Shown here: positions 1-64,000 of the stretch, in pieces
How the letters are laid out: each line of letters begins with the position of its first letter
Numbering within the stretch: the first letter of the stretch is position 1
Assembly (NCBI RefSeq): GCF_025399835.1
Contig: NZ_JAODVR010000001.1
Coordinates: 2,480,001 to 2,544,000 of the forward strand
From: Haloarchaeobius sp. HME9146
GTDB taxonomy: Archaea; Halobacteriota; Halobacteria; Halobacteriales; Natrialbaceae
Direction: 5' to 3'
DNA length: 64,000 nucleotides
Program-made: the position numbers and the translations under genes
The notes under the pieces: model-generated
Database searches by the model: none
What the model was told of the DNA's origin: nothing
What the model saw: only the letters and a program-made list of their open reading frames with translations

Positions 1-911
1 CCATCCGTAACCGGCCCGCCGAGGACGAAGAACGCGCGGCGTGGAACCAGAACCCGTCGGTCTCCAGAAGCGACTTCGAGGCAGCACTGGCGTCTGTCGA
101 ACCGTCAGCCATGCGCGAGTACATCGCCGAACAGCCCAACGTCGACTTCTCCGACGTGGGTGGCCTCGACGACGCGAAACAGACGCTACGCGAGGCTATC
201 GAGTGGCCGCTGAGCTACGGGCCGCTGTTCGAGGCGGCGAACACCAGCCCGCCCTCCGGCGTCCTCCTCTACGGTCCGCCAGGGACCGGGAAGACGCTGC
301 TCGCCCGGGCTCTCGCCGGCGAATCCGGCGTGAACTTCATCCGGGTCGACGGCCCCGAACTACTGGACCGGTACGTCGGCGAATCTGAGAAAGCCGTCAG
401 GAAGGTGTTCGAGCGCGCCCGGCAGTCCGCCCCCTCCATCATCTTCCTCGACGAACTCGACGCCATCGCGGGCGAGCGCGACGAGGACAGCAACGAGGTG
501 ACCGAGCGCGTCGTCTCCCAGCTCCTGACCGAACTCGACGGGCTCGCGGAGAACCCGAACCTCGTCGTCCTCGCCGCGACGAACCGCCGCGAGTTCATCG
601 ACCGCGCCCTGCTCCGTCCCGGCCGCCTCGACACCCACATCGAGGTGCCCGAACCGGACGAGGCGGGTCGCCGCAAGATTCTCGAGGTCAAGACCGAGGG
701 CAAGCCCCTCGGGGAGGACGTGGACCTCGACGAGCTCGCAAGCGAGACGGCGGGTTACACCGGCGCAGACGTGGAAGCCCTCGTCAGGGACGCCTCGATG
801 CGTGCCATCCGCGAACTCGCAGACGGGCTCTCGCCGGAAGAAGCGAACGCGAAGACGGACGAACTCATCATCGAGGCACGCCACTTCGAGGCCGCGAAGA
901 AGCGACTGTAG
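1..911 (+). CDS. Cdc48-type AAA ATPase, 5'-truncated by the window edge
   Basis: The frame is already open at base 3, so only the C-terminal ~302 residues are visible; the N-domain and any first AAA domain lie outside the window. Counting from base 3, Walker A GPPGTGKT is near residues 91-98, Walker B (IIFLDELDAI) follows about 55 residues later, and the sensor/arginine-finger stretch AATNRREFIDRALLRPGRLD is intact. The protein ends in AAKKRL, common for haloarchaeal Cdc48 homologues. Such ATPases form hexamers that unfold substrate proteins. The visible part fits a last AAA domain of a Cdc48 paralogue; how many AAA domains the whole protein has cannot be seen. Confidence 0.9.
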   Translation, partial: IRNRPAEDEERAAWNQNPSVSRSDFEAALASVEPSAMREYIAEQPNVDFSDVGGLDDAKQTLREAIEWPLSYGPLFEAANTSPPSGVLLYGPPGTGKTLLARALAGESGVNFIRVDGPELLDRYVGESEKAVRKVFERARQSAPSIIFLDELDAIAGERDEDSNEVTERVVSQLLTELDGLAENPNLVVLAATNRREFIDRALLRPGRLDTHIEVPEPDEAGRRKILEVKTEGKPLGEDVDLDELASETAGYTGADVEALVRDASMRAIRELADGLSPEEANAKTDELIIEARHFEAAKKRL

Positions 912-964
912 GCCGTCACACGGCACCCGAAATCCCTTGGGGTCTCCCGGTGAACACCTCGCGC

Positions 965-1861
965 ATGAGCGACGTCGTCGTCGACCAACTGCCCCCTGAC
1001 GAAGCGTTCGCACTGGTCTCCCACGAGACGCGGTTCCGGATCCTCGAAGCGCTCAACGAGGCCGACGAACCCCTCCCCTTCGCCCGGCTCCGCGAGCGCG
1101 TCGGGACCCGCGACACCGGCCAGTTCAACTACCACCTCGGCAAGCTGACCGACCGGTTCGTCCGGAAGGTCGAAGACGGCGATGGGCACTACCAGTTGAC
1201 GCCAGCCGGGGAACGGGTCGTCGGCGGAGTGCTCTCCGGTGGCCTGACGAAGACCATGGACGCGGAACCGGTCCCGGTCGACGGCGAGTGCCTGTTGTGT
1301 GGCGAGCCGATGCAACTCGCCTTCGAGGTCGACCGCATCCGTATCGACTGTCCCGACTGTGGTGAGCAGTTCACCAACGTCGAGGTCCCGGCAGGCGTGA
1401 TGGACGGGCGGCCGCGCGAGGAGGCACCGGCGGTCGTCGACCGCTGGCTCAAACGCCACATCCACATCAGCGAGTTCGGTTTCTGTGCGACCTGTGACGG
1501 CCCGCTCTCGCGGCGGGTCATCGCCAGGACGGACCCCGACGCCCCCGAGTGGCTGGTCGACAGCGAGGACTGGTCGGTCGCGGTCCAGAACGAGTGTGGA
1601 CGCTGTGGGAAACAGATGCACAGCGACCTCGGCGCAGGACTGTTGTCTCATCCTGCAATCGTCTCCTTCCTGTACGACCACGATATCGACGTCCGAGAGT
1701 GTCCCCTGTGGGACCACGACTGGCTGGCGGTCAAGACCGCGACCATCGAGCAGGAGGACCCGCTCCGCGTCGAACTCTCCGTCCCGCTGGACGAGGAGCG
1801 ACTCGTGCTCCTGTTGGACCGCGAGCTCGACGTGCTCGAAGAGCGTCGTGAACCGGCCTGA
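965..1861 (+). CDS. ArsR-type HTH regulator with zinc ribbons
   Basis: The 298-residue product has an N-terminal winged helix-turn-helix (about residues 10-85: LVSHETRFRILEALNE, then GQFNYHLGKLTD as recognition helix). Three CxxC pairs follow: CLLCGEP, CPDCGEQ and CATCDG, plus CGRCGK further on, consistent with two zinc ribbons. This layout is typical of haloarchaeal HTH proteins of the DUF7347/DUF7351 kind (family name from memory). ATG at 965 is preferred over GTG at 950 because homologous HTH proteins start close to the helix. It lies 53 bp after the AAA ATPase gene on the same strand. Its ligand and targets are unknown. Confidence 0.8.
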   Translation: MSDVVVDQLPPDEAFALVSHETRFRILEALNEADEPLPFARLRERVGTRDTGQFNYHLGKLTDRFVRKVEDGDGHYQLTPAGERVVGGVLSGGLTKTMDAEPVPVDGECLLCGEPMQLAFEVDRIRIDCPDCGEQFTNVEVPAGVMDGRPREEAPAVVDRWLKRHIHISEFGFCATCDGPLSRRVIARTDPDAPEWLVDSEDWSVAVQNECGRCGKQMHSDLGAGLLSHPAIVSFLYDHDIDVRECPLWDHDWLAVKTATIEQEDPLRVELSVPLDEERLVLLLDRELDVLEERREPA

Positions 1862-1873
1862 GCTGCTCGCCGA

Positions 1874-2845
1874 CTACGGCGTCAGCGCGACGTACGCGAG
1901 AAGGTACCCCGTGATGGCGAACGTCACCGTCGCGAGACTCGTCCCGAGCCCCTGCAGGACCGTCTCGCGGTCGTAGCCCCGTGCGACGACGAGCGACGGC
2001 ATCGCGCCGACCGCGACGCCGAGGCCGATGGTACCCAGCGCGAAGTGGTAGGCGATGTCCAGCGTTGGCGGCTGGATGACGAGTGCCGCCATCGCGAAGC
2101 TGGCCCCGAGAACGGCGCGAGCAGTGACGTAGCTCCGGAGCCGACGCTCGGTGAGTTGCATGGCGGTCCAGATGGCCGCCCACGCGAGACCGACCTCCAG
2201 CGCGAACAGTGCGACCAGGTTGACCGTCGGGTCCGGCGAGAGGGCGAGTTTCTCCGCGGGGCCGACCGAGGCGAGCGGGTAGAGGAACGCCGGCGGACTG
2301 CCCATGAACACGTCCCCGAAGGGGTGCGAGAGCAGGCCGATGGCGGCCGCCGCGGCGACCAGCCGGGTCGGGAGCCCACGCCGGACGGCCGCGAGGGTGA
2401 GCCCGGCCGCGGCGAGGACGTACAGCGAGAGCGTCATCAGCCCGATGAGTTCGTGCGAGGAGAGGACGATGGCGAACAGCGCCGCGAGCGTCGCGCCGAG
2501 GCCGCCGAAGGCCACTCCTGGATGCCAGTCGTCACGGAGCGCGGCCGCCAGGGAGGCGACGACGCCCACGCCGAGGACGCCGACGACGAGCGAGTGGGTC
2601 AGCTTGCGATGCACGGCCCACGAGCCGGCTTCAGCCCAGACGAACTCGGTCGTCGGGAAGACGTTCTGGGGGCCGGCCTTGAGCACGACGTAGACGGTGT
2701 AGGCGAGGTCCACGTCCGGGACCATCCCGAAGGCACCCGCGACGAACGCCAGCGCCAGGGCTCGTGACCGACTCGTGTCGAGTCGCATCCCGAGTGCGCC
2801 GCCGAGCGCGAATGCGAGCAGCCCGTGCCCGATATACACGGCCAA
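1874..2845 (-). CDS. YdjM/DUF457-type membrane metal-dependent hydrolase
   Basis: The 323-residue protein has about eight hydrophobic segments. It carries the metal-ligand pattern of the YdjM (DUF457) family: an early HG in the first helix, MVPDVDLAY near residue 41, and HRKLTHSL near residue 79. These proteins are annotated as inner-membrane metal-dependent hydrolases, but their substrate is not established. The gene converges on the HTH regulator with a 12-bp gap. The start MAVYIGHG places the first helix at the N-terminus, as usual for the family. Confidence 0.8.
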   Translation of the reverse strand: MAVYIGHGLLAFALGGALGMRLDTSRSRALALAFVAGAFGMVPDVDLAYTVYVVLKAGPQNVFPTTEFVWAEAGSWAVHRKLTHSLVVGVLGVGVVASLAAALRDDWHPGVAFGGLGATLAALFAIVLSSHELIGLMTLSLYVLAAAGLTLAAVRRGLPTRLVAAAAAIGLLSHPFGDVFMGSPPAFLYPLASVGPAEKLALSPDPTVNLVALFALEVGLAWAAIWTAMQLTERRLRSYVTARAVLGASFAMAALVIQPPTLDIAYHFALGTIGLGVAVGAMPSLVVARGYDRETVLQGLGTSLATVTFAITGYLLAYVALTP

Positions 2846-2905
2846 CTATCGGGAGGGCCCCACCAAAAAGCCGATGGATTTCCGGGAAATCGGACTGATA
2901 GGTTC

Positions 2906-4051
2906 TCAGACCCGGGCGTAGGCGTTCCAGTAGATGTCGCTCGCCCGGTGCCGGTCGTCGTAGGCCCGCAGGCCACGCCCGAGCACGCCGGTGGCCAGCA
3001 GGTCGTCGTACAGCGTCGAGTGCGTGTAGTCGACGAACGTCACCGGCACCACCAGCTCGCCGTCCTCCCGGATGACGCTCCCGACCGCGGTGTAGGCGTG
3101 CTTGTGGCGGTCGTCGGTGACGACCCCGGCGAAGACGGGTGCGGTCTGCTCGTGGGCGGGGACCGCGTGGAGCGCTTCGATGGACCGGTGGACGAACTCG
3201 TAGCAGAACAGGCCGGTGTTGCGGCCCGAGAGCAGGGCGTCGTAGGTGGTCGGCGACTCGAAGTGGTCGCGGAGGTCACCGTGGCCCATGAGGACGTTGT
3301 CCTCCAGCGAACCGGCGGCGTACCGCGGGAGGTCGTAGCCGGAGTACTCACGGAAGCCGCCGACGAGTCCCTCGATGACGGCCTTCGGGTCGGACGGGTC
3401 GGCGTCGGTGAAGGTGCGAATCGTCTCGGTCCCGATGGGTCGGTACCGGTCGCCACGGAGCCGCATCACACTGAAGGGGCGCGAGTCCGCGTCCTGCACC
3501 CGGTCGAAGAAATCCTCGTACTGGTGGAACTCGAACCGCAGACCGCCGACCTCGGTCGCGTTCACGTCGCCGAGCGCCGCTGCCAGCGGCGGGTCGTCCC
3601 GGACGAGTTCCGTCGCGACTCCGGGGAGCCCGTACTCGTCATCGATCTCGGCGGCGTCGGCGGGTGACCCCGCGAGCGAGATGACGGGTTCCGGGTCTGC
3701 ACTGGCGGCAGCGCCGCCGACGTGCACCTGGCCGCGGTCGACGGCGAGAGTGTGGTCGGCGACCGTGGTCTCGAACGGTGTCGGGCCGAGGCGCTCACCC
3801 GCGAGCCGGGCGGTGTCCTGCGTCAGCAGGTTAGTGCCCATGAGGATGCCGTACCCCAGAAAGATGTTGTCGACGGCCTTGCCCGCGCCGAGGGCTCCGA
3901 GGCCGCCCACGCCAGCCATCAGACGGCGACGGGAGAGCGACGGAGACGGGTCGGCATCGTCGTCCGCGGACGCATCGCCCGCCGTCTCCGTGCGGTCGTC
4001 ACTGCCGTCGCTGGGCGTCGGCAACCGTCGGCGGACCGCCTCCCAGTTCAC
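2906..4051 (-). CDS. Tat-signal protein of unknown function
   Basis: The 381-residue protein begins with a GTG codon. About 50 polar residues lead into SRRRLMAGVGGLGALGAG, a twin-arginine motif followed by a hydrophobic stretch, so export as a folded protein is likely. A TATA-like gtttacc on the minus strand lies about 27 nt upstream of the GTG, matching a leaderless transcript. The mature part has no motif I recognise; it is acidic, and the His residues near its end are not in a known metal-site spacing. Conserved haloarchaeal hypothetical proteins of this type exist, but I cannot name a function. Confidence 0.7.
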   Translation of the reverse strand: MNWEAVRRRLPTPSDGSDDRTETAGDASADDDADPSPSLSRRRLMAGVGGLGALGAGKAVDNIFLGYGILMGTNLLTQDTARLAGERLGPTPFETTVADHTLAVDRGQVHVGGAAASADPEPVISLAGSPADAAEIDDEYGLPGVATELVRDDPPLAAALGDVNATEVGGLRFEFHQYEDFFDRVQDADSRPFSVMRLRGDRYRPIGTETIRTFTDADPSDPKAVIEGLVGGFREYSGYDLPRYAAGSLEDNVLMGHGDLRDHFESPTTYDALLSGRNTGLFCYEFVHRSIEALHAVPAHEQTAPVFAGVVTDDRHKHAYTAVGSVIREDGELVVPVTFVDYTHSTLYDDLLATGVLGRGLRAYDDRHRASDIYWNAYARV

Positions 4052-4087
4052 AGAAAACGCTTCACGGCCGTGAGGGTAAACCTTGTG

Positions 4088-4693
4088 TCACCGGTCGACG
4101 AGCACGGTCTCGCCGGCCCGGACGGTGTCGCCTTTCGCGACCTGCAGGTCGTCAGCTTCCACCTCGGGCGGGAACAGCACGTCCGCCCGGCTTCCGAACG
4201 CGATGTGCCCGAGGCGTTCCCCGCGCTCCAGGTGCTCCCCACCGTCGACCCAGGGGTGGATGCGGCGGGCGAACGCCCCCGCGATGAGGGTGACCTCGGT
4301 CGGGCCGTCGTCGGTGTCCAGGCGGATGTGGACCTTCTCGTTCCGGTCCGAATCCTTCGAGAACGCCGGGCGATGCAGTCCCGGTGAGTGTTCGACCGCC
4401 TCGACGGTGCCGGCGACGGGTGCCCGGTTCACGTGCACGTCGGTGACGTTCATGAACACGCCGACACGGAGTCGACCGTCGTCTTCCTCGCGGACGACCG
4501 AGACGCGTCCGTCGGCCGGGGAGACCACGCCAGAGGCGGGTGGAGAACGCGGCGGGTCACGGAAGAAGTGTAACGTCGCCGCCCCGAGCAGCACGCAGAC
4601 GAGGCCAGCGACGGGCGTTCCCACGACGCTGGCGATGGGAGCGAGCGCGAACGGCACGGCAGCGAACCGACGGCCCTGTGGAACGAAGCGCAT
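4088..4693 (-). CDS. asd: archaetidylserine decarboxylase proenzyme
   Basis: The 201-residue protein matches the short phosphatidylserine decarboxylase class. It has a membrane-associated N-terminus, HFFRDPPRSPP, the SPADGRV motif, MNVTDVHVNRAPVAGTV, and near the C-terminus IAFGSRADVL. The Gly-Ser pair there is the self-cleavage site that generates the pyruvoyl prosthetic group on the small subunit. The enzyme converts archaetidylserine to archaetidylethanolamine. In haloarchaea a homologue (PssD) is linked to archaeosortase-dependent surface-protein processing, and this window also encodes a PGF-CTERM substrate at 22045. It is separated from the upstream Tat protein gene by 36 bp and the two may be co-transcribed. 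Confidence 0.92.
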   Translation of the reverse strand: MRFVPQGRRFAAVPFALAPIASVVGTPVAGLVCVLLGAATLHFFRDPPRSPPASGVVSPADGRVSVVREEDDGRLRVGVFMNVTDVHVNRAPVAGTVEAVEHSPGLHRPAFSKDSDRNEKVHIRLDTDDGPTEVTLIAGAFARRIHPWVDGGEHLERGERLGHIAFGSRADVLFPPEVEADDLQVAKGDTVRAGETVLVDR

Positions 4694-4831
4694 TGGTGTC
4701 GTTTCAGTAGCCGATGGCGATGGCTTTGTGCGTTTCGGGGCGCGATTCCTCTAACTGGTAAGAGTCTCCACCGGGGCGACACATACAGATTAGAGCGTAC
4801 GGTTATCTCCTCGAACGGTGATACTACCGGT

Positions 4832-4942
4832 ATGCAGTACTCCCCCAACTGCCCATACTGTGGCACGATGAACACCCAATCGACTCCCCTCGCGGGGCCA
4901 GCATCGGATTTCTACTGTCCGACCTGTGACCGGGCGTTCTGA
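4832..4942 (+). CDS. 36-residue zinc-ribbon microprotein
   Basis: ATG at 4832 opens a 36-codon frame with two CxxC knuckles, CPYCG near residue 7 and CPTC near residue 29, 18 residues apart, which is enough for one zinc ribbon. It sits alone between the divergently placed decarboxylase and the Lhr gene. Very small zinc proteins of this kind are common and often overlooked in haloarchaea. No function can be assigned, and the short length leaves some chance that it is not translated. Confidence 0.6.
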   Translation: MQYSPNCPYCGTMNTQSTPLAGPASDFYCPTCDRAF

Positions 4943-5030
4943 GTCTGCATACTCCCCCGCCCCGTCGACTCGAACTCCCCAACTCCCCATTCGACGGGGC
5001 ACCAACCTCGATTTTACGTGACCAACTGCG

Positions 5031-7847
5031 CTACCAGAAGCTCTGCGTCCGGGCGTACTGACGCTCCTGACTGAGGATGTCCCGGTAGAAGTCCAGCTCG
5101 TCCTCACGGAGCTTGTTGATGATGCGGGCCGCGTTGTGCGGGCCGACACCGCGGGCCGCGAGCGCGATGACGGCCTGTTTCCCGTGGCTCTGGACGAGAC
5201 TCGCCGCCTGGTAGGCGCGCTGGGTCTGTTTCTCCTGTTCCTCGTCCTTCTCGGTCGCACGGACCGCCTTCACGACCTCGTCGGCCCACGGGTTCAGGGC
5301 TGCTATCTGCGTCGAGCCGCACTTCGGGCACTCGGGCTGGTCGCGAATCCGGCTGACCTTCTTCTTCCGTTCGTACTCCTGGCAGTGCAGGCAGAACAGG
5401 ATGACGCGGTCGTTCTGGATGCGCTCTTTGACCGTCTCGATGACGCTGGCGTCCGCGTTCTCGGGCGCGAGCAGTTCCTTCCCTGCCGAGTGCCCGTCGG
5501 TCCCGATGGGGCTCAGGTCGCCGTGCAGGGCCACCTCGATGTCGCCGTCCTGGATCGCCCGAAGGACCGAACTGGTGGCCTCGACCGCCAGGTCCTCGTG
5601 GAACACCTCGCGAACCGCCTCGTCGTACATCGGCGTGTCCTGCAGCGCGGCCAGCAGCCGGTCGCCGGAGATGCCCGAACCCTCCCAGCGTTTGAGCGCG
5701 CCGAACTTCGCGGCGACCTGTGAGAGCCGGAATTTCAACGAATCGGAGTTCTTCAGGCTGAGCTCGATGAGCGGTTCGACGTGGTCGGGGTCGGTCGTTT
5801 TGAGAACCTCCTCGACCTCGCCGAGGGAGACGCCCGACGGGACCTCCAGCTCTATCCGATACGGGTCCGAATCCAGTCCGACGGTCGAGCCGGTGCGCTG
5901 CCCAAGTAACGCGGAGAGCAAGCGCCCGAGCGTCGCGTTCACCTTGTGGCCGTAGGGGGCGTTCACGACGAAGGTGTTCGCTCGCCCCTCCACGACGATG
6001 CGGTCCGCGGTCGGCATCGGAGCCTCGGCCTCGACCTGGCGCTCGAACTGTTCCAGCGCGGAAATCGCTGTCTCCTCGTCGGTCGGGTACCGGGAACAGA
6101 ACTCGCGAGCGACCGCGGTCCGTGGCGCACCGCGCTGGAACTGGGGTTCGGCGACGGCCCGCATCTCGCCGACCTCGCGGGCCACGGACTCGGGGACCGG
6201 AATCTCCTGGCCGATCCACGTCGGCACCTCACCCGCGGGGTCCTCGATGGGAGAGACCTTCACCTTCGACTTCTCGTCGTCCACCTCGACGATGCGCCAC
6301 ATCTCGCCGCGCTGGATGAACACCTCGCCGGGGTCCGCGAAGGTGGTGACGAACCGCTCGTCGAGGGTGCCGACCTGCTGGCCCGCGGCCATGTCGTACA
6401 CCTCGTACGTCTCCTCGTCGGGAATCATCGAGAGGTTCGCGTAGACGTACTGCCAGGTGCCGCCGGTCTTCTCTATCTGATCCTCGCCCTCGTCCAGCCA
6501 GATCACCCGATTCCCGTGGAGTTCCCGGACGACGTTTCGAAAATCCTCCTCGGAAAGGTTTCTAAATGGGTAGGCGCGGGTGACGAGGTCGTACGCCTTT
6601 CTCCCAGATATCTCGCCGAAGTCCATCGCCAGCCCGGGAATCTGGTTCGCGACCACGTCCAGACTCCCCTCGTGGATGCCGGCCGGTTCGACCTCGCCCT
6701 CCCTGGCCTGCCGGGTGATGGCCATGGCTTCGAAGGTGTCGTCGGCGCGGGTCGTGACGATGGTCCCGGCCGAGACCTCGTCCCGGCGGTGGCCCGCTCT
6801 CCCGACGCGCTGGAGCAACCGGGCGACCTGCCGGGGGCTCTGGTACTGGACGACGTGGTCGATGCGGCCCACGTCGATACCGAGTTCCATCGAGGAGGTA
6901 CACAGCAGGGCGTCGATGTCGCCCGCCTTGAACGCGTCCTCGACCTCGATGCGGGCCGTCTTCGAAAGCGACCCGTGGTGGACGCCGATGGGCAGGTCGA
7001 GTTCCTTGAACCGCGAGCCCAGCGCCTCCGCGGTCTGGCGGGTGTTGACGAAGATGAGTGTGGACTCGTTCGTCGCGACGATGTCCCGTATCGTGCGGAC
7101 GTGACTCGCCACGCTCGCGTCGGTCATCAACTCGCTGGCGAGCGTCCCGTCCTCGTCCGTGACCTCGGGGTTCAGCACACGCAGGTCGAGGTTGCTCCCG
7201 ACGTCGACCTGCCGGATGGCACAGTCCTCTCCGCCAGTGAGGAACGCACCGACCTCCTGGGGGTCACCCACCGTCGCCGAGAGGCCGATGCGCTGGAAGT
7301 CCCCCGCGAGTTCGCGCAGGCGCTCCATCGCGATGGTCAACTGCGCGCCGCGTTTCGAGGCGGCGAGTTCGTGCACCTCGTCGATGACGATGTGCTCGAC
7401 GTCCTCCAGCGCCACCCGGAGCTTCGAGCCCGTCAGCATCGCCTGTACCGTCTCGGGCGTCGTCACCAGCACGTCCGGCGGGTCGTTCGCCTGCTTGCTG
7501 CGCTGGTAGTCGCTGGTGTCGCCGTGACGCACGTCGATGTCCAGGTCGAGTTCCTCGCCCCACCAGTCCAGCCGCTCGCGCATGTCGCGGTTCAGCGCCC
7601 GCAGCGGGGTCACGTACAGCGCGCCGATGCCGAAGCGCTCCTCGCGGACGAGCGCGTCGAACACGGGCAACATCGCCGTCTCGGTCTTCCCCGTCCCGGT
7701 GGGTGCGACCACGAGGGTGTGTCTGCCCTCGGCGATGGCCGGAATCGCCCGCGCCTGCGTCTCGGTCGGGGTCTTGAATCCCCGCTCGGAGAGCGCCCCC
7801 CGGACCGCGTCACCGAGTACCGTGAACGCGGCTGCGTCCGCTGTCAT
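5031..7847 (-). CDS. lhr: Lhr-family superfamily 2 DNA/RNA helicase
   Basis: The 938-residue protein has all helicase motifs: Q-motif-like region (TPTETQARAIPAI), motif I APTGTGKT (residues 48-55), YVTPLRALNRD, motif II DEVH, motif III SAT, and motif VI region QRVGRAGHR. An Lhr-type winged-helix and Lhr-core region follows. Near the C-terminus a CxxC pair (CLHC) and CPKCG form a probable zinc site. Lhr enzymes are 3'-5' translocases implicated in replication-coupled repair. I chose ATG at 7847 over GTG at 7856 because a TATA-like gattaacc lies about 27 nt upstream, which suits a leaderless start. Confidence 0.93.
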   Translation of the reverse strand: MTADAAAFTVLGDAVRGALSERGFKTPTETQARAIPAIAEGRHTLVVAPTGTGKTETAMLPVFDALVREERFGIGALYVTPLRALNRDMRERLDWWGEELDLDIDVRHGDTSDYQRSKQANDPPDVLVTTPETVQAMLTGSKLRVALEDVEHIVIDEVHELAASKRGAQLTIAMERLRELAGDFQRIGLSATVGDPQEVGAFLTGGEDCAIRQVDVGSNLDLRVLNPEVTDEDGTLASELMTDASVASHVRTIRDIVATNESTLIFVNTRQTAEALGSRFKELDLPIGVHHGSLSKTARIEVEDAFKAGDIDALLCTSSMELGIDVGRIDHVVQYQSPRQVARLLQRVGRAGHRRDEVSAGTIVTTRADDTFEAMAITRQAREGEVEPAGIHEGSLDVVANQIPGLAMDFGEISGRKAYDLVTRAYPFRNLSEEDFRNVVRELHGNRVIWLDEGEDQIEKTGGTWQYVYANLSMIPDEETYEVYDMAAGQQVGTLDERFVTTFADPGEVFIQRGEMWRIVEVDDEKSKVKVSPIEDPAGEVPTWIGQEIPVPESVAREVGEMRAVAEPQFQRGAPRTAVAREFCSRYPTDEETAISALEQFERQVEAEAPMPTADRIVVEGRANTFVVNAPYGHKVNATLGRLLSALLGQRTGSTVGLDSDPYRIELEVPSGVSLGEVEEVLKTTDPDHVEPLIELSLKNSDSLKFRLSQVAAKFGALKRWEGSGISGDRLLAALQDTPMYDEAVREVFHEDLAVEATSSVLRAIQDGDIEVALHGDLSPIGTDGHSAGKELLAPENADASVIETVKERIQNDRVILFCLHCQEYERKKKVSRIRDQPECPKCGSTQIAALNPWADEVVKAVRATEKDEEQEKQTQRAYQAASLVQSHGKQAVIALAARGVGPHNAARIINKLREDELDFYRDILSQERQYARTQSFW

Positions 7848-7974
7848 CGGCAGCACTAGTCAGGCGAGGAGGTTAATCCTCTCGGACGACGGCCGTCACC
7901 TTTATTTCACACTTTCCAGTTGGCGAGTTGAGCAAAGCGACTATCTCCTCGTGTCTCGCTCTCTCAAATACGAA

Positions 7975-9624
7975 ATGAGTGTATCCGGTGGATGGTATGG
8001 GGGATACACCATCGACGCCGCCAGGGACGGCGTAACGGTGCGAAAGGGGCTCGATCTGGAAACGTTACCGCTGCCGGCCATCAAGTTCGTCTTCGAGTCG
8101 GCGCGTGAGGCACCCGTGGGCGTCCGGTTGACCGAACAACTCCCGGAAGGCGTGTCCTTCGACCACGTCGCCGTCCACACCGACCACGACGGCGTGAACT
8201 GGACCGCCTTCGAGGACGGGCGGCTGGTCTACACCGGGTCGGTACCGCCCGGCGAGACCGTGGTCACGCTCTACATGGTGTGGCTGCAGCGACCCGAACA
8301 CGTGTACCGGTTCCTCACGGACCCGTACCTCCGGGTCACGTCGGACCCGAACGCACCGTCGCTGCGCCCGGTCGGCGTCGAGACCGACGTCCGCAGCGTC
8401 GACGCCGGGTTCACCCGCGCCGACCGGTTCACCCGCGTCCTCGACGACGTGGAGGCGTCGCTGGCGACACCCGTGAGCCCGGCACAGCCGGAGACAGGGA
8501 CCGACGAGTCGTCGTCCGGAACCGAGGTACAGGTCGACCACGGGACCACCGAGTGGCCCCACCCGGTCCACCGTACCGGCGCGGGCGAACTGGACCTGCC
8601 GACGGCCGACGACGTCGAGGACCTCGCCGACGGGTCGGGCGGGCCGGGCGACCACCTCGTCCGCGTCGAGACGACCGACACGTACCACGGCGGTGGGGCC
8701 GTCGTGGTCGTCCAGGAACTGGCGAACGCGTTCGACATCCGCGGCCGTCGGCTCGCCGGCGAGGGCAACGTCGACATCGTCGAGGCCGTGGTCAGGACCG
8801 ACCATCCGACCGACCGAATCGTCTCGGCGCTCGCCGACCGGCCGCAGGTCTCCGACGTGCTGGTGTCGCCACTGTTCGAGTCGGACGCACCCCAGCCGCT
8901 CCCGGCCCCTGACGAGGATGGGTCGGCCGAACCGGACACCAGCGCCGAGTTCGAGGCGATGCAGTCCGAGTTCGACCCCGTCGACGCCGCGGAACTCGAA
9001 GCAGAGCTCGACGCTATCTCCTTCCCCGGGTTGGGCAAGGGAGACGACGAGATGAGCATCGACGACCTGGTCGCGTCCGTCGAGTCCGACGACGAGCAAG
9101 TGGCGGACGAAGGGCGAGTGCCGGACGACGAGCAAGTATCGGACGACGACCAGAGAGACGAACCGGTGGTCGCAGAGGCCGGGGCGGTCGTCGGCCACGA
9201 GGACGACACCGCCGTGGAAGCGGCAACCGCTGGTGAATCCGCGGGCGCGACCGACGGCGACGCAGCAGTGGCGGCTCCCGCGGCAGATGGAGCCACGGCT
9301 CCGACGAACGAGGCCGATGGGATGGTCTGGGTGGACGAGAGCACGGCCGAACCTGGCGATGGCGGGCGGGCCGCCGCCAGCGAGCCAGCCCAGACCAACT
9401 CCGAACCGACCGAAGGGCCGCCTGCGTGGGGGTCCACGTTCGAACCGTTCACCGAAGACCTGAACGGAGAGGCCCCTCCAGGCCATCCCGACGAACCGGC
9501 CGAGGACATCGAGGTACTCCAGGAGGAGATATCGCGGCTCACCGACCGAATCGCGGAGCTGGAGAAACAACTGGAAGCAGCGCGAGCGGGACAGACGCCA
9601 GAGACCGGTCGTCAGACGCGCTGA
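7975..9624 (+). CDS. acidic haloarchaeal protein with C-terminal coiled coil
   Basis: The 549-residue product has a structured N-terminal ~160 residues (beta-rich, starting MSVSGGWYGGYTIDAAR). A long, low-complexity, Asp/Glu/Ala-rich middle follows, and a short coiled coil (EEISRLTDRIAELEKQLEAA) lies near the C-terminus. The frame stays open upstream, but ATG at 7975 is the first start that gives a folded N-terminus; a TATA-like ctttattt lies about 70 nt before it. It converges with the phosphoesterase gene and overlaps it by 13 bp. I do not recognise the family; the coiled coil suggests self-association. Confidence 0.7.
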   Translation: MSVSGGWYGGYTIDAARDGVTVRKGLDLETLPLPAIKFVFESAREAPVGVRLTEQLPEGVSFDHVAVHTDHDGVNWTAFEDGRLVYTGSVPPGETVVTLYMVWLQRPEHVYRFLTDPYLRVTSDPNAPSLRPVGVETDVRSVDAGFTRADRFTRVLDDVEASLATPVSPAQPETGTDESSSGTEVQVDHGTTEWPHPVHRTGAGELDLPTADDVEDLADGSGGPGDHLVRVETTDTYHGGGAVVVVQELANAFDIRGRRLAGEGNVDIVEAVVRTDHPTDRIVSALADRPQVSDVLVSPLFESDAPQPLPAPDEDGSAEPDTSAEFEAMQSEFDPVDAAELEAELDAISFPGLGKGDDEMSIDDLVASVESDDEQVADEGRVPDDEQVSDDDQRDEPVVAEAGAVVGHEDDTAVEAATAGESAGATDGDAAVAAPAADGATAPTNEADGMVWVDESTAEPGDGGRAAASEPAQTNSEPTEGPPAWGSTFEPFTEDLNGEAPPGHPDEPAEDIEVLQEEISRLTDRIAELEKQLEAARAGQTPETGRQTR

Positions 9625-10355
9625 TACGCGCCCAGCCGGGTTCCATCGAGCAGGTACGCCTGCCCGTTCCGGAGGCCTTCCGGGAGGAACGGGGCGAGAA
9701 AGTCGTTCTTCGTGTTGACCCACGTACCACCACAGAGGTCGTTGAACGCCGGGAACACGACGAGCCCTGGCTCCTGCCAGTCCGCGACGAGCGCCTTGTC
9801 TCGATTCTCGAACGGCTCCCGGGCGAGCCCACCGCGAAGCCACACCCGTTCGATTCGTCGGCCACCGACCTCGTCGGTCAACCGGACGCAGGGGTGTTCG
9901 TGCCCCATGCAGACCACGTCAGCGCCGAGGACCTCGGCCGACGGCCAGGTGTGCCCGTGGGTGAACCCCACGTCGCCGAGTCGGACGCCACTCCCGTCGG
10001 TGACGGTCGAGTCGATCCACGACTCGATGTCGCCGTCGTGGTTCCCCTTGACCACGGTCGTCGGGAGGCCGAGTTCCTCCAGCAAGACCTCTATCTCGCC
10101 CCGTTCTGCGCCGCCCGGGCCCCCGATGGAGTGCATGATGTCGCCCAGGACGACGAACCGGTCGGGGTCGGTCCGGGCCGCGAGGTCCAGTACCTGCTCG
10201 CGGCGGTCGGACGCGTGGCTCCGGACGTGAACACCGCGCTCGAAACGGAGCGCGTCTTCGATGCCGGCGTGGAGGTCAGCGACGACGAGGAGCCGTTCCT
10301 CACCCGTCTCGACCACGGCGGCCGGGCTGTTCGGTATCGGTTCGACCGCGGCCAT
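9612..10355 (-). CDS. RPA-operon calcineurin-like phosphoesterase
   Basis: The 247-residue protein carries the metallophosphoesterase signature in order: VVADLHAGIE (D-x-H), VVLGDIMHS (GD), VVKGNHD (GNHD), THGHT and GHEHP. These supply the ligands for two metal ions. The ATG at 10355 shares its A with the TGA of the upstream rpap gene (TGATG), so translation is probably coupled. In Haloferax volcanii a phosphoesterase gene (rpe) is known to sit in an rpa-rpap operon, and this locus has the same three-gene order. Its substrate, nucleic acid or nucleotide, is not established. Confidence 0.88.
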   Translation of the reverse strand: MAAVEPIPNSPAAVVETGEERLLVVADLHAGIEDALRFERGVHVRSHASDRREQVLDLAARTDPDRFVVLGDIMHSIGGPGGAERGEIEVLLEELGLPTTVVKGNHDGDIESWIDSTVTDGSGVRLGDVGFTHGHTWPSAEVLGADVVCMGHEHPCVRLTDEVGGRRIERVWLRGGLAREPFENRDKALVADWQEPGLVVFPAFNDLCGGTWVNTKNDFLAPFLPEGLRNGQAYLLDGTRLGAYQRV

Positions 10356-12271
10356 CAGATCGGCTTGAGCGTGTCGTCGTCGGGCTCGTAGCACTGCCCC
10401 CCGATGAGGGCGTTCTGGATGGCGTCCTCGACATCGGCCTCGGCCGACCCGGTGTCCGAGACGACCTGCGAGACGAGTTCTGCGCGGTCCGCACCGTCGC
10501 CGTCGTCGAGCTCCTTCATCACGTCCATGACGTAGTCGTCGAGGTCGACGTCCTCGGCGGGTTCGTCGCCGTCGTCGGCGTCGTCGGCAGCATCCGGTTC
10601 AGGCTCGTCGGCAGCGACCTCCGCCTCGACCGGTTCGTCGGTCGATCCAGCGGGTTCGTCGTCCCCGGCTGGGGCAGGTTCGTCCGCCTCGGCTTCAGCC
10701 TCCGGCTCCGGTTCCGGGGTCTCGATGCCGGATTCGCCCGGTTCCGGCACGTCGGTGCCGGAACTGAACTCCGCGCCGAACTCCTCTTCGATCTCCTCGC
10801 GTTCCTCGTCGTCCATCTGGTACATGCCCTCCGGCGTGGCACTCGCAGCCGCGGTCTCCTCGGCGGCCGGTTCTGGTTCCGGTTCGTCGGCCGCGTCTAC
10901 CTCGCCACCGAGGTTGCCGGGCTCGAAGTCACCGATGTCGTCGTCTTCCGTTTCGAGGCCGGTGGACGGCTCGGGTTCGGGTTCGTCGCTGGTGACGGGT
11001 TCTGGTTCGTCAGTGGCGGCCGGTTCCGGTTCGTCAGTGGCGGCCGGTTCCGGCTCTTCGCTGGCGGCCGGTTCCGGTTCGTCAGTGGCGGCCGGTTCCG
11101 GTTCGTCCGTGGCAGCCGGTTCCGGTTCGTCAGTGGCGGCCGGTTCCGGCTCTTCGCTGGCGGCCGGTTCCGGTTCGTCAGTGGCGGCCGGTTCCGGTTC
11201 GTCCGTGGCAGCCGGTTCCGGTTCGTCCGTGGCAGCCGGTTCCGGTTCCGGCTCTGCCCCGGTATCGTCGGCGACGGCCGTTTCGGCTTCGACCTCGGCC
11301 TCTTCGCCGGTGTCGGCTACCCCCGCGTCCTCGTCGGTCGCGGCGGGCTCGGGTTCGGCCTCGCTCGCTGCCGACGCGTCGGGCGTCGACTCGACTGCGG
11401 CCTCGGTCGCCGTCTCGGATTCGGTGGTGGCCGGCTCCGCCTCGTCCTCGGTCGTCTCGGTCGCTTCCGCCTCGGTGTCGGATTCGGCCACCTCGGGCTG
11501 TTCCACGGTCGAGGCGGGCGAGCCCGGCATCATGCCGAATGCGGCACGCTCGGTGTCACGCAGGTCGCCCCAGGTGACGGTTCCGTCGCCGGCGTCGCCG
11601 GGCGACAGGGCGTTCCCGGAGACCTCGTCCTGGTCGCCCGAGACGACACGGGCCGCCTCGATGGCGGTCTGTCGGAGCCCATCGAGGTACGCCGGCGTGG
11701 TCTCGTAGTGCTGCATCGCGAGCGGGATGCCGTTGGCGAGCCCGGCCGGGACGCCCTCGGCTTCGAGCGCGGCCGTCAGCGCCTCGCCGTGTTCGTCCAT
11801 CGCGGCAGCCTCGGCGTAGGTCGCGACGCGCTGGAGTGTCTGTTCGGCGGTGCCGACGACCCAGCGGTCCCGGGTCTCCGCGTCGACCACGTTGATGCTC
11901 TCCGGCCGGATGGAGGTGTAGACGCGGTCGGAGTCGTCCGGCGAGAAGGTACGCGCCTTGCCAGTCACGGCGACGAACTGCGGCGGCTGTGCCTGTTCGA
12001 GCGCGGCCATCTCGTCGGGCTGGTACTGCCCGGCGTAGACGACGAACGCGCCCGTCGGGTCGACGATGCGGCCCCGCAGGACCTCCTCGTTGACGGATTC
12101 GACCTCGGTCAGGACGCCCACGACGAACAGCCGGTTGACGCGGGCCCCCGAGGGCGTGATGACGTAGTTCGGGGCGCGCTCCTCGTCCGATTCCTGGTGC
12201 GAGAGGGTCGCGTCGTCGAACTCGCTCGCGAAGAGGCGGAAGGCCACCTCGCGGCGCTGGATGCCACTCAT
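10355..12271 (-). CDS. rpap: RPA-associated protein (RPAP, COG3390 type)
   Basis: Residues 1-210 hold the conserved RPAP part: an OB-like domain (RVNRLFVVGVLTEVESVN, RGRIVDPTGAFVVYAGQY) and a following helical region. RPAP proteins bind the single-stranded-DNA-binding protein encoded just upstream. The middle is an extreme acidic, Pro/Ala-rich linker built partly from the octapeptide EPEPAATD, and the last ~60 residues (DYVMDVMKELDDGDGAD onward) form a small helical domain. At 638 residues it is far longer than the roughly 200-residue core, and the linker explains this. Its ATG overlaps the rpa stop as ATGA, and its own stop overlaps the phosphoesterase start. Confidence 0.88.
   Translation of the reverse strand: MSGIQRREVAFRLFASEFDDATLSHQESDEERAPNYVITPSGARVNRLFVVGVLTEVESVNEEVLRGRIVDPTGAFVVYAGQYQPDEMAALEQAQPPQFVAVTGKARTFSPDDSDRVYTSIRPESINVVDAETRDRWVVGTAEQTLQRVATYAEAAAMDEHGEALTAALEAEGVPAGLANGIPLAMQHYETTPAYLDGLRQTAIEAARVVSGDQDEVSGNALSPGDAGDGTVTWGDLRDTERAAFGMMPGSPASTVEQPEVAESDTEAEATETTEDEAEPATTESETATEAAVESTPDASAASEAEPEPAATDEDAGVADTGEEAEVEAETAVADDTGAEPEPEPAATDEPEPAATDEPEPAATDEPEPAASEEPEPAATDEPEPAATDEPEPAATDEPEPAASEEPEPAATDEPEPAATDEPEPVTSDEPEPEPSTGLETEDDDIGDFEPGNLGGEVDAADEPEPEPAAEETAAASATPEGMYQMDDEEREEIEEEFGAEFSSGTDVPEPGESGIETPEPEPEAEAEADEPAPAGDDEPAGSTDEPVEAEVAADEPEPDAADDADDGDEPAEDVDLDDYVMDVMKELDDGDGADRAELVSQVVSDTGSAEADVEDAIQNALIGGQCYEPDDDTLKPI
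10981..11244 (-). repeat. 24-bp coding tandem array inside rpap
   Basis: Eleven 24-bp units run end to end in frame, each encoding a variant of the octapeptide EPEPAATD; the unit at 10981 is the most diverged. Three sequence variants (A, B, C) occur in the order A A B A C A B A C C for the units from 11005 on. The blocks 11029-11124 and 11125-11220 are therefore identical 96-bp copies (ABAC ABAC). This points to recent expansion by slippage or unequal recombination. Confidence 0.95.
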
Positions 12272-13542
12272 GCTTCCACCTCCTGAAGGAGGGCCTTCGC
12301 ACGGTCGGCCGGGTCGTCCTCCGTGCGGCCGAACTCGGTCGCGTCGAGGTTCGCGCCGTAGTCGTCGACCGAGAAGTGTCCGCGGACCCGGAACTCGGGG
12401 CCGACGATGGCGTCACGGATACTGTCCGCGACGACCTCCTTGTCCATGGCCTCGCGGGCCTGGTCTTTCGCGTCCTCGAGGGTCCCGTCGTACACCACCT
12501 CGGTGATGTCGCGGTCGAGGACCACCGTCGCGGTCCCGGTCCCGTCGTCGAGAATCGCCTTCACGCGCAGGTCGTCGTCGCCGTCGACGTTCCCGTGGGC
12601 GCGACACTGGCCGTTCTGGACGACGCGGTTGCACTCGGGGCAGCGCTCGATGAGGCCGGAGCCCTCCCTGACGGCGATGATGTTCCCAACCAGCGCGACG
12701 TCGTAGATGCCGCCGGAGGCGACCGCCTCGGCGATGGACATCTCGCTGGCCGCGGAGCCGACCTCGACGTCGTGGTCGAGGCCCGTCACGGTCGAGAACT
12801 CGGAGACGTTCACCTCCGGGACGCCGCGATACTCGCGGACGTAGGCGTTCTCGATGCGGACCGTCCCGCCGTTCTCGATGGCGGGGTCCGGCTCCCAGCA
12901 CGTGAATGGGAGGCGACCGGATTCGTCGCCGAACACGCCGCTGAGGATGTCGGTCTCGCCGTTCCGGCCGTCGATGGTCCGGCGTTCGACCTCCTCGACG
13001 GCGACCTCGACGGTGACGCCGCGGTCGCCCGATTTCAGGTCGCGGAGGCTGGCTTCCCCGCCGATGTCGTAGGGGACTTCCAGTGCCTCATCAAGGAACG
13101 AGAGCGACGTGCTCTCGCCGAGGTTGAGCTCGGGTCGGCCGTCCCACTCTCGCACCCCGGCGTTGCCGACCTGGATGGTGTCCCCGGCCGAGAGGCCGAA
13201 GTCGGTCCAGGCGGTGTAGGAGAGCTTGCCCGTCTCGTCGGCGAGTTCGCCCTCGAAGATGACCTGCTGTTCGCCCTGCGTCTGGATGGAGCGCTTGCCC
13301 ACCGTCAGGATGCGGCCCGTGACGCTCACGCTGCTGTCCTCGGGCGTCACGTCCCCGATGGTCTTCTCGGATGGCGCGGAACTGCCGCCGCCCGAGTCGT
13401 CGCCGTACTTCCGGCGAAGGCTCTGGACGGCTTCGTCCATCGGGACGCTGTACGACACCAGGTTCTCAAGGTCGGATTTGACCTCCTCTTTGTCAACACC
13501 GAGGTCGGAGGCGAGCTCCTCGGCGCGGTCGTCGAGACTCAT
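12268..13542 (-). CDS. rpa: replication protein A, three OB folds plus zinc finger
   Basis: The 424-residue protein has an N-terminal helical region (1-60), OB fold 1 (about 70-155), OB fold 2 (165-255) and OB fold 3 (275-400). A CPEC-x8-CRAH zinc finger lies at 301-316. It binds single-stranded DNA in replication, repair and recombination. The start MSLDDRAEEL is chosen because TTTAAA lies about 25 nt upstream, typical of a leaderless haloarchaeal transcript, and because the longer frame adds only low-complexity sequence. It heads the rpa-rpap-phosphoesterase operon with an ATGA overlap to rpap. This arrangement matches the RPA operons described in Haloferax. Confidence 0.92.
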   Translation of the reverse strand: MSLDDRAEELASDLGVDKEEVKSDLENLVSYSVPMDEAVQSLRRKYGDDSGGGSSAPSEKTIGDVTPEDSSVSVTGRILTVGKRSIQTQGEQQVIFEGELADETGKLSYTAWTDFGLSAGDTIQVGNAGVREWDGRPELNLGESTSLSFLDEALEVPYDIGGEASLRDLKSGDRGVTVEVAVEEVERRTIDGRNGETDILSGVFGDESGRLPFTCWEPDPAIENGGTVRIENAYVREYRGVPEVNVSEFSTVTGLDHDVEVGSAASEMSIAEAVASGGIYDVALVGNIIAVREGSGLIERCPECNRVVQNGQCRAHGNVDGDDDLRVKAILDDGTGTATVVLDRDITEVVYDGTLEDAKDQAREAMDKEVVADSIRDAIVGPEFRVRGHFSVDDYGANLDATEFGRTEDDPADRAKALLQEVEA

Positions 13543-13564
13543 GGCAGTGCGTTCGGCGGCATCG

Positions 13565-13570
13565 TTTAAA
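13565..13570 (-). promoter_or_regulatory. TATA box of the rpa operon
   Basis: TTTAAA (a palindrome, read here on the minus strand as part of cttttaaac) is centred about 25 nt upstream of the rpa ATG at 13542. That spacing puts the transcription start at or next to the ATG, so the operon mRNA is probably leaderless. Confidence 0.7.
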
Positions 13571-13903
13571 AGGATTCGTGGGCGTGTGGGCGCGACGCGA
13601 GGGTCGGAAATCACTCTGGCGCGCGCTGGCGAGCGTGTAGAGCGAAGCGAGACCGCGAGCCGAAAGCGCGCGAGGGACGACCGGAACGAAGCGAAGTGAA
13701 ACGAAGCGGAGTGGAGGAAGTCGGCTGGGGAGGGTGTGGTGCGGGGCGGTGGCGGTCCCAGTGCCACCAGCGCGAGCTAGCTGCTCGGCGTCACAGGGAC
13801 CAATCGCGAATCCCGGACGGGAACCGAACGCACTCATCCCGGAATCAACCTCTCGAACCCACCGCACCGAAACCAGTTTCTCCCTCCCACCGAACACCGA
13901 ACC

Positions 13904-14566
13904 ATGTACGTCCACGTCAACGCGGCGATGAGCGCCGACGGCAAGCTCGCCTCGCGCACACGGGAGCAGTTACGCATCAGCGGCCCGCAGGACTTCGAGC
14001 GCGTCGACCACATTCGGGCGCAGAACGACGGCGTGATGGTCGGTGTCGGAACGGTGCTGGCCGACGACCCATCGTTGACGCTGGACGACGCGGAGCGCAT
14101 CGCGAAGCGCGAATCGACGGGGCGCAGCCCGCACCCGGCACGAGTCGTGGCGGACTCGAGCGCTCGCACACCACCCGACGCCCGAATCCTCGACGACACC
14201 GCGACGACGTACATCTGCGTGAGTGAGGCGGCCCCTGACGACCGAGTCGCCGCCCTGGAGGACGCAGGTGCAGAAGTCGTCGTCGCGGGCGAGGACCGGG
14301 TCGACCTCGCGGCTGCCCTCGCAGCACTCGAATCCCGGGGCGTCGAGCGCCTGATGGTCGAAGGCGGCGGCGAACTCATCTACTCCCTCTTCGCAGACGC
14401 GCTCGTGGACGAACTGACGGTCTACGTCGGTTCGATGGTCGTCGGTGGGCGCGACGCCCCGACACTGGCAGACGGTGACGGCTTCACGGCCGGTTTTCCC
14501 GAACTGGAGTTGACCGGTGTCGAGCGCGTCGACGACGGCGTGTTGCTCGAGTGGCAGGTCCCCTGA
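13904..14566 (+). CDS. arfC: 2,5-diamino-6-(ribosylamino)pyrimidinone 5'-phosphate reductase
   Basis: The 220-residue protein is a RibD C-terminal-type reductase: NAAMSADGKLA at the N-terminus, the DGVMVGVGTVLADDPSLT segment, ARVVADS, and LMVEGGGELI near the C-terminus for NADPH binding. It reduces the ribosylamino side chain in the archaeal branch of riboflavin and F420/FO precursor synthesis. Length and motif order are normal for the archaeal enzyme. It diverges from the rpa operon with 361 bp between the two start codons. Part of that interval (about 13,575-13,740) is low-complexity purine-rich sequence without a gene. Confidence 0.9.
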   Translation: MYVHVNAAMSADGKLASRTREQLRISGPQDFERVDHIRAQNDGVMVGVGTVLADDPSLTLDDAERIAKRESTGRSPHPARVVADSSARTPPDARILDDTATTYICVSEAAPDDRVAALEDAGAEVVVAGEDRVDLAAALAALESRGVERLMVEGGGELIYSLFADALVDELTVYVGSMVVGGRDAPTLADGDGFTAGFPELELTGVERVDDGVLLEWQVP

Positions 14567-14665
14567 CCCCGGGCCACCCCTTCTCTCTGTCAGGTCCGTC
14601 TATCAGAAACTGGCGAGGAACCGCCGAACCAGTTAAGACGACAGTGGTCCTAGGTACCGATTGTC

Positions 14666-14875
14666 ATGGGAGACACGAAGCGCGGACGAGAACGTAAGCA
14701 CCTCGGCAAGGAATCCCAGATCATCGAAGAAGACCTGGAGTACGCGAAGAAGGTGCAGACGGGCGAGGTCTCGGAAGAACCGCCGCGCATCGAAGCGGAA
14801 GAGGAGGAGGAGGTCATCGACATCGACGTCGAACTCGAAACCGAAGCGGAGGTTCGAGCCGACGACGACGACTGA
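14666..14875 (+). CDS. small acidic conserved haloarchaeal protein
   Basis: This 69-residue protein has a basic first third (MGDTKRGRERKHLGKESQ), a helical middle and a strongly acidic tail ending in ADDDD. The charge split suggests a small RNA- or nucleoprotein-associated factor, but I know no function. ATG at 14666 is preceded by a TATA-like agttaaga about 35 nt upstream. Codon use is typical of neighbouring chromosomal genes. Confidence 0.7.
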   Translation: MGDTKRGRERKHLGKESQIIEEDLEYAKKVQTGEVSEEPPRIEAEEEEEVIDIDVELETEAEVRADDDD

Positions 14876-14892
14876 CCACCGGTCGCCGACAC

Positions 14893-15789
14893 TCACATCC
14901 CGAACGTTTCTTCGACGAACCGATTGACGCGAGCCGTGGCTATCCCACCCACGGCGTGTTCTTCCGGCGGAATCTGTTCCGGGAGAGCGACCTCCTCGGG
15001 TGTGAACACCTGCCCGACCACTGCGTCGCCCTCGCCAGCCCGCTTTCGCGCCACGAGGTCGCGCGCCCGGTCGAGCACCGAGTCGTCGACCTGTCCGGAC
15101 GCCTCGCACTCGTCGAGGAACGACGGGAAGTGCAGGTCCGGGAACGTGTGGGTGTCACGGACGTGCCGGGCGGAGAGGACCGCCCGGATGACGTACAGGT
15201 TCCGCGCGACCGTCTGGTCACACGACCCTTCGGTGTAGCGGTCCTCGTCCTTGGGCAGTGTCGACGGGTTCCCGGGCTCGACCGGCTCACCGACCCAATG
15301 CGTCTCGGTCTCGTCGGTGACGACAAGCGCTGGCTCGCCGTTCTCCAGCACCCGGCGTTCGAGGTACTTGCGGTACTGGCGCTCGGCGAGCGACCGGTAG
15401 TGGTGGTAGAGCCGGATCGGCTCGAAGTCGCCGGCCACGTCGGCTTCCAGACTGGCAAGCGCGTCGTGCTCGCGGTATCGCAGGGGCGAGTGCAGGAATT
15501 CGAGGACCGACGGGTTCGAATCGACGAGCAACTCGGCGAACCGCCTGACGTTCCAGCCGGTCAGCTCGAGGTCGGGGCCGTGGTCGGTCTCGATGCTCGG
15601 GACGTACTCGTCGAGCGTCGCGTATCTCACGAGTGGCTGCCGGAAGAGGACCGCCACGTCGTAGTCGCTGTTCTCGCTGTCGAGTCCCCAGGCTCGGCTC
15701 CCCACGTCGCGCACCGCGAGGACGGTACAGCCGTGGCTCGCTTCGAGGGCGTCGAGGGCGGTCACGAGACTGGGCGGGTCGGTCGGCAT
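14893..15789 (-). CDS. predicted nucleotidyltransferase (YcgL/COG3541 type)
   Basis: The 298-residue protein has the polymerase-beta-like nucleotidyltransferase signature GSRAWGLDSENSDYDVAVLF: the GS pair followed by D-x-D metal ligands near residues 40-45. The helical remainder resembles large COG3541 proteins, which are predicted nucleotidyltransferases of unknown target. Start MPTDPPSL at 15789 puts the signature at the usual distance from the N-terminus; longer starts add only low-complexity Thr/Arg sequence. It converges on the small acidic gene with a 17-bp gap. Confidence 0.8.
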   Translation of the reverse strand: MPTDPPSLVTALDALEASHGCTVLAVRDVGSRAWGLDSENSDYDVAVLFRQPLVRYATLDEYVPSIETDHGPDLELTGWNVRRFAELLVDSNPSVLEFLHSPLRYREHDALASLEADVAGDFEPIRLYHHYRSLAERQYRKYLERRVLENGEPALVVTDETETHWVGEPVEPGNPSTLPKDEDRYTEGSCDQTVARNLYVIRAVLSARHVRDTHTFPDLHFPSFLDECEASGQVDDSVLDRARDLVARKRAGEGDAVVGQVFTPEEVALPEQIPPEEHAVGGIATARVNRFVEETFGM

Positions 15790-15868
15790 ACGAAGAAACT
15801 GCGGGGACCCGGTACTTGGGTCTGTGTGGGTCGTGTTTGCAGTGCTGTGTCTGGTGCAGTCCTGTCGG

Positions 15869-16156
15869 CTAGTGCTGGTGGCCGGTCGCCTCACCGAAGC
15901 TGACGCCGAAGCGCTCCTCGAAGAGGTCCATCGCGGACTGCTCGACGGCGTCGAGCTCCTCGCTGTCCTCCTCGCCGTGGTGGGCGATGTGGTGGGCGCG
16001 GGAGGCGAACGAGAGCATCGCGATGTCGCCGACGACCTCGGCGGGGCTCTGGTCGCCCTCGGCGAGGAGCGAGAGCAGGTCCTTCGGGAGTGTGACCTCG
16101 TCGCTGTCGTCCTCGGACTCGATGCTGAACGTGACCGTCTCGATGTCGTCTGCCAT
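15869..16156 (-). CDS. small conserved haloarchaeal protein, unknown function
   Basis: The 95-residue protein starts at MADDIETVTFSIES, with a TATA-like ctttacg about 27 nt upstream in the minus sense. It has a short beta-strand start, an acidic turn and two predicted helices, and ends in a histidine-containing tail (ATGHQH). The pattern resembles small haloarchaeal DUF proteins that have no assigned role. It lies between the nucleotidyltransferase and histidine-kinase genes on the same strand, with 79- and 74-bp gaps. Confidence 0.7.
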   Translation of the reverse strand: MADDIETVTFSIESEDDSDEVTLPKDLLSLLAEGDQSPAEVVGDIAMLSFASRAHHIAHHGEEDSEELDAVEQSAMDLFEERFGVSFGEATGHQH

Positions 16157-16230
16157 ACCGCAGCAGTCGTCCCTGGGACGTAAAGCCTCTGTGGGTTCCG
16201 TGCCTGCCCGGCGCACGAGCGTGCCCGCAG

Positions 16231-17724
16231 TCAGTCGGTCTCGTCGTCGCAGGCACCGTGGAACTCGAACCGTGCCCCACCCGAGTCGCTCTCGGTGACG
16301 TCGATGCGCCAGCCGTGGGCCTCGGCGATCCGTTCGACGATGGCGAGGCCGAACCCTGTCCCGTCGCCGTCGGTCGTGTATCCGCGCTCGAAGACGGTGT
16401 CTCGCCGGTCCGGCGGTATCCCGGGACCGTCGTCGGCCACGAAGAAGCAGTCACCCTCGACCCCGACCGTGATGGTCACGTCGTCGCGACCGTGGTCGAT
16501 GGCGTTCCGGAACAGGTTCTCGAGGACGGTCTGCAGGCGTTCGGGGTCCGCCTCCACCGTGCAGGTTCCGGTGACGGAGACGGTCGCGTCGGGGGCAGCG
16601 ATAGAGCTCCACGCGAGGTGGGCAACGGTCCCGAGCGACACCGGTTCGGCCGAGCCGATGTCCCGCCCCTGCCTGGAGAGCGTCAGCAATTCGTCGATGA
16701 GCCGGTCCATCCGGGTCGCGGCCGCCGTGACGTCGTCGAGGAACGACAGGTCACCGGTCTCCTGTGCCAGGTCGGCGTTCGCCATGATGACCGACAGCGG
16801 GCTCCGCAGGTCGTGGCTCACGATGCTGGTGAACTCGTCGAGGCGTTCGTTCCGCTCCCGGAGCTCCCGGCGCTGTGCCGCCTGTTCGAAGGCGGCACCG
16901 GCGTTCCGCCCGAGGATGGTGAGTAACTCGACGGTCGGGTCGCCGAACTGGCCAGCGTGGGGTATCCCCGCCATGAGCAAGCCCTGGTCACCGAGTGGCA
17001 CCAGCAAGACCACCGAGAGCGGCAGGTCCGGATGGGCCCGGTCCGGTGTCGACTCGAACTCCTCGACGAGGACGCGCTCGTTGCGCTCGAAGACGGCCAT
17101 CTCGAACGTTCCGTCCTGTATCTCCGGAAGCGTCAGCGATTCGTGGCCGGTGAGGACCCGCACGGCGTCGCTCCCGGCGAGCGGTCGCAACGGCCCGCTG
17201 TCACCCTCCTGGTGCCAGACCGCCACGAACGACTGGTCGAAGACGTTCTGTGCCACGTTCACCGTCGTCTTGGCGATGACGCGGGGGTCCTCGACCGCGA
17301 ACAGGTCGCGCGTCGCCTCGGATAGCGCGGCGAGTTGGTCCTCGTAGGCGAGTGGGCCCCTGCCACTGCGAACGACGAGGATGGTCTCCCCGCTCGTCGC
17401 GCGCACGATGGTCAGTCGTCTCCCGGTCGGCTCGTCGGTGTCGCCGTCGCCCCTGCCAGTGTCGTCTCCCGACTGCACGCGCGTCCGCCCGAACCAGCGC
17501 CCCGTCCGGCCGACCGCTTCGATTCCCTCTCGGACGACTCCGTGCTCGACGGTCGGGAGGCAGTCGGTCCAGTGCTCGTCGAGCAACGCGACCGGGTCGT
17601 CGTAGCCGTACATCCCGCCGTAGGTCCCGTTGGCGAAGACGAACCGGCCCTCCGGGTCGAGCGCCGCCACCCCAACGGCGCATTCGTCTACCCTCGGACG
17701 CGTTCTCGCGTCGGCGACACCCAT
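16231..17724 (-). CDS. PAS-GAF sensor histidine kinase
   Basis: The 497-residue soluble kinase has a PAS domain (about residues 15-115), a GAF domain (about 130-285), a HisKA dimerisation helix with the H-box SHDLRSPL, and an HATPase_c domain. The ATPase domain has N-box NLFRNAIDHG, G1 DDGPGIP and G2 GTGFGLAIV. No transmembrane segment is visible, so it probably senses an internal signal. No response-regulator gene is adjacent, so its partner must lie elsewhere. ATG at 17724 is chosen over TTG at 17739. Confidence 0.92.
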   Translation of the reverse strand: MGVADARTRPRVDECAVGVAALDPEGRFVFANGTYGGMYGYDDPVALLDEHWTDCLPTVEHGVVREGIEAVGRTGRWFGRTRVQSGDDTGRGDGDTDEPTGRRLTIVRATSGETILVVRSGRGPLAYEDQLAALSEATRDLFAVEDPRVIAKTTVNVAQNVFDQSFVAVWHQEGDSGPLRPLAGSDAVRVLTGHESLTLPEIQDGTFEMAVFERNERVLVEEFESTPDRAHPDLPLSVVLLVPLGDQGLLMAGIPHAGQFGDPTVELLTILGRNAGAAFEQAAQRRELRERNERLDEFTSIVSHDLRSPLSVIMANADLAQETGDLSFLDDVTAAATRMDRLIDELLTLSRQGRDIGSAEPVSLGTVAHLAWSSIAAPDATVSVTGTCTVEADPERLQTVLENLFRNAIDHGRDDVTITVGVEGDCFFVADDGPGIPPDRRDTVFERGYTTDGDGTGFGLAIVERIAEAHGWRIDVTESDSGGARFEFHGACDDETD

Positions 17725-17790
17725 GCTATAGGGGGACAAACCACAGGAACCCGTAAAAAACAGCTAGTGGAGTATTCAGGCCCGTTCGGG

Positions 17791-19113
17791 CTAGTCGTCG
17801 GCTTCCGCGGCGGATTCGGCACCCTTCGCGGCGGCCGCCGCCTGGCTTTCGAGGTACTCGTCGGCGTCGAGTGCGGCCTTACAACCCATGCCGGCTGCGG
17901 TGACCGCCTGCTGGTAGTGGTAGTCGACGACGTCGCCAGCGCCGAAGATTCCCTCGACGTGGGTCTCGGTCTGGCCGCCACCGAAGCCGCCCTTCGTCTT
18001 CAGGTAGCCATCCTCGTCCATCTCGACGCCCGTGCCTTCGAGGTACTCGGTGTTCGGCGTGTGGCCGATGGCGTAGAACACGGCACCGACGTCCAGTTCG
18101 GACTCCTCGGTCTCGGGGTCGTCGAGCTTGGCCGTCGGGTGGCCTTCGGGGTGCTCGACCAGCGTCACGTGGTCGACGCCCTCCTCCTGGGAGCCGTGGA
18201 GTTCGGTGACCTCGGTGTTCCAGAGGACCTCGATCTCGCCGGCGTCGACCTTGTCCATCACACGGTCGATCCAGACGTCCTCGGCACGGAACTCGTCGCG
18301 ACGGTGGGCGATGTACACCTTGTTCGCGAACTTGGTGAGGAAGGAGGCCTCCTCCATGGCGGCGTCACCGCCACCGACGACGAGCATGTCCTCGTCGCGG
18401 AAGAACGCGCCGTCACAGGTCGCACACGTGGAGAGCCCGTAGCCCATCAGCTCGTCCTGTCCGGGGATGTCGAGTGTGCGGGCGGACGCGCCGGAGGCCG
18501 CGATGAACGAGTCCGCGGTGTAGACGGAGCCGTCCTTGAGCTCGACGCGGAACGGGCGCGAGGAGGCGTCGACGTCCGTGATGATGCCGTTCTTCGTGTC
18601 GGCACCGAACTTCTTGGCCTGCTCTTTCATGTTGTTGATGAGCTCCGGCCCGGAGATGCCCTCGGGGAAGCCGGGGTAGTTCTCCACGTCCGTCGTCAGG
18701 GTGAGCTGGCCACCGGGCTCGTCGCCCTCGATGACGAGGGGCTCGTTGTTCGAGCGAGCCGCGTAGATGGCTGCCGTCAGGCCGGCGATGCCGGTTCCCG
18801 CGATGATCATCTTGCGGTGCTCGGTCACGTCGCCGCCGTCGGGACGGGCCAGCCCGAGCTTCTCGTCGAGCTCGCCGGTCTCGTTGAGGGCGCTGGTGTC
18901 GTCCCAGCCACCGATGAGCTCGTCGTCGATGAACACCTCGGGGGCGGTCTTTCGCCCGTCTGCGCGCTCGACCATCTCCTCGAACAGCTCGTCGTCTCCC
19001 GTCACGTTGTACGTGACGTACTCGACGCCTTTCTCGTCGAAGAGGTCCTTCGCCTTGTCGCAGTACGGGCAGTTCTCCTTCGTGTATATCTCCACGTGCG
19101 GCGAGTCTGTCAT
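17791..19113 (-). CDS. trxB: glutaredoxin-thioredoxin reductase fusion
   Basis: The 440-residue protein starts with a glutaredoxin-like domain of about 80 residues holding the active-site CPYC near residue 14 and the TAPEVFIDDELIGG cis-Pro region. After a short linker comes a complete low-molecular-weight thioredoxin reductase: an N-terminal GTGIAGLTAA dinucleotide motif, the redox-active CATCDG, the second VGGGDAAMEEA NADPH motif, and a C-terminal FGAGDV FAD motif. The fusion could pass electrons from NADPH to the attached glutaredoxin. ATG at 19113 has ggaagagg just upstream and a TATA box (ctataaaag) about 28 nt upstream. Confidence 0.92.
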   Translation of the reverse strand: MTDSPHVEIYTKENCPYCDKAKDLFDEKGVEYVTYNVTGDDELFEEMVERADGRKTAPEVFIDDELIGGWDDTSALNETGELDEKLGLARPDGGDVTEHRKMIIAGTGIAGLTAAIYAARSNNEPLVIEGDEPGGQLTLTTDVENYPGFPEGISGPELINNMKEQAKKFGADTKNGIITDVDASSRPFRVELKDGSVYTADSFIAASGASARTLDIPGQDELMGYGLSTCATCDGAFFRDEDMLVVGGGDAAMEEASFLTKFANKVYIAHRRDEFRAEDVWIDRVMDKVDAGEIEVLWNTEVTELHGSQEEGVDHVTLVEHPEGHPTAKLDDPETEESELDVGAVFYAIGHTPNTEYLEGTGVEMDEDGYLKTKGGFGGGQTETHVEGIFGAGDVVDYHYQQAVTAAGMGCKAALDADEYLESQAAAAAKGAESAAEADD

Positions 19114-19382
19114 GCCTCTTCCTACCGCCTGTACGGCTTTTATAGTTGCGTTGTTCTGCATCGCTTGCGCCCACCTGTCTTGTGTTAACATGGCAATACT
19201 GGGTGGGCTGTGGTGCTGACAGTGGTTTCGAAAGGTCACCTGGCGTCTGACGGACGACGTCGAAGTGTCGCTGGAACACCCACCCACGCAGAGCAGGCAA
19301 GTCCCCTGACCGGGATGGACGAACTGTCCGGGGTACTGCCAGTACCCTGTCTACTGGTGAATCCCTCACACTGCGAGACGTA

Positions 19383-20693
19383 TCAGTCTCGGCCGTCACG
19401 CCCCGACGACTGGACCTCCTGGAACTCGACGGAGACGGTCACGTCGGTCCCCGTCTGTCGTTCGACCGCGGCTTCGATGGTCGATGCGAGGTCGGGGAAC
19501 TGCTCGTCGGCCGGTCTGTTGACCACCACCGTCACGCCCCGTGCCCCGTCGGTCGGCCCGTGGTCGAACCCGGTCATCTCGGTCTGGACCGCGACCAGTT
19601 CGAGCGCCTCGTACTCGGACCGGTCGAGGGTCTCGGAGACGGCGTCGTTGGTCTGCGTGTCGAACGCCGCCTTGCCCGTGAGAACCGTTCCAGCCGCAGT
19701 CACGACGAGGAGGAGGGCCACGAGCGTCACGAACGTCGGCCAGTACTCGCGGGCAGACCGACGGCCCGACAGCCCGTCCCAGCCGTCGGGCCGGTAACCC
19801 AGGTACCACAACACCGCGAAACCGGAGAGGTTCACGGCCACCGCGTTCGCCACGAGGAGGACGAACGCGCCGATGGCGACCGACGGCGCACCCCAGGCGA
19901 GCCCGATACCGACCGCGGCGGCGGCCGGGATGAGCGCCGCGGCGATCATCACACCGACGAGCGAGACGGGGAGCGCGGTCGCGAGGCCGAACGCGCCGGC
20001 CGCACCCGAACAGACCGCGACCACGAACGAGAGCAAGCCCGGCGAGATGCGCTTGGCCACCTGCCCGATTCCGGAGACGTGCAGACTCACGGGCAAGAGC
20101 TGGCCGTACCGTATCGTGACCCCGAGGACGGTCGCCCCGACGATGGCGGCGGCGTAGCCCGCCAGCTGGGTCCGGACACCGAGTTTCAGCATCTGTCGGT
20201 CGCCGAGTGCCATGCCGACGCTGGTGATGAGGGCGCGACCGACCTGTGGCGCGATGACCATCGCCCCGACGACGATGGCCGGCGAATCGAGCAACAGCCC
20301 CACGGCCGCCACGATGGCGCTCAGGCCGGTCATCGAGTAGTAGGTGAGTGCATTGCGGTGCATCCCGAGGGCCTTCCCGCGTATCTCCTCGCTGGCGACC
20401 GTATCGTCCTCCTCGACGCCCGCGACGAACCGGTCCTCCAGTTCGTCGTAGTGGCTGGTCTTCGCCGTCTCGGCCGTCGAGATGACGGTGTAGCGCTCGT
20501 CGTCCAGCCCCGCATCGCGCAGCCGGTCGAGGACGTAATCGACCGCCTGAATCGGGATGGGGAACTCGATCAAGACGGCGTCGTCGTCCTCCCGCGCCTC
20601 GGAGGTGATGACGTAATCCACGTCCTCGTCCTGCAACACTTCGACGAGGTCGTCCACCCGTTCGTCTCTCGCCAGGACCCGGACCAGTCGCAT
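19383..20693 (-). CDS. DUF389/TIGR00341 family membrane protein
   Basis: The 436-residue protein has a cytoplasmic N-terminal domain (about 130 residues, start MRLVRVLARDERVDDLVEVL) resembling a small ACT-like sensor. It is followed by about eight hydrophobic helices containing SPAIVVGAMVIAPQ, the hallmark of the DUF389 family. A short soluble C-terminal domain follows. The family is widespread in archaea and actinobacteria, and its role, perhaps transport, is unknown. The start at 20693 avoids an N-terminal extension lacking family similarity. Confidence 0.88.
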   Translation of the reverse strand: MRLVRVLARDERVDDLVEVLQDEDVDYVITSEAREDDDAVLIEFPIPIQAVDYVLDRLRDAGLDDERYTVISTAETAKTSHYDELEDRFVAGVEEDDTVASEEIRGKALGMHRNALTYYSMTGLSAIVAAVGLLLDSPAIVVGAMVIAPQVGRALITSVGMALGDRQMLKLGVRTQLAGYAAAIVGATVLGVTIRYGQLLPVSLHVSGIGQVAKRISPGLLSFVVAVCSGAAGAFGLATALPVSLVGVMIAAALIPAAAAVGIGLAWGAPSVAIGAFVLLVANAVAVNLSGFAVLWYLGYRPDGWDGLSGRRSAREYWPTFVTLVALLLVVTAAGTVLTGKAAFDTQTNDAVSETLDRSEYEALELVAVQTEMTGFDHGPTDGARGVTVVVNRPADEQFPDLASTIEAAVERQTGTDVTVSVEFQEVQSSGRDGRD

Positions 20694-20815
20694 TTCCCGG
20701 GGATTGCCGGGGACACCCGTTAACGATGTAGCCAAGTCCTCTTGCGGGTGACCGGTGGGCTTTCCCACACGTCGACGACGAAGGGCTTACACTGCAACCT
20801 GCCCTCGACTCGGGC

Positions 20816-21100
20816 ATGGCCGCGGACCTGCACGAGAAGACGAACCGGTACCACGACCTCCTCGAAGAGGCCCTCGACGTGGCAGAGGTCGCGCCGCAGA
20901 CGGACACGCCGATGGGTCAGGCCGCCCTGGAGTGCCTGGAGATGGCGCAGTCCTACCTCGACGACGGCGAGCACTTCCGCGAGCATGACGACTGGGTGAA
21001 CGCCCTGGCGGCGTTCTCGTACGGCCACGCCTGGCTGGACGCGGGCGCGAGAATCGGCCTGTTCGAAGTGCCGCGAGAGGGCCACCTGTTCACCGTGTGA
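20816..21100 (+). CDS. DUF357 family protein
   Basis: The 94-residue all-helical protein (HEKTNRYHDLLEEALD, then ALECLEMAQSYLDDGEHF and NALAAFSYGHAWLDAG) matches DUF357, an archaeal family of helical-hairpin proteins with no established function. It is divergent from the DUF389 gene with 122 bp between the starts. It lies just upstream of a small regulator gene on the same strand. Confidence 0.85.
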   Translation: MAADLHEKTNRYHDLLEEALDVAEVAPQTDTPMGQAALECLEMAQSYLDDGEHFREHDDWVNALAAFSYGHAWLDAGARIGLFEVPREGHLFTV

Positions 21101-21198
21101 ACCGGTCACGAGAATCTGCAGTTTCGGCACCGCTCTCCGCGAATCTCGCCGCCCGTTGGCGATGGTATTACGTAAGGGGGGTGAGTGGGAGGTAGACG

Positions 21199-21474
21199 AT
21201 GGAGGCGGTCCTGTGGTACGTGTTGACCGGGACGCGCGGTGGTGAGAACCGTGTCCGAATCCTGCGTGCCCTCGACGAACGACCGCGGAACGCCAACCAA
21301 CTCGCGGAGGACCTCGACCTCGACTACAAGACGGTTCGACATCACCTCGACGTGCTCAGTGACAACGACATCGTGAAAGACAGCGGTGACGACTACGGGG
21401 CCATCTACCTGCCGACCGACCAGGCCCGCCACCACTGGGACACCGTCGAGGACATCATGGCAAAGGTGGAGTGA
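21199..21474 (+). CDS. ArsR-like winged-helix transcription regulator
   Basis: The 91-residue protein is little more than a winged helix: RVRILRALDERPRNANQLAEDL as helices 1-2, LDYKTVRHHLDVL as recognition helix, and a wing around DIVKDSGDDYGAIY. A GGGAGG ribosome-binding site lies at 21187-21192, six bases before the ATG, so translation is SD-led rather than leaderless. A small membrane-protein gene follows 55 bp downstream and the pair may work together, for example as membrane-linked sensing. The ligand is unknown. Confidence 0.85.
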   Translation: MEAVLWYVLTGTRGGENRVRILRALDERPRNANQLAEDLDLDYKTVRHHLDVLSDNDIVKDSGDDYGAIYLPTDQARHHWDTVEDIMAKVE

Positions 21475-21529
21475 GTATGGCCGAAATTGGGAAAGAGTAT
21501 AACCACGGTTGCGGCAAACGGAGGAATAG

Positions 21530-21841
21530 ATGAGCATCTGGGTCACCCTGGCGAAGGCCGCGACCGTGGCTAACGTCGCGCTGTTGCTCGCCCTCGGGTA
21601 CGTGTGGGGCCGGAACTTCCTGAAGTTCCGGTCGAAGCACACGATGGGGCTGTTGATCTTCTCGGCGTTCCTCCTCGCGGAGAACCTGCTGGTGCTCTAC
21701 TACTACCAGCTGGACCCGACGCTGTCGGCGTGGTGGCACACCGACAGCATGGTCCCGCGCCCGGTGTGGCAGGCCCAGATGCTGCTCCACGTGATGCAGA
21801 CGTTCGGACTCGGCTTTCTGGCCTGGGTCAGCTGGGACTGA
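21530..21841 (+). CDS. small three-helix membrane protein
   Basis: The 103-residue protein has three hydrophobic helices (about 10-24, 40-58 and 84-100) separated by a polar loop with conserved-looking Trp residues. It follows the winged-helix regulator gene. It also has its own TATA-like gagtataac (about 21495-21503) about 30 nt upstream, and GGAGG at 21520-21524, so it can be expressed separately. Conserved in haloarchaea as a hypothetical membrane protein; function unknown. Confidence 0.75.
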   Translation: MSIWVTLAKAATVANVALLLALGYVWGRNFLKFRSKHTMGLLIFSAFLLAENLLVLYYYQLDPTLSAWWHTDSMVPRPVWQAQMLLHVMQTFGLGFLAWVSWD

Positions 21842-22044
21842 CCGGTCCACCACGCGGCACCCCGAATCGCGCCGTTCTCCGCGACCCACCCTTTTATACG
21901 TATTCGCTGTTCCTCCCTGATTCTAGTTATACCTGGGTACACCACCAAAAACGAGTGATGGCGGTGAGACTGTGGTGAGAATTGGGTGAGCTTGGGGCCG
22001 CAGTTCGGCAAATCGGTTTTAATACCCTGTTCGACGGTCGGAGT

Positions 22045-24084
22045 ATGCGGAAACGCATCACCACGCTGGTGGTCGTCGCGATGCTCGTCAGCACCGGGCT
22101 GGCGGGCGTGGCGGCTGCTGGCCAAGGCACGAACGCGGCAGATGCGGCAGTACAGTTCACTGGACAGACCTCCGGTGGTTCCACGGTCGTGGTCGACGAG
22201 GTGACCCTGCCCGAGGGTGGCTTCGTCACCATCCACGACGCGACGCTGGGTGACGGCAAGACGCTGGAGAGCGTCCGCGGTACCTCACAGTACCTCGAAG
22301 CGGGCACGCACCAGAACGTCACCATCCACCTCGACGACACGCTCTCCGAGGATGCCACGCTGTTCGCGATGGCACACAAGGACACGAACGGTGACCAGAG
22401 CTACTCCTTCGTCGCCGACGGTGGCTCGACCGACGGCCCGTACACGGCCGGCGGTGACATCGTGATGCAGTCCGCCGACGTGACGGTCTCCGCGACGGTC
22501 TCGATGGCCGACGGCCCGGTCGCTGACGACACGGTCGTCGTCGACCGCGTCGAGCTCTCGGAGGGCGGCTTCGTGACGGTCCACGACGCGACCGTCACCG
22601 AGGGTGCCGTCTTCGAGAGCATCCGCGGCACCTCCCAGTACCTCAGTGCTGGCGTGCACGAGAACGTGCGCATCACGCTCGAGAAGCCCCTGACCGAGAA
22701 CACGACGCTGGTCCCGATGGCCCACATGGACACCGACGATGACCAGACCTACACCTTCGACACCTCCGAGGGCGAGAACGACGGTCCCTACACCGCTGAC
22801 GGCAGCGCGGTCGTCGACACGGCCGCCGTGACGCTCTCCGACGAGGCGACCGCGACCTTCGACGCCCAGGCCTCCGGCGGCCACCGCGTCGTGGTCGACT
22901 CCGTCTTCCTCCCCGAGGGCGGCTTCGTGACGATCCACGACAGCAGCCTGAGCGAGGGCGACGTGTTCGACAGCGTCCGCGGCACCTCCGAATACCTGGC
23001 ACCGGGCTACCACGAGAACGTCGAGGTCGTCCTCGAGAAGCCGATGACCGAGGACGGCTCGCTCGTCGCGATGCCGCACATGGACACGGACGGTGACATG
23101 ACGTACGACTTCGTCGACAGCGAGGGCAGCGACGACGGCCCGTACACCGCTGACGGCGGTGCCGTGGTCGACGCCGGGAACGTCACCATCTCCGCGAGCG
23201 TTGCGATGGCCGACCAGCCCTCCGACGGGCACACGGTCGTCGTGCAGGACGTCGACCTCGCCGAGGGCGGCTTCGTGACGGTCCACGACAGCTCGCTGTT
23301 CGCGGGAGCGACCCTCGACAGCGTCGTCGGCACGTCCGACTACCTCGAAGCGGGCCACCACGAGAACGTCACCATCACGCTCGACAGCACGCTGCGCTCC
23401 ACGCAGACGCTCGTCCCGATGGCCCACATGGACAGCAACGACGACCAGACGTACTCGTTCGTCGAGGACGAGGGCGGCGCTGACGGCCCCTACGTCTACG
23501 ACGGCGGTGCCGTGGTCGACACGGCCCGCGCCCAGGTCGGCGCGACCGTGACGTTCCAGGCCCAGGAGACGATGGGTGAGACGGTCGTCGTCGACTCCGT
23601 CACCCTCTCCAACGGTGGCTTCGTCACCATCCACGACGGGAGCCTGAGCGAGGGTGCCGTCTTCGACAGCGTCCGTGGCACGTCGGAGTACCTCGCACCC
23701 GGCACGCACGAGGACGTCGAGATCACGCTCGACGCGCCGGTCCAGGAGGACTCGACGCTCATCGCGATGGCGCACAGGGACTCGAACGGCGACCAGACGT
23801 ACACCTTCGTCGAGAGTGACGGGGCGAACGACGGGCCGTACGTAGCGAAGGGTGCGGTCGTCTCCGGGGCATCCGTCACCGTCACGGGCGAGACGATGAC
23901 GGAGACGACGACCACGACCGCGATGGACGAGCAAACCACCGGGATGGACGAGTCCACGACGATGATGGACGACGACTCCGGTTCCGGTGAGGCCAGCAGT
24001 GGCGGCTCGCCCGGCTTCGGCATCGTCGCCGTGGCACTGGCACTGGTCGGCACGCTGGCACTGGGGGTCCGCCGCGCGAGCTGA
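22045..24084 (+). CDS. DUF7282-repeat surface protein with PGF-CTERM anchor
   Basis: The 679-residue precursor has a Sec signal peptide (MRKRITTLVVVAMLVSTGLA, cleaved near AAAG). Five tandem ~117-residue repeats follow, each with GGFVTIHD or GGFVTVHD, a GTS(D/E/Q)YL turn and an aspartate-rich MAHxDxxxD(Q)TY segment. A Thr-rich, likely O-glycosylated linker leads to a C-terminal PGF-CTERM motif, with a hydrophobic helix and a basic end (RRAS). PGF-CTERM proteins are cut and lipid-anchored by archaeosortase A. The MAHxD turns may bind calcium (inference). A ttttaata box about 25 nt before the ATG implies a leaderless mRNA. Confidence 0.9.
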   Translation: MRKRITTLVVVAMLVSTGLAGVAAAGQGTNAADAAVQFTGQTSGGSTVVVDEVTLPEGGFVTIHDATLGDGKTLESVRGTSQYLEAGTHQNVTIHLDDTLSEDATLFAMAHKDTNGDQSYSFVADGGSTDGPYTAGGDIVMQSADVTVSATVSMADGPVADDTVVVDRVELSEGGFVTVHDATVTEGAVFESIRGTSQYLSAGVHENVRITLEKPLTENTTLVPMAHMDTDDDQTYTFDTSEGENDGPYTADGSAVVDTAAVTLSDEATATFDAQASGGHRVVVDSVFLPEGGFVTIHDSSLSEGDVFDSVRGTSEYLAPGYHENVEVVLEKPMTEDGSLVAMPHMDTDGDMTYDFVDSEGSDDGPYTADGGAVVDAGNVTISASVAMADQPSDGHTVVVQDVDLAEGGFVTVHDSSLFAGATLDSVVGTSDYLEAGHHENVTITLDSTLRSTQTLVPMAHMDSNDDQTYSFVEDEGGADGPYVYDGGAVVDTARAQVGATVTFQAQETMGETVVVDSVTLSNGGFVTIHDGSLSEGAVFDSVRGTSEYLAPGTHEDVEITLDAPVQEDSTLIAMAHRDSNGDQTYTFVESDGANDGPYVAKGAVVSGASVTVTGETMTETTTTTAMDEQTTGMDESTTMMDDDSGSGEASSGGSPGFGIVAVALALVGTLALGVRRAS

Positions 24085-24316
24085 CGCGATTCCCCAGTAC
24101 CCGTTAGGGTTATATTCTTTGCGTGGTCGAAAGTGATATCAACCTTTTTTCGATTACCGATGGCATGATAAGCTTTGAACTCATGAGTATTTAAACCCAC
24201 CAATAGATTTAAGTACTTTGCGGTCTTACTTAGGGTGAGGACGGGTTCCCGTCTGGGCGTGAATTTTTTCCACCCATTCAGGCTCCTATCCGCGGCCATC
24301 ACGAGGGATACATATC
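24085..24316 (+). promoter_or_regulatory. AT-rich upstream region of tfb
   Basis: This 232-bp spacer is much richer in A+T than both neighbours. It contains TATA-like elements atttaaac near 24189 and gatttaag near 24206, which would give a 5' leader of roughly 80 nt before the TFB start codon. No SD-like sequence sits immediately before the ATG. Long leaders are unusual beside the leaderless genes in this window. Confidence 0.5.
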
Positions 24317-25282
24317 ATGAGCGATACAACAACCCGGACCAACACTGGCGAGGCAGAGAAGCGACTCCAGCAGGAAGAGCGGACCGTCTGCCCCGAGTGC
24401 AGTGGTGCACTGGTGCAGGACAGCGAACACGGTGAGATCGTCTGTGGCGAATGCGGTCTCGTGGTCGAGGAGGTGAACATCGACCACGGGCCCGAATGGC
24501 GCGCGTTCGACTCGAAAGAGAAGGACGAGAAGTCGCGCGTCGGTGCTCCGACGACGAAGATGATGCACGACGACGGGCTCTCGACCAACATCGGCTGGCA
24601 GGACAAAGACGCCTACGGACGGGCCCTGACCGCACGCCAGCGCCAGAAGATGCAGCGCCTCCGCACCTGGAACGAGCGCTTCCGCACCCGCGACTCGAAA
24701 GAGCGCAACCTGAAGCAGGCACTCGGCGAGATCGACCGGATGGCGTCCTCGCTCGGCCTCCCGGCCAACGTCCGCGAGACCGCCTCGGTCATCTACCGTC
24801 GCGCACTCAACGAGGACCTGCTCCCGGGCCGCTCCATCGAGGGCGTCGCTACCGCCGCCCTGTACGCGTCCGCGCGCCAGGCCGGCACGCCCCGGTCGCT
24901 CGACGAGATGGCGATGGTCAGCCGCGTCGACAAGATGGAGCTGACCCGGACGTACCGCTACATCGTCCGCGAGCTCAAACTCGAGATCAAGCCCGCCGAC
25001 CCCGAGAACTACGTGCCCCGGTTCGCGAGCGAACTCGGCCTCTCGGACGAGTCCGAGCGCCGCGCGCGCCTCCTGCTGGAGAACGCGCGCCAGGCTGGCA
25101 TCCACTCCGGGAAGTCGCCGGTCGGCCTCGCGGCAGCCGCCGTGTACGCGGCCGCCCTGCTGACGAACGAGAAGGTCACGCAGAACCAGGTCTCGGACGT
25201 GGCGAACATCTCCGAGGTTACCATCCGGAACCGGTACAAGGAGCTGCTAGACGCCTCGGACGCGTCGCTCACGACCCTCTGA
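24317..25282 (+). CDS. tfb: transcription initiation factor TFB
   Basis: The 321-residue protein has the N-terminal zinc ribbon (CPEC at about 25-28 and CGEC at about 44-47), a B-finger/linker region (EWRAFDSKEKDEKSRVGAP), and two cyclin folds: RMASSLGLP onward, and FASELGLSDE onward with an HTH ending EVTIRNRYKELL. It recruits RNA polymerase to TBP-bound promoters and reads the BRE. Haloarchaea usually carry several tfb paralogues with different promoter preferences; this one is full length and seems functional. Confidence 0.95.
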   Translation: MSDTTTRTNTGEAEKRLQQEERTVCPECSGALVQDSEHGEIVCGECGLVVEEVNIDHGPEWRAFDSKEKDEKSRVGAPTTKMMHDDGLSTNIGWQDKDAYGRALTARQRQKMQRLRTWNERFRTRDSKERNLKQALGEIDRMASSLGLPANVRETASVIYRRALNEDLLPGRSIEGVATAALYASARQAGTPRSLDEMAMVSRVDKMELTRTYRYIVRELKLEIKPADPENYVPRFASELGLSDESERRARLLLENARQAGIHSGKSPVGLAAAAVYAAALLTNEKVTQNQVSDVANISEVTIRNRYKELLDASDASLTTL

Positions 25283-25369
25283 ACGGTCTTTCGTCGATGA
25301 TGGCCGACTGACCGACGGTACCGGATACCGCGACAAAGTTTTTCACACCCTCCCGTGTTACTTCTCCCC

Positions 25370-25549
25370 ATGGTGGAAACCTACGTCCGCCTCCTGTGTC
25401 CGGAATGCCGGAAAGACTGGGAGTCAGCACCCGGCTCGTTGCCCGGACCGCGGAAGAACTTCAGTTGTCCGAACTGCCACGCGACGCGGCGCACGGCCGA
25501 GTTCATGCGTACAGAACACGACCTCGACGCGCTCAAACAGCTCAAGTAG
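25370..25549 (+). CDS. small zinc-ribbon protein (DUF7836-like)
   Basis: The 59-residue protein has two CxxC knuckles, CPECRKDW near residue 10 and CPNCHATR near residue 33, forming one zinc ribbon, followed by a short helix. ATG at 25370 is the natural start; a longer frame adds only five residues. It converges on the aIF2-beta gene with a 4-bp gap. It resembles the haloarchaeal DUF7836 family (from memory); function unknown. Confidence 0.75.
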   Translation: MVETYVRLLCPECRKDWESAPGSLPGPRKNFSCPNCHATRRTAEFMRTEHDLDALKQLK

Positions 25550-25553
25550 CAGT

Positions 25554-25961
25554 TCAGCCCTGGTTGACCGACGACAGTGCCCCGCAGGCGTCGCATTTCA
25601 GCACGGTCGTCCCCTGTCGTTCCTGCAGATGCGTGTCGGGTGAGCCGCACTCGCTACACGTGACGTACCCGGCGACGTACGCGTCCAGCGCGTCGGCGAC
25701 CCGGGACTCCTTGAACGAGCCCGTGAGCCGGGCCCGTCCGCTCTCGTCGATGTGGCCGCTGGTTCCCAGCTCGTTCTGGAGGAACTTCATGACGTGACCG
25801 GCCTCGCGGTTGAGCACGTCGACGGTGTCTGCGAAGTTCTCGTAGACGCTCATCTTCCCCTCCTGACGGACCGTCGGGTCGGGGACCTCGAAGCGGTCAC
25901 CTGTGGACTCGACGTCCGAGGACTCCTCGATTGCGCGATCCAGGTGGTCTTCGTAGCCCAT
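25554..25961 (-). CDS. eif2b: translation initiation factor aIF2 subunit beta
   Basis: The 135-residue protein is the usual length. It has an N-terminal helix (EDHLDRAI), the central alpha-beta domain (NFADTVDVLNREAGHVMKFL, ELGTSGHID, ARLTGSF) and the C-terminal zinc ribbon (CSECGSPDTHL, then CDACGA). As part of the heterotrimeric aIF2 it helps deliver initiator tRNA to the small ribosomal subunit. The start at 25961 gives a normal N-terminus. Confidence 0.95.
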   Translation of the reverse strand: MGYEDHLDRAIEESSDVESTGDRFEVPDPTVRQEGKMSVYENFADTVDVLNREAGHVMKFLQNELGTSGHIDESGRARLTGSFKESRVADALDAYVAGYVTCSECGSPDTHLQERQGTTVLKCDACGALSSVNQG

Positions 25962-26162
25962 GCGAGATAGTTCGGCCTGAGCGAGTAAAATATCTTGATA
26001 CTCCAGCCACCTCGATTCTGACTGGGGTGAGATTGCTTAATTCAACGGAAAACATGTATTTTTCCGGTTCTCTACCCATTGAGAACGTCAATCTACTGAC
26101 GCGCCGTGTTAACGCGACTCAGGATAATAATATAACCCTTGAACCAGTAGACCATTTTGGTT

Positions 26163-26402
26163 ATGAAGAAGCAGGAGCTCATTCACCTTCACGGCCTGCT
26201 CGCAGAGGTAAGCAATCACTACGACACACGGACAGAGGACGACCTCTCTCTGGACGAATACGAATCCCTGGGGATTCGCCCAACTTCCATCCACAAATCG
26301 AAAACCGACCACAAAGCAGCAGTCTTTGCGCTGGCGACCGGAATCACTTCGGACATGCACGAGGAGCAGACCGAAGAGACCGTCGCCGTCTCCGCAGACT
26401 GA
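26163..26402 (+). CDS. UPF0058 family protein
   Basis: The 79-residue protein begins MKKQELIHLHGLLAEV, diagnostic of the archaeal UPF0058 family, and continues with a helical middle (GIRPTSIHKSKTDHKAAVFAL). Function is unknown; members are small and widely conserved in haloarchaea. A TATA-like aatataac lies about 35 nt upstream. Starts upstream of 26163 add only two residues. Confidence 0.9.
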   Translation: MKKQELIHLHGLLAEVSNHYDTRTEDDLSLDEYESLGIRPTSIHKSKTDHKAAVFALATGITSDMHEEQTEETVAVSAD

Positions 26403-26485
26403 AACCGCAGACTCAGTTCTACGCAGCCAATTACCATCCCGGAAAGAACCGTCGATACCGACCGGACTCGCCCGCGCGCGACAGC

Positions 26486-26971
26486 TTATTCGATGAGGTC
26501 TTCGAACTCGGGGAGCACGTCGTCGTCCTCGTCCGGCTCCTGCTCGGCGACCTCGCCGCCATCCGTGCTGCTCACCTCTGCTTCGCTCTCGAGCTCCGCT
26601 GACTCGGCTTCGGCCTCGTCGTCCTCGTCGTCGTCTTCTTCGATGACCTCGACTTCCAGAACCTCCAGCGGGATGTTCGTCAGTCGCTGTCCGATCTCCT
26701 TGCGCGCGATGCGGGAGGCGTGTTCCTCGCGCTCGACGTTGAACACGGTCATCTCCAGTTCGAGTGCCACGAGTGCTTCGTCGGCCGCGATGAAGGCGGG
26801 CGGAAGCTCCTCACCCCCGGGTGAGGTGCGCGAGCCCATGTTGATCTCGACGTAGTTGAGGTCGGGATTCAGCATCTCTCCCGTCTTCGAGATGGCGATG
26901 CGAATCGCCTCGTCCTCTGTTTCCACGTCGTAAACCGGCACTGCAGCCTCGACGACCACTCTGCAGTTCAT
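26486..26971 (-). CDS. DUF555 (UPF0212) family protein
   Basis: The first ~110 residues match the archaeal DUF555 family (NCRVVVEAAVPVYDVETEDE, then NYVEINMG). An acidic tail rich in Glu/Asp follows, ending in PEFEDLIE, an expansion typical of halophiles. Function is unknown. A TATA-like cttgatacta lies about 28 nt upstream in the minus sense, so the mRNA is probably leaderless. It is divergent from the glycosylase gene. Confidence 0.88.
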   Translation of the reverse strand: MNCRVVVEAAVPVYDVETEDEAIRIAISKTGEMLNPDLNYVEINMGSRTSPGGEELPPAFIAADEALVALELEMTVFNVEREEHASRIARKEIGQRLTNIPLEVLEVEVIEEDDDEDDEAEAESAELESEAEVSSTDGGEVAEQEPDEDDDVLPEFEDLIE

Positions 26972-27103
26972 AATCGTTCTTTCATTCCCAGCCGAGTAGT
27001 ATCAAGGTTGGCCCTGACACGGTGCCGACGGTCATCGCCGCCGGCCGCATCCCGACGAGGGCGACCCGAAACCCAGAAACGTCCACACGCCAACGACCCG
27101 GTG

Positions 27104-28039
27104 ATGGAATCCGGGACGATATCGCTGTCTACGCTCTCCGGCGGGTTCGACGCACACGTGACGCTCGAAAGCGGCCAGTCCTACCTCTGGCGACGCGAGG
27201 ACGGCCGGATGTACGAGGGCGACGACGAGGGCTCGCCCTGGTACTACACCGTGCTCGACCTGGACGAGAAGGACCACGACGTGACACCGGTTCCCGACGA
27301 CGAAGCGGAACCGACCGTGGTCCGCGTCCGCGTGACCGACGAGGCCGTCGAGTGGGAGGCCTCCTGTGACGCGCACGACCTCGTGACACACCTCCTGCGC
27401 CTCGACGACGACCTCGACCGCATCATCGCCGATGCACCCGACCGCGACCTCGTGCACGAGGCCTACGACGCCCATCGCGGGCTCCGGCTCGTGCGTGACC
27501 CGCCCTTTGGCTGTCTCGTCTCGTTCATCTGTTCGGCCCAGATGCGCGTCGAGCGCATCCACGAGATGGTCTCCTCGCTCGCGCGCGCCTACGGCGACGA
27601 GGTCGAATTCGACGGCCGAACGTACCACGCGTTCCCCCGCCCGGAGCAGCTCGCCGCGACCACCGAGCAGGACCTCCGCGACCTCGGTCTCGGCTACCGC
27701 GCGCCCTACGTCCAGCGGACCGCCGAGATGGTCGCCTCGGGCGAGGCCCACCCCGCCGACTTCTTCGACATGGAGTACGAGGCCGCACGCGACGCCATGA
27801 CGACGTTCGTCGGGGTCGGCGACAAGGTGGCCGACTGCATCCTCCTGTTCTCGCTGGGCTACCTCGAGGCCATCCCGCTCGACACCTGGATGCAGACCGT
27901 GGTGTCTGACTACTACCCCGAGTGCGACCGGGGCAACTACGCCGAGACCTCCCGCGCACTTCGCGAGACCTTCGGCGGCGAGTACGCCGGCTACGTCCAG
28001 ACGTACGTGTTCCACCTGCTCAGAACGCGCGAGGACTGA
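27104..28039 (+). CDS. ogg: Ogg1-type 8-oxoguanine DNA glycosylase/AP lyase
   Basis: The 311-residue protein has an OGG N-terminal beta domain (about 1-110, SGQSYLWRR) and a HhH-GPD fold (CSAQMRVERIHEMV, LGLGYRAPYVQRTA). Its hairpin FVGVGDKVADCILLFSLG holds the catalytic Lys near residue 241, and the catalytic Asp is in IPLDTW near residue 261. It excises 8-oxoguanine and cleaves the abasic site. The start at 27104 (ATG) is preferred because the longer frame adds a Pro/Arg-rich stretch unlike the family. Confidence 0.92.
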   Translation: MESGTISLSTLSGGFDAHVTLESGQSYLWRREDGRMYEGDDEGSPWYYTVLDLDEKDHDVTPVPDDEAEPTVVRVRVTDEAVEWEASCDAHDLVTHLLRLDDDLDRIIADAPDRDLVHEAYDAHRGLRLVRDPPFGCLVSFICSAQMRVERIHEMVSSLARAYGDEVEFDGRTYHAFPRPEQLAATTEQDLRDLGLGYRAPYVQRTAEMVASGEAHPADFFDMEYEAARDAMTTFVGVGDKVADCILLFSLGYLEAIPLDTWMQTVVSDYYPECDRGNYAETSRALRETFGGEYAGYVQTYVFHLLRTRED

Positions 28040-28087
28040 GCGCGCGACGAGTGAAAGCTTGATGTGGCAGGCAGCAGACGACCCGGT

Positions 28088-29068
28088 ATGCACTATTTTC
28101 TCACCGGTGCGACCGGGTTCGTCGGGGGCAGACTCGCCCGACGGCTGGTCGACGACGGCCACGAGGTGACGGCGCTCGTCCGGTCACCCGGGAAGGCGAC
28201 CGACCTCGAGGAGTACGGCGTCGAACTCGTCGCCGGCGACATCACCGACGGGTCGAGCATGCGCGAGGCGATGGCGGGCACCGACGGCGTGTTCCACCTC
28301 GCCGCGTGGTACCGTCTCGGCGTCGACGACCCCGAACTGGCCGAGCAGGTCAACGTCGAGGGCACCCGGAACGTCCTCGAACTCGTCGACAAACTCGACA
28401 TCCCGAAGGCCGTGTACACCAGCACGCTCGCCGTCAACTCCGACACCCACGGCGTGCGCGTGGACGAGGACTACCGATTCGAGGGCGAGCACCTCTCCAT
28501 CTACGACGAGACGAAGTGGCGCGCACACTACGAGGTCGCCGACCCGATGGCCGACGATGGCGTCCCCATCGTGACCGTGATGCCGGGCGTCATCTACGGC
28601 CCCGGGGACACCAGCCAGATGCGTGACCTCTGGGTCGACTGGCTGCAGGGCGACCTCCCCGTCATCCCCCGCGAGACCGCCTACTGCTGGTCGCACGTCG
28701 ACGACGTCGTGGACGCCCACGTCGCCGCGATGGAAGAGGGAGAGCCAGGCGAGGACTACATCATCGCGGGCGAGCCCTACACGCTGGTCGAGGCCATGGC
28801 GATCGCGAGCAACATCGTCGGCAAGGAGGCCCCGCGGGCCATCTCGCCGCGCTGGTTCCGGGGGATGGCGATGCTGGCGGGCGTCGCGGAACGGTTCGTC
28901 TCGCTCCCCGAGACCTACAGTTCCGAAGCCCTGCGCGTGCTCGGCGGCGCGACGTACCTGGGCGACAACGCGAAGGCCAAGCGCGAACTCGGACTGCAGC
29001 ACCGACCCTTCCAGGACGGCCTCAGGGAGGTCCTGGAGCACGAACAGGCGCAGCTCGGGCTGGAGTGA
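28088..29068 (+). CDS. NAD-dependent epimerase/dehydratase (extended SDR)
   Basis: The 326-residue protein has the SDR fingerprint: TGATGFVGGRLARRL (Rossmann motif), GDITD, HLAAWY and PGVIYGPGD. The usual YxxxK appears as YDETKWRAHYE near residue 142. That family typically modifies nucleotide sugars or flavonoid-like substrates; the actual substrate cannot be told. It begins 48 bp after the glycosylase gene, on the same strand, and could be in the same transcript. Confidence 0.88.
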   Translation: MHYFLTGATGFVGGRLARRLVDDGHEVTALVRSPGKATDLEEYGVELVAGDITDGSSMREAMAGTDGVFHLAAWYRLGVDDPELAEQVNVEGTRNVLELVDKLDIPKAVYTSTLAVNSDTHGVRVDEDYRFEGEHLSIYDETKWRAHYEVADPMADDGVPIVTVMPGVIYGPGDTSQMRDLWVDWLQGDLPVIPRETAYCWSHVDDVVDAHVAAMEEGEPGEDYIIAGEPYTLVEAMAIASNIVGKEAPRAISPRWFRGMAMLAGVAERFVSLPETYSSEALRVLGGATYLGDNAKAKRELGLQHRPFQDGLREVLEHEQAQLGLE

Positions 29069-29156
29069 TTCGACACCCCCGCTGCGGCCCCATCAGGCAC
29101 TGGCCGAATTCGCATCCACCGCAACCCCCAAGTTCTCGACCGTAGTCCGGAGTGAC

Positions 29157-30014
29157 ATGGACGGTCACGGCCGCGCCACTGCCCCCGCCGCGGGCACGGT
29201 GCTCAACGCGCTCGCGAACGGACGAGGCTGCGCCTTCGCGATAGACCTCGAGACGACCGCCGAGGTGACGCTCGACGATTCGGGGACCTTCCGCGGCGAG
29301 GTCGCGGAGGCCGCCGACGCGGACACCCGCCTCATCGAGCGCTGCGCCGAACTCGCGGTCGAGCGCTGGGGCGACGACGAGACGACCGGCGCACAGGTCA
29401 CCACGGAGAGCGAGGTGCCGATGGCTGCCGGGCTCAAATCGTCGAGCGCCGCCGCCAACGCCACCGTCGTGGCCACCTGCGACGCGCTCGGCGTGGACCC
29501 GGACCCGACCGACGCCTGTCGCGTTGGCGTGCAGGCCGCCCGCGACACCGGCGTCACGGTCACCGGCGCGTTCGACGACGCCAGCGCCAGCATGCTCGGC
29601 GGCGTCACCGTCACCGACAACACGCAGGACGAACTGCTCGCCCGCGAAGAGGTCGACTGGGACGTGCTGGTCTGGTGGCCCGACCAGCAGGCCTTCAGCG
29701 CCGACGCCGACGTGGACCGCTGCAAGCGAATCGCGCCGATGGCCGACCTCGTCGCCGAACTCGCCCTCGACGGGCGCTACGGCGAGGCGATGACGGTCAA
29801 CGGCTTCGCGTTCTGTGGCGCGCTCGGCTTCCCGACCGACCCGATGCTCGAGGCCCTGCCCGACGTGGACGGCGTCTCCCTGTCGGGTACCGGCCCCAGC
29901 TACGTCGCGGTGGGCGACCGCGACACGCTCGAATCGCTCGCAGACACCTGGAACGAACGAGACGGAGAAACATGGCTCACGACGACACGACCCAACGGCT
30001 GCCAGACGACATGA
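29157..30014 (+). CDS. aroK: archaeal GHMP-type shikimate kinase
   Basis: The 285-residue protein belongs to the GHMP kinases that replace the bacterial P-loop shikimate kinase in archaea. It has a leading GRATAPAAGTVLNALANGRG (unlike AroK P-loops), the ATP-binding motif PMAAGLKSSSAAANA and a C-terminal SGTGPSYVA glycine loop. It phosphorylates shikimate with ATP. Its stop overlaps the region encoding the chorismate mutase N-terminus, so the two act in the same pathway from one transcript. Confidence 0.93.
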   Translation: MDGHGRATAPAAGTVLNALANGRGCAFAIDLETTAEVTLDDSGTFRGEVAEAADADTRLIERCAELAVERWGDDETTGAQVTTESEVPMAAGLKSSSAAANATVVATCDALGVDPDPTDACRVGVQAARDTGVTVTGAFDDASASMLGGVTVTDNTQDELLAREEVDWDVLVWWPDQQAFSADADVDRCKRIAPMADLVAELALDGRYGEAMTVNGFAFCGALGFPTDPMLEALPDVDGVSLSGTGPSYVAVGDRDTLESLADTWNERDGETWLTTTRPNGCQTT

Positions 30015-30286
30015 ACCTCGACGAACTCCGTGAGGAGATCGAGGAGATAGACCGCGACATCGTCGAACTCATCGCGAGACGGACGTACGTCGCCGACACC
30101 ATCGCGCAGGTCAAGGAGGAACAGGGCCTGCCGACCACCGACGAAGCCCAGGAGCAGGCGGTGATGGACCGCGCGGGTGAGAACGCCGAGCGCTTCGAGG
30201 TCGAGGCGAACCTCGTGAAGGCCATCTTCCGGCTGCTCATCGAGTTGAACAAGGTGGAACAAAGACATAATAGGGAAATCAAGTGA
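29972..30286 (+). CDS. chorismate mutase
   Basis: The 104-residue protein is an AroQ-class helical chorismate mutase: ELREEIEEIDRDIVELIARR with its catalytic Arg, then YVADTIAQVKEEQGLP with the active-site Lys. It turns chorismate into prephenate for Phe and Tyr synthesis. Two starts are possible: ATG at 29972 with ggag five bases upstream (chosen), overlapping aroK by 43 bp, or ATG at 30011, which forms an ATGA overlap with the aroK stop and gives 91 residues. Either way it is coupled to aroK. It is the last gene of the core chromosomal segment. Confidence 0.93.
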   Translation: MAHDDTTQRLPDDMNLDELREEIEEIDRDIVELIARRTYVADTIAQVKEEQGLPTTDEAQEQAVMDRAGENAERFEVEANLVKAIFRLLIELNKVEQRHNREIK

Positions 30287-30798
30287 CGGCGTGGACTTGG
30301 CGTGTTATTCAGAACCCCATTTAAATACAGTTTATATGCAAAGGGGTAGCGTTAGCCACTGAAAGGTCCCTACGGAATCCCCGCCACTATCCTTAATTGC
30401 ATCCTGAATCTCATGAACTTGTGCAGTAACCGTCTCTCGCACGTCGCTCTTGACAGTTCCCGAGTAGGACTATCAACCGTTGCTGTATACACAGCCCGTC
30501 TCGGGTAAGACCACGGGCAGCTAGAGAGGTGCTGATTCGGTTGAATCAGAGGTCTCGGTCTGTCGCTTCATCCAGTGTTCTGAACCGAACTTATCAGGAA
30601 TTGGCTGCTGAATACAGGGGATTAATGCCGTATAGCTGACTCTGATATTTGGAAGTATCTGGTTTAATTACTTTTTGGAACTAAACACCGATGCTATGTT
30701 TGATTTCTAGTTTGTCAGTTGAGTGTTACAGTGTGCTATCGGAGAAAGCGATTGGCCGATAAGGAGTTATGAGACCTCACCCAAAATATGGATATTAG
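30287..30798. other. non-coding left edge of the island
   Basis: No convincing gene. It contains TATA-like tttaaata (near 30319) and tttatatg (near 30330), a perfect 6-bp inverted repeat with 4-base loop at 30533-30548 (TGATTC/GAATCA), and a second stem at 30494-30499/30513-30518. Its 3' end holds a nine-codon reading frame, 30769-30798 (MRPHPKYGY, stop TAG), which abuts the next ATG and has AAGGAG two bases before its start. Confidence 0.5.
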
Positions 30799-31809
30799 AT
30801 GTTTGAGACCGGTGATGATTTTGATAAGAAGAAAAATCGGGTGCCGAATGCCAGTGCTGTAAGTCGGGCGAATAACTATTTCGTTCTACATAAAGGGGGT
30901 CGAGACGGATATAAGTTACATATTGTTGATAAGCACCGGTTAGTTGCAACTGAATCGCCGAACGGTAATCTGGTCATATTCAATGGGTGGAAGTCGTATT
31001 TCACTGGGTTCCCTCATCCAGTAGCAAAAGCAGCGTGGGATCGATTAAAAGAGCGGCGCCACACTGGGGTTCAGGGAAAGCCGATTGCAAGGCTCACTGT
31101 GACCAAAACACCAGATTCCACACCACCTCACAAACTTCCTCGGGACAGGCCGCGTAGTGGAACAGTGTCTCTCCAAAATAACAAAGTCATCGCAACGACT
31201 GAGGATAGTGGAGTCACTAATGTCTTGTCTGGTCTGGATGCGGTGACAATAGAGTACCGTGGTATCTCCTCCCCGACTACTGACCAGTCTCAGAATCCAA
31301 AGGCAGACGATAACGAACAAAATACTGCATCCTCCTCAACGACCACGCGGTCAATTCCATCCAGCGCAGTGGGATCATATCCTGAGTTGGCACGGCTATT
31401 CAATCACGAGGCGTACGACTCATACTCGAAGTGGCCCAGATATCTGTATGAGCATTCCGACGACAGAGTCCTTCAACAATTTGTTGCTGAACTCCTATCA
31501 GTTCTGGGGTATGAAACGTCCGAGGTCGGAGAACTAGATCTCTATCACGACGTCACAGCCCAAAAGGAGGGCCGCCAAATTCGCGTGAAAATATTCCTTA
31601 ACCAAACGATTGATGAGATTGATATAGAGTTATGTGAATCCCAAGCCAATATTTGCGACATAACGGCTTTCTTCGTAATAACAGTCGATACTGACCTAAC
31701 TGACCGAGCTCAATTCACAGGCTGGAGCGACGATATTAGGGTAATCGACAGTAAGGAACTATACGACTTAGTTAAAGGTGCAGTTCTGCGGATTAGCGAA
31801 ACGACCTAA
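30799..31809 (+). CDS. two-part protein with degenerate Mrr-like C-terminus
   Basis: Residues 1-150 are a beta-rich domain I do not recognise (YFVLHKGGRDGYKLHIVD, LVIFNGWKSYFTGFPHPVAK). After a Ser/Thr-rich linker, residues ~215-336 look like an Mrr/restriction-endonuclease fold: QFVAELLSVLGYETSEV, a possible metal-binding Asp pair in ELDLYHD, then a strand with RVK, CDITAFFVITV and the IRVIDSKELYDLV tail typical of Mrr domains. The Gln/Glu-x-Lys motif is altered, so activity is doubtful. ATG at 30799 directly follows a nine-codon frame. AT-rich codons indicate transfer. Confidence 0.6.
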   Translation: MFETGDDFDKKKNRVPNASAVSRANNYFVLHKGGRDGYKLHIVDKHRLVATESPNGNLVIFNGWKSYFTGFPHPVAKAAWDRLKERRHTGVQGKPIARLTVTKTPDSTPPHKLPRDRPRSGTVSLQNNKVIATTEDSGVTNVLSGLDAVTIEYRGISSPTTDQSQNPKADDNEQNTASSSTTTRSIPSSAVGSYPELARLFNHEAYDSYSKWPRYLYEHSDDRVLQQFVAELLSVLGYETSEVGELDLYHDVTAQKEGRQIRVKIFLNQTIDEIDIELCESQANICDITAFFVITVDTDLTDRAQFTGWSDDIRVIDSKELYDLVKGAVLRISETT

Positions 31810-32195
31810 GGAGTGGAGGAGGTTTCAAGCAGTTGTGACACATTGTTTCTTTGTCCTGCTGATTCAACCTCTCCTAAAAAAGCAGTCTGATACTGCACTC
31901 GAGCCCTATATTTAGCACGTTACAGACGAAATCATGTGCGATTGTCAGGAACATCGGTGATTCACTCGCACTCCATGTGTTTCAGCGCATTCAGCCAACA
32001 GACGCCGAAACAAACGACAGCCGGGTGCTGACTGCATCCTTTGTATCTCGTACAGTTGAAATGCCGGGTGAGGGCGCACCTCTTTGATTTTGAAGTACAA
32101 GCCAATACATCGACGGTGTTGACCATGTTTTCATGGAAACAGCAGAATAGTAAGAACAGCACCTCAACACACAACGTACGCATCTACCGCGCCGA
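31810..32195. other. intergenic stretch with a possible gene remnant
   Basis: No intact gene. A 58-codon window open on the + strand (31878 to the TGA at about 32096) has no ATG, GTG or TTG start and ends inside the spacer. It may be a decayed coding fragment, but I recognise no family. The end of the integrase gene (minus strand) follows. Confidence 0.35.
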
Positions 32196-33323
32196 TTAGA
32201 GATTTAGACTGAATACCTTCTCTCGATATTCATCCTCGATATGCTCGTATTCTACGTGGATGTATCGATGGAACGCGTCTCGGGTATTATCGACTTCAGA
32301 CGATTGTACGTCACCCCGCATGTATTGCACCCAGGGTTCTGGCATCCGAGCCTCCAACCTGAACCACGATGAGAACCAGTGCCGGGCCCAGTGGGGACTA
32401 ATTGACCGCTTCTGATCGTCGTTCGTAATCTGATACTCAGGCCACCAATGCTTCCTCCACACGTACTGTAGATTCGACGGGTTCATTTGCCCACCTTTCT
32501 GCGTAAGGAACACCCATGGTGACCCATTATCGGGCCTGATCAATAGCCAATCGATGAGAACGCGGCGCATCTCGTCATCTAGCGGAATGACCGTCGGATT
32601 CTTTCGCTTGTTGCCAGGACGATTTTTCTTTGTGTCGATGAATACAGCATTTGGACGCCCTTCGAGTTGAGGATGGGAACCCATCTGGTCATGGTCCTGT
32701 CCCTCACCGTTGTAGTGGTTCAGAACGTCTGCGTTCGTGACGTGCACGTCCTCGAACCGCAGATTCCCGATCTCTCCTGGGCGAGCACCTGTTTTCACTC
32801 CAAAAACCGTCGCAGCCCGCTCACCAACGTGCTTTATGCCGGCCACCTGCTTGCGAAGATCATGGATATCGAGTTTGGGGAACTCGCGCGTGTCCGGGCT
32901 TTTAAGTGGTCCCTCGTTATTCTTCTTCGCTAATTCGTACGGATTGTACTCGTCGGGGTGCGGGAACCGACTGTCCTCTTGCATCCACTCGTACACCTCC
33001 GCAACGCGGTTTACCAGCTTACGTGCCGAGTCACCGTTCATCCGCTCGGTCAACTCCTCTATCCACGCCTCTACGTGATGGTGACTCGCGAGAGTGGGCT
33101 CGCGCTCGGGATACGCCCGCTGCATAAACTCACTCCATTGGTCAAACGCTTCCTGGTATTTCTTCGCGAATGAACCCGCTATGTCCTTTTTTGGGATACG
33201 AGTTTTGAGGTACCGGTCGTACCAGTCCACATCGATTTGCTTCATTTCCTCATTATACACTTCCAATGGGTCGCTCGTGCGCCCAAACGCCTCCGCTACT
33301 TTGTCTTCTGGATTCTTATTCAT
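32196..33323 (-). CDS. tyrosine site-specific recombinase (integrase)
   Basis: The 375-residue protein has an N-terminal SAM-like core-binding domain (about 50-125) and a catalytic domain. The active-site residues are visible: Arg181 in GARPGEIGNL, a Lys in the DTKKNRPGNK hairpin, His311 and Arg314 in SPHWARHW, and a Tyr nucleophile at 354 or 359 in HRYIHVEYE. It should catalyse integration and excision of the surrounding element. The start MNKNPEDK at 33323 overlaps the upstream gene by 8 bp; a longer frame adds no family similarity. Confidence 0.9.
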   Translation of the reverse strand: MNKNPEDKVAEAFGRTSDPLEVYNEEMKQIDVDWYDRYLKTRIPKKDIAGSFAKKYQEAFDQWSEFMQRAYPEREPTLASHHHVEAWIEELTERMNGDSARKLVNRVAEVYEWMQEDSRFPHPDEYNPYELAKKNNEGPLKSPDTREFPKLDIHDLRKQVAGIKHVGERAATVFGVKTGARPGEIGNLRFEDVHVTNADVLNHYNGEGQDHDQMGSHPQLEGRPNAVFIDTKKNRPGNKRKNPTVIPLDDEMRRVLIDWLLIRPDNGSPWVFLTQKGGQMNPSNLQYVWRKHWWPEYQITNDDQKRSISPHWARHWFSSWFRLEARMPEPWVQYMRGDVQSSEVDNTRDAFHRYIHVEYEHIEDEYREKVFSLNL

Positions 33324-33843
33324 TTTCTTGGGGTATGTTCTTACGGTCCCACAGCCGAGTCTGCCAGATATCATACGTCGCACCGCCCAACAGAACGGCC
33401 ATAATCGTCGGCTGATAACGGTGCGGCCAGTCAGGGTTGAACGCCATCCACCGGTACCATTTAAACAGGGGTCTGAACCGGGTGTCATGCGTTGTCTTCA
33501 ATGAGGCATCGGAGGCTGCCACCTGCTCGGTAAGCCAGCCCTCGATGTCATCGGGATCAGCAAGCGCAGGATGTACGTCGTGCTTTTCGCAATACTCACA
33601 CCAGAGTTCGTACGCGCGTCCATACACGGTCTCGCGGGTGTGCTGGCTGGTGTTGGAAAGTTCATCCGAACAGAATTTCCTCCACGCCTCGTTCGCGTCC
33701 ACGTCGGTCCTGAAGTTAGAAAGATAGTGTCGCGCGGGCACATCCTCGACGCTTTTGTATACCCCGAGGAACGCGCGAGCGTCTTGTTCGACTAGACTAC
33801 CTTGGTGATACCCCGAGTTGTAGTCGTAGTTCGTCTCGATCAT
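33316..33843 (-). CDS. integrase-like core-binding domain protein without catalytic domain
   Basis: The 175-residue protein resembles only the N-terminal SAM-like domain of haloarchaeal integrases: RETVYGRAYELWCEYCEKH, DDIEGWLTEQVA, FRPLFKWYRWMAF. It lacks the Arg...His-x-x-Arg...Tyr catalytic part. Its end overlaps the integrase start by 8 bp, so the two are co-translated. It could modulate the integrase or be a relic of an older recombinase; tight overlap and intact reading favour function. It starts at 33843 in an ATGA overlap with the preceding gene. Confidence 0.7.
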   Translation of the reverse strand: MIETNYDYNSGYHQGSLVEQDARAFLGVYKSVEDVPARHYLSNFRTDVDANEAWRKFCSDELSNTSQHTRETVYGRAYELWCEYCEKHDVHPALADPDDIEGWLTEQVAASDASLKTTHDTRFRPLFKWYRWMAFNPDWPHRYQPTIMAVLLGGATYDIWQTRLWDRKNIPQENE

Positions 33844-34259
33844 TGAACGTACATCCTCCCGTGTTCGTCGATGTCAAGCTCGTCCCCATCCAGCCTGTCG
33901 AGAATCTTGGCAACACGGGAATTGGCCGTATTGATGACGTGCTGTACGACGTTCGGATACTCTGTACCCGGATTGTTTTTTACGTACTCAACAATCGTGT
34001 TACCCTCACTAGCGTAGACTTGCGATTCGAGTGTTTGGATTCGATTACGTGCGTGCGTGAGCTCGGAGCGAAGATCGTTGCACTGCTGACGGAGTTCATC
34101 ACGGGTCTTGTCAGAGGCTGGGGCTCGAGAGAATTTTTTCAGACCAGCTTCTACCATCGCTTGGACCCATTCGCTCATAGACATGCCCATGCTGTCAGCA
34201 TGTTGTGCCCAGCGTTCGTGCTGTTCCTCTTCGACGTAGGTGGCGACGTGCTTGCTCAC
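33840..34259 (-). CDS. coiled-coil DNA-binding protein, likely element regulator
   Basis: The 139-residue protein has an N-terminal ribbon-helix-helix-like segment (MSKHVATYVEEEQHERWAQH, then SMSEWVQAMVEAGLKKF). A coiled coil follows (RDELRQQCNDLRSELTHARN), and then a C-terminal small domain (VAKILDRLDGDELDIDEHGR). It starts with GTG at 34259. It lies in the integrase operon, its stop overlapping the next gene by ATGA. Such proteins in halophile plasmids and proviruses are often annotated as DUF5805-like; I treat this as a possible link only. A role as repressor or directionality factor is plausible. Confidence 0.65.
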   Translation of the reverse strand: MSKHVATYVEEEQHERWAQHADSMGMSMSEWVQAMVEAGLKKFSRAPASDKTRDELRQQCNDLRSELTHARNRIQTLESQVYASEGNTIVEYVKNNPGTEYPNVVQHVINTANSRVAKILDRLDGDELDIDEHGRMYVQ

Positions 34260-34261
34260 TC

Positions 34262-34546
34262 TCAGTCACCCCCGCTGAAGTCTGTGTGTTGATTTCCCTG
34301 AGGAGATTCGGGTTGTTCTACGGGAGTCAGCAAAATCGCGCCTTTGTATACGCTAGGGACCACCGCTTCGGTGTCAGCGGAGATCCCAAGTTTGCGGATT
34401 TCACGTCTATCCAGTACAACTGCGACTGTTACAGGTGTTCCATCGGCAGCGCGTACAATCTTGGCTGCTTCACGATTGGTCTCGCTTTTGCTGTCAGTGC
34501 TGGAATCGAAACACGGCTGACCATGTTCAACGGGTTCGCTACTCAT
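34262..34546 (-). CDS. small AbrB-like protein, first gene of the integrase operon
   Basis: The 94-residue protein has a disordered N-terminal third. Its central VTVAVVLDRREIRKLGISAD and EAVVPSVYKGAILLTPVEQ strands look like a SpoVT-AbrB swapped-hairpin fold. It is separated by 2 bp from the coiled-coil gene. It likely controls the operon by binding the palindromes upstream (inference). Confidence 0.6.
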   Translation of the reverse strand: MSSEPVEHGQPCFDSSTDSKSETNREAAKIVRAADGTPVTVAVVLDRREIRKLGISADTEAVVPSVYKGAILLTPVEQPESPQGNQHTDFSGGD

Positions 34547-34862
34547 TTCGCGAGCCTCCGTTGGAACGTGCGGGAAGGGCTGTTTGGAGGGCGGTCAACC
34601 GATGAGAGAGATAGATATGTCTAATCATTTTTTCGTTGTCACTCTTTTTTCTGGCTTCGAGGAGGGACTGTCGCACTAGCGCCCGTCCTCATGTTTCAGG
34701 AGCTGGGACGGGCGTGGGAACGCGACTTGTATTCCCCCAGTTTGCTTCCCGGATATGGTGGGAAAGCAACTGAAAAGGCCCACCACCCACTTAAAAGGAT
34801 TTGGGAATTAGTTGGTAACTTAGTTACTAAACGTTATCTCACTTAGCTGTCTCAACCACTCC
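34547..34862. promoter_or_regulatory. control region between integrase operon and DUF7344 genes
   Basis: This 316-bp AT-rich spacer has no gene. It carries a perfect 9-bp inverted repeat, CGCCCGTCC at 34680-34688 and GGACGGGCG at 34706-34714 (17-base loop), and a 13-bp palindrome GTAACTTAGTTAC at 34815-34827. The first could be a hairpin at RNA level; the second looks like an operator for a dimeric regulator. Genes on both sides are on the minus strand, so the region contains the promoter for the AbrB-like gene (34546). Confidence 0.5.
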
Positions 34863-35243
34863 TCATTTTTCGTTCACATTCTCCAACAAAGTCTCCAGAA
34901 TTCTCAGGATTAGCCCGATCTTCGGGATGTTCTGCCCGGGGGTAATCGTCTTCCCTCGAGAATCAATCTCGATTATTTTTGCTTCAGCGAGCTTGTGAAG
35001 GTGTGCTTGGTCCAGACTGGAGTACACACGATGGTATATCTCACCAGTTGCTTGACTACGTGGCACTCCGTGTTCGATTGCAGCAATGTAGCGGGCAATC
35101 TCACGCAGGGTTGTACTTTGTCCCTCCTCCATCTCAAGAACGTATCGGATGACATGCCGGCGGCGATCTGCCTGCAAGAGATGGCACAACTCCGTAATTT
35201 GGTTTTCTAGAGAACTACAATCAAACGTCCTGTGTTCAGTCAC
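34863..35243 (-). CDS. DUF7344-type winged-helix regulator (second of pair)
   Basis: The 126-residue protein starts with GTG. It has a winged-helix pattern: HLLQADRRRHVIRYVLEMEE, then TTLREIARYIAAIEHG, then HRVYSSLDQAHLHKLAEAKI, and a wing (IIEIDSRGKTI). This arrangement is typical of the haloarchaeal DUF7344 family, predicted transcription regulators. Its start overlaps the upstream gene by 8 bp, and that gene is a paralogue of it. Confidence 0.7.
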   Translation of the reverse strand: MTEHRTFDCSSLENQITELCHLLQADRRRHVIRYVLEMEEGQSTTLREIARYIAAIEHGVPRSQATGEIYHRVYSSLDQAHLHKLAEAKIIEIDSRGKTITPGQNIPKIGLILRILETLLENVNEK

Positions 35244-35655
35244 ACGTACTCTCCGGAATCAGCCTAGCGGGCCGTGCAAGGCGCTGCTGTATCTCTATTA
35301 ACAGATTTGCAATTTCGTGGGTTTGCGCTCGAACGAGAATAGCCCCTGAGTCTTTGTCCCACTCGATTAGCTCGTATCGATCCAGAACTGGAAGATGTAC
35401 ATGGTGCAGCGAGATGTAGAAACGATGTCGCTGGTCCTTTGTGAGAGCTTGCGGCGGTCGATCGCGTTCAGTCGCCGCTAATCTGATTGCGAGGGATGAC
35501 ACCGAATCGGGGCGATCTCGGGCCGCTAGGATGTGGATTGTTTCCCGGCGTCTTGGGTTCTGGATTATCTCATACAATTCTGGTTCCGACAGTCGGATTG
35601 ACTGACTTTTTGTAAATTTTGATCTTAACTGTTCGAGGAAGTTTGAGAAGCTCAT
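35236..35655 (-). CDS. DUF7344-type winged-helix regulator (first of pair)
   Basis: The 139-residue protein is a second winged helix of the same type (EIIQNPRRRETIHILAAR, SLAIRLAATERD, FYISLHHVHLPVLDRYELIEW). The two genes overlap by 8 bp, so they are probably co-expressed, perhaps as a heterodimer. Its start at 35655 is 127 bp from the divergent CoiA-like gene, so the shared space may hold operators for both. Confidence 0.65.
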   Translation of the reverse strand: MSFSNFLEQLRSKFTKSQSIRLSEPELYEIIQNPRRRETIHILAARDRPDSVSSLAIRLAATERDRPPQALTKDQRHRFYISLHHVHLPVLDRYELIEWDKDSGAILVRAQTHEIANLLIEIQQRLARPARLIPESTCD

Positions 35656-35782
35656 CACTAAGGCTCGCATTGAGCTTCTCAAACACAAGAGCCTCCAAAT
35701 GTGCTCTATTCGGTATACTACAGTGCTGGAGACTCATGCGGTTCATGATTTTATCTTCTCCCAACAATTCGGAGGATACAGC

Positions 35783-36466
35783 ATGGACCTCGAAAATTCG
35801 GAGATATACATCGCAAGAAGACTTGATGGACAGATCGTTTCGGCTCCGGAGTACACAGTGGAATGTACTGGTCTGTCCGAAGAGGACAGACTACTCTTCT
35901 GCCCGAACTGTTATGACCAGCTCGGACAGATGGAGCCTCTGGAATTCATCTTCGAAGAGAGACGGTTCATCCACACGCGTGTGGACCGTACTTGCTACCA
36001 AGATTACCGGACGAACGATAGAGATCACCCATTGATACAGCAGATTGTGTATAAACAGCTGAGAAATGAGCCACAATTCGAGGAGTCAAAGATAGAATAC
36101 GCGTTGAAAAAGTCGGAGAAAGGTAGCTGCAATGTATTCGATGTAGGGGCTAAACTACCTGAAAGTGAGCGGATTGAAGGTGTGGTTATCGAGGTGCAAC
36201 ACCAGTCAGCACAATTTCAATCACGGTTACACTCGAGAGTCAGTATTGCGCAACGGCACGGGTATGGGTTTTACATCGTGTTTTCTCCGAGTGGCATCTG
36301 CCGGAACTGGTACGAAGACAAAATTCGGCGCATCAAAGGGCCCAGTGCTAGAGTCGGAAAATATGATTGTGGCGAAGTTGATCTGGGAACGATGCTGGCA
36401 CCCGATGATGACATCTCCTGCTTGTCACGAACCGGGTCTCAAAGTGGAGCTAGTTCAATGACGTAG
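35783..36466 (+). CDS. CoiA-like nuclease-fold protein
   Basis: The 227-residue protein begins MDLENSEIYIARRLDG. It has a CPNC pair and a CoiA-like core: EGVVIEVQHQSAQFQSRLHSR matches the E-x-Q strand of competence protein CoiA nuclease domains. A strand-rich YGFYIVFSPSG follows. Its start is supported by GGAGG at 35771-35775, eight bases upstream. CoiA-type nucleases belong to the PD-(D/E)XK-like fold, and the key Asp of the motif could be the one in NVFDVGAK. It sits in the element near the integrase. A role in DNA uptake or defence is inference. Confidence 0.6.
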   Translation: MDLENSEIYIARRLDGQIVSAPEYTVECTGLSEEDRLLFCPNCYDQLGQMEPLEFIFEERRFIHTRVDRTCYQDYRTNDRDHPLIQQIVYKQLRNEPQFEESKIEYALKKSEKGSCNVFDVGAKLPESERIEGVVIEVQHQSAQFQSRLHSRVSIAQRHGYGFYIVFSPSGICRNWYEDKIRRIKGPSARVGKYDCGEVDLGTMLAPDDDISCLSRTGSQSGASSMT

Positions 36467-37009
36467 TATTTGTGCAGTGTGTGACAACCATGCCGCACGG
36501 CAAGGTGTTGGCAAAAAATTGTCAGTATCGTGGTGGTAGAGGGATGTTGATCTTGATTAGTTGCATAGGTCTACTATCTTTGGGACAAAAACGGGACCTA
36601 TGCAGATACTTCGGAGAACTATATGCGCGAGTTTACCCGATAGCTGTGCATATATGGCTCCGATTGAGATTTTACAGATTTCACTTACAAAACGAGCGGT
36701 GCCGATAAGGGTCAAAGTGAAGAGCTACAGCGAATCCCAACGCATATAGACTTTTTTCCAGCTCTCAAACTCTACACAAAACAACGCTCAAAACAAAACG
36801 AGCGGGAAATACGCGAAAAAATACCTGAAAACGAATATATGCCCTGCGATTCGGAATTTGAGGTCCGCACTTTCGTATTGACGCGTTCTGCCAAAATTAG
36901 TAAGATTGCGCTAATAACAATAAATTATCATATCTGTGTCAGTGGGATAACTGATGTAGATAGGGCTCATTATTGGACAGATGAGATGGTCTTGACTAGA
37001 TAATGCCGT
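36467..37009. other. AT-rich spacer without a supported gene
   Basis: I see short overlapping reading frames but none with a start, ribosome-binding site and family-like composition. The 36760-36940 part is AT-rich, with short runs such as caaaacaaaacgagcgg and repeated aaaa tracts, but contains no palindromes of length. It may be a decayed insertion. Confidence 0.4.
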
Positions 37010-37726
37010 TCAAGTTGATGTTAGTCGGATTCGCCTTGCCCTCTCAGACATGGTTGGCGGATAGGTCCATCCAATCGCCAATCCAACTAACCCTCCAATC
37101 AAATGCGCTCCATTGGTCCACTCTACTGTAAAGTATGGACCAGTCGCAAGGTTGTATGTAATCTGGATAATCGCAGATACTCCGAGAAGGAATACAAATC
37201 GTTCCGCCGGTGTTGTGTTAGACCGCAGATTTTCAGGCTTTAGAGAGTTCAATGAACTAACATCGCCTTTGAAAGGTAGATAGAACGAGTACGTAGCAAG
37301 AGCATACCCGAATCCACTGGCTCCATAGGCAGCAACTGGTTTAGGAGTGAACGGAGCTCGAAACAGGAATGCGCCGATACCTGAGAAAACAGCAGCTACC
37401 GCTATGAATTGAAGATAGGCACCGGTGGAAAAGTACTGTTCAACAACTCGGCCTATAATCCCAATTAGTGCGATATTGGCTAAGAAATGTAGAATCCCCT
37501 TATGGAGAAAGAAAGAGAGAAGCCAAGCAGGAACAGGGTATTCAAGGAAAAAGTACGAAGTTACTCCTATAATTGAAGCCTGTAAAACAACTGCTGCTAT
37601 CTCCTGGCCAAGGAATACCACACAAATCAGTAAAACAAGCCACTTAGTAATCGGTGAATCTCGATTCCAAAGATCACGGGAAATACCCCGAACAGTATCA
37701 GAAAAATCCTGACTCAATTGACTCAT
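37010..37726 (-). CDS. rhomboid-family intramembrane serine protease
   Basis: The 238-residue protein has six to seven hydrophobic helices. The full rhomboid signature is present: HFLAN near residue 80 (conserved His and Asn of helix 2), GASG with the nucleophile Ser137, and AHLIGG with His208, the catalytic partner. It should cleave transmembrane substrates in the cell membrane. ATG at 37726 is favoured; a start at 37756 would add ten residues. AT-rich codon use fits the island. Substrates cannot be inferred from neighbours. Confidence 0.82.
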   Translation of the reverse strand: MSQLSQDFSDTVRGISRDLWNRDSPITKWLVLLICVVFLGQEIAAVVLQASIIGVTSYFFLEYPVPAWLLSFFLHKGILHFLANIALIGIIGRVVEQYFSTGAYLQFIAVAAVFSGIGAFLFRAPFTPKPVAAYGASGFGYALATYSFYLPFKGDVSSLNSLKPENLRSNTTPAERFVFLLGVSAIIQITYNLATGPYFTVEWTNGAHLIGGLVGLAIGWTYPPTMSERARRIRLTST

Positions 37727-38109
37727 TGTACTATCCGTCGTTTGACCGTTGAACAAGAAAAAAGAGAGGGACGATATGGCCCCTTATTCCGGCACTTCTC
37801 TGCGTTTTCGACGCGACAGGATTCCTTCAACATCTTAACTCTGCCAGCTGATTCGAAAGGTGTCCTCTGAACAGTATGTCTTTTCTGGTGATTTCACTCT
37901 CTGTATGCTGTACGCTGTTTCTGAAAGGTTCCGAGTAGGTCTCAGTGCCCGTGACGTATAGAGGGCGCGAATGTGGTTGGATTCAGAGGTCAACTACACC
38001 ATTCAAAGATTACCCAATATACGAACAGCACACTTAATTTAGTATTACTTGGTGACTGACGCCTTCGTGTCGAAAATCTCATAGTATTGCAGTTCCCACA
38101 ACGGTTTGC
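37727..38109. promoter_or_regulatory. spacer between rhomboid gene and small membrane-protein gene
   Basis: No gene. The two flanking genes are divergent here (rhomboid to the left, small membrane protein to the right). A TATA-like ttaattta lies near 38033, about 75 nt before the right start. No strong palindrome is visible. Confidence 0.4.
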
Positions 38110-38436
38110 ATGTTAGTAGAGTCTCTCCCTGAGTTCTTCATCGTGAATTTGGGGGTGTTTGGTCTGATTATTACAGGTTTTCTTGTCGAGAAGCACTACG
38201 TTAGCCGACCAGCAATGTTCGCCAACGGGATCGCGTTGAACGTCTACGTCTATGAGATTCTGTTTCCACCAGAATGGCTGCTCTTATACGCTGACCTCGG
38301 GCTCATCGTAAGTGGAGTCGCGATTCTGTCGTACGCAACGGAGGCTAAGCTTCCTGAAGGATATTACAACTTCATCTGGTACACGTACTCCTCAATCATC
38401 GTGGGGGGTGTGATCCTATTCACACTCCTTGGATAG
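38110..38436 (+). CDS. small membrane protein, unknown
   Basis: The 108-residue protein has about four hydrophobic helices, with a short polar loop HYVSRPAMFANG. No recognised motif. It stands between the rhomboid gene and the large minus-strand gene, with the latter converging on it. Confidence 0.55.
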   Translation: MLVESLPEFFIVNLGVFGLIITGFLVEKHYVSRPAMFANGIALNVYVYEILFPPEWLLLYADLGLIVSGVAILSYATEAKLPEGYYNFIWYTYSSIIVGGVILFTLLG

Positions 38437-38607
38437 GACCGAAGTGCTAAACCCAAATCAACGAACACAATTTATAGCTCGCCCAAATAATTCTGAGATT
38501 TCTGGGTAGAATTAACTCTGCTATCTTTTTGTTGCAGCTGACCCGCGTAGACACGATTGAACAGAGAATCTACCCATGGCACTCAGGAAGCAGATTGGTG
38601 TTCTAGC

Positions 38608-41250
38608 TCACCCGATTTGGACGGTTTCAACACTTCTCGAGGGGGTAAGTACGGAGGCGACAAACTGGGATTTGATTTGGGCGCTTAGGATGCACTGATG
38701 GAGCACGTACTGAGAACCGTTGTTATCGGAGGCCGCTAGTCGGCCCGAGATGTCACTAGTAAGATCACAACCGGGAACAACTGCCTCATAACGATAGGTA
38801 CTGGCTACCCACAAGAGTCCCGCTCTCTCAAGTTCACGGCGATGCCGATCGTAGGATGATTCTGAAATATTGGCCTTCTCGATTATCTCGGAGCGTCCAA
38901 TCGGACGACCTGCTGCGAACAGTGCCCTCATCAATTTCCTCGCTGTCGGCGGTAGCCACGGATACACTTTCTTTGGGGAGACTGCGCCCAATCCTCGCAG
39001 GAGTAGAGGAAGCGATAGTGGTTCGCCTGGTGGTGCCAACCGGTTCGTGGCTATCAGAGCTTCTGCTACATCGAATGGGGAACACGTGAGGGATCTCTTC
39101 GAGCCATTCCCGAACACATGTAGGAACATGTTCGTTACAGTGGAGTAGCTCAGAGGGTCCGCTAGGGTTCTATCGAACCGACCAAGCACGGTTTCTACAG
39201 TCTCTCGAATTCCCGTGTATGTGTTGGCTCGTGCTACTTCCACCGGGATTACGATTCCTGACTCCGTGCCTGCGGCGATTTGTTCACGAACAGGAATCGC
39301 TTCTAGTACTTCGACGATATCCGCCTGGAAATTAGTCACGGAGGGTCCTACGATGACCCAGTTTGCGGTGAGCTCTGCATGTCTATCTTGGATGTCGATG
39401 TCTACCGGTAACCTGTAACTGAGTTTGTCTCCGTCCGTCTCGAGTAGCATGCGAGGCGCTGAGTTACCTTTATACGTGGCGCTTTTCGGGACTGTATTCT
39501 GCAAGAACCCAATGAACTTCTGGTACCGAGAGTCATCTCTGGTGAGTTGCTTCGTGTCGGGGATTCTGATGTGGATTGTGACGTCGAACCCGAGTATATC
39601 ATACAGTGTTGTTGCTGAGGCAAGCAATCCGTGTGCTTGTTTACAAACTCGCGACCATGCTTGGGGACTTTCGCTGCGGGAACTGAGTTGGCCGAGTAAG
39701 TCTGTACAGACACTGGAGTACTTCGCACGGAATTGGTCGTAGTCTCGTTCGCCTTCAGAATACCAGCCTAGCTGCCGTCCGAGACGTACCAGGTCGAAAG
39801 TTGTGTCATCTGTAAGAATCGGTGAAAGGCGAGATGAGGTGAGAATACTGTCGAAAGCGTGGTCGCTGAATAAGGTAGCAGCAAGACGTACGAGTGTGGG
39901 TACAGGGCCTCCCCACTGAGTCACCACATGGACCTCATTCTCCGAGTGACCGAGATACGCTACTCTCCCATCTTCGAATTTGGATACTCGGTCATCTATG
40001 AGTGTCACACCTTCGGCGTGTCTCCCAGCTCTCAGCCGCTCTACCAGCTCTCCATCATTGAGCCAAGAGTCAGGTAGCGACAACTTGCGGACCTTCCTTC
40101 CCATGAGAATTTGCGCGTTCGCCTCGAGAGCCTCTTCGAAGGGGTGACCCTCGAAATTCGGCTGGGGAGAGTCGGACCTGCACACTAGTCTTGTTTCTGA
40201 TTGAGGGAGGTTGGTAGTGTGGGGGGAAACGCTAGCTTGGTGAGGGTGCCGCACCCGATAATCCTCTGTCACGAGACTTTGGGCGTATCTCCCACTTGAA
40301 GTCAGAGAGATTGAGTTATAGCGCGATTCGACTACTTTGACAAACCCATAGCGTTGTTCCAGTTCTCGGTAGTACCGGTCAATCGTTCCTGGTTGGATAT
40401 TGAGAGCTGGATCCGCCTTCAAATCGCGCAACTCCCGAAATTCTCCTGGCTCACCCGGAATTGCCGCTAGTAGCTGTAGTCGTCCTTTGCTCGACGCGAG
40501 TTCACCCAGCTTGGCTAGCACATCTTCCGGGTCAAGGGGATGCTGCGTCGAGTCCACAGGTGAGTACTCACATGAGTATGTCTTGTAATCCTCAGTAAGG
40601 TGCTCTTCACACCAGTCGTGGTGCTTTTCGAGCAGGAACTTCTTGAGAGGGGGCGAGACCAGGACTTCCATATCAATACCCTTAGAGAGTATAGCGATTG
40701 TTTCGAGTCCTGCTTCACGCTGACTACGCCGAGTTCTCCTCCATTTGTCCTCATCAAGTTCAAGCAACACACGGGGGGTGGTAGAGCAAATTTTAATCAA
40801 CTGAACCGGCCCAGTGGATATGTCGTCAATCGTGCTATCTGTGCCGTCACGACCCGTGGCTACTCTGGTCAGAGCTTTAAACGACTGTGGAGGATTTTCG
40901 TTACCGCAGGAGGGCCAGTCATCGATAGATTCGTCCCTATAGTTGATTATGAACTTCGTGGCTGCCCAGCGATACCAGCCGTTTGAAGCATCTACCTGTT
41001 CGCGTTTGAGTCCTTCAGGGATGAGACCGGGTCGTGACCTGGCTAGCGAGACCGGATCGTATTGAGTGGCTACTTCTTCAACTGCTTGGACCATCCAAGG
41101 AAGCAGTTCTTCGATTAGTTGTGGGAGCCATTCTCGACGAGAGGGGCAGATATTGGTCAGGTGTACGTCGAAGTCCTTTGGATTCGTTTTTGTCGAAGCG
41201 AAGGCCAGCCCGACGCTCGGTTCCATACTTTGGGTGTTCGGAGACCTCAT
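38608..41250 (-). CDS. 880-residue protein with two winged-helix domains
   Basis: The protein has no recognised catalytic motif. Two winged-helix-like segments are visible: residues ~240-330 (LQLLAAIPGEPGEFRELRDL, TIDRYYRELEQRYGFVKVVE) and ~780-850 (LMRALFAAGRPIGRSEIIEK, SSYDRHRRELERAGLLWV). Parts between look alpha-beta. Large proteins of this type appear in haloarchaeal plasmids and integrated elements, annotated as MarR-like or hypothetical; I cannot tell whether it regulates or acts in replication. An alternative start is ATG at 41226. Confidence 0.6.
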   Translation of the reverse strand: MRSPNTQSMEPSVGLAFASTKTNPKDFDVHLTNICPSRREWLPQLIEELLPWMVQAVEEVATQYDPVSLARSRPGLIPEGLKREQVDASNGWYRWAATKFIINYRDESIDDWPSCGNENPPQSFKALTRVATGRDGTDSTIDDISTGPVQLIKICSTTPRVLLELDEDKWRRTRRSQREAGLETIAILSKGIDMEVLVSPPLKKFLLEKHHDWCEEHLTEDYKTYSCEYSPVDSTQHPLDPEDVLAKLGELASSKGRLQLLAAIPGEPGEFRELRDLKADPALNIQPGTIDRYYRELEQRYGFVKVVESRYNSISLTSSGRYAQSLVTEDYRVRHPHQASVSPHTTNLPQSETRLVCRSDSPQPNFEGHPFEEALEANAQILMGRKVRKLSLPDSWLNDGELVERLRAGRHAEGVTLIDDRVSKFEDGRVAYLGHSENEVHVVTQWGGPVPTLVRLAATLFSDHAFDSILTSSRLSPILTDDTTFDLVRLGRQLGWYSEGERDYDQFRAKYSSVCTDLLGQLSSRSESPQAWSRVCKQAHGLLASATTLYDILGFDVTIHIRIPDTKQLTRDDSRYQKFIGFLQNTVPKSATYKGNSAPRMLLETDGDKLSYRLPVDIDIQDRHAELTANWVIVGPSVTNFQADIVEVLEAIPVREQIAAGTESGIVIPVEVARANTYTGIRETVETVLGRFDRTLADPLSYSTVTNMFLHVFGNGSKRSLTCSPFDVAEALIATNRLAPPGEPLSLPLLLRGLGAVSPKKVYPWLPPTARKLMRALFAAGRPIGRSEIIEKANISESSYDRHRRELERAGLLWVASTYRYEAVVPGCDLTSDISGRLAASDNNGSQYVLHQCILSAQIKSQFVASVLTPSRSVETVQIG

Positions 41251-41388
41251 ATAGTAAATGTGGTAATACCAGTAAGTGCATTAAAAAGTCCGTCAGACAA
41301 GGTATGGTCCGCCTTGCACGGTCTCACATCGGAACAGGGGGTGAGCACACCCCAAACCGTTTTATTTGATTATTGACCACTCCAATAT

Positions 41389-41859
41389 GTGAAATCGAAC
41401 CAAGAACTCACCAACGACATCTGGAACCACATTGAGCAGATGTCACAAACCCAAGACCGGTTCGCAGATGTTCTACTCAAAAATGGATCTGTTCGAGATA
41501 CAAGTACTCTCCCACATGACGTCCGTGAGAGAGCAACTCAAATTATCAATGAGATTGATTCCAAGCCGAAACGCTGTTGGATGAATGCCCGAGTCGCTGC
41601 TTTATTAGATGATTGTCAATATGTCGAGGGTCTTGTTCTCATTAGAGATTTCATACCTTTTGAACATGCTTGGGTCGAGATTGGTGGTCATGTTGTCGAA
41701 CTCACAATGGTTGAACGCCCTGACCCCCCGGAGGACTCTGTCTATATTGGAGTCGAATACAGCACACCTGAGATCGAGGATGCTGCTAAGCAAAATCGGT
41801 ATTCATGCACAGTGACTAATGGACTAGAGTTTCTTCGGCGTATGGAGAGAGAGAATTGA
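41389..41859 (+). CDS. small Cys/His protein, possible transglutaminase-like fold
   Basis: The 156-residue protein starts with GTG. Its middle has a pattern known from small phage-borne transglutaminase/papain-like proteins: KRCWMNARVAALL, a Cys at a helix start; YVEGLVLIRDF; then EHAWVEIGGHVVELTM, with a His followed by a beta strand. The usual third catalytic residue (Asp/Asn) may be D109 or nearby. Activity is inference. It stands alone upstream of the methyltransferase gene. Confidence 0.55.
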   Translation: MKSNQELTNDIWNHIEQMSQTQDRFADVLLKNGSVRDTSTLPHDVRERATQIINEIDSKPKRCWMNARVAALLDDCQYVEGLVLIRDFIPFEHAWVEIGGHVVELTMVERPDPPEDSVYIGVEYSTPEIEDAAKQNRYSCTVTNGLEFLRRMEREN

Positions 41860-42073
41860 GCATATATTATCTGCCAACCCGACCCAAAATATTCCCACGG
41901 TTTTCGCCAGGAATGAACGGTCACATACAGTCATCCCGTCCTACTTTACAACTGAAACTTACGAAAACCTAGCAAGCAACCTCATTGCCGAGACTCTCAA
42001 TATCCCACTTGGAGACCTTGATTTCTGTCCCGAGACCGACGGCCCAGTCAGAGTCGTCGGCAGCTGCGAGTAA
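41828..42073 (+). pseudogene. 3' remnant of an unidentified gene
   Basis: An 81-codon window, open from 41828 to the TAA at 42071-42073, has protein-like composition (LIAETLNIPLGDLDFCPET, then VRVVGSCE) and haloarchaeal codon bias. It contains no ATG, GTG or TTG start. It follows, and slightly overlaps, the previous gene in a different frame. The likeliest reading is the C-terminal end of a gene whose front was lost. I recognise no family. Confidence 0.45.
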
Positions 42074-42188
42074 TCACTACCACGACTCATTCACCTAACA
42101 TTGTTTGCGTATCTTTTCGGTGGAGATTGGACAGTGGTCTGTTAGGCTCGTGTATGGATTTATGTGTCTTTAACAAGACTGGTTCCCT
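41860..42188. other. spacer before the methyltransferase gene
   Basis: Apart from the gene remnant ending at 42073, the last ~115 bp is promoter space for the methyltransferase gene, with no strong TATA box that I can call. No repeats of note. Confidence 0.35.
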
Positions 42189-45100
42189 ATGGCTACACTC
42201 CAGCAGATTACAGCGAATGATATCGCTGGCTGGGATTCGCTCTCCGATGTCGCATCTACCTTTGAAAAGCGCGGGCTGAAAGTTCGTGACAACCTCGGTG
42301 AAGACAACGAACTCGTCCTCCAGCTCACCGACCGCGAGTTCATCGTCCTCGTCGAAGCGGGGCCTGGAGAATCGGCTTCGGACTTCAAACCGGACGACCG
42401 ACGACGTCGAACTAACCTCGTCGCCACCAACGACTACGAGGAGTTCACGTTTCTCACCCGCATTCGCGCGCTCGACGGACAACAACACGGGCGGATTAAG
42501 CACCAGAAGCTCTCCTTCACCAAGGAACAGATGACCAGCGAGGGTGGCGAGAAGAACACTATCCTCCAGAAGCTCAACAGCCTCGAGTACGGTTCGGCGG
42601 CAGCAATCTACGACGACCTCTACGACACCAAGCAGGTCGTCAAGGAGTTCTACCAGCAGTTCGAGACCCTTCGAACTGATCTCGTGCAGGAAGTCGCTGG
42701 CATTCCGGACGACCGTGGTGACGCGAAGCAGCGCTACGTGCAGGTGACGCTCGACCGGATGATCTTCCTCTACTTCATTCAGGAGAAACGCCTGCTCAAC
42801 CGCGATCCGAACTATCTCCACGACCACCACAAGCAACGCGTGGACGAGGACGAGAACGTCTACGAGGAGTTCTACGAACCGTTATTCTTCGACTTTCTCG
42901 CCGAGAACAAGAAGAGCACCGAGTTTGGCGCACTACCGTACCTCAACGGCGGGTTGTTCTCGAAGAATCCCATCGAGGAGGAGTTCGAAGACGCTCGACT
43001 CGGTGAGACAACCGAACAAACCAACGAGCTGTTCGGGGATATCCTTGACTTCCTCTCTGACTGGAACTGGAACGTGGACGAACGGCTAGACATCGTCGAT
43101 CCCAAGAACCTCTCGCCGGCCATCCTCGGGCATATCTTCGAGCAGACGGTCAACCAGAAGGAGATGGGGGCGTACTACACCCCCGAGGAGATCACCGGGT
43201 TCATGTCTCGGCGGACGATTCACCCGTACCTCCTCGACCAGCTGAATGAGGAGGTCGGTGCCAACTATGAGGAGATTGACGACGTGTTTGGGTTCCCTGC
43301 TCCGGAGGCTGAGGGCGGAGTAGAGGCGCTAGCCGACGGCGGGGCGGTCACGGCACAAGTCCCAACTGAAAACGTCGAGACACGGCACGTGGAGACGCTG
43401 TATCACGACTTCCTGAAGGAAGCTCGAGTTCTCGACCCAGCGGTTGGGAGTGGGGCGTTCCTGCTCGCTGCTCAGGAAGTGCTGTTGGACATCTACATGC
43501 AGTGCATCGAGTTCTTCCAGCAGATGGACGACGAAGGGAAAACATGGGAACTGGAGGAACGTACTGTCGAGGAGCTGGAAACAATCGAAGAGGGACGTGG
43601 GAGTTCTTCCCTGTATGCGAAGCGGTCGATCATCCTTAACAACCTCTACGGAGTGGACATCGATGATGGAGCAGTCGAGATCTGTAAGTTGCGTTTGTGG
43701 CTCTCGATGGTCGCTGACATCGAAGATGAGCCCAGCGAGGTCGAACCACTGCCAAACATCGACTTCAATATCCGCCAAGGGAACTCGCTTATTGGGTTTA
43801 CTGACATTCAAGAGGTTGCAAACGACCGAGGTGATGCTTCGTTAACCAATTACGGCGGTGGTGTTGGCGAGAGCGTTGGGAGAATGTATGACGATGTCAT
43901 CAGTGCAGTTGAGCACCATCGGGCAGCAGATTCCGCGACAGAAGCAGCAAACGCTCGGCGGTTAGCAGAATCACGCATTAGCAATCACGGAGAAAAACTC
44001 AATGAGAAAATTCTGGATCAATTCCGTGAGGCTGGTGTAGACGACATCGGTATCGCTGAGGTACGTACCTTCTCCCCATTCCACTGGGTACTAGAGTTTG
44101 CCACGGTATATGCAGATGGTGGCTTCGATGTTTTGATAGGTAACCCTCCATGGGATCAACTCCGAGCAAGCCGTGACGATTTCTTCCCGAAATATGATGA
44201 AAGATTTCGAACCCGTCCTCCCTCAGAGAAGGATAATATCGAGAAAGATCTCCTGAAACAGGATGAGATTTCCCAATCCTGGGAGAAGTACCAAGCGAAT
44301 ATTGAAACTCAAATGCGGTATTTCACTGATGGGCCGGAGTATGAATTACAAACACCAGTAATAGCTGGCCGCAAAGACCCTAATGAAAATAATCTTGCTG
44401 GGCTATTTGTCGAAAGGATGTTTGAATTAGTCAAGAATAAGGGATACATAGCCCAGGTTCTCCCAGGAGTGATCTTCAACGGTTCATTCTCCAAAGACTT
44501 ACGGATGAAAATGCTGAACGAGGCATCTATTACCTCGCTTATTGGATTTGAAAATAAGGGCATATTTTCAGGAATTGATGACCGATACCAGTTTGCAGTG
44601 GTTACATTCCAGAACTCGGGGAGAACAGAAAGTCTAAAGGGGATTTTCAACCAAAACGACTTGTCCATATTACAAAATATTGAGCAGCAAGCGGTTGATA
44701 TCCCCAGAACAGTTCTAGCCGAATACTCACCAGAGGCTCGGATATTCCCGTTCCTGACTAACCAAACAGAAACCAATATTCTGAATAAAATATTCCAACA
44801 TCCATCTTTAGCAGAAGACATCGAGGATACGTGGAAGGCTATTCCATGTCGGGAACTAGATAGAGCCCGTGCTTCCAATCGATTTGTGGAATCGGAAGAG
44901 GAAGGGGATTATCCAGTTTACGGAGGGCGCAATCTATACCAGTTCCTTTATGATAACTCTCTTGAAGTAGAGGTTCAACCTCCAGAATTATTCAGCATCG
45001 AAGAAGAACAAAATCCCAAGGCGTCTGCCAAGTATCGGGTGAGAGAACGGAATTTCAACAATGGAAACCTCAAAAAGGCTATTTATGATAAGTTTGGGGG

Positions 45101-45821
45101 GCCAAAGTCCAATAAATCTCAGAAAGCGTTCGTAAACAATCTACTTGAAGAGACTAGGGGTGAAGGGTTGCATATGGGGGACGTACTTTTGGATTGTACA
45201 GAGTACCGAATCGGGTACCGGGAAATTGCCCGTTCCTCCGATGAACGAACCATGATCGCGGCTGTACTTCCAAAAGGAATCATTTGCCATCACAAAGTGC
45301 ATACTTTGCACCCATACGAAATTTCGCCTAGTGAAGATTCTCTATCTGATAATCCACTCCACAGTGCATATCAACGAATTTTCACCGATGAAGAAATGTT
45401 TGTGGTCGTTGGTTTGCTGAACTCAATTCCCTTCGACTTCCTGATGAGGACAAAAATTGATACAAGTATTGTCCAATACAAGTTCAAGGAGTCTCAAATT
45501 CCTCGGCTCACAGAAGGTGATGATTGGTTCCACTACATCTCCGAGCGAGCGGCACAACTGAATTGTTATGGAGAAGACTTCGCTGAGATGCGCGACCGGC
45601 TTGGTGGTGTCAAGGCGGAAACTAATCAGGATGCCCGGAATAAATTACAAGCAGAAATTGATGCCGCTGCATGCCATGCATACGGATTGGAACGCCGAGA
45701 TGTTAAGTTCATTCTCGAGGATTTCCACCGAGTATCGAAGCCACGAATTATGACGGATAACTACTTCGACATGGTGTTCGAGAAGTTCGACCTTTTGCGA
45801 GACGAAGGGCCCTTCAAATAA
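42189..45821 (+). CDS. Eco57I-class N6-adenine DNA methyltransferase
   Basis: The 1210-residue protein has an N-terminal helical region (~1-300) and SAM motif I VLDPAVGSGAFLLAA near 414-424. The catalytic motif IV is NPPW near 652 (FDVLIGNPPW). These place it in the Eco57I/BREX-PglX-like adenine methyltransferase group that modifies one DNA strand. The C-terminal ~400 residues should contain the target-recognition domain (YPVYGGRNLYQF, then KFKESQIPRL). Bases up to ~43,850 and after ~45,640 are GC-rich, while 43,850-45,600 is AT-rich, so the recognition part may have been exchanged. A NucS-like gene follows 15 bp downstream. Confidence 0.88.
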   Translation: MATLQQITANDIAGWDSLSDVASTFEKRGLKVRDNLGEDNELVLQLTDREFIVLVEAGPGESASDFKPDDRRRRTNLVATNDYEEFTFLTRIRALDGQQHGRIKHQKLSFTKEQMTSEGGEKNTILQKLNSLEYGSAAAIYDDLYDTKQVVKEFYQQFETLRTDLVQEVAGIPDDRGDAKQRYVQVTLDRMIFLYFIQEKRLLNRDPNYLHDHHKQRVDEDENVYEEFYEPLFFDFLAENKKSTEFGALPYLNGGLFSKNPIEEEFEDARLGETTEQTNELFGDILDFLSDWNWNVDERLDIVDPKNLSPAILGHIFEQTVNQKEMGAYYTPEEITGFMSRRTIHPYLLDQLNEEVGANYEEIDDVFGFPAPEAEGGVEALADGGAVTAQVPTENVETRHVETLYHDFLKEARVLDPAVGSGAFLLAAQEVLLDIYMQCIEFFQQMDDEGKTWELEERTVEELETIEEGRGSSSLYAKRSIILNNLYGVDIDDGAVEICKLRLWLSMVADIEDEPSEVEPLPNIDFNIRQGNSLIGFTDIQEVANDRGDASLTNYGGGVGESVGRMYDDVISAVEHHRAADSATEAANARRLAESRISNHGEKLNEKILDQFREAGVDDIGIAEVRTFSPFHWVLEFATVYADGGFDVLIGNPPWDQLRASRDDFFPKYDERFRTRPPSEKDNIEKDLLKQDEISQSWEKYQANIETQMRYFTDGPEYELQTPVIAGRKDPNENNLAGLFVERMFELVKNKGYIAQVLPGVIFNGSFSKDLRMKMLNEASITSLIGFENKGIFSGIDDRYQFAVVTFQNSGRTESLKGIFNQNDLSILQNIEQQAVDIPRTVLAEYSPEARIFPFLTNQTETNILNKIFQHPSLAEDIEDTWKAIPCRELDRARASNRFVESEEEGDYPVYGGRNLYQFLYDNSLEVEVQPPELFSIEEEQNPKASAKYRVRERNFNNGNLKKAIYDKFGGPKSNKSQKAFVNNLLEETRGEGLHMGDVLLDCTEYRIGYREIARSSDERTMIAAVLPKGIICHHKVHTLHPYEISPSEDSLSDNPLHSAYQRIFTDEEMFVVVGLLNSIPFDFLMRTKIDTSIVQYKFKESQIPRLTEGDDWFHYISERAAQLNCYGEDFAEMRDRLGGVKAETNQDARNKLQAEIDAAACHAYGLERRDVKFILEDFHRVSKPRIMTDNYFDMVFEKFDLLRDEGPFK

Positions 45822-45836
45822 AACTAGCAACAAAAG

Positions 45837-46868
45837 ATGGTCTACCACGTAGACGAAAATGGTGTGTCAGCACTCGAACCAACGAGTTTCGATGCCCTCA
45901 ATCTAACCGAGGCAGACATCGAAGAGTGGATCATTGAGACACCCTCGATACTCGGTGAAGACCTACTCGTGGTCGCTTCCCAGTATGCCAAGTTCGACCG
46001 GACTGCCGAACGTCCCGACGTGTTGGCACTCGACCCCGATGGCAAGCTCGTAGTCATCGAACTGAAACGGGATAGCGCCGACAAGACGACCGACCTCCAG
46101 GCGATCAAGTACGCGAGCTACTGCTCGACCATCAGCGCCGAGGAACTCCAGCAGGACTACCGGGCATTCTGGAACAATCGCCGCGACGATGACGACCAAC
46201 TCACGCCTGAAGCCGTCGGCGAGCAATTCAGTGAATTCCTCGGCGAGGACGTTGTCACCACCGAAGACGGTTACGCGGACTTCGTCCTGGACGACCGGCC
46301 ACGGATTTTGCTCGCCGCGGGCAGCTTCGGCCCGGAAATTACAACCCCTGTTGTGTGGCTTGAACGAGAGTACGGGATGGACATTACCTGCATCGAACTA
46401 GACGTCCACCAACGCGACGAGGAGGTGTTCGTCAGTGCTCGGCAAGTGCTCCCCATCCCAGAGGCCGAGGAGTACATGGCCAAGCGCCGGCAGAAAGAAC
46501 GCCAACAGAGCCGGTCGTCGAGTCGAGCAGATCGGGCGATCACCGTCTTGCTAGAGGCGGGGCTTGTCGAGGAGGGGGACATAGTTCTCTTTGACGAAGA
46601 AAGCCTGCCAGACGACGCTGAACGCGAGTACGACCCGGAGGACGACTTCTGGCGTGGTCGAATCACGGGGAAGACTGGGCGGAGTGACAACGTTGAGTGG
46701 CTGGAAAACGGTGCAGAGTACTCATTCACTGCTCTGGCTCAGGAAGTACTCGAACAGGCGACTGGCCGTGAGTTCAACGTCAATGGATACCCGTACTGGC
46801 TACACCCTGACCACGAGATGAGCTTGTCTGAACTTCGACGGTCGAAGGTCGGTGACATTGACTGGTGA
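45837..46868 (+). CDS. NucS/DUF91 nuclease fused to a RAMA-like domain
   Basis: The 343-residue protein has a NucS-type PD-(D/E)XK domain: PDVLALDPDG with Asp61, then LVVIELKRD with Glu75 and Lys77, and QAIKYASYCS. The C-terminal ~100 residues (LLEAGLVEEGDIVLF, FWRGRITGKTG, YSFTALAQEVLEQATGREF, NGYPYW) resemble a RAMA domain, a module found beside restriction and methylase proteins that may read modified DNA. It lies 15 bp behind the methyltransferase, on the same strand and probably in one transcript. It is a candidate nuclease or modification sensor of the system. Confidence 0.8.
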   Translation: MVYHVDENGVSALEPTSFDALNLTEADIEEWIIETPSILGEDLLVVASQYAKFDRTAERPDVLALDPDGKLVVIELKRDSADKTTDLQAIKYASYCSTISAEELQQDYRAFWNNRRDDDDQLTPEAVGEQFSEFLGEDVVTTEDGYADFVLDDRPRILLAAGSFGPEITTPVVWLEREYGMDITCIELDVHQRDEEVFVSARQVLPIPEAEEYMAKRRQKERQQSRSSSRADRAITVLLEAGLVEEGDIVLFDEESLPDDAEREYDPEDDFWRGRITGKTGRSDNVEWLENGAEYSFTALAQEVLEQATGREFNVNGYPYWLHPDHEMSLSELRRSKVGDIDW

Positions 46869-47078
46869 ATCTCGGTATGCAGATTGTTAACTTGGAAGAT
46901 TAGCCCCAATCACCATCCCGTTCAAAGACGACCCGACTATCGGTTCATGAGGAGTACGACAAAATATGCGAATAACTCCAAAAGACCAGGGCGAATCAGC
47001 TAGTGAGGCTCGACCAATAAGAAATAAATATTCATAAATAGTATGGGGGGAATCAAATTGGCCACAACCAGTACACTA

Positions 47079-48272
47079 CTATCGGAGGGTAGTTTCTGCC
47101 TTGACTTCTGGTTCGCCAGTCTCCGAAGGATCGGGAACCGATAACAACTCGTTGACGACGGAGGGTCGATGTTGGTTCATTAGCTGATAGGTTTCTTCGA
47201 TTGACCGTAGTCGGACGCCTGTCCGCTCACTGTAAAGTTGAAGCTCTTCGTCGGTACGTGCATGAGATCCGAAATACCAGAGATCGAAACCGTCTCGATT
47301 ACTCTCTTCAGCATATGTGTTGAGGTCATCGACTTTGGAGGTAGACCCTTTCCGGAAAGTGATTTGGGATAGTATGGGTGTCTCTGTCTCTGCATCACGT
47401 GCGATAATATCGACTGCAATTTGCGAGCCTCCCATCGGTTGGAGATGGAAGTAATCTTGATACGCAGATTCCTTTGCGTCCTCTTGGTCAATGTGTTTAT
47501 CAAGGCCGCTTCGAAGGTATTCATCGCACAGAATCTCTAATTGACCATCCGACAGTAACTCAACTTCTTCCGCATTCCTTATTTTGTTTTTTGCGTTGTC
47601 CCACAAGCTCTCCGTGAACTCTGGATAAGAACGAACATCACTGAGGTTCGTTACCCCTAGATATGCTGCAACAAGTTGCTGATTCCCGTCTTTCCAACGG
47701 GCTGTGGTTTGTTGATGACGGATAGAGCCGAACATTGGATAGTGACGGTACCAGATCCACTGAGGCTTCTTGATTTGGATTGCTTTCAGAACTTTTAGAC
47801 AGTCGCTTCCCTCAGCACCGTTAACCAATGTATTGAATTCTTCCAATAGATGACCCTCACACCGAGACTGGATATCTGGCTCACGCTCCCCCAATTCTGC
47901 TTCAATATGACCGACAACTCGATTCTCCGGATCTAAATCTTTAGGATGTGTCTCAGATCCTTTTCCACGACAAATGATAATATGGATTGTTGAGTCAAAT
48001 CCTTCAGCATCCTCAACAGCAGGCCCTACGTGGCCTACTTTCAACCCACCTTTTAGCTCCGGCGCTTTGTGATATCGAACTCCCAAGATAGCTCCCTGTG
48101 TAAGGTAGTCCTTGAGCTTATCTAGTTTCTTGACCTCGTCTGGGTGTGCCGAGACTGGAGTGTCGTTATAGTGAATCGCTGCTAAATCGTTGTGGTAGAG
48201 ATATCGGGTCACAGATTTGTGGAAGGAGGCCTTGTCCGTGTGATTGATGAAGGCAGTTAGCACAGATGACAT
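47079..48272 (-). CDS. unrecognised defence-locus protein with possible PD-(D/E)XK motif
   Basis: The 397-residue protein is AT-rich in codon use. Its front half is helical with Trp/His-rich segments (KKPQWIWYRHYPMFGSIRHQ). Near residues 290-315 the order IAVDIIARD, then PILSQITFRK resembles the strand pair of a PD-(D/E)XK nuclease core (Asp, and a degenerate Q-x-x-x-x-K), but spacing is not canonical. It sits 76 bp downstream of the helicase gene on the same strand and converges on the NucS-like gene. Its role in the locus is likely from location only. Confidence 0.55.
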   Translation of the reverse strand: MSSVLTAFINHTDKASFHKSVTRYLYHNDLAAIHYNDTPVSAHPDEVKKLDKLKDYLTQGAILGVRYHKAPELKGGLKVGHVGPAVEDAEGFDSTIHIIICRGKGSETHPKDLDPENRVVGHIEAELGEREPDIQSRCEGHLLEEFNTLVNGAEGSDCLKVLKAIQIKKPQWIWYRHYPMFGSIRHQQTTARWKDGNQQLVAAYLGVTNLSDVRSYPEFTESLWDNAKNKIRNAEEVELLSDGQLEILCDEYLRSGLDKHIDQEDAKESAYQDYFHLQPMGGSQIAVDIIARDAETETPILSQITFRKGSTSKVDDLNTYAEESNRDGFDLWYFGSHARTDEELQLYSERTGVRLRSIEETYQLMNQHRPSVVNELLSVPDPSETGEPEVKAETTLR

Positions 48273-48348
48273 CAGGTCTGATTCGATGTTGAAGAGTTAA
48301 TAATTTTTTGACCAATGGTATTACTATTCAAAAAGTTTCACAGGCAGG

Positions 48349-51300
48349 TTATGACCCAATCACACCCCAGCATATTAGTCGGGCCTGGACAGCGCTCTCA
48401 CCCACTAGAGTGGTCTGGTACTCCGCAGACATCTCGATATTGTCCTTGATGAACGCCTCCAGCTCGACGAGGAACTCCTCGACCGGCCAGTCGCCGAGTG
48501 CAGTGTAATCGGGGTGTTCCCGGAAGGTTTCTCGCAACACTCTGTCTTCGTCCGTGTGCTCCAACTTCACTCGATCGAGCTGGTCGAACAGCGCATTCGT
48601 CCATTCCCCGACTGTATCGTGTTCATCTACGGGTGCGGGTTGATCGCCGTACTGTGGCAGAATTCGCATCTGCATCATATCGAGGAGCATCTCCTGTGTG
48701 GCCGACTGACCACCGCCACTGAACACCTCTTCGACCTGACCTTCACGTATCTCCTCTAACCGCTCGGAGAGATGCTCCTCGATTGACTCTCTGTTCGCTA
48801 ACACCCTGTCGGTGTTTCCGGATAGTTGTTTACCCTCGGTTTCCGGTGTAATGCCGAGTGCGCCAACGGGTCGTTCCTTCAGATCACCAGTGAAAGGCTT
48901 GTAGTACAACGCTCGCCGCACACGTCCGAGCGGCGCATCCTCCGGTTCACCGGTGTCTTCGTTCTCGAACCACAAATGGACGAGACCGAATACACCTGGA
49001 CGCGGGCCGCTTTCGTGGTCAATGGCGTTCGTGTAGAGGAACTCACGGTCATTGGTGTGCTCCTCGAAGTAGTCCTCCGCGAACTCGAAGTCTTCAGAAG
49101 CGAGTCCATAGTCGTCGTTCAGCTCTTGCTTGAGTAACACGCGCTCGAATGCCGCGTTTTCGTCGCTTCCGGCGTTCCGTAGCAGTGGATTCTTCGAAGT
49201 GTCGTCCAGTTCGTTGTAGTCTGTCACCTCCCGGGACTCCCGAATCGAGGACTCGATCTCCTCTATCTCCAGTTCGCCGATGGTCTTCTCTGTCTCGACT
49301 CCTGCCTTCTCCAGCACCGCATCTTCGTTCGGGTCAAGGATGTTGTTCTCCTTCCCGACGATGAGGGCAATGTCGTTGATTTTCGCCTGCAAGCGCTGGA
49401 GAAGCTTGATTGCAGCCTCGATGTCTCCATCAGGATAGAAGTTGTGTACATACTTGTCCGCGGTCGATCCGATGCGGTCGATGCGACCGACCCGCTGGAC
49501 GATTCGCATGGGGTTCCACGGAAGGTCGTAGTTGACGACGACCGAGATGTCCTGAAGGTTCACACCTTCGCTGAGGGTGTCCGTTGCGACCACGTACTGC
49601 AACTCCGTCTCCTCACTTTCAGCTAGTGTCTGCTGGTATCCTGATGCTTCTGGAGCGAACCGTTTGATGATGTCCTGTTTGTTCTCGTCACCGCCCTTTA
49701 CAACCGCACTGTTCTCCATCGTCATGGGTGACGATTCGTTTTCGACGAGCGTTCTGTGGACGTAATCTGCGGTCGCACGGTACTGGGTGAAGATGAGTAC
49801 TTTTTGCTCGTATCCGTTCAGAACCTCGGCTAACCGGTCAATCTTGGGGTCACGGAACTCGCGGAGCGCGAACACGGCTTCGTAGAAGTCCAATGTGGCG
49901 CTATCGGATTCACTCAAATCGTGTCCGGGATAAAGGATGGGGTTCGGATCATCTTCAGGTACGTCCGGAAGGACTTTTGCACCGTGGTCATCGAGCCAGT
50001 GCTCCAGTTCGACCTCCAAGTCCGCGACAGCTCCAGAGTCACGGGCTACCCGACCGATGAACCGGGAGAGGAAGTACGCAAGGAGCGTCAGGTCTTCGCG
50101 AATGTACGTTTTCACCTCTCCCACCGTGGCATCGGCTAGTTCGTCGTCTGAATCGCCCCCATCTGCTTGGAGGGCACCACTGTCGAACCCAAATTCCTCA
50201 AGCGTTTGCTCCAGGTCTTCAGCCGCGTCTGCTCCCTCAACGAAATCCTCTAATGTCGTTCCTGGCTCATCGCCACCCATGGTACGCAGTACATCGATAT
50301 CTTCCTCCTCGGGGAGCCCGTCGAGGAATCCAAGAAGCGAACGCTCACTCTCGTGTAGCGTCTGTACTGATTGGACGAAGGCGTAAGTGGAGGACTCGAG
50401 ACGTTTCAGCAGGTTGAGCTTGTACAGTGCTTTCAGTGTGCCCCCTGCCTGCGGGTTCTTGATGGTGATGTGTGGGAGGTGGAGCGCATCCATCACGTCT
50501 GGAAGCATCCGGTAAATGGGCTGGTAGGCGGGAGGCAGTGAGTACTGCTCCTTGTTCAGTTCTGGTGGCTTGAAACTCATCTCGAACTCGTCTTGATCGG
50601 TCAGCGTCTCTTTGACGTGCTTTCGAGTTCGGAGCACCATCACCTCGTTTAGTATCTCGGAGATCTCGTCCGAGTGGCGCTTCAGCTGTTCTGTCATCTG
50701 ACGCTGCTCCTCCTCAGAGGCCTCCTCTTTCCCAGCAGCAACTCGCTTACGTTCCGCAGCGAGATCGATATAGTCGTCAAAAGCACTGAATTTCAGCGAG
50801 GCCTTGTTCATTAGCTCGTTTCCGTCGGTGAACAACCCGATGAGATTCTTGAGGTCGCTGGCTGAATTATTGATTGGCGTCGCAGTCAGCATTATCATCG
50901 TGTTACTCCGGAGGACTCGAACGTTCGCATGTCGTCGGGTTCCTTTGTAATCGTCGTCGTCAACGGGGTTTGGTTCCCACTTGCCGTAGTTTCGGAACCG
51001 GTGAGCCTCGTCGATGAGCACTACGTCAAATTGGCTATCTAGTGCATTTACCTCCTCGTAGGTGAGGTTCTGGAACTTGCTGATGCTCATGACTCGCAAG
51101 TGTTCACCATCGACCTCGAGGCCGAAGAACGGTTCTCCGTCCTCGTCTGTCGCGTCCTGGAGTAGGTCACGCCACTGGTCGGTCAGGTTGGCCGGGACGA
51201 TAAGGAGACATCGGTCGCCTTGTTCACGGTAGTCGTATAGGAGTTCGCTCCCGATGAACGACTTCCCCAAACCGACTGAGTCGGAGATTATACAGCCATT

Positions 51301-52155
51301 GTATTGCGAGAGCTTCGTCTTTGCACTCTCGTAGCCGAGCGTCTGGAAGTAGTAGAGTGGGCTGTCACGGACGCTGACGTTACCGTTCAGCTCATCATAG
51401 GCGAGGAGTTTGTACATCTCGAACGGCTCCAGATACGTTCCAACATCTTCCCTGCCCGGGTCTCCAATGTCCTCCTTCTGCTGTTCTTTCCACTGCTGGT
51501 ATCGCTCGCTCTCCTCGATAATATCGATGATTTCCTCAGAGAACTCCTCGCCGTTAGCCCATTGATTGTCGTACCAATCCTCGAATGCCTCTGCATCGCT
51601 ACCGTTCTTACTGGTCAAGTTGAGCTCGATGTTGTGACGGTGACCGGACTGTGAGAAGTTCGATGACCCTACAATAGTCACCGCGCCCCTCTGATCTTGG
51701 TCACCCTCGCGCAGACTCGGGTCCTCTGTTGCCCCCCGGAAACACGCTCCTTTTGCGTGGAAATATCCTGAATCAGGATTTCGAACTCGGACGTCAACAA
51801 GTCCTTCTGCAACGAAGTCACGAAGACGATCCAGCCGCTCTACTTGTGGGTTGTTCAAGTCATCAATATCCTGCACCAGTTCTTCCTCAAACTGTTCGCG
51901 AAGGGTCTGCCCTTCACTTACCTCTTCAACGGTGCTTCGGTCGGTCTTTCGCCCCATAAGGATTCGAAATGGGGCTTGTCCGAGTTCATCTGGGTCGCGG
52001 AGATTATCGAGATCTTCCTTGAACAGGTCGAACCCGGATAGGTAGAAATAGCCAGTCGCGATACGGATCTCCTCGCACTCGGGGATGACGGTCTTGTAAA
52101 CATCTTCGAGCGTCTTGTTCGTGTTATCCACAAGTGCATCAAGCGAGGGCAACAT
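48349..52155 (-). CDS. PLD-nuclease/SNF2-helicase fusion
   Basis: The 1268-residue protein starts with a phospholipase-D-like nuclease domain holding one HKD-type motif (FHAKG near 135, GSSNFSQSGHRHN). It then has a SNF2 ATPase: motif I DSVGLGKSF near 295, motif II DEAH near 381 (VVLIDEAHRF), motif III TATPINN, and motifs V-VI TDTLSEGVNLQD with QRVGRIDRIGS. Such enzymes move on double-stranded DNA; a one-HKD nuclease would work as a dimer. With the methyltransferase and NucS-like proteins it probably forms an ATP-driven restriction system. PLD and SNF2 modules are also used in DISARM, as separate proteins. Confidence 0.88.
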   Translation of the reverse strand: MLPSLDALVDNTNKTLEDVYKTVIPECEEIRIATGYFYLSGFDLFKEDLDNLRDPDELGQAPFRILMGRKTDRSTVEEVSEGQTLREQFEEELVQDIDDLNNPQVERLDRLRDFVAEGLVDVRVRNPDSGYFHAKGACFRGATEDPSLREGDQDQRGAVTIVGSSNFSQSGHRHNIELNLTSKNGSDAEAFEDWYDNQWANGEEFSEEIIDIIEESERYQQWKEQQKEDIGDPGREDVGTYLEPFEMYKLLAYDELNGNVSVRDSPLYYFQTLGYESAKTKLSQYNGCIISDSVGLGKSFIGSELLYDYREQGDRCLLIVPANLTDQWRDLLQDATDEDGEPFFGLEVDGEHLRVMSISKFQNLTYEEVNALDSQFDVVLIDEAHRFRNYGKWEPNPVDDDDYKGTRRHANVRVLRSNTMIMLTATPINNSASDLKNLIGLFTDGNELMNKASLKFSAFDDYIDLAAERKRVAAGKEEASEEEQRQMTEQLKRHSDEISEILNEVMVLRTRKHVKETLTDQDEFEMSFKPPELNKEQYSLPPAYQPIYRMLPDVMDALHLPHITIKNPQAGGTLKALYKLNLLKRLESSTYAFVQSVQTLHESERSLLGFLDGLPEEEDIDVLRTMGGDEPGTTLEDFVEGADAAEDLEQTLEEFGFDSGALQADGGDSDDELADATVGEVKTYIREDLTLLAYFLSRFIGRVARDSGAVADLEVELEHWLDDHGAKVLPDVPEDDPNPILYPGHDLSESDSATLDFYEAVFALREFRDPKIDRLAEVLNGYEQKVLIFTQYRATADYVHRTLVENESSPMTMENSAVVKGGDENKQDIIKRFAPEASGYQQTLAESEETELQYVVATDTLSEGVNLQDISVVVNYDLPWNPMRIVQRVGRIDRIGSTADKYVHNFYPDGDIEAAIKLLQRLQAKINDIALIVGKENNILDPNEDAVLEKAGVETEKTIGELEIEEIESSIRESREVTDYNELDDTSKNPLLRNAGSDENAAFERVLLKQELNDDYGLASEDFEFAEDYFEEHTNDREFLYTNAIDHESGPRPGVFGLVHLWFENEDTGEPEDAPLGRVRRALYYKPFTGDLKERPVGALGITPETEGKQLSGNTDRVLANRESIEEHLSERLEEIREGQVEEVFSGGGQSATQEMLLDMMQMRILPQYGDQPAPVDEHDTVGEWTNALFDQLDRVKLEHTDEDRVLRETFREHPDYTALGDWPVEEFLVELEAFIKDNIEMSAEYQTTLVGESAVQARLICWGVIGS

Positions 52156-53253
52156 CAGATGAGTAGCAAGTCGGATTACAATATCATCATACTTTCCCTA
52201 GAATCGGTAACTCAGGACTTCATCTCTGGTTTTCAGTGCGGATTGCTGCTCGGGAGACTTACTGCACAGTCTCGAGTTACACGAAGCTGCATCGTGTGTT
52301 ATTTCGAAACCTCAAGAGGAGATTGTGGAATGAGCGATTTCACATCGTCGGGAGTCTAGGTTTTGATTTGGATAATACTCGTGAGCTGGTGGGGAGTCTA
52401 CAATCCTTGGATTTGGGGGACACACGATTCGATGTCAGCCAGACATGACCTCGGTGTCGCATGGGCGGCGATACCCTATAGTCCGCTTATAAAGGAATGG
52501 GCAAATGAAATTCATGTTGTCATGTTAATTCCCCGACGTAGGGGGAGAGAGTGCCAGTTCCAGTCCGCGGCTCCGAAAGGGGGGTCGGGAAGGGTTGGAA
52601 GTACTACTGCGCGAGCACACGCTTATTACAATAGACAACAGACCACTACCGTACTAGCGAAAAAAGAAATTAATTTACAAGGTGTCTGGGGGGGTAGGTA
52701 AGTAACTGCTTCTACCTTTCCAGCCTCTCGAGATACCTACCCCCCTCTCGCGGCTCTGCACTGGAACTACCACTCTCTCTCTCCCCATAGTAACAGCCAA
52801 GAGACCAGTCTCTTTTATTTCATTTTCTGCATTGGGTGGTGAAATACACACAAAGATGCTAGAAATTGTTGTGACCTTGACGTTGTAATCTCCGCGCTTG
52901 ATTGTTCCTCAGTAGGTGCTAGTTCGTTTGGACCGTCTGCCTCCACTGCCGATTCAGCCTTGGGGTTCAATTGGACAAAGTGGTTTTCTGAACTGCGAAA
53001 CTCTGGTTGCTGCAAAGAACTCCTGATGGGGTAGGAACGGCAACTTCGAGAGGCTTGGATTTGGTTCGTCTACATCCTTCTCCGCAGCCTGGTTAGCATT
53101 ATACCCGAGATCCTGTCTGTTCTTTTGTCACGGCCTTCGGTTGTATACCATCTACACGTTTGCTGAATCTGTAGCTTACTCCGGAAACCCCGGTTTCTGG
53201 AGTGGGACCCAATAGCCCTATATCTAGTCCTTGTGTAAGGTCTGGTAAGAGAA
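52156..53253. other. 1.1-kb spacer with inverted repeats
   Basis: No gene is supported in this long divergent spacer between the helicase gene and the AbrB-like gene. Its main feature is the inverted-repeat block at 52539-52789. A TATA-like tatatcta-type element lies near 53220, just ahead of the right-hand genes. Other reading frames lack starts or family-like composition. Confidence 0.5.
52539..52789. repeat. imperfect long inverted repeat with inner 12-bp perfect stem
   Basis: The arm at 52539-52600 (gggggagagag...tgccagttccagtccgcgg) is imperfectly complementary to 52713-52789, where the reverse complement reads ggggagagagagagtggtagtt then ccagtgcagagccgcgag. Inside, a perfect 12-bp stem pairs 52689-52700 (GGGGGGTAGGTA) with 52734-52745 (TACCTACCCCCC) across a 33-base loop. 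No coding capacity. This could be a MITE-like insertion, a res-type recombination site or a structured RNA. Confidence 0.6.
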
Positions 53254-53421
53254 ATGCCGAAAACAAACCAGACAAGAGTCAATCAGGGTAGCAACGGTCA
53301 GTATAAGGTTACTATTCCCAAGGCGTTCGCCGACAGTCTCGACCTCGACGGAAAAACAGTCGAATGGAACCTCGCCAGTTCCTCGAAGCTCACCATGGAG
53401 GTCGTTGAAGAAGATGAGTAA
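53254..53421 (+). CDS. 55-residue AbrB-like DNA-binding protein
   Basis: The short frame MPKTNQTRVNQGSNGQYKVT continues with IPKAFADSLDLDGKTVEW, a SpoVT-AbrB swapped-hairpin pattern (NGQYKVTIPKAFA is the strand-loop-strand core). Its stop lies 8 bp inside the recombinase start, so the two genes are translationally coupled. It probably represses or tunes expression of the serine recombinase. Confidence 0.75.
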   Translation: MPKTNQTRVNQGSNGQYKVTIPKAFADSLDLDGKTVEWNLASSSKLTMEVVEEDE

Positions 53422-54079
53422 CCCTCGGGCCATCGGTTATACTCGTCTCTCACAGACCAGTGACACCAGCATTCCAGACCAGAAACAAGAGATTCGAGAC
53501 CTCGCCGCACGAGAGGGGTTCAGTCTGGTAAAAATCTACAATGATGGCGAACGCTCCTCGGGTTTTGACGCAACTCGTCCCGAGTACCTTGAGATGCAGG
53601 CGTACCTCGAATCAAACGATGTGGATGTACTCCTCGTTCGAGACCGCGACCGTCTTTCCCGAGACAAGCGGGAGCGCTCCATCCTCTATTACGACCTCGA
53701 CGAGTGGGGTGTTGAGCTGTGGACAACTGTCGATGGCCAAGTTGAGCTCAGTGACGACGAATCATGGCTCATTGAGATGATTCGAAACTATATGGATGAC
53801 GTGGCTAAGCGACGTGAAATACAGAAAGCGAAACAGAAGGTCCGTGAACGTGTTGAAAGTGGGTACTGGCAGGGCCGCCCTCCGTTCGGGTTCCAGTTCG
53901 ATACAGACAAAAAGTATCTTGAACCTGATTCAGAAAAGTTCCAGATTGCGCTTACTGTGATAGGACTGTGGGAGGATGGTGCGACTTGGTCAGAGATTGG
54001 TGACGAAACCGGCGTCAGCAATGGTACTATCTCTAGAATTTTGAACAACAAAGAACGATATCTTACTTACTCTGAGTAG
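53414..54079 (+). CDS. serine site-specific recombinase
   Basis: The 221-residue protein is a resolvase/invertase: IGYTRLSQTSDTSIPDQ with the nucleophile Ser13, an arginine-rich VRDRDRLSRDKRE catalytic segment, then the long helix (MIRNYMDDVAKRREIQKAK). It ends with a C-terminal helix-turn-helix (WSEIGDETGVSNGTISRILN). It would exchange DNA strands at paired sites. The inverted repeats in the spacer to its left are a candidate site, or part of one. ATG at 53414 overlaps the AbrB-like stop. Confidence 0.9.
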   Translation: MSNPRAIGYTRLSQTSDTSIPDQKQEIRDLAAREGFSLVKIYNDGERSSGFDATRPEYLEMQAYLESNDVDVLLVRDRDRLSRDKRERSILYYDLDEWGVELWTTVDGQVELSDDESWLIEMIRNYMDDVAKRREIQKAKQKVRERVESGYWQGRPPFGFQFDTDKKYLEPDSEKFQIALTVIGLWEDGATWSEIGDETGVSNGTISRILNNKERYLTYSE

Positions 54080-54128
54080 GCATATTTGTTTGAGGATTCG
54101 TCGATTTCGACATCAGATATAGGACGTG

Positions 54129-55424
54129 CTACCAGTAGATGGCCACAGGCTTGACTTCGAAAACAGGTTCAATATTTTTTTGGTCATCATCAACCTGGAC
54201 TTTTGAGTCTTCCAATGCATCTATCGCTTGATTCCGCAACTCCAAGCGTGTCCCCGAATCGACTTCATCGAGATCCGTCTGATCAATAAATACATCGGTA
54301 TATGTCTCAAGAAGGGCTTTTTTCGCTTCCCTCCCACTTTCGTAATCATCGACATTAACGGACTCAAATACTTGATTCACTATCGAGTCAGTGAGGGAAT
54401 CATTTACTGACTCACCAGTTTCAGTCTCAAGTAACGAAGCATAATGGTAGACGAGAGCGGAGTGAACGGTTGGATTGGTTGTACCGGTTTCTCCATTCTG
54501 AAGGTCAATATCAACAAGTTCAGTCCGTGCTTCACTCAACCCATTCTCCATGAGACTGTTAAGCTGCTCAGCCGCGTTTCCGGGAAGACTGTTTAAGACC
54601 TGAGTAATTTTTAGTGGGTACCACGTCCCCACATCCACCGAGGTAATTCGACAATACATTACGAACTCCTCGTCATCAAAAAGCGTATCAATTGGGTCTG
54701 CTCGGAGATTTTCCAACTCAAGTTGGGCTACTAAAAGTACTTCCGAATCTGGACTCGGAGTTTCACTTTCTTGAAGAGGTTGTAGACTTCTTGTGTCCTC
54801 AGACACCAATTCATAATTGGTCGCGGTTCCTATGACTGGTATTGAGCCCCCAATACTTTCGCGGATTAGTGTGAGCATCTGTTTCGTATCTGGATCGAAT
54901 TGCTCGGGAGCAACGTCGTAGAAGTACTCTATCGCTCGGTATAGGCGGAACAAAAGGTTAGCTTGGAGATCGACTCGCAGTTCAAGCACATCCCCTCGTT
55001 CAAAATCTGAAAGGTATACTTCTCCAAGATCATTTATTTCGCGACTCTTCTTGAGGTTTCCAAGAGAAACTCGCTTCTTCACAGCGTTGCTCTGATACAA
55101 CTGCGTGAATCTTGATTGGCCTGATTCAAGAGAACTGACAGTCTCATTAGCAGATTGCTGTCGGTTCTGACCATTCGCCCTTACATTCCCAGATGCAACC
55201 CCGGCATCCGCAGAAATCCCCCCACCAAATTGTCTTGTCTTCTCTTTCAGCGATTTGTTTGATGTCTCAACAGGGATGCCCCCTTCGCCAGTCGAGGCAA
55301 GTAGGCTGCGAACGCTCAGTTCATCTAGGTAGATAAATTCCCGCAGGGAACCGAACCCCTCTTGTTCACTGTTTGATTCGCCAGTATGCTGACCGAAGAG
55401 CCAATACTTCCAATAGCCCATCAT
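54129..55424 (-). CDS. DUF6414 family protein
   Basis: The 431-residue protein opens its conserved part with REFIYLDELSVRSLLAS near residue 28, the DUF6414 signature (aromatic-Leu-Asp then a Ser-rich segment). A low-complexity Gln/Asn/Ser/Gly stretch follows (about 70-115). The rest is alpha-beta with no catalytic motif. The family has no known function. Its ATG overlaps the stop of the AAA ATPase gene by ATGA, so the two products are made together, and the ATPase presumably acts on or with it. Confidence 0.75.
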   Translation of the reverse strand: MMGYWKYWLFGQHTGESNSEQEGFGSLREFIYLDELSVRSLLASTGEGGIPVETSNKSLKEKTRQFGGGISADAGVASGNVRANGQNRQQSANETVSSLESGQSRFTQLYQSNAVKKRVSLGNLKKSREINDLGEVYLSDFERGDVLELRVDLQANLLFRLYRAIEYFYDVAPEQFDPDTKQMLTLIRESIGGSIPVIGTATNYELVSEDTRSLQPLQESETPSPDSEVLLVAQLELENLRADPIDTLFDDEEFVMYCRITSVDVGTWYPLKITQVLNSLPGNAAEQLNSLMENGLSEARTELVDIDLQNGETGTTNPTVHSALVYHYASLLETETGESVNDSLTDSIVNQVFESVNVDDYESGREAKKALLETYTDVFIDQTDLDEVDSGTRLELRNQAIDALEDSKVQVDDDQKNIEPVFEVKPVAIYW

Positions 55425-56692
55425 TCTTCCTCCTTCCGCTGTTCTCGCGCCTGCCGTCGTTTCCTTTGGCTGTCAATCCTTTCGAACGCGATTTGAATAT
55501 CCTCTTCATCTATAACTGTTCGACCATCCTCTGCTGCTGTTATTCCTGCCCGTTGGACTAAACTTTGTAAGTCCGCGCCTGACCACCCCTCTGTTCGGCT
55601 AGCGATATCTGCCGTATCCACGCGGTCTGATGTCGGTTTTCCTTGGAGAATCACTTCTAGAATCTCTTGCCGGCCTTTTGCCGTGGGCAACTCAAATTCA
55701 ACTTCCTCACCGAAACGACCTGATCGACGTACAGCTGGATCGATTGCATCTGGTCGATTTGTTGCTCCAATCACAACAACATTTCCTCGATCCTCCAAAC
55801 CGTCAAGAGCGTCGAGGAATTGGGCTACAATACGACGTTCTGTTTCGTCAGCGCCACTGCGGCGGGGAACAATACTATCTATTTCGTCAATAAACACAAT
55901 GGCTGTGGTGTCTTCTTTAGCAGCCTTCGATTCTGCTGAGTTGAAGAGTTTCCGAATTTGCTGCTCGCTTTCACCGTAATACTTGCTGACAATTTCTGGG
56001 CCACCAATGCTGAAAAAGAATCCTTCCAACTCGTTTGCAATCGCCTTCGCAACCATCGTTTTTCCTGTGCCTGGAGGCCCGAAGAAAAGGAGGCCGCGTT
56101 TTATGTCCAGATTCAATTCATCAAACTCCTCGGACCGTTCCCTAGGTATAAATACTGCCTCGCGCACTCTCTCTTTGACTCTTCGAAGACCTCCAATATC
56201 CGCAAACGAAATCTCCGGAAGTTGCTCTGGACGAAAATCCTTCCCCGTCTCTTCCTCTATTGCGTCCTCTTCGCCACCAAGATTTATCGAGATCGTTCCA
56301 ACTTCGACATCTGGTTTTGGTGTAATCTCAACCGGGTCATCACTGATGATACGACAGAAACTATTTGCTTGAGATAGCTCAATCGTATTCCCTACCTCAA
56401 CAGAATCAATTTCATTGCACGGTATCGATCTCACACCGTTTTCGGTTCTGACTACTAAGGTCTCTTCAAGAACTTCTTCAACGACTCCCACTGATCTGTG
56501 GTGCCGCCATCCTTGTTTCTTAGCGATCTCAGTTATGACCCGGCTCCCCCTGACTGAATCTGTTATGACCAAATCACCAGGTTCGACATCGGTGACCTGT
56601 GATTCCACTGTATCATTGTCCCCATCGGTATATCCGATTATGTATTTCCCATCGTCCGCTACATCATTAACGGAGGCAATAGTGGTCACCAT
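55421..56692 (-). CDS. single-domain AAA ATPase, Cdc48/PAN-like
   Basis: The 423-residue protein has a beta-rich N-terminal domain (~1-150), then one AAA module: Walker A GPPGTGKTMVAKAIANE (around 206-213), Walker B AIVFIDEIDSIV, sensor GATNRPDAIDPAVRRSGR and a helical lid. A basic C-terminal helix (RIDSQRKRRQAREQRK) ends it. It should assemble as a hexamer that remodels or unfolds a substrate. It lacks a protease partner gene nearby. It differs from the core Cdc48-type ATPase at the window start by having one AAA domain and AT-rich codons. Confidence 0.85.
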   Translation of the reverse strand: MVTTIASVNDVADDGKYIIGYTDGDNDTVESQVTDVEPGDLVITDSVRGSRVITEIAKKQGWRHHRSVGVVEEVLEETLVVRTENGVRSIPCNEIDSVEVGNTIELSQANSFCRIISDDPVEITPKPDVEVGTISINLGGEEDAIEEETGKDFRPEQLPEISFADIGGLRRVKERVREAVFIPRERSEEFDELNLDIKRGLLFFGPPGTGKTMVAKAIANELEGFFFSIGGPEIVSKYYGESEQQIRKLFNSAESKAAKEDTTAIVFIDEIDSIVPRRSGADETERRIVAQFLDALDGLEDRGNVVVIGATNRPDAIDPAVRRSGRFGEEVEFELPTAKGRQEILEVILQGKPTSDRVDTADIASRTEGWSGADLQSLVQRAGITAAEDGRTVIDEEDIQIAFERIDSQRKRRQAREQRKEEE

Positions 56693-56828
56693 CTATTCCA
56701 ACTCCCATTGTGATATCGTATCAACATACCGGATTGAGAAGGGTAGAATATATACGTATGTGGGTTTGTCACTATTTCCTCCGAAAACAACTTACGTTCA
56801 TGGGAGGCCCACCCCGTGAAGACGAAAA

Positions 56829-57566
56829 TCAGTCGAACAACACGCTGAGAAGAACCCCTAATCGAGAGCGGACGGAATCCACCTCATCTCTTAGCACCTC
56901 CCCCGATCTATGGTGAGCCATCCACCGTCTCTCGGCACGGTTCATATCCTCTATCCGTTCAATCGTCTTCTGATCAAGGGTCACCTTGTCGGTGAGAACA
57001 GCCAACAAATTAGGTGTCCGACCAGCTAAATTGAACTTCTGTCCATTACGTTCTTTTTCAACAACATCGAACCCCTCTCGATCTTCTAGGTAGGCGATCA
57101 TCACCCACTCAAATGCATGAATATACATCGCGAGAGCCGGACGCCAGAGCTCTTTCTTGTAACACTTGTCACCGTCATTAATATGCTCAATTGCTTCCTT
57201 CCCATATTTCATTTCCACGAGTTGTTCACGGGTCGGGTGTGGAAGGATTCTCTCGCGTGGAGACGGGTTCGGAGGTCCAGAAAAGGAAATTCCCTTCCCT
57301 TTGAAAAACTGCGTAATTCGGTCAGGCCCCCAAGGGAATGCCTCCCCACAAGATCGACAATAATCTTCAGCACGCCAGTCATCGGACTTGTCTTGGTGAG
57401 TTTCTCTCCAAGCAAGAACAGATTTGGCTTCACAAGCTGGGCAATCATCGTGTACGTCCTTACCACAGTGCTGGCATTTCGCTTGGTTAACTAGGTTTGA
57501 ATGGTCGGCCTTCCAGTCAATAATATGTCCGTTTGAACAGATGGCCGCAGGGTTGACTTTTCCCAT
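56829..57566 (-). CDS. DUF2321-like zinc protein with helical C-terminus
   Basis: The 245-residue protein has an N-terminal C-x-NGH start (ICSNGHIID), then CQHCG, CPAC and YCRSCGEAFPW: three knuckles as in bacterial DUF2321 proteins. The C-terminal half is helical (ELWRPALAMYIHAFEWVMIA, then TIERIEDMNRAERRWMAHHR), somewhat HEPN-like but without a clear R-x(4-6)-H motif. Function is unknown. It is upstream of the AAA/DUF6414 genes on the same strand (136-bp gap). Confidence 0.7.
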   Translation of the reverse strand: MGKVNPAAICSNGHIIDWKADHSNLVNQAKCQHCGKDVHDDCPACEAKSVLAWRETHQDKSDDWRAEDYCRSCGEAFPWGPDRITQFFKGKGISFSGPPNPSPRERILPHPTREQLVEMKYGKEAIEHINDGDKCYKKELWRPALAMYIHAFEWVMIAYLEDREGFDVVEKERNGQKFNLAGRTPNLLAVLTDKVTLDQKTIERIEDMNRAERRWMAHHRSGEVLRDEVDSVRSRLGVLLSVLFD

Positions 57567-57680
57567 GGCTGTCTTGACCGTGCCTTTTGAACACAGTTAT
57601 AAGATTCGTCCCATCGTTGTATCGGGCGAACCTCCACCAGCATTCTGCCCGCTTCTAAAGTAACACAAAGAAGTGGGGAC

Positions 57681-57701
57681 ACCCCTCGTTGTGAGTGGAA
57701 A
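57681..57701 (-). promoter_or_regulatory. origin-recognition-box-like motif, copy 1
   Basis: On the minus strand it reads TTTCCACTCACAACGAGGGG plus one T. It resembles archaeal Orc1/Cdc6 binding boxes, which pair a TTCCA-type half with a GGGGT end. It lies 115 bp upstream of the DUF2321-like gene start. A second copy, 18 of 21 bases identical, occurs at 59485-59505. Confidence 0.45.
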
Positions 57702-57852
57702 CCACCGATAAAGCCCTTAAAACGGACAAATTCAGAAAATAGTTCCTGAATCTCGGTGTGGGTGGTGACCCACCCCTCAGTGTATGGATCAAGACCCGAC
57801 CATTACAGATTTGATAACACAGAGATAGTTCACTCTCAGACATTTGGAATTC

Positions 57853-59301
57853 TTATTTTGTGTTGGTGATGAATTCGGTGATGAATTCGGTGATGGAATT
57901 GAGGGCCCGGAGGTCTTCTCGGTTATACTGTTTTAGTTTGTCCCACTCAGGTTCCGAGCCGCCATTTTTGTACTGCGTATAGAGTAGACCAACAAGGAAG
58001 CCGTCAAGATCGCTGGTCGGCGTCCAGTCGCTGACGTTCATCGCGACACTCCCAAGGTGGTAGTCCGGAAAGTCACCGAAGAGTTCCTGTTGGGCATAAA
58101 TCCCGAGATCCCAGTATGTGACCTGTGACCTGAGTGATCCGAAGCCATGGGAACTGAGTGATTCCTCAAGGCAAGTTTCGTCGAAGTTGTTCCCGCCGTA
58201 GTAGATGAGCGTCGGGTCGTCGTAATTAGCGACAAACGAGCGCAGGTCTGCGAGCAGTTCTTCCTCGTCGTCAGTATCGAAAAACTGTGTGATGGTGTCA
58301 GTAGTGGTGTCGTAGAAGCCAGCTAGGAATATTTGGCTTTGGTCGAGGTCGGTCTCTAGGTCAAACAGCAGTACCGAATCGTCAAAAACCGGTGAGAGGT
58401 TCTCGGGGGTGTAGATGGTGGGTGTGTCGGTTCGGATAGCATCAGCTTGAGCAAGCCAACGGTCAGCGTGCCAAGCACTCGATCCAGGGAGGTCAATCAG
58501 CGTCCGTCTGTTCGCGGATGTGATGTCGTCGAGGGTGTTGATGGCCTTCTCCTCCATATGCTTGAGGCGGCTAGGGCCGACTTGAATGAGCCGTAGCAGT
58601 TCCGATTTGGGGGTGTCTGGAAGTGTCCCAGTGGTTATGTCTGGGTCGGATGCTGAGAGGTCGATGGTAGCGTAACGTGCATCGGCACCAAGGTCATCGT
58701 GGCAGGCGATATTTAGGACAGGAACGCGGCTGTGAACGGCTCTCCGCCCGCCCATGAGATGGCAGTGACCACATACTACTACGGTTGGTGAATAAGTGGT
58801 GATGGCGTCTGCGACGGAGTGTGAGCCGATTGGACGCTGCCCAAAGCGCCTGGCGTAATCGAGAGTGCCGAACGGAGGTGTGTGAGTGATTAGACACACT
58901 TGCGTCGCATCCGCGACGGCCTCGAACTGCCGAGCGAGGTGTGTCTCGATCTCGTCTTCCGAATAGAGAATATGTCCGGGAGTGTTCTCCAAGCTGCCTT
59001 CCTGGCCGATGAACGCCGTGTCGTCAATGACGTACGGTTCCTTGTGAACGTCGTGGACGTTGGATGGCTCGAATAATGGCGCAGCTGCTCCCGGGAGGTC
59101 ATCGTTACCGCAGACAGCGAAGGCGTTCCCAGTGGTAGTGGCTGCTCCCAGTTCAGCGAGGTGATTTGTATCTCCGTCGTGGAATCGGTTAAGGTCGTCT
59201 CCAGCATACACGATTGCGTCGATATCATCGCGACCATCAAGTGCCTCGTACAGGAGGTTGATATCTTGGACACGCCAATCCGACACCGCAAGCAACTTCA
59301 T
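57853..59301 (-). CDS. phosphoesterase-DEDD exonuclease fusion
   Basis: The 482-residue protein joins two nuclease-type modules. Residues 1-230 are a calcineurin-like metallophosphoesterase: VSDWRVQD, YAGDDL, CGNDDLPG, LITHTPPFG and VVCGHCHLMGG. Residues ~310-480 are an RNase-H-like DEDD exonuclease: LLFDLETD (D-x-E), GGNNFDETCLEE (N-x-D), and YNREDLRALN for the last Asp. A short helix-hairpin-like linker (LLRLIQVGPSRL, INTLDDITSANR) sits between. The fusion suggests a processing or defence nuclease. It ends with the repeat-encoded ITEFITEFITN. Confidence 0.82.
   Translation of the reverse strand: MKLLAVSDWRVQDINLLYEALDGRDDIDAIVYAGDDLNRFHDGDTNHLAELGAATTTGNAFAVCGNDDLPGAAAPLFEPSNVHDVHKEPYVIDDTAFIGQEGSLENTPGHILYSEDEIETHLARQFEAVADATQVCLITHTPPFGTLDYARRFGQRPIGSHSVADAITTYSPTVVVCGHCHLMGGRRAVHSRVPVLNIACHDDLGADARYATIDLSASDPDITTGTLPDTPKSELLRLIQVGPSRLKHMEEKAINTLDDITSANRRTLIDLPGSSAWHADRWLAQADAIRTDTPTIYTPENLSPVFDDSVLLFDLETDLDQSQIFLAGFYDTTTDTITQFFDTDDEEELLADLRSFVANYDDPTLIYYGGNNFDETCLEESLSSHGFGSLRSQVTYWDLGIYAQQELFGDFPDYHLGSVAMNVSDWTPTSDLDGFLVGLLYTQYKNGGSEPEWDKLKQYNREDLRALNSITEFITEFITNTK
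57871..57894 (-). repeat. 12-bp tandem duplication near the gene end
   Basis: gaattcggtgat occurs twice in direct tandem at 57871-57882 and 57883-57894, in frame, giving ITEF ITEF near the C-terminus of the phosphoesterase-exonuclease protein. Confidence 0.9.
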
Positions 59302-59666
59302 CCTATCCTCTGCTGTGAGTTCCTAGATTACAAACATTCGCATCAATACTGTCGCTCTCGCCCCGCCCTAGCCGGCTAGCAGTTCAACCAGAACAACCTC
59401 AACCATCACTAAAACTCTCCTCGTATGGGATATCGAGACGTCACGAACCACCAACGAGGCACGCTCAGCGAAACGCTCGTCACCAGCCCTTGTTGTGAGT
59501 GGATAAGACTCAGCATCACAGACACACGTCACCGTTTCAATTCACACCAACGCATCACTGTCACCTGTAGTCGTACACCACAGTAACAGCTCATTGCCAC
59601 AGCGAGCATCAAGGTCTGTCTGGAGAGCGTCAGAGAAAAGTACTACACCGGCGGAACTTGGTGCGG
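59302..59666. other. spacer with second origin-box-like motif
   Basis: No gene. It lies upstream of the phosphoesterase-exonuclease gene and downstream of the PD-(D/E)XK gene (both minus strand). The motif at 59485-59505 is the main feature. Confidence 0.45.
59485..59505 (-). promoter_or_regulatory. origin-recognition-box-like motif, copy 2
   Basis: The minus strand reads TATCCACTCACAACAAGGGC plus one T, differing at three positions from the motif at 57681-57701. It lies 184 bp upstream of the phosphoesterase-exonuclease start. Both copies have the same orientation relative to the downstream genes. Confidence 0.45.
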
Positions 59667-60932
59667 TTATTCAGTTTTGGGATAGAAGATGTGATCGTAG
59701 TCGTAATACGTTAATTGGTAAATGTCGTTCAATGCGCCTGCGACCTCCTTCGTCACCTCTGCTGGCTCAAATAATTCGTCTCCTTCATCTTTTGTCGGTA
59801 GCTCATCAGCACTCCAGGTTCGGGTGAGTAGCAATCGTCGCCCCCACTCAGAATCGTCGTAGGAGGAATCCCCGAGCTGCTCAAGGAAGGGCTCAAGATC
59901 ATCATCAGGGCCTAGTCTGTCTCCCAGGCTGTAGCTGGTTGTGTATGGCTGAAGTTGGTTCTCTCGAATAATCTCGAGAACCAAGTCTCTCTGTTCATGC
60001 AGAATCTTCCGGAAGACATCGTCTTTGACTTTGCCAGTGGCCGTAGTCATCATATAGCCAGCTCTGATGGTGCCCGTTCTCGAATTGAAATCTAAAATCA
60101 GATAGTTTTCGTGGGACTGCCTGGTCGCACGTCCAGGAGTGTCACCGCGAGGGATATAACTGAACCACAGGTTTCTGGGCATATTCTCCCAACTCTTCGT
60201 TGGGAATGTTTTCTGGCCCGATGCAATCCCTCCAGAGACACCACGTCTGAAGAATCGCCAAAAGCGAACTTCCTCAGTGAGATAGCTCTCAACGTCTTTT
60301 CTGAACGAATTGATTTCGCTGTAGTACTGTTTTCGCACCTGATACGCCTGTTCCAACTGTCCTGACAATGATTGTGAGTCCTTCATGAGAGCGAATCCTC
60401 CAAACGGGGCAAATCCGTTGTCCTCGAATATCTGGATAAGCATCGCCATTACACTCTGGTCGGTCTTGTTCACCGCCTCCGAATCCACGTTGAGTAACGC
60501 CGAAGCAAGATCTCTCCAACTGCACCACAGAAAGTCATCCGGTGGTATACCGGTTCGATCGATGATATTTCGGGGTGGCTGGCTGTCATCTGTGACATGC
60601 CACAGTCGAAGGGATTCCGAGCTCCATCCCTCAATGAGATCATCATATTCATCAGAGAGTTGGTTTGGCCTGGTATGGTCATCGAGTTTGGCCTCGACCA
60701 TGACGGTAAGATTCTGTCCGTCTTCGATGATAACGTCCGGCTCTCGCCGATTTACAGTCTCGTGAAAAGTGAATTCAGGTTCTGACTGTACACTGACACC
60801 CAATGCTGCTTGCTTGAAAATCTCGTTTAGCGCCTCCGTACTCAGTAGCTCAAGACTGCCGAAGACGGCCTTTGTGAGGTCGTCTTCCTTCGAGACGTCT
60901 ATGAACTCATTTACAAGCTCAAATTGAGACAT
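59667..60932 (-). CDS. PD-(D/E)XK nuclease family protein
   Basis: The 421-residue protein carries a nuclease core near residues 60-85: RREPDVIIEDG with Asp, then LTVMVEAKLDDHT with the E-x-K pair, followed by LWHV. The rest is alpha-beta with an aromatic-rich part (FWRFFRRGVSGGIASG, MPRNLWFSYIPRG). The protein is larger than plain nucleases, so the C-terminal part may bind DNA or another protein. It is probably a defence-related nuclease, given its neighbours. Confidence 0.75.
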   Translation of the reverse strand: MSQFELVNEFIDVSKEDDLTKAVFGSLELLSTEALNEIFKQAALGVSVQSEPEFTFHETVNRREPDVIIEDGQNLTVMVEAKLDDHTRPNQLSDEYDDLIEGWSSESLRLWHVTDDSQPPRNIIDRTGIPPDDFLWCSWRDLASALLNVDSEAVNKTDQSVMAMLIQIFEDNGFAPFGGFALMKDSQSLSGQLEQAYQVRKQYYSEINSFRKDVESYLTEEVRFWRFFRRGVSGGIASGQKTFPTKSWENMPRNLWFSYIPRGDTPGRATRQSHENYLILDFNSRTGTIRAGYMMTTATGKVKDDVFRKILHEQRDLVLEIIRENQLQPYTTSYSLGDRLGPDDDLEPFLEQLGDSSYDDSEWGRRLLLTRTWSADELPTKDEGDELFEPAEVTKEVAGALNDIYQLTYYDYDHIFYPKTE

Positions 60933-61083
60933 TCACCATTCCCTGGAGTGGCCAACACATTCCGGAGATAAAACATCGATGGCAAAAAACAAGAGCGTGC
61001 TACAATTTCGGAGGAGCCACTGCGGCCCCCTTTACTACGACAAAACTACCCGCTCTCAACTAACCGCAGTGAACCAGAACGCC

Positions 61084-61311
61084 CTATAACCTACTCCTCA
61101 TCGCAGGATAAATTATCGGCTCGATGATGACCATATCGTGCTTGCAGCACACAATCCCATCCTCAACACTGGCCACACCAAGCTCTGTCAGCCACTCCAA
61201 ATGCCGCTCTGATATTTCATTAACCGGTATGTCTTCCCGGTTCAATCGCTCGATCAAGATCAATTCACTCTCACCGATGTGATCAATCTGGTTCCGCCGG
61301 AGCACCAGCAC
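61084..61311 (-). CDS. small protein, possible winged-helix remnant
   Basis: The 75-residue frame has an HLEWLTELGVASVEDGIVCCKH segment, helical then strand-like, as in a small winged helix. It has no good ribosome-binding site. It may be a real small gene or a fragment. Confidence 0.4.
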   Translation of the reverse strand: MLVLRRNQIDHIGESELILIERLNREDIPVNEISERHLEWLTELGVASVEDGIVCCKHDMVIIEPIIYPAMRSRL

Positions 61312-61501
61312 ATCACCCCATCCTGCGCGGTTCAGTGCAGCAGCGAGATTACCGATAGTGATTAATGGTAGTATCAGTGCTCACGACAATAACACCCGGG
61401 TCGAGCCTGCGATGTCACAGTCACGTATCACAGCCACAGTTCACACTCACACATCACAGTCACCTGAACCGCCACAAACAGCACCCACAAACGTATAGTT
61501 C

Positions 61502-61756
61502 ATGGATTTATTCGTTCCCTTCGACTCTAAAGAGTATGTGAAGATGACTGGCAACACCTACGAAAACGACGATGAGACTGAAGAAGCCGCTGCCGATATC
61601 ATCGAAGAGGCAGCCGAGATGGGTGACCGAGGTGCAAAGTCCCCACCAGAAGGACAGATGTGTGCCCGCTGCGAAGGGGACGCAGTCCCCTGGCCAGGAG
61701 ACGAATGGCTCTGCGAGGAACACCAACGAGAGTATTTCGAGGAACGGCACGGCTAA
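61502..61756 (+). CDS. small zinc-finger protein
   Basis: The 84-residue protein has a C-terminal finger CARCEGDAVPWPGDEWLCEEH (CxxC ... C-x-x-H), preceded by an acidic helix (DETEEAAADIIEEAAEM). Acidic composition and GC-rich codons suggest a genuine halophile gene. A start at ATG 61502 is taken; ATG at 61544 (MTGNTYEN) is an alternative. Confidence 0.6.
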   Translation: MDLFVPFDSKEYVKMTGNTYENDDETEEAAADIIEEAAEMGDRGAKSPPEGQMCARCEGDAVPWPGDEWLCEEHQREYFEERHG

Positions 61757-61853
61757 GGAGCCCAATCCGCTCTCAGTGACTACCGCCGCGGATTCTTCAT
61801 AAGGCTCCACTTGTGCTCCGACATGTCTGTTCCATCTTGGAATCGGTCGGTGA

Positions 61854-62309
61854 TCATCGGTCTGGTTGCACAAGAAGTTCCGGAGGGACGACGGTGTATT
61901 CTACGTAAAACTCGTCCAAACCGATTGCTTTCGCTATCATACATCGATGGTGGCCGTCCGTGGTAACGAAAAAACGGTCACCACGCTGTTGAAGCACTGG
62001 GGGCCACGAATTTTCCAACCCCAAATTCTTCTCAAGTATACACACCAGAATTCTCTTGATGCGGTGCGTCTCCAACCGATCTGACATCCCAAGCGAACCC
62101 GCAATTGCAGAAGGATTGATATAGCTCTGATATTCGGGCAATAAGCCTTCTTTCCGTTCCTCATCGATGGTGCAGTTAGGCTCTTCCCATGAGTCCACGA
62201 CATCGGTAGGGGATTCAACATCACCCTCGTGCGTACGTTTTAGTAGAGATATTGCTCGGTGACATTGTCTTGGTGTCAGAGAGAGGGTTTCTCCGGAGGG
62301 CCTCTGCAT
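61854..62309 (-). CDS. ParB/sulfiredoxin-like domain protein
   Basis: The 151-residue protein has in its C-terminal half a ParB-like core: FVTTDGHHRCMIAKAIGLDEF, matching the D-G-x-H-R loop of ParB/Srx folds, which bind nucleotides or phosphate. The front is helical (YQSYINPSAIAGSLGM). Small isolated proteins of this type occur in phages and elements as adaptors or nucleases. Function unknown. Confidence 0.65.
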   Translation of the reverse strand: MQRPSGETLSLTPRQCHRAISLLKRTHEGDVESPTDVVDSWEEPNCTIDEERKEGLLPEYQSYINPSAIAGSLGMSDRLETHRIKRILVCILEKNLGLENSWPPVLQQRGDRFFVTTDGHHRCMIAKAIGLDEFYVEYTVVPPELLVQPDR

Positions 62310-62805
62310 ATCTACCGTGAATCAGAACAAGATAATAAACATATTCACCAGATAAACCCCGCTTAGAACCGATACACAACAAGCCCCGTTATCGATACCA
62401 AGTGCAGAACTGATCTGGAGACTGGTTTAATCAGTCTATTCTGGAGGGTACAGCGAACCTTTGGCAGATTCTGTCATTCGGAACTACCGCTTCTTGGTGG
62501 GACAGCCAAGTAAGAGGCTCAGATGGATCCGGTCAGACTGCGTTCGCCCGCGGTACTGTCTGGGGTGGTGGACGGTCAAATACGATCGAGCTTTTAGGAA
62601 ATCACTTCCTCGACATCTCCGTTCTGAGCGCACCCACTATTTCATTAATAAGCAGTTCGCTTAGACGGCGTCAAACGCCTACATTCAACGAGTATAATGG
62701 GAGGCTCCACCATATATTTTACAATCTCACATAATGGATTTCATCTACCTGAACAAGGTCGAACAGCGCCAGAACAGGTAGCCGAGATCGGCGGTCACGG
62801 GAGTC
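62310..62805. other. spacer at the right edge of the island
   Basis: No gene supported. Several TTG/GTG frames of 60-70 codons have composition unlike proteins. Its right part contains the first copy of a 52-bp repeated sequence (62734-62785). Possible decayed insertion remnant. Confidence 0.4.
62734..62785 (+). repeat. 52-bp repeat, copy 1
   Basis: The copy beginning atggatttcatctacctgaa and the copy at 63905-63956 match at 41 of 52 positions without gaps. Both read as a 15-codon frame (MDFIYLNKVEQRQNR, then TAG) and both end tagccga. Confidence 0.8.
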
Positions 62806-63816
62806 CTATCCGACGATTCCAAGGATACCGAGAGTCCACCGAACGATCTCAGAGGTAGCCAACAGGGCACCTTCCAACCGGGACAGGACTCGCCCCGTCC
62901 AGAGGGCAGCGACCAACAGGAGAGAGATTCCAGCCAACCACGCGAACGTTTGCAGTGCCAGGCCGCTCACGGCGAGTGGACGAACGACCGCCGCAACGCC
63001 CAGGATTGCCGTGAGATTGTAGATATTGCTGCCGATCACGTTTCCGACCGAGACACCGAGGCTCCCCCGCTTGATTGCCACCAGCGAGACGGCGAACTCC
63101 GGGGTCGACGTCCCCGCTGCGACGATGGTCCCGCCGATGACCCACTCGGAGATGCCGACGCCGCGGGCTAACTCCGATGCAGCCAGCACCATGTAATCAC
63201 CGCTCACCAGCACCAGCGCCAGACCACCAAGCAAGAGTCCGACATCGCGCCCGCGGAATGTCACACGTTCGGTCGCTGCGCTGACCACGCCTTCGGTCGC
63301 TGCGCTGACCACGCCCCCGTCTCCGGTTAACTGACCGGTGGGTGTCGTCGAGTCCGTCTGGGTGGCACGGAGCAGATAGGCCGTATAGGCGACGAACACG
63401 CCTACCAGGAGTGTCCCTTCCAGCCGCGTAATCGTGAGGTCGAAGATCACGATGCCACCGACGAGCATGCTCCCCAGGAGTGCGGCGCCGTCACGATGGA
63501 CGAGTGATTCTGCAATCGGAATCACCTTCACCAGCGATAGCACGCCCAGGACGAACGCGAGATTGTAGATGTTCGAGCCGAGGACGTTGGCGACCGCGAT
63601 ATCACCGGCCCCTTTGAGCGCAGCGTCGACCGACACCGCCAGTTCAGGTGTCGACGTTCCCATCGCGACGATGGTCAGTCCGATGGTGAGGTCCGAGAGT
63701 CCGAACCGTCGAGCCAGCCGTACGACTGCATCGACCAGGAGCCGTGCCCCAATCCACAGTCCCAGTATGGAGAGCAGAATCACACCGATCTGGACGACCG
63801 GGCCGCCTTGAACCAT
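62806..63816 (-). CDS. CaCA-family sodium/calcium antiporter (YrbG type)
   Basis: The 336-residue membrane protein has two homologous alpha-repeats, GLTIVAMGTSTPELAVSV and GGTIVAAGTSTPEFAVSL, each followed by GSNIYNL. These define the ion path of the CaCA superfamily. About ten hydrophobic helices are visible. It exchanges cations, probably Na+ for Ca2+, across the cell membrane. The cytoplasmic loop between the halves contains a duplicated VVSAATE motif. GC-rich codon use matches the chromosome, so the island ends to its left. Confidence 0.92.
   Translation of the reverse strand: MVQGGPVVQIGVILLSILGLWIGARLLVDAVVRLARRFGLSDLTIGLTIVAMGTSTPELAVSVDAALKGAGDIAVANVLGSNIYNLAFVLGVLSLVKVIPIAESLVHRDGAALLGSMLVGGIVIFDLTITRLEGTLLVGVFVAYTAYLLRATQTDSTTPTGQLTGDGGVVSAATEGVVSAATERVTFRGRDVGLLLGGLALVLVSGDYMVLAASELARGVGISEWVIGGTIVAAGTSTPEFAVSLVAIKRGSLGVSVGNVIGSNIYNLTAILGVAAVVRPLAVSGLALQTFAWLAGISLLLVAALWTGRVLSRLEGALLATSEIVRWTLGILGIVG
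63268..63315 (-). repeat. 24-bp tandem duplication in the antiporter loop
   Basis: Two identical 24-bp units, 63268-63291 and 63292-63315 (ttcggtcgctgcgctgacca...), encode the repeated VVSAATE segment of the hydrophilic loop. The reading frame is kept. Confidence 0.95.
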
Positions 63817-63904
63817 CGTCCGTGTCTACTGTCGGTCGGTCAATCAAAGTTGGGCACGCAGTTCACCCCATCGGTCGCAGAAGTTCTATCCACCGTTCTG
63901 TACC

Positions 63905-63956
63905 ATGCGTTTCAGCTACCTGGACACGGTCGAACACCGCAGCAAGCGGTAGCCGA
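63905..63956 (+). repeat. 52-bp repeat, copy 2
   Basis: The second copy (MRFSYLDTVEHRSKR, then TAG) lies about 90 bp upstream of the antiporter start; the first lies just past the gene's 3' end. The pair flanks the gene. Confidence 0.8.
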
Positions 63957-64000
63957 CTTCGCGTTCCCGAAAGCCTGCCATCTGTCACCACCACACAAGT

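What the first reader, a model, noticed from the sequence alone, without database searches (positions are those of the whole stretch)
42189..52155. Four-gene restriction-like locus with PLD-SNF2 fusion, NucS-RAMA protein and adenine methyltransferase
Seen: an Eco57I-class methyltransferase (NPPW), a NucS-type PD-(D/E)XK protein with a RAMA-like end 15 bp downstream, an unrecognised protein with a possible nuclease motif, and a one-HKD PLD domain fused to a SNF2 helicase. The first pair is on the + strand and the second pair converges on it. Established: DISARM uses separate PLD, SNF2-type helicase and methyltransferase proteins; RAMA domains occur beside methylase systems. Inference: this is a compact restriction system in which modification protects the host, the RAMA part reads the mark, and nuclease activity is split across two or three proteins. 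The drmA and drmB genes of DISARM are not in the window.
Basis: partly seen in the sequence, partly recalled or inferred. Interest (0 to 1): 0.78.

Follow-up and report, generated by a model that had tools for sequence, protein, structure and literature searches.

The report
Swappable-specificity haloarchaeal restriction system
The locus holds a two-gene DNA-defence system of salt-loving archaea, a DNA-marking enzyme plus a motor-nuclease, whose target-recognition half is a swappable module that some relatives flip, apparently with a dedicated recombinase; two extra nuclease-like genes sit in a variable slot between the core genes.

Summary
The four genes are real, but they are a two-gene core plus two optional genes. 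The core, an Eco57I-type adenine methyltransferase (42189-45821 +) and a one-HKD/SNF2 fusion (48349-52155 -), sits together in all 50 full-length loci found in 44 of 391 haloarchaeal genomes, nearly always tail to tail. NucS-RAMA occurs in 8 of 50 loci and the 397-aa protein in 2; both lie in the slot between the core 3' ends. The methyltransferase N-terminus (aa 1-430) co-diverges with the helicase (rho 0.93), its C-terminal half does not (0.11). In this window about codons 545-1110 differ as a swapped block, yet the adjacent RAMA protein stayed 96% identical, so RAMA does not track the site. Fifteen relatives carry two alternative C-terminal halves in inverted orientation, 14 of them beside a tyrosine recombinase gene; one assembly holds both states of a 1,468-bp inversion. 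DUF499 and PglZ are absent from the host genome. Best reading: an ATP-dependent restriction-modification system whose specificity travels with the methyltransferase; a new variant of the HKD-SNF2/N6-methyltransferase kind. Activity is untested.

The parts
42189..45821 (+). M: Eco57I-type N6-adenine methyltransferase, 1210 aa, core gene
   Evidence: Pfam Eco57I 8.9e-24; PADLOC REase_MTase_IIG 2.9e-69; homologue beside the helicase in 50/50 loci
42189..43478 (+). M N-terminal module (aa 1-430): predicted helicase-coupling part, includes motif I DPAVGSGAF
   Evidence: distance correlation with helicase rho 0.93, 0/2000 permutations
43821..45520 (+). swapped catalytic/specificity block (about codons 545-1110; NPPW at 44142-44153), GC about 0.41-0.49 against 0.58 upstream
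   Evidence: identity to L120 falls from about 0.88 to about 0.58 at codon ~545 and recovers past ~1110; L121 and L093 alignments stop at 43900 and resume at 45489 and 45381
45837..46868 (+). optional cassette gene: NucS/EndoMS-like PD-(D/E)XK nuclease (45906-46412) with RAMA-fold domain (46515-46862)
   Evidence: fold matches EndoMS Z 13.3 and MPND-DNA Z 10.5; PADLOC PDC-S11 1.1e-57; 8/50 loci
47079..48272 (-). optional cassette gene: 397 aa, predicted PD-(D/E)XK fold at 47151-47570, possible reader-like N-terminus
   Evidence: fold search; D288 and Q303-x-T305 invariant in 8 homologues; 2/50 loci
48349..52155 (-). R: one-HKD PLD nuclease fused to a SNF2/RapA-like helicase, 1268 aa, core gene
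   Evidence: Pfam; PADLOC C3a139 'HKD+Snf2' 3.1e-80; nearest solved relative by sequence RapA
51625..51759 (-). HKD/BfiI-like nuclease motif H133-x-K135 ... GSSN166F ... N175-x-E177
   Evidence: invariant across 13 representative homologues; conserved in an alignment of 49

Best explanation
A two-subunit, ATP-dependent restriction-modification system. The methyltransferase recognises a target and methylates adenine in host DNA (inferred). The HKD-SNF2 protein docks on the conserved N-terminal part of the methyltransferase, moves on DNA with ATP and cuts DNA whose sites lack the mark (inferred). Specificity resides in the C-terminal half of the methyltransferase, a plug-in module exchanged between systems by recombination (exchange shown by sequence; its role in specificity inferred) and in at least two lineages switched by inversion next to a tyrosine recombinase gene (inversion shown; recombinase role inferred). 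The 3' junction between the two convergent genes is a slot for optional genes; here it holds a NucS-RAMA nuclease and a PD-(D/E)XK-like protein that probably act as back-up, possibly modification-sensing, nucleases (inferred).
For: Core pair adjacent in 50/50 full-length loci from 44 genomes; no third gene family is common to them. Motifs of both enzymes conserved. Methyltransferase aa 1-430 against helicase rho 0.93 (0/2000 permutations); aa 520-1209 rho 0.11 (357/2000). One helicase serves two alternative methyltransferase halves (53-59% identical) in switch loci: if the helicase chose sites by itself, a switch would expose the host. L129 and L130 differ by a 1,468-bp inversion, 100% identical inside, flanks 99.97-100%; their contig has a 46-kb end overlap, so one culture probably held both states. 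Switch loci fall into two clades with different crossover sites.
Against: No activity, methylation or complex formation was measured. Co-divergence of neighbouring genes can reflect linkage alone, although the C-terminal half is just as linked and does not co-diverge. Exchange of target halves also occurs in other methyltransferase families (own knowledge), so it does not by itself prove restriction. Adenine as the methylated base is inferred from the Eco57I family.
Confidence: 0.72

Rival explanations
1. BREX-like exclusion: the methyltransferase marks self and the helicase blocks replication or transcription of unmarked DNA, with little or no cleavage.
For: The methyltransferase has weak PglX/DrmMI similarity and the helicase weak BrxH/RapA similarity; HKD-SNF2 plus N6-methyltransferase are also parts of DUF499-centred BREX-related systems (PMC12839542).
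Against: PglZ and DUF499 are absent from the host genome; the HKD nuclease motif is invariant.
Confidence: 0.14
2. NucS-RAMA and the 397-aa protein are a separate Type IV-like unit against foreign modified DNA, merely sheltered in the core system's 3' slot (compatible with the best explanation of the core).
For: Distant homologues of both occur elsewhere without the core; the 397-aa fold resembles modification-dependent MspJI and AspBHI; the slot holds unrelated genes in other loci.
Against: Every NucS-RAMA copy with at least 76% identity is linked to this system, which argues for more than chance shelter.
Confidence: 0.3
3. A four-component system in which RAMA reads the adjacent methyltransferase's mark and gates NucS and the other nucleases.
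For: All eight NucS-RAMA copies with at least 76% identity lie in this system; those with 45-56% do not. RAMA fold confirmed.
Against: Present in only 8/50 loci, and two of those copies look interrupted. RAMA protein 96% identical across a swap of the specificity block. The closest specificity match, L135 (81%), has no NucS gene.
Confidence: 0.07
4. Unrelated defence genes lying together in a low-GC island.
For: Low-GC variable region.
Against: Core adjacency in 50/50 loci from many genera and the N-terminal co-divergence.
Confidence: 0.02

Closest known systems
Type-2 BREX-related (DUF499-centred) systems, PMC12839542; the archaeal COG1743-DUF499-SNF2/nuclease operon of PMC7641849
   Same: HKD nuclease fused N-terminal to a Swi2/Snf2 helicase, paired with an N6-methyltransferase; optional extra nucleases; RAMA appears as a reader module in some
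   Different: No DUF499 ATPase in the host genome and none near any of the 50 loci; no DUF3780 among the window ORFs scanned; convergent two-gene layout; exchangeable or invertible specificity half
CglI (PMC5737866), NgoAVII (own knowledge) and SauUSI (PMC7913695)
   Same: PLD nuclease coupled to a helicase-type ATPase, ATP-dependent restriction (abstracts and own knowledge)
   Different: CglI keeps nuclease and ATPase in separate proteins; SauUSI is a single-protein restriction factor; here the partner is a large Eco57I-type methyltransferase that probably holds the specificity
Type III (Mod/Res) and Type ISP (LlaBIII) restriction-modification (own knowledge)
   Same: Helicase-nuclease guided by a methyltransferase that reads the site
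   Different: HKD in place of PD-(D/E)XK; SNF2/RapA-like motor; separate convergent genes (ISP is one chain)
Type I systems with switchable hsdS genes (PMC7394358)
   Same: Recombination swaps target recognition while motor and nuclease are shared
   Different: Here the methyltransferase gene itself is divided: the N-terminal segment with its upstream region flips between two fixed C-terminal halves, in archaea
DISARM
   Same: Methyltransferase, SNF2-type helicase and PLD activity present
   Different: PLD fused to the helicase; no DrmA/DrmB beside the locus

Membership tests
Type-2 BREX-related (BR) system | HKD-Swi2/Snf2 helicase fusion | tested here: met
Type-2 BREX-related (BR) system | N6-methyltransferase in the locus | tested here: met
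Type-2 BREX-related (BR) system | DUF499 ATPase core | tested here: not met
   PF04465 absent from G000 and from 31 of 44 genomes with the system; in the other 13 the match is on another contig or far from the locus
Type-2 BREX-related (BR) system | DUF3780 component | tested here: not met
   no DUF3780 among the ten window ORFs scanned; not sought genome-wide
BREX | PglZ | tested here: not met
   PF08665 has no match in the window's genome
DISARM | DrmA/DrmB beside methyltransferase and PLD genes | tested here: not met
   no such gene among the window proteins scanned; the only MZB/DUF1998 domain is on another contig, C2:550738
DISARM | PLD protein separate from helicase | tested here: not met
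   fused in one ORF
Type IIG restriction enzyme | active nuclease motif in the methyltransferase polypeptide | tested here: inconclusive
   no D...(D/E)xK pattern among invariant columns of aa 1-140; not structurally modelled
NucS/EndoMS-like nuclease | PD-(D/E)XK fold and motif | tested here: met
   fold Z 13.3 and invariant D61...E75-L-K77
RAMA domain | RAMA fold | tested here: met
   MPND-DNA 7ydw Z 10.5, 2.1 A, 89 of 96 residues; no Pfam sequence hit
ATP-dependent restriction-modification system | restriction of unmodified and protection of modified DNA | not testable with these tools
   needs methylome and transformation assays

The most novel reading that the evidence does not exclude
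A widespread, undescribed archaeal restriction-modification family (about 11% of sampled haloarchaeal genomes) in which the motor-nuclease is locked to the methyltransferase N-terminus while the catalytic/target half is a cartridge exchanged between systems and, in at least two lineages, flipped by a dedicated tyrosine recombinase: a programmed restriction-specificity switch in archaea.
Probability: 0.55. Interest if true: 0.8.

Novelty: new variant of a known kind. Interest (0 to 1): 0.66.

Why it matters
It gives a natural separation of motor-coupling and target-recognition parts in a two-gene restriction-like system and points to reversible switching of DNA-methylation specificity in archaea, which I did not find described in the literature searched. 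Switch loci already sequenced in both states make it directly testable by long-read methylomes. It also shows how an apparent 'four-gene system' can be a fixed core plus a slot for interchangeable genes.

Tried and rejected
DISARM, BREX and DUF499-type membership were tested and not met. The window's own methyltransferase is not the inverted type: one match in its genome, and no member of the tyrosine-recombinase family in the 26 kb examined. Pfam gave no RAMA hit, so the fold was used instead. phmmer with the methyltransferase found no solved relative; the profile found only adenine methyltransferases of the 7lni group and BpuSI, over short catalytic stretches. A viral-contig scan found only distant helicases (24-29% identity). 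Literature searches for haloarchaeal Eco57I/helicase systems and archaeal specificity inversion found no description; most subscription papers are not held. The N-terminal match of the 397-aa protein to McrB (Z 5.4) is too weak to use. The nearby AAA/DUF6414, resolvase and 880-aa genes are not consistently linked to the core and were left out. The core proteins (1210 and 1268 aa) exceed the 1200-aa limit for structure prediction.

Full report
Observation. All four ORFs exist as described. The window lies in a haloarchaeal genome (G000 C1:2480001-2544000); its right half has 45-57% GC against 63-70% on the left. Domain assignments hold: Eco57I methyltransferase, one-HKD PLD plus SNF2 helicase, NucS-like nuclease and RAMA by predicted fold, and a PD-(D/E)XK-like C-terminal fold in the 397-aa protein. 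In that last protein the expected Lys of the nuclease motif is Thr in all eight homologues aligned, so its activity is uncertain.

Co-occurrence. Among 391 haloarchaeal genomes, 44 carry 50 full-length relatives of the PLD-SNF2 protein (57-92% identity). Every one has a methyltransferase homologue next to it (one is cut at a contig end). The pair is tail to tail except in three methyltransferase-helicase-methyltransferase loci (L119, L139, L140). No third gene family is common to the loci. NucS-RAMA is in 8 of 50 and the 397-aa gene in 2 of 50. Both lie between the converging 3' ends. In other loci the same gap is only about 0-69 bp, or holds other genes: a TATA-binding protein paralogue (four loci), a DUF4268 protein plus an HNH protein, or a weakly nucleotidyltransferase-like pair. 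The gap is therefore a slot for interchangeable genes. On a helicase tree NucS needs at least 3 changes and slot TBP at least 3.

Modularity. For 38 loci with one full methyltransferase, pairwise distances of methyltransferase aa 1-430 follow those of the helicase (rho 0.93, 0 of 2000 permutations as high; 0.88 on 27 non-redundant loci). Those of aa 520-1209 do not (0.11, 357 of 2000; 0.12 non-redundant). In the window, identity to the closest locus (L120) falls from about 0.88 to about 0.58 at codon ~545 and recovers past ~1110; L121 and L093 break at nearly the same places, and GC falls from 0.58 to 0.45. The closest relative of the window's C-terminal half is L135 (81%), whose helicase is only 70% identical and which has no NucS gene. 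The NucS-RAMA protein is 96% identical across the swap, so RAMA does not follow the target sequence. It could still sense methyl-adenine in general.

Inversion switch. Fifteen loci carry a second C-terminal half in inverted orientation, in either order. In 14 of them a tyrosine recombinase gene (Phage_integrase 6e-12) lies alongside, about 50 bp away in the intact loci; the fifteenth (L131) was fetched only to the end of its contig. L129 and L130, from one contig, are collinear at 99.97-100% except for a 1,468-bp segment that is inverted and 100% identical. The segment carries the region upstream of the gene and codons 1 to ~436, and the arms share about 53 bp. That contig repeats its first ~46 kb at its end at 99.9% identity, most simply an unclosed ~121-kb circle, so one culture probably contained both states. 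Pairs from different genomes or contigs (L132/L101, L102/L103, L128/L108) show the same inversion. Three loci (L114, L133, L134) use a different crossover site nearer codon 480-510 and fall elsewhere in the helicase tree. The two alternative halves of one locus are 53-59% identical. The window itself is not a switch locus.

Mechanism. A shared helicase-nuclease served by exchangeable methyltransferase halves fits a restriction-modification enzyme whose specificity sits in the methyltransferase, as in Type III or Type I logic: switching protection without switching cleavage would harm the host. Docking through the methyltransferase N-terminus is inferred from co-divergence; ATP-driven cleavage is inferred from invariant motifs. 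None of this has been shown biochemically.

Comparison. The closest described systems are DUF499-centred BREX-related systems with HKD-Snf2 helicases (PMC12839542) and the archaeal operon noted in PMC7641849. The defining DUF499 ATPase is absent from this host, as is PglZ, and no DrmB-type domain lies near the locus. A helicase plus Eco57I-methyltransferase pair also occurs in Limosilactobacillus reuteri, and five haloarchaeal loci hold a tandem version at about 29% identity, so DUF499-free pairs may be broader than this family. Public records call the proteins 'helicase-related protein' and 'DNA methyltransferase'. I found no paper describing the pair or the switch, within an open-access library only.

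Verdict. Observation confirmed; interpretation partly supported; a new variant of a known kind. The strongest new element, the invertible specificity half, lies in relatives rather than in the window.

Noticed in passing
L129/L130 (G383 C4:14284-33075 and 135568-154359): The 167,465-bp contig repeats its first ~46 kb at its end at 99.9% identity; the two copies differ by the methyltransferase inversion, so the record looks like an unclosed ~121-kb circle holding both switch states.
   Followed up: yes
L111, L122, L123, L127 (slot between core genes); also flanks of L099 and L141: TATA-binding-protein paralogues (PF00352 1.6e-32 for L123) sit in the slot or flank of this system in six loci; possible dedicated transcription control.
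   Followed up: partly
53405-54079 +: Serine resolvase-like gene; members of its family lie in the flanks of eight other loci (64-66% identity in L097 and L123).
   Followed up: no
54129-56692 -: DUF6414 protein overlapping by 4 bp an AAA ATPase of the CDC48/proteasome-activating type with weaker similarity to IetA; a possible second defence-like pair.
   Followed up: no
38608-41250 -: 880-aa protein with weak winged-helix matches and unknown role; distant relatives (22-34%) lie near the methyltransferase in L110, L119 and L125.
   Followed up: no
30001-64000: GC falls sharply from about 0.69 to about 0.50 at ~30 kb, a possible boundary of an acquired island; no tRNA gene in the window.
   Followed up: no
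L119, L139, L140: Variant with two different full methyltransferases flanking the helicase on one strand (helicase 57-58% identical to the window's).
   Followed up: partly
L142-L146: Divergent HKD-SNF2 helicase (about 29% identity) directly downstream of an 1100-1160-aa Eco57I-like methyltransferase: a tandem two-gene version.
   Followed up: partly
L109:8850-9737 +: 295-aa slot gene with a Fic-like HPMPNANHR stretch; no Pfam hit.
   Followed up: no
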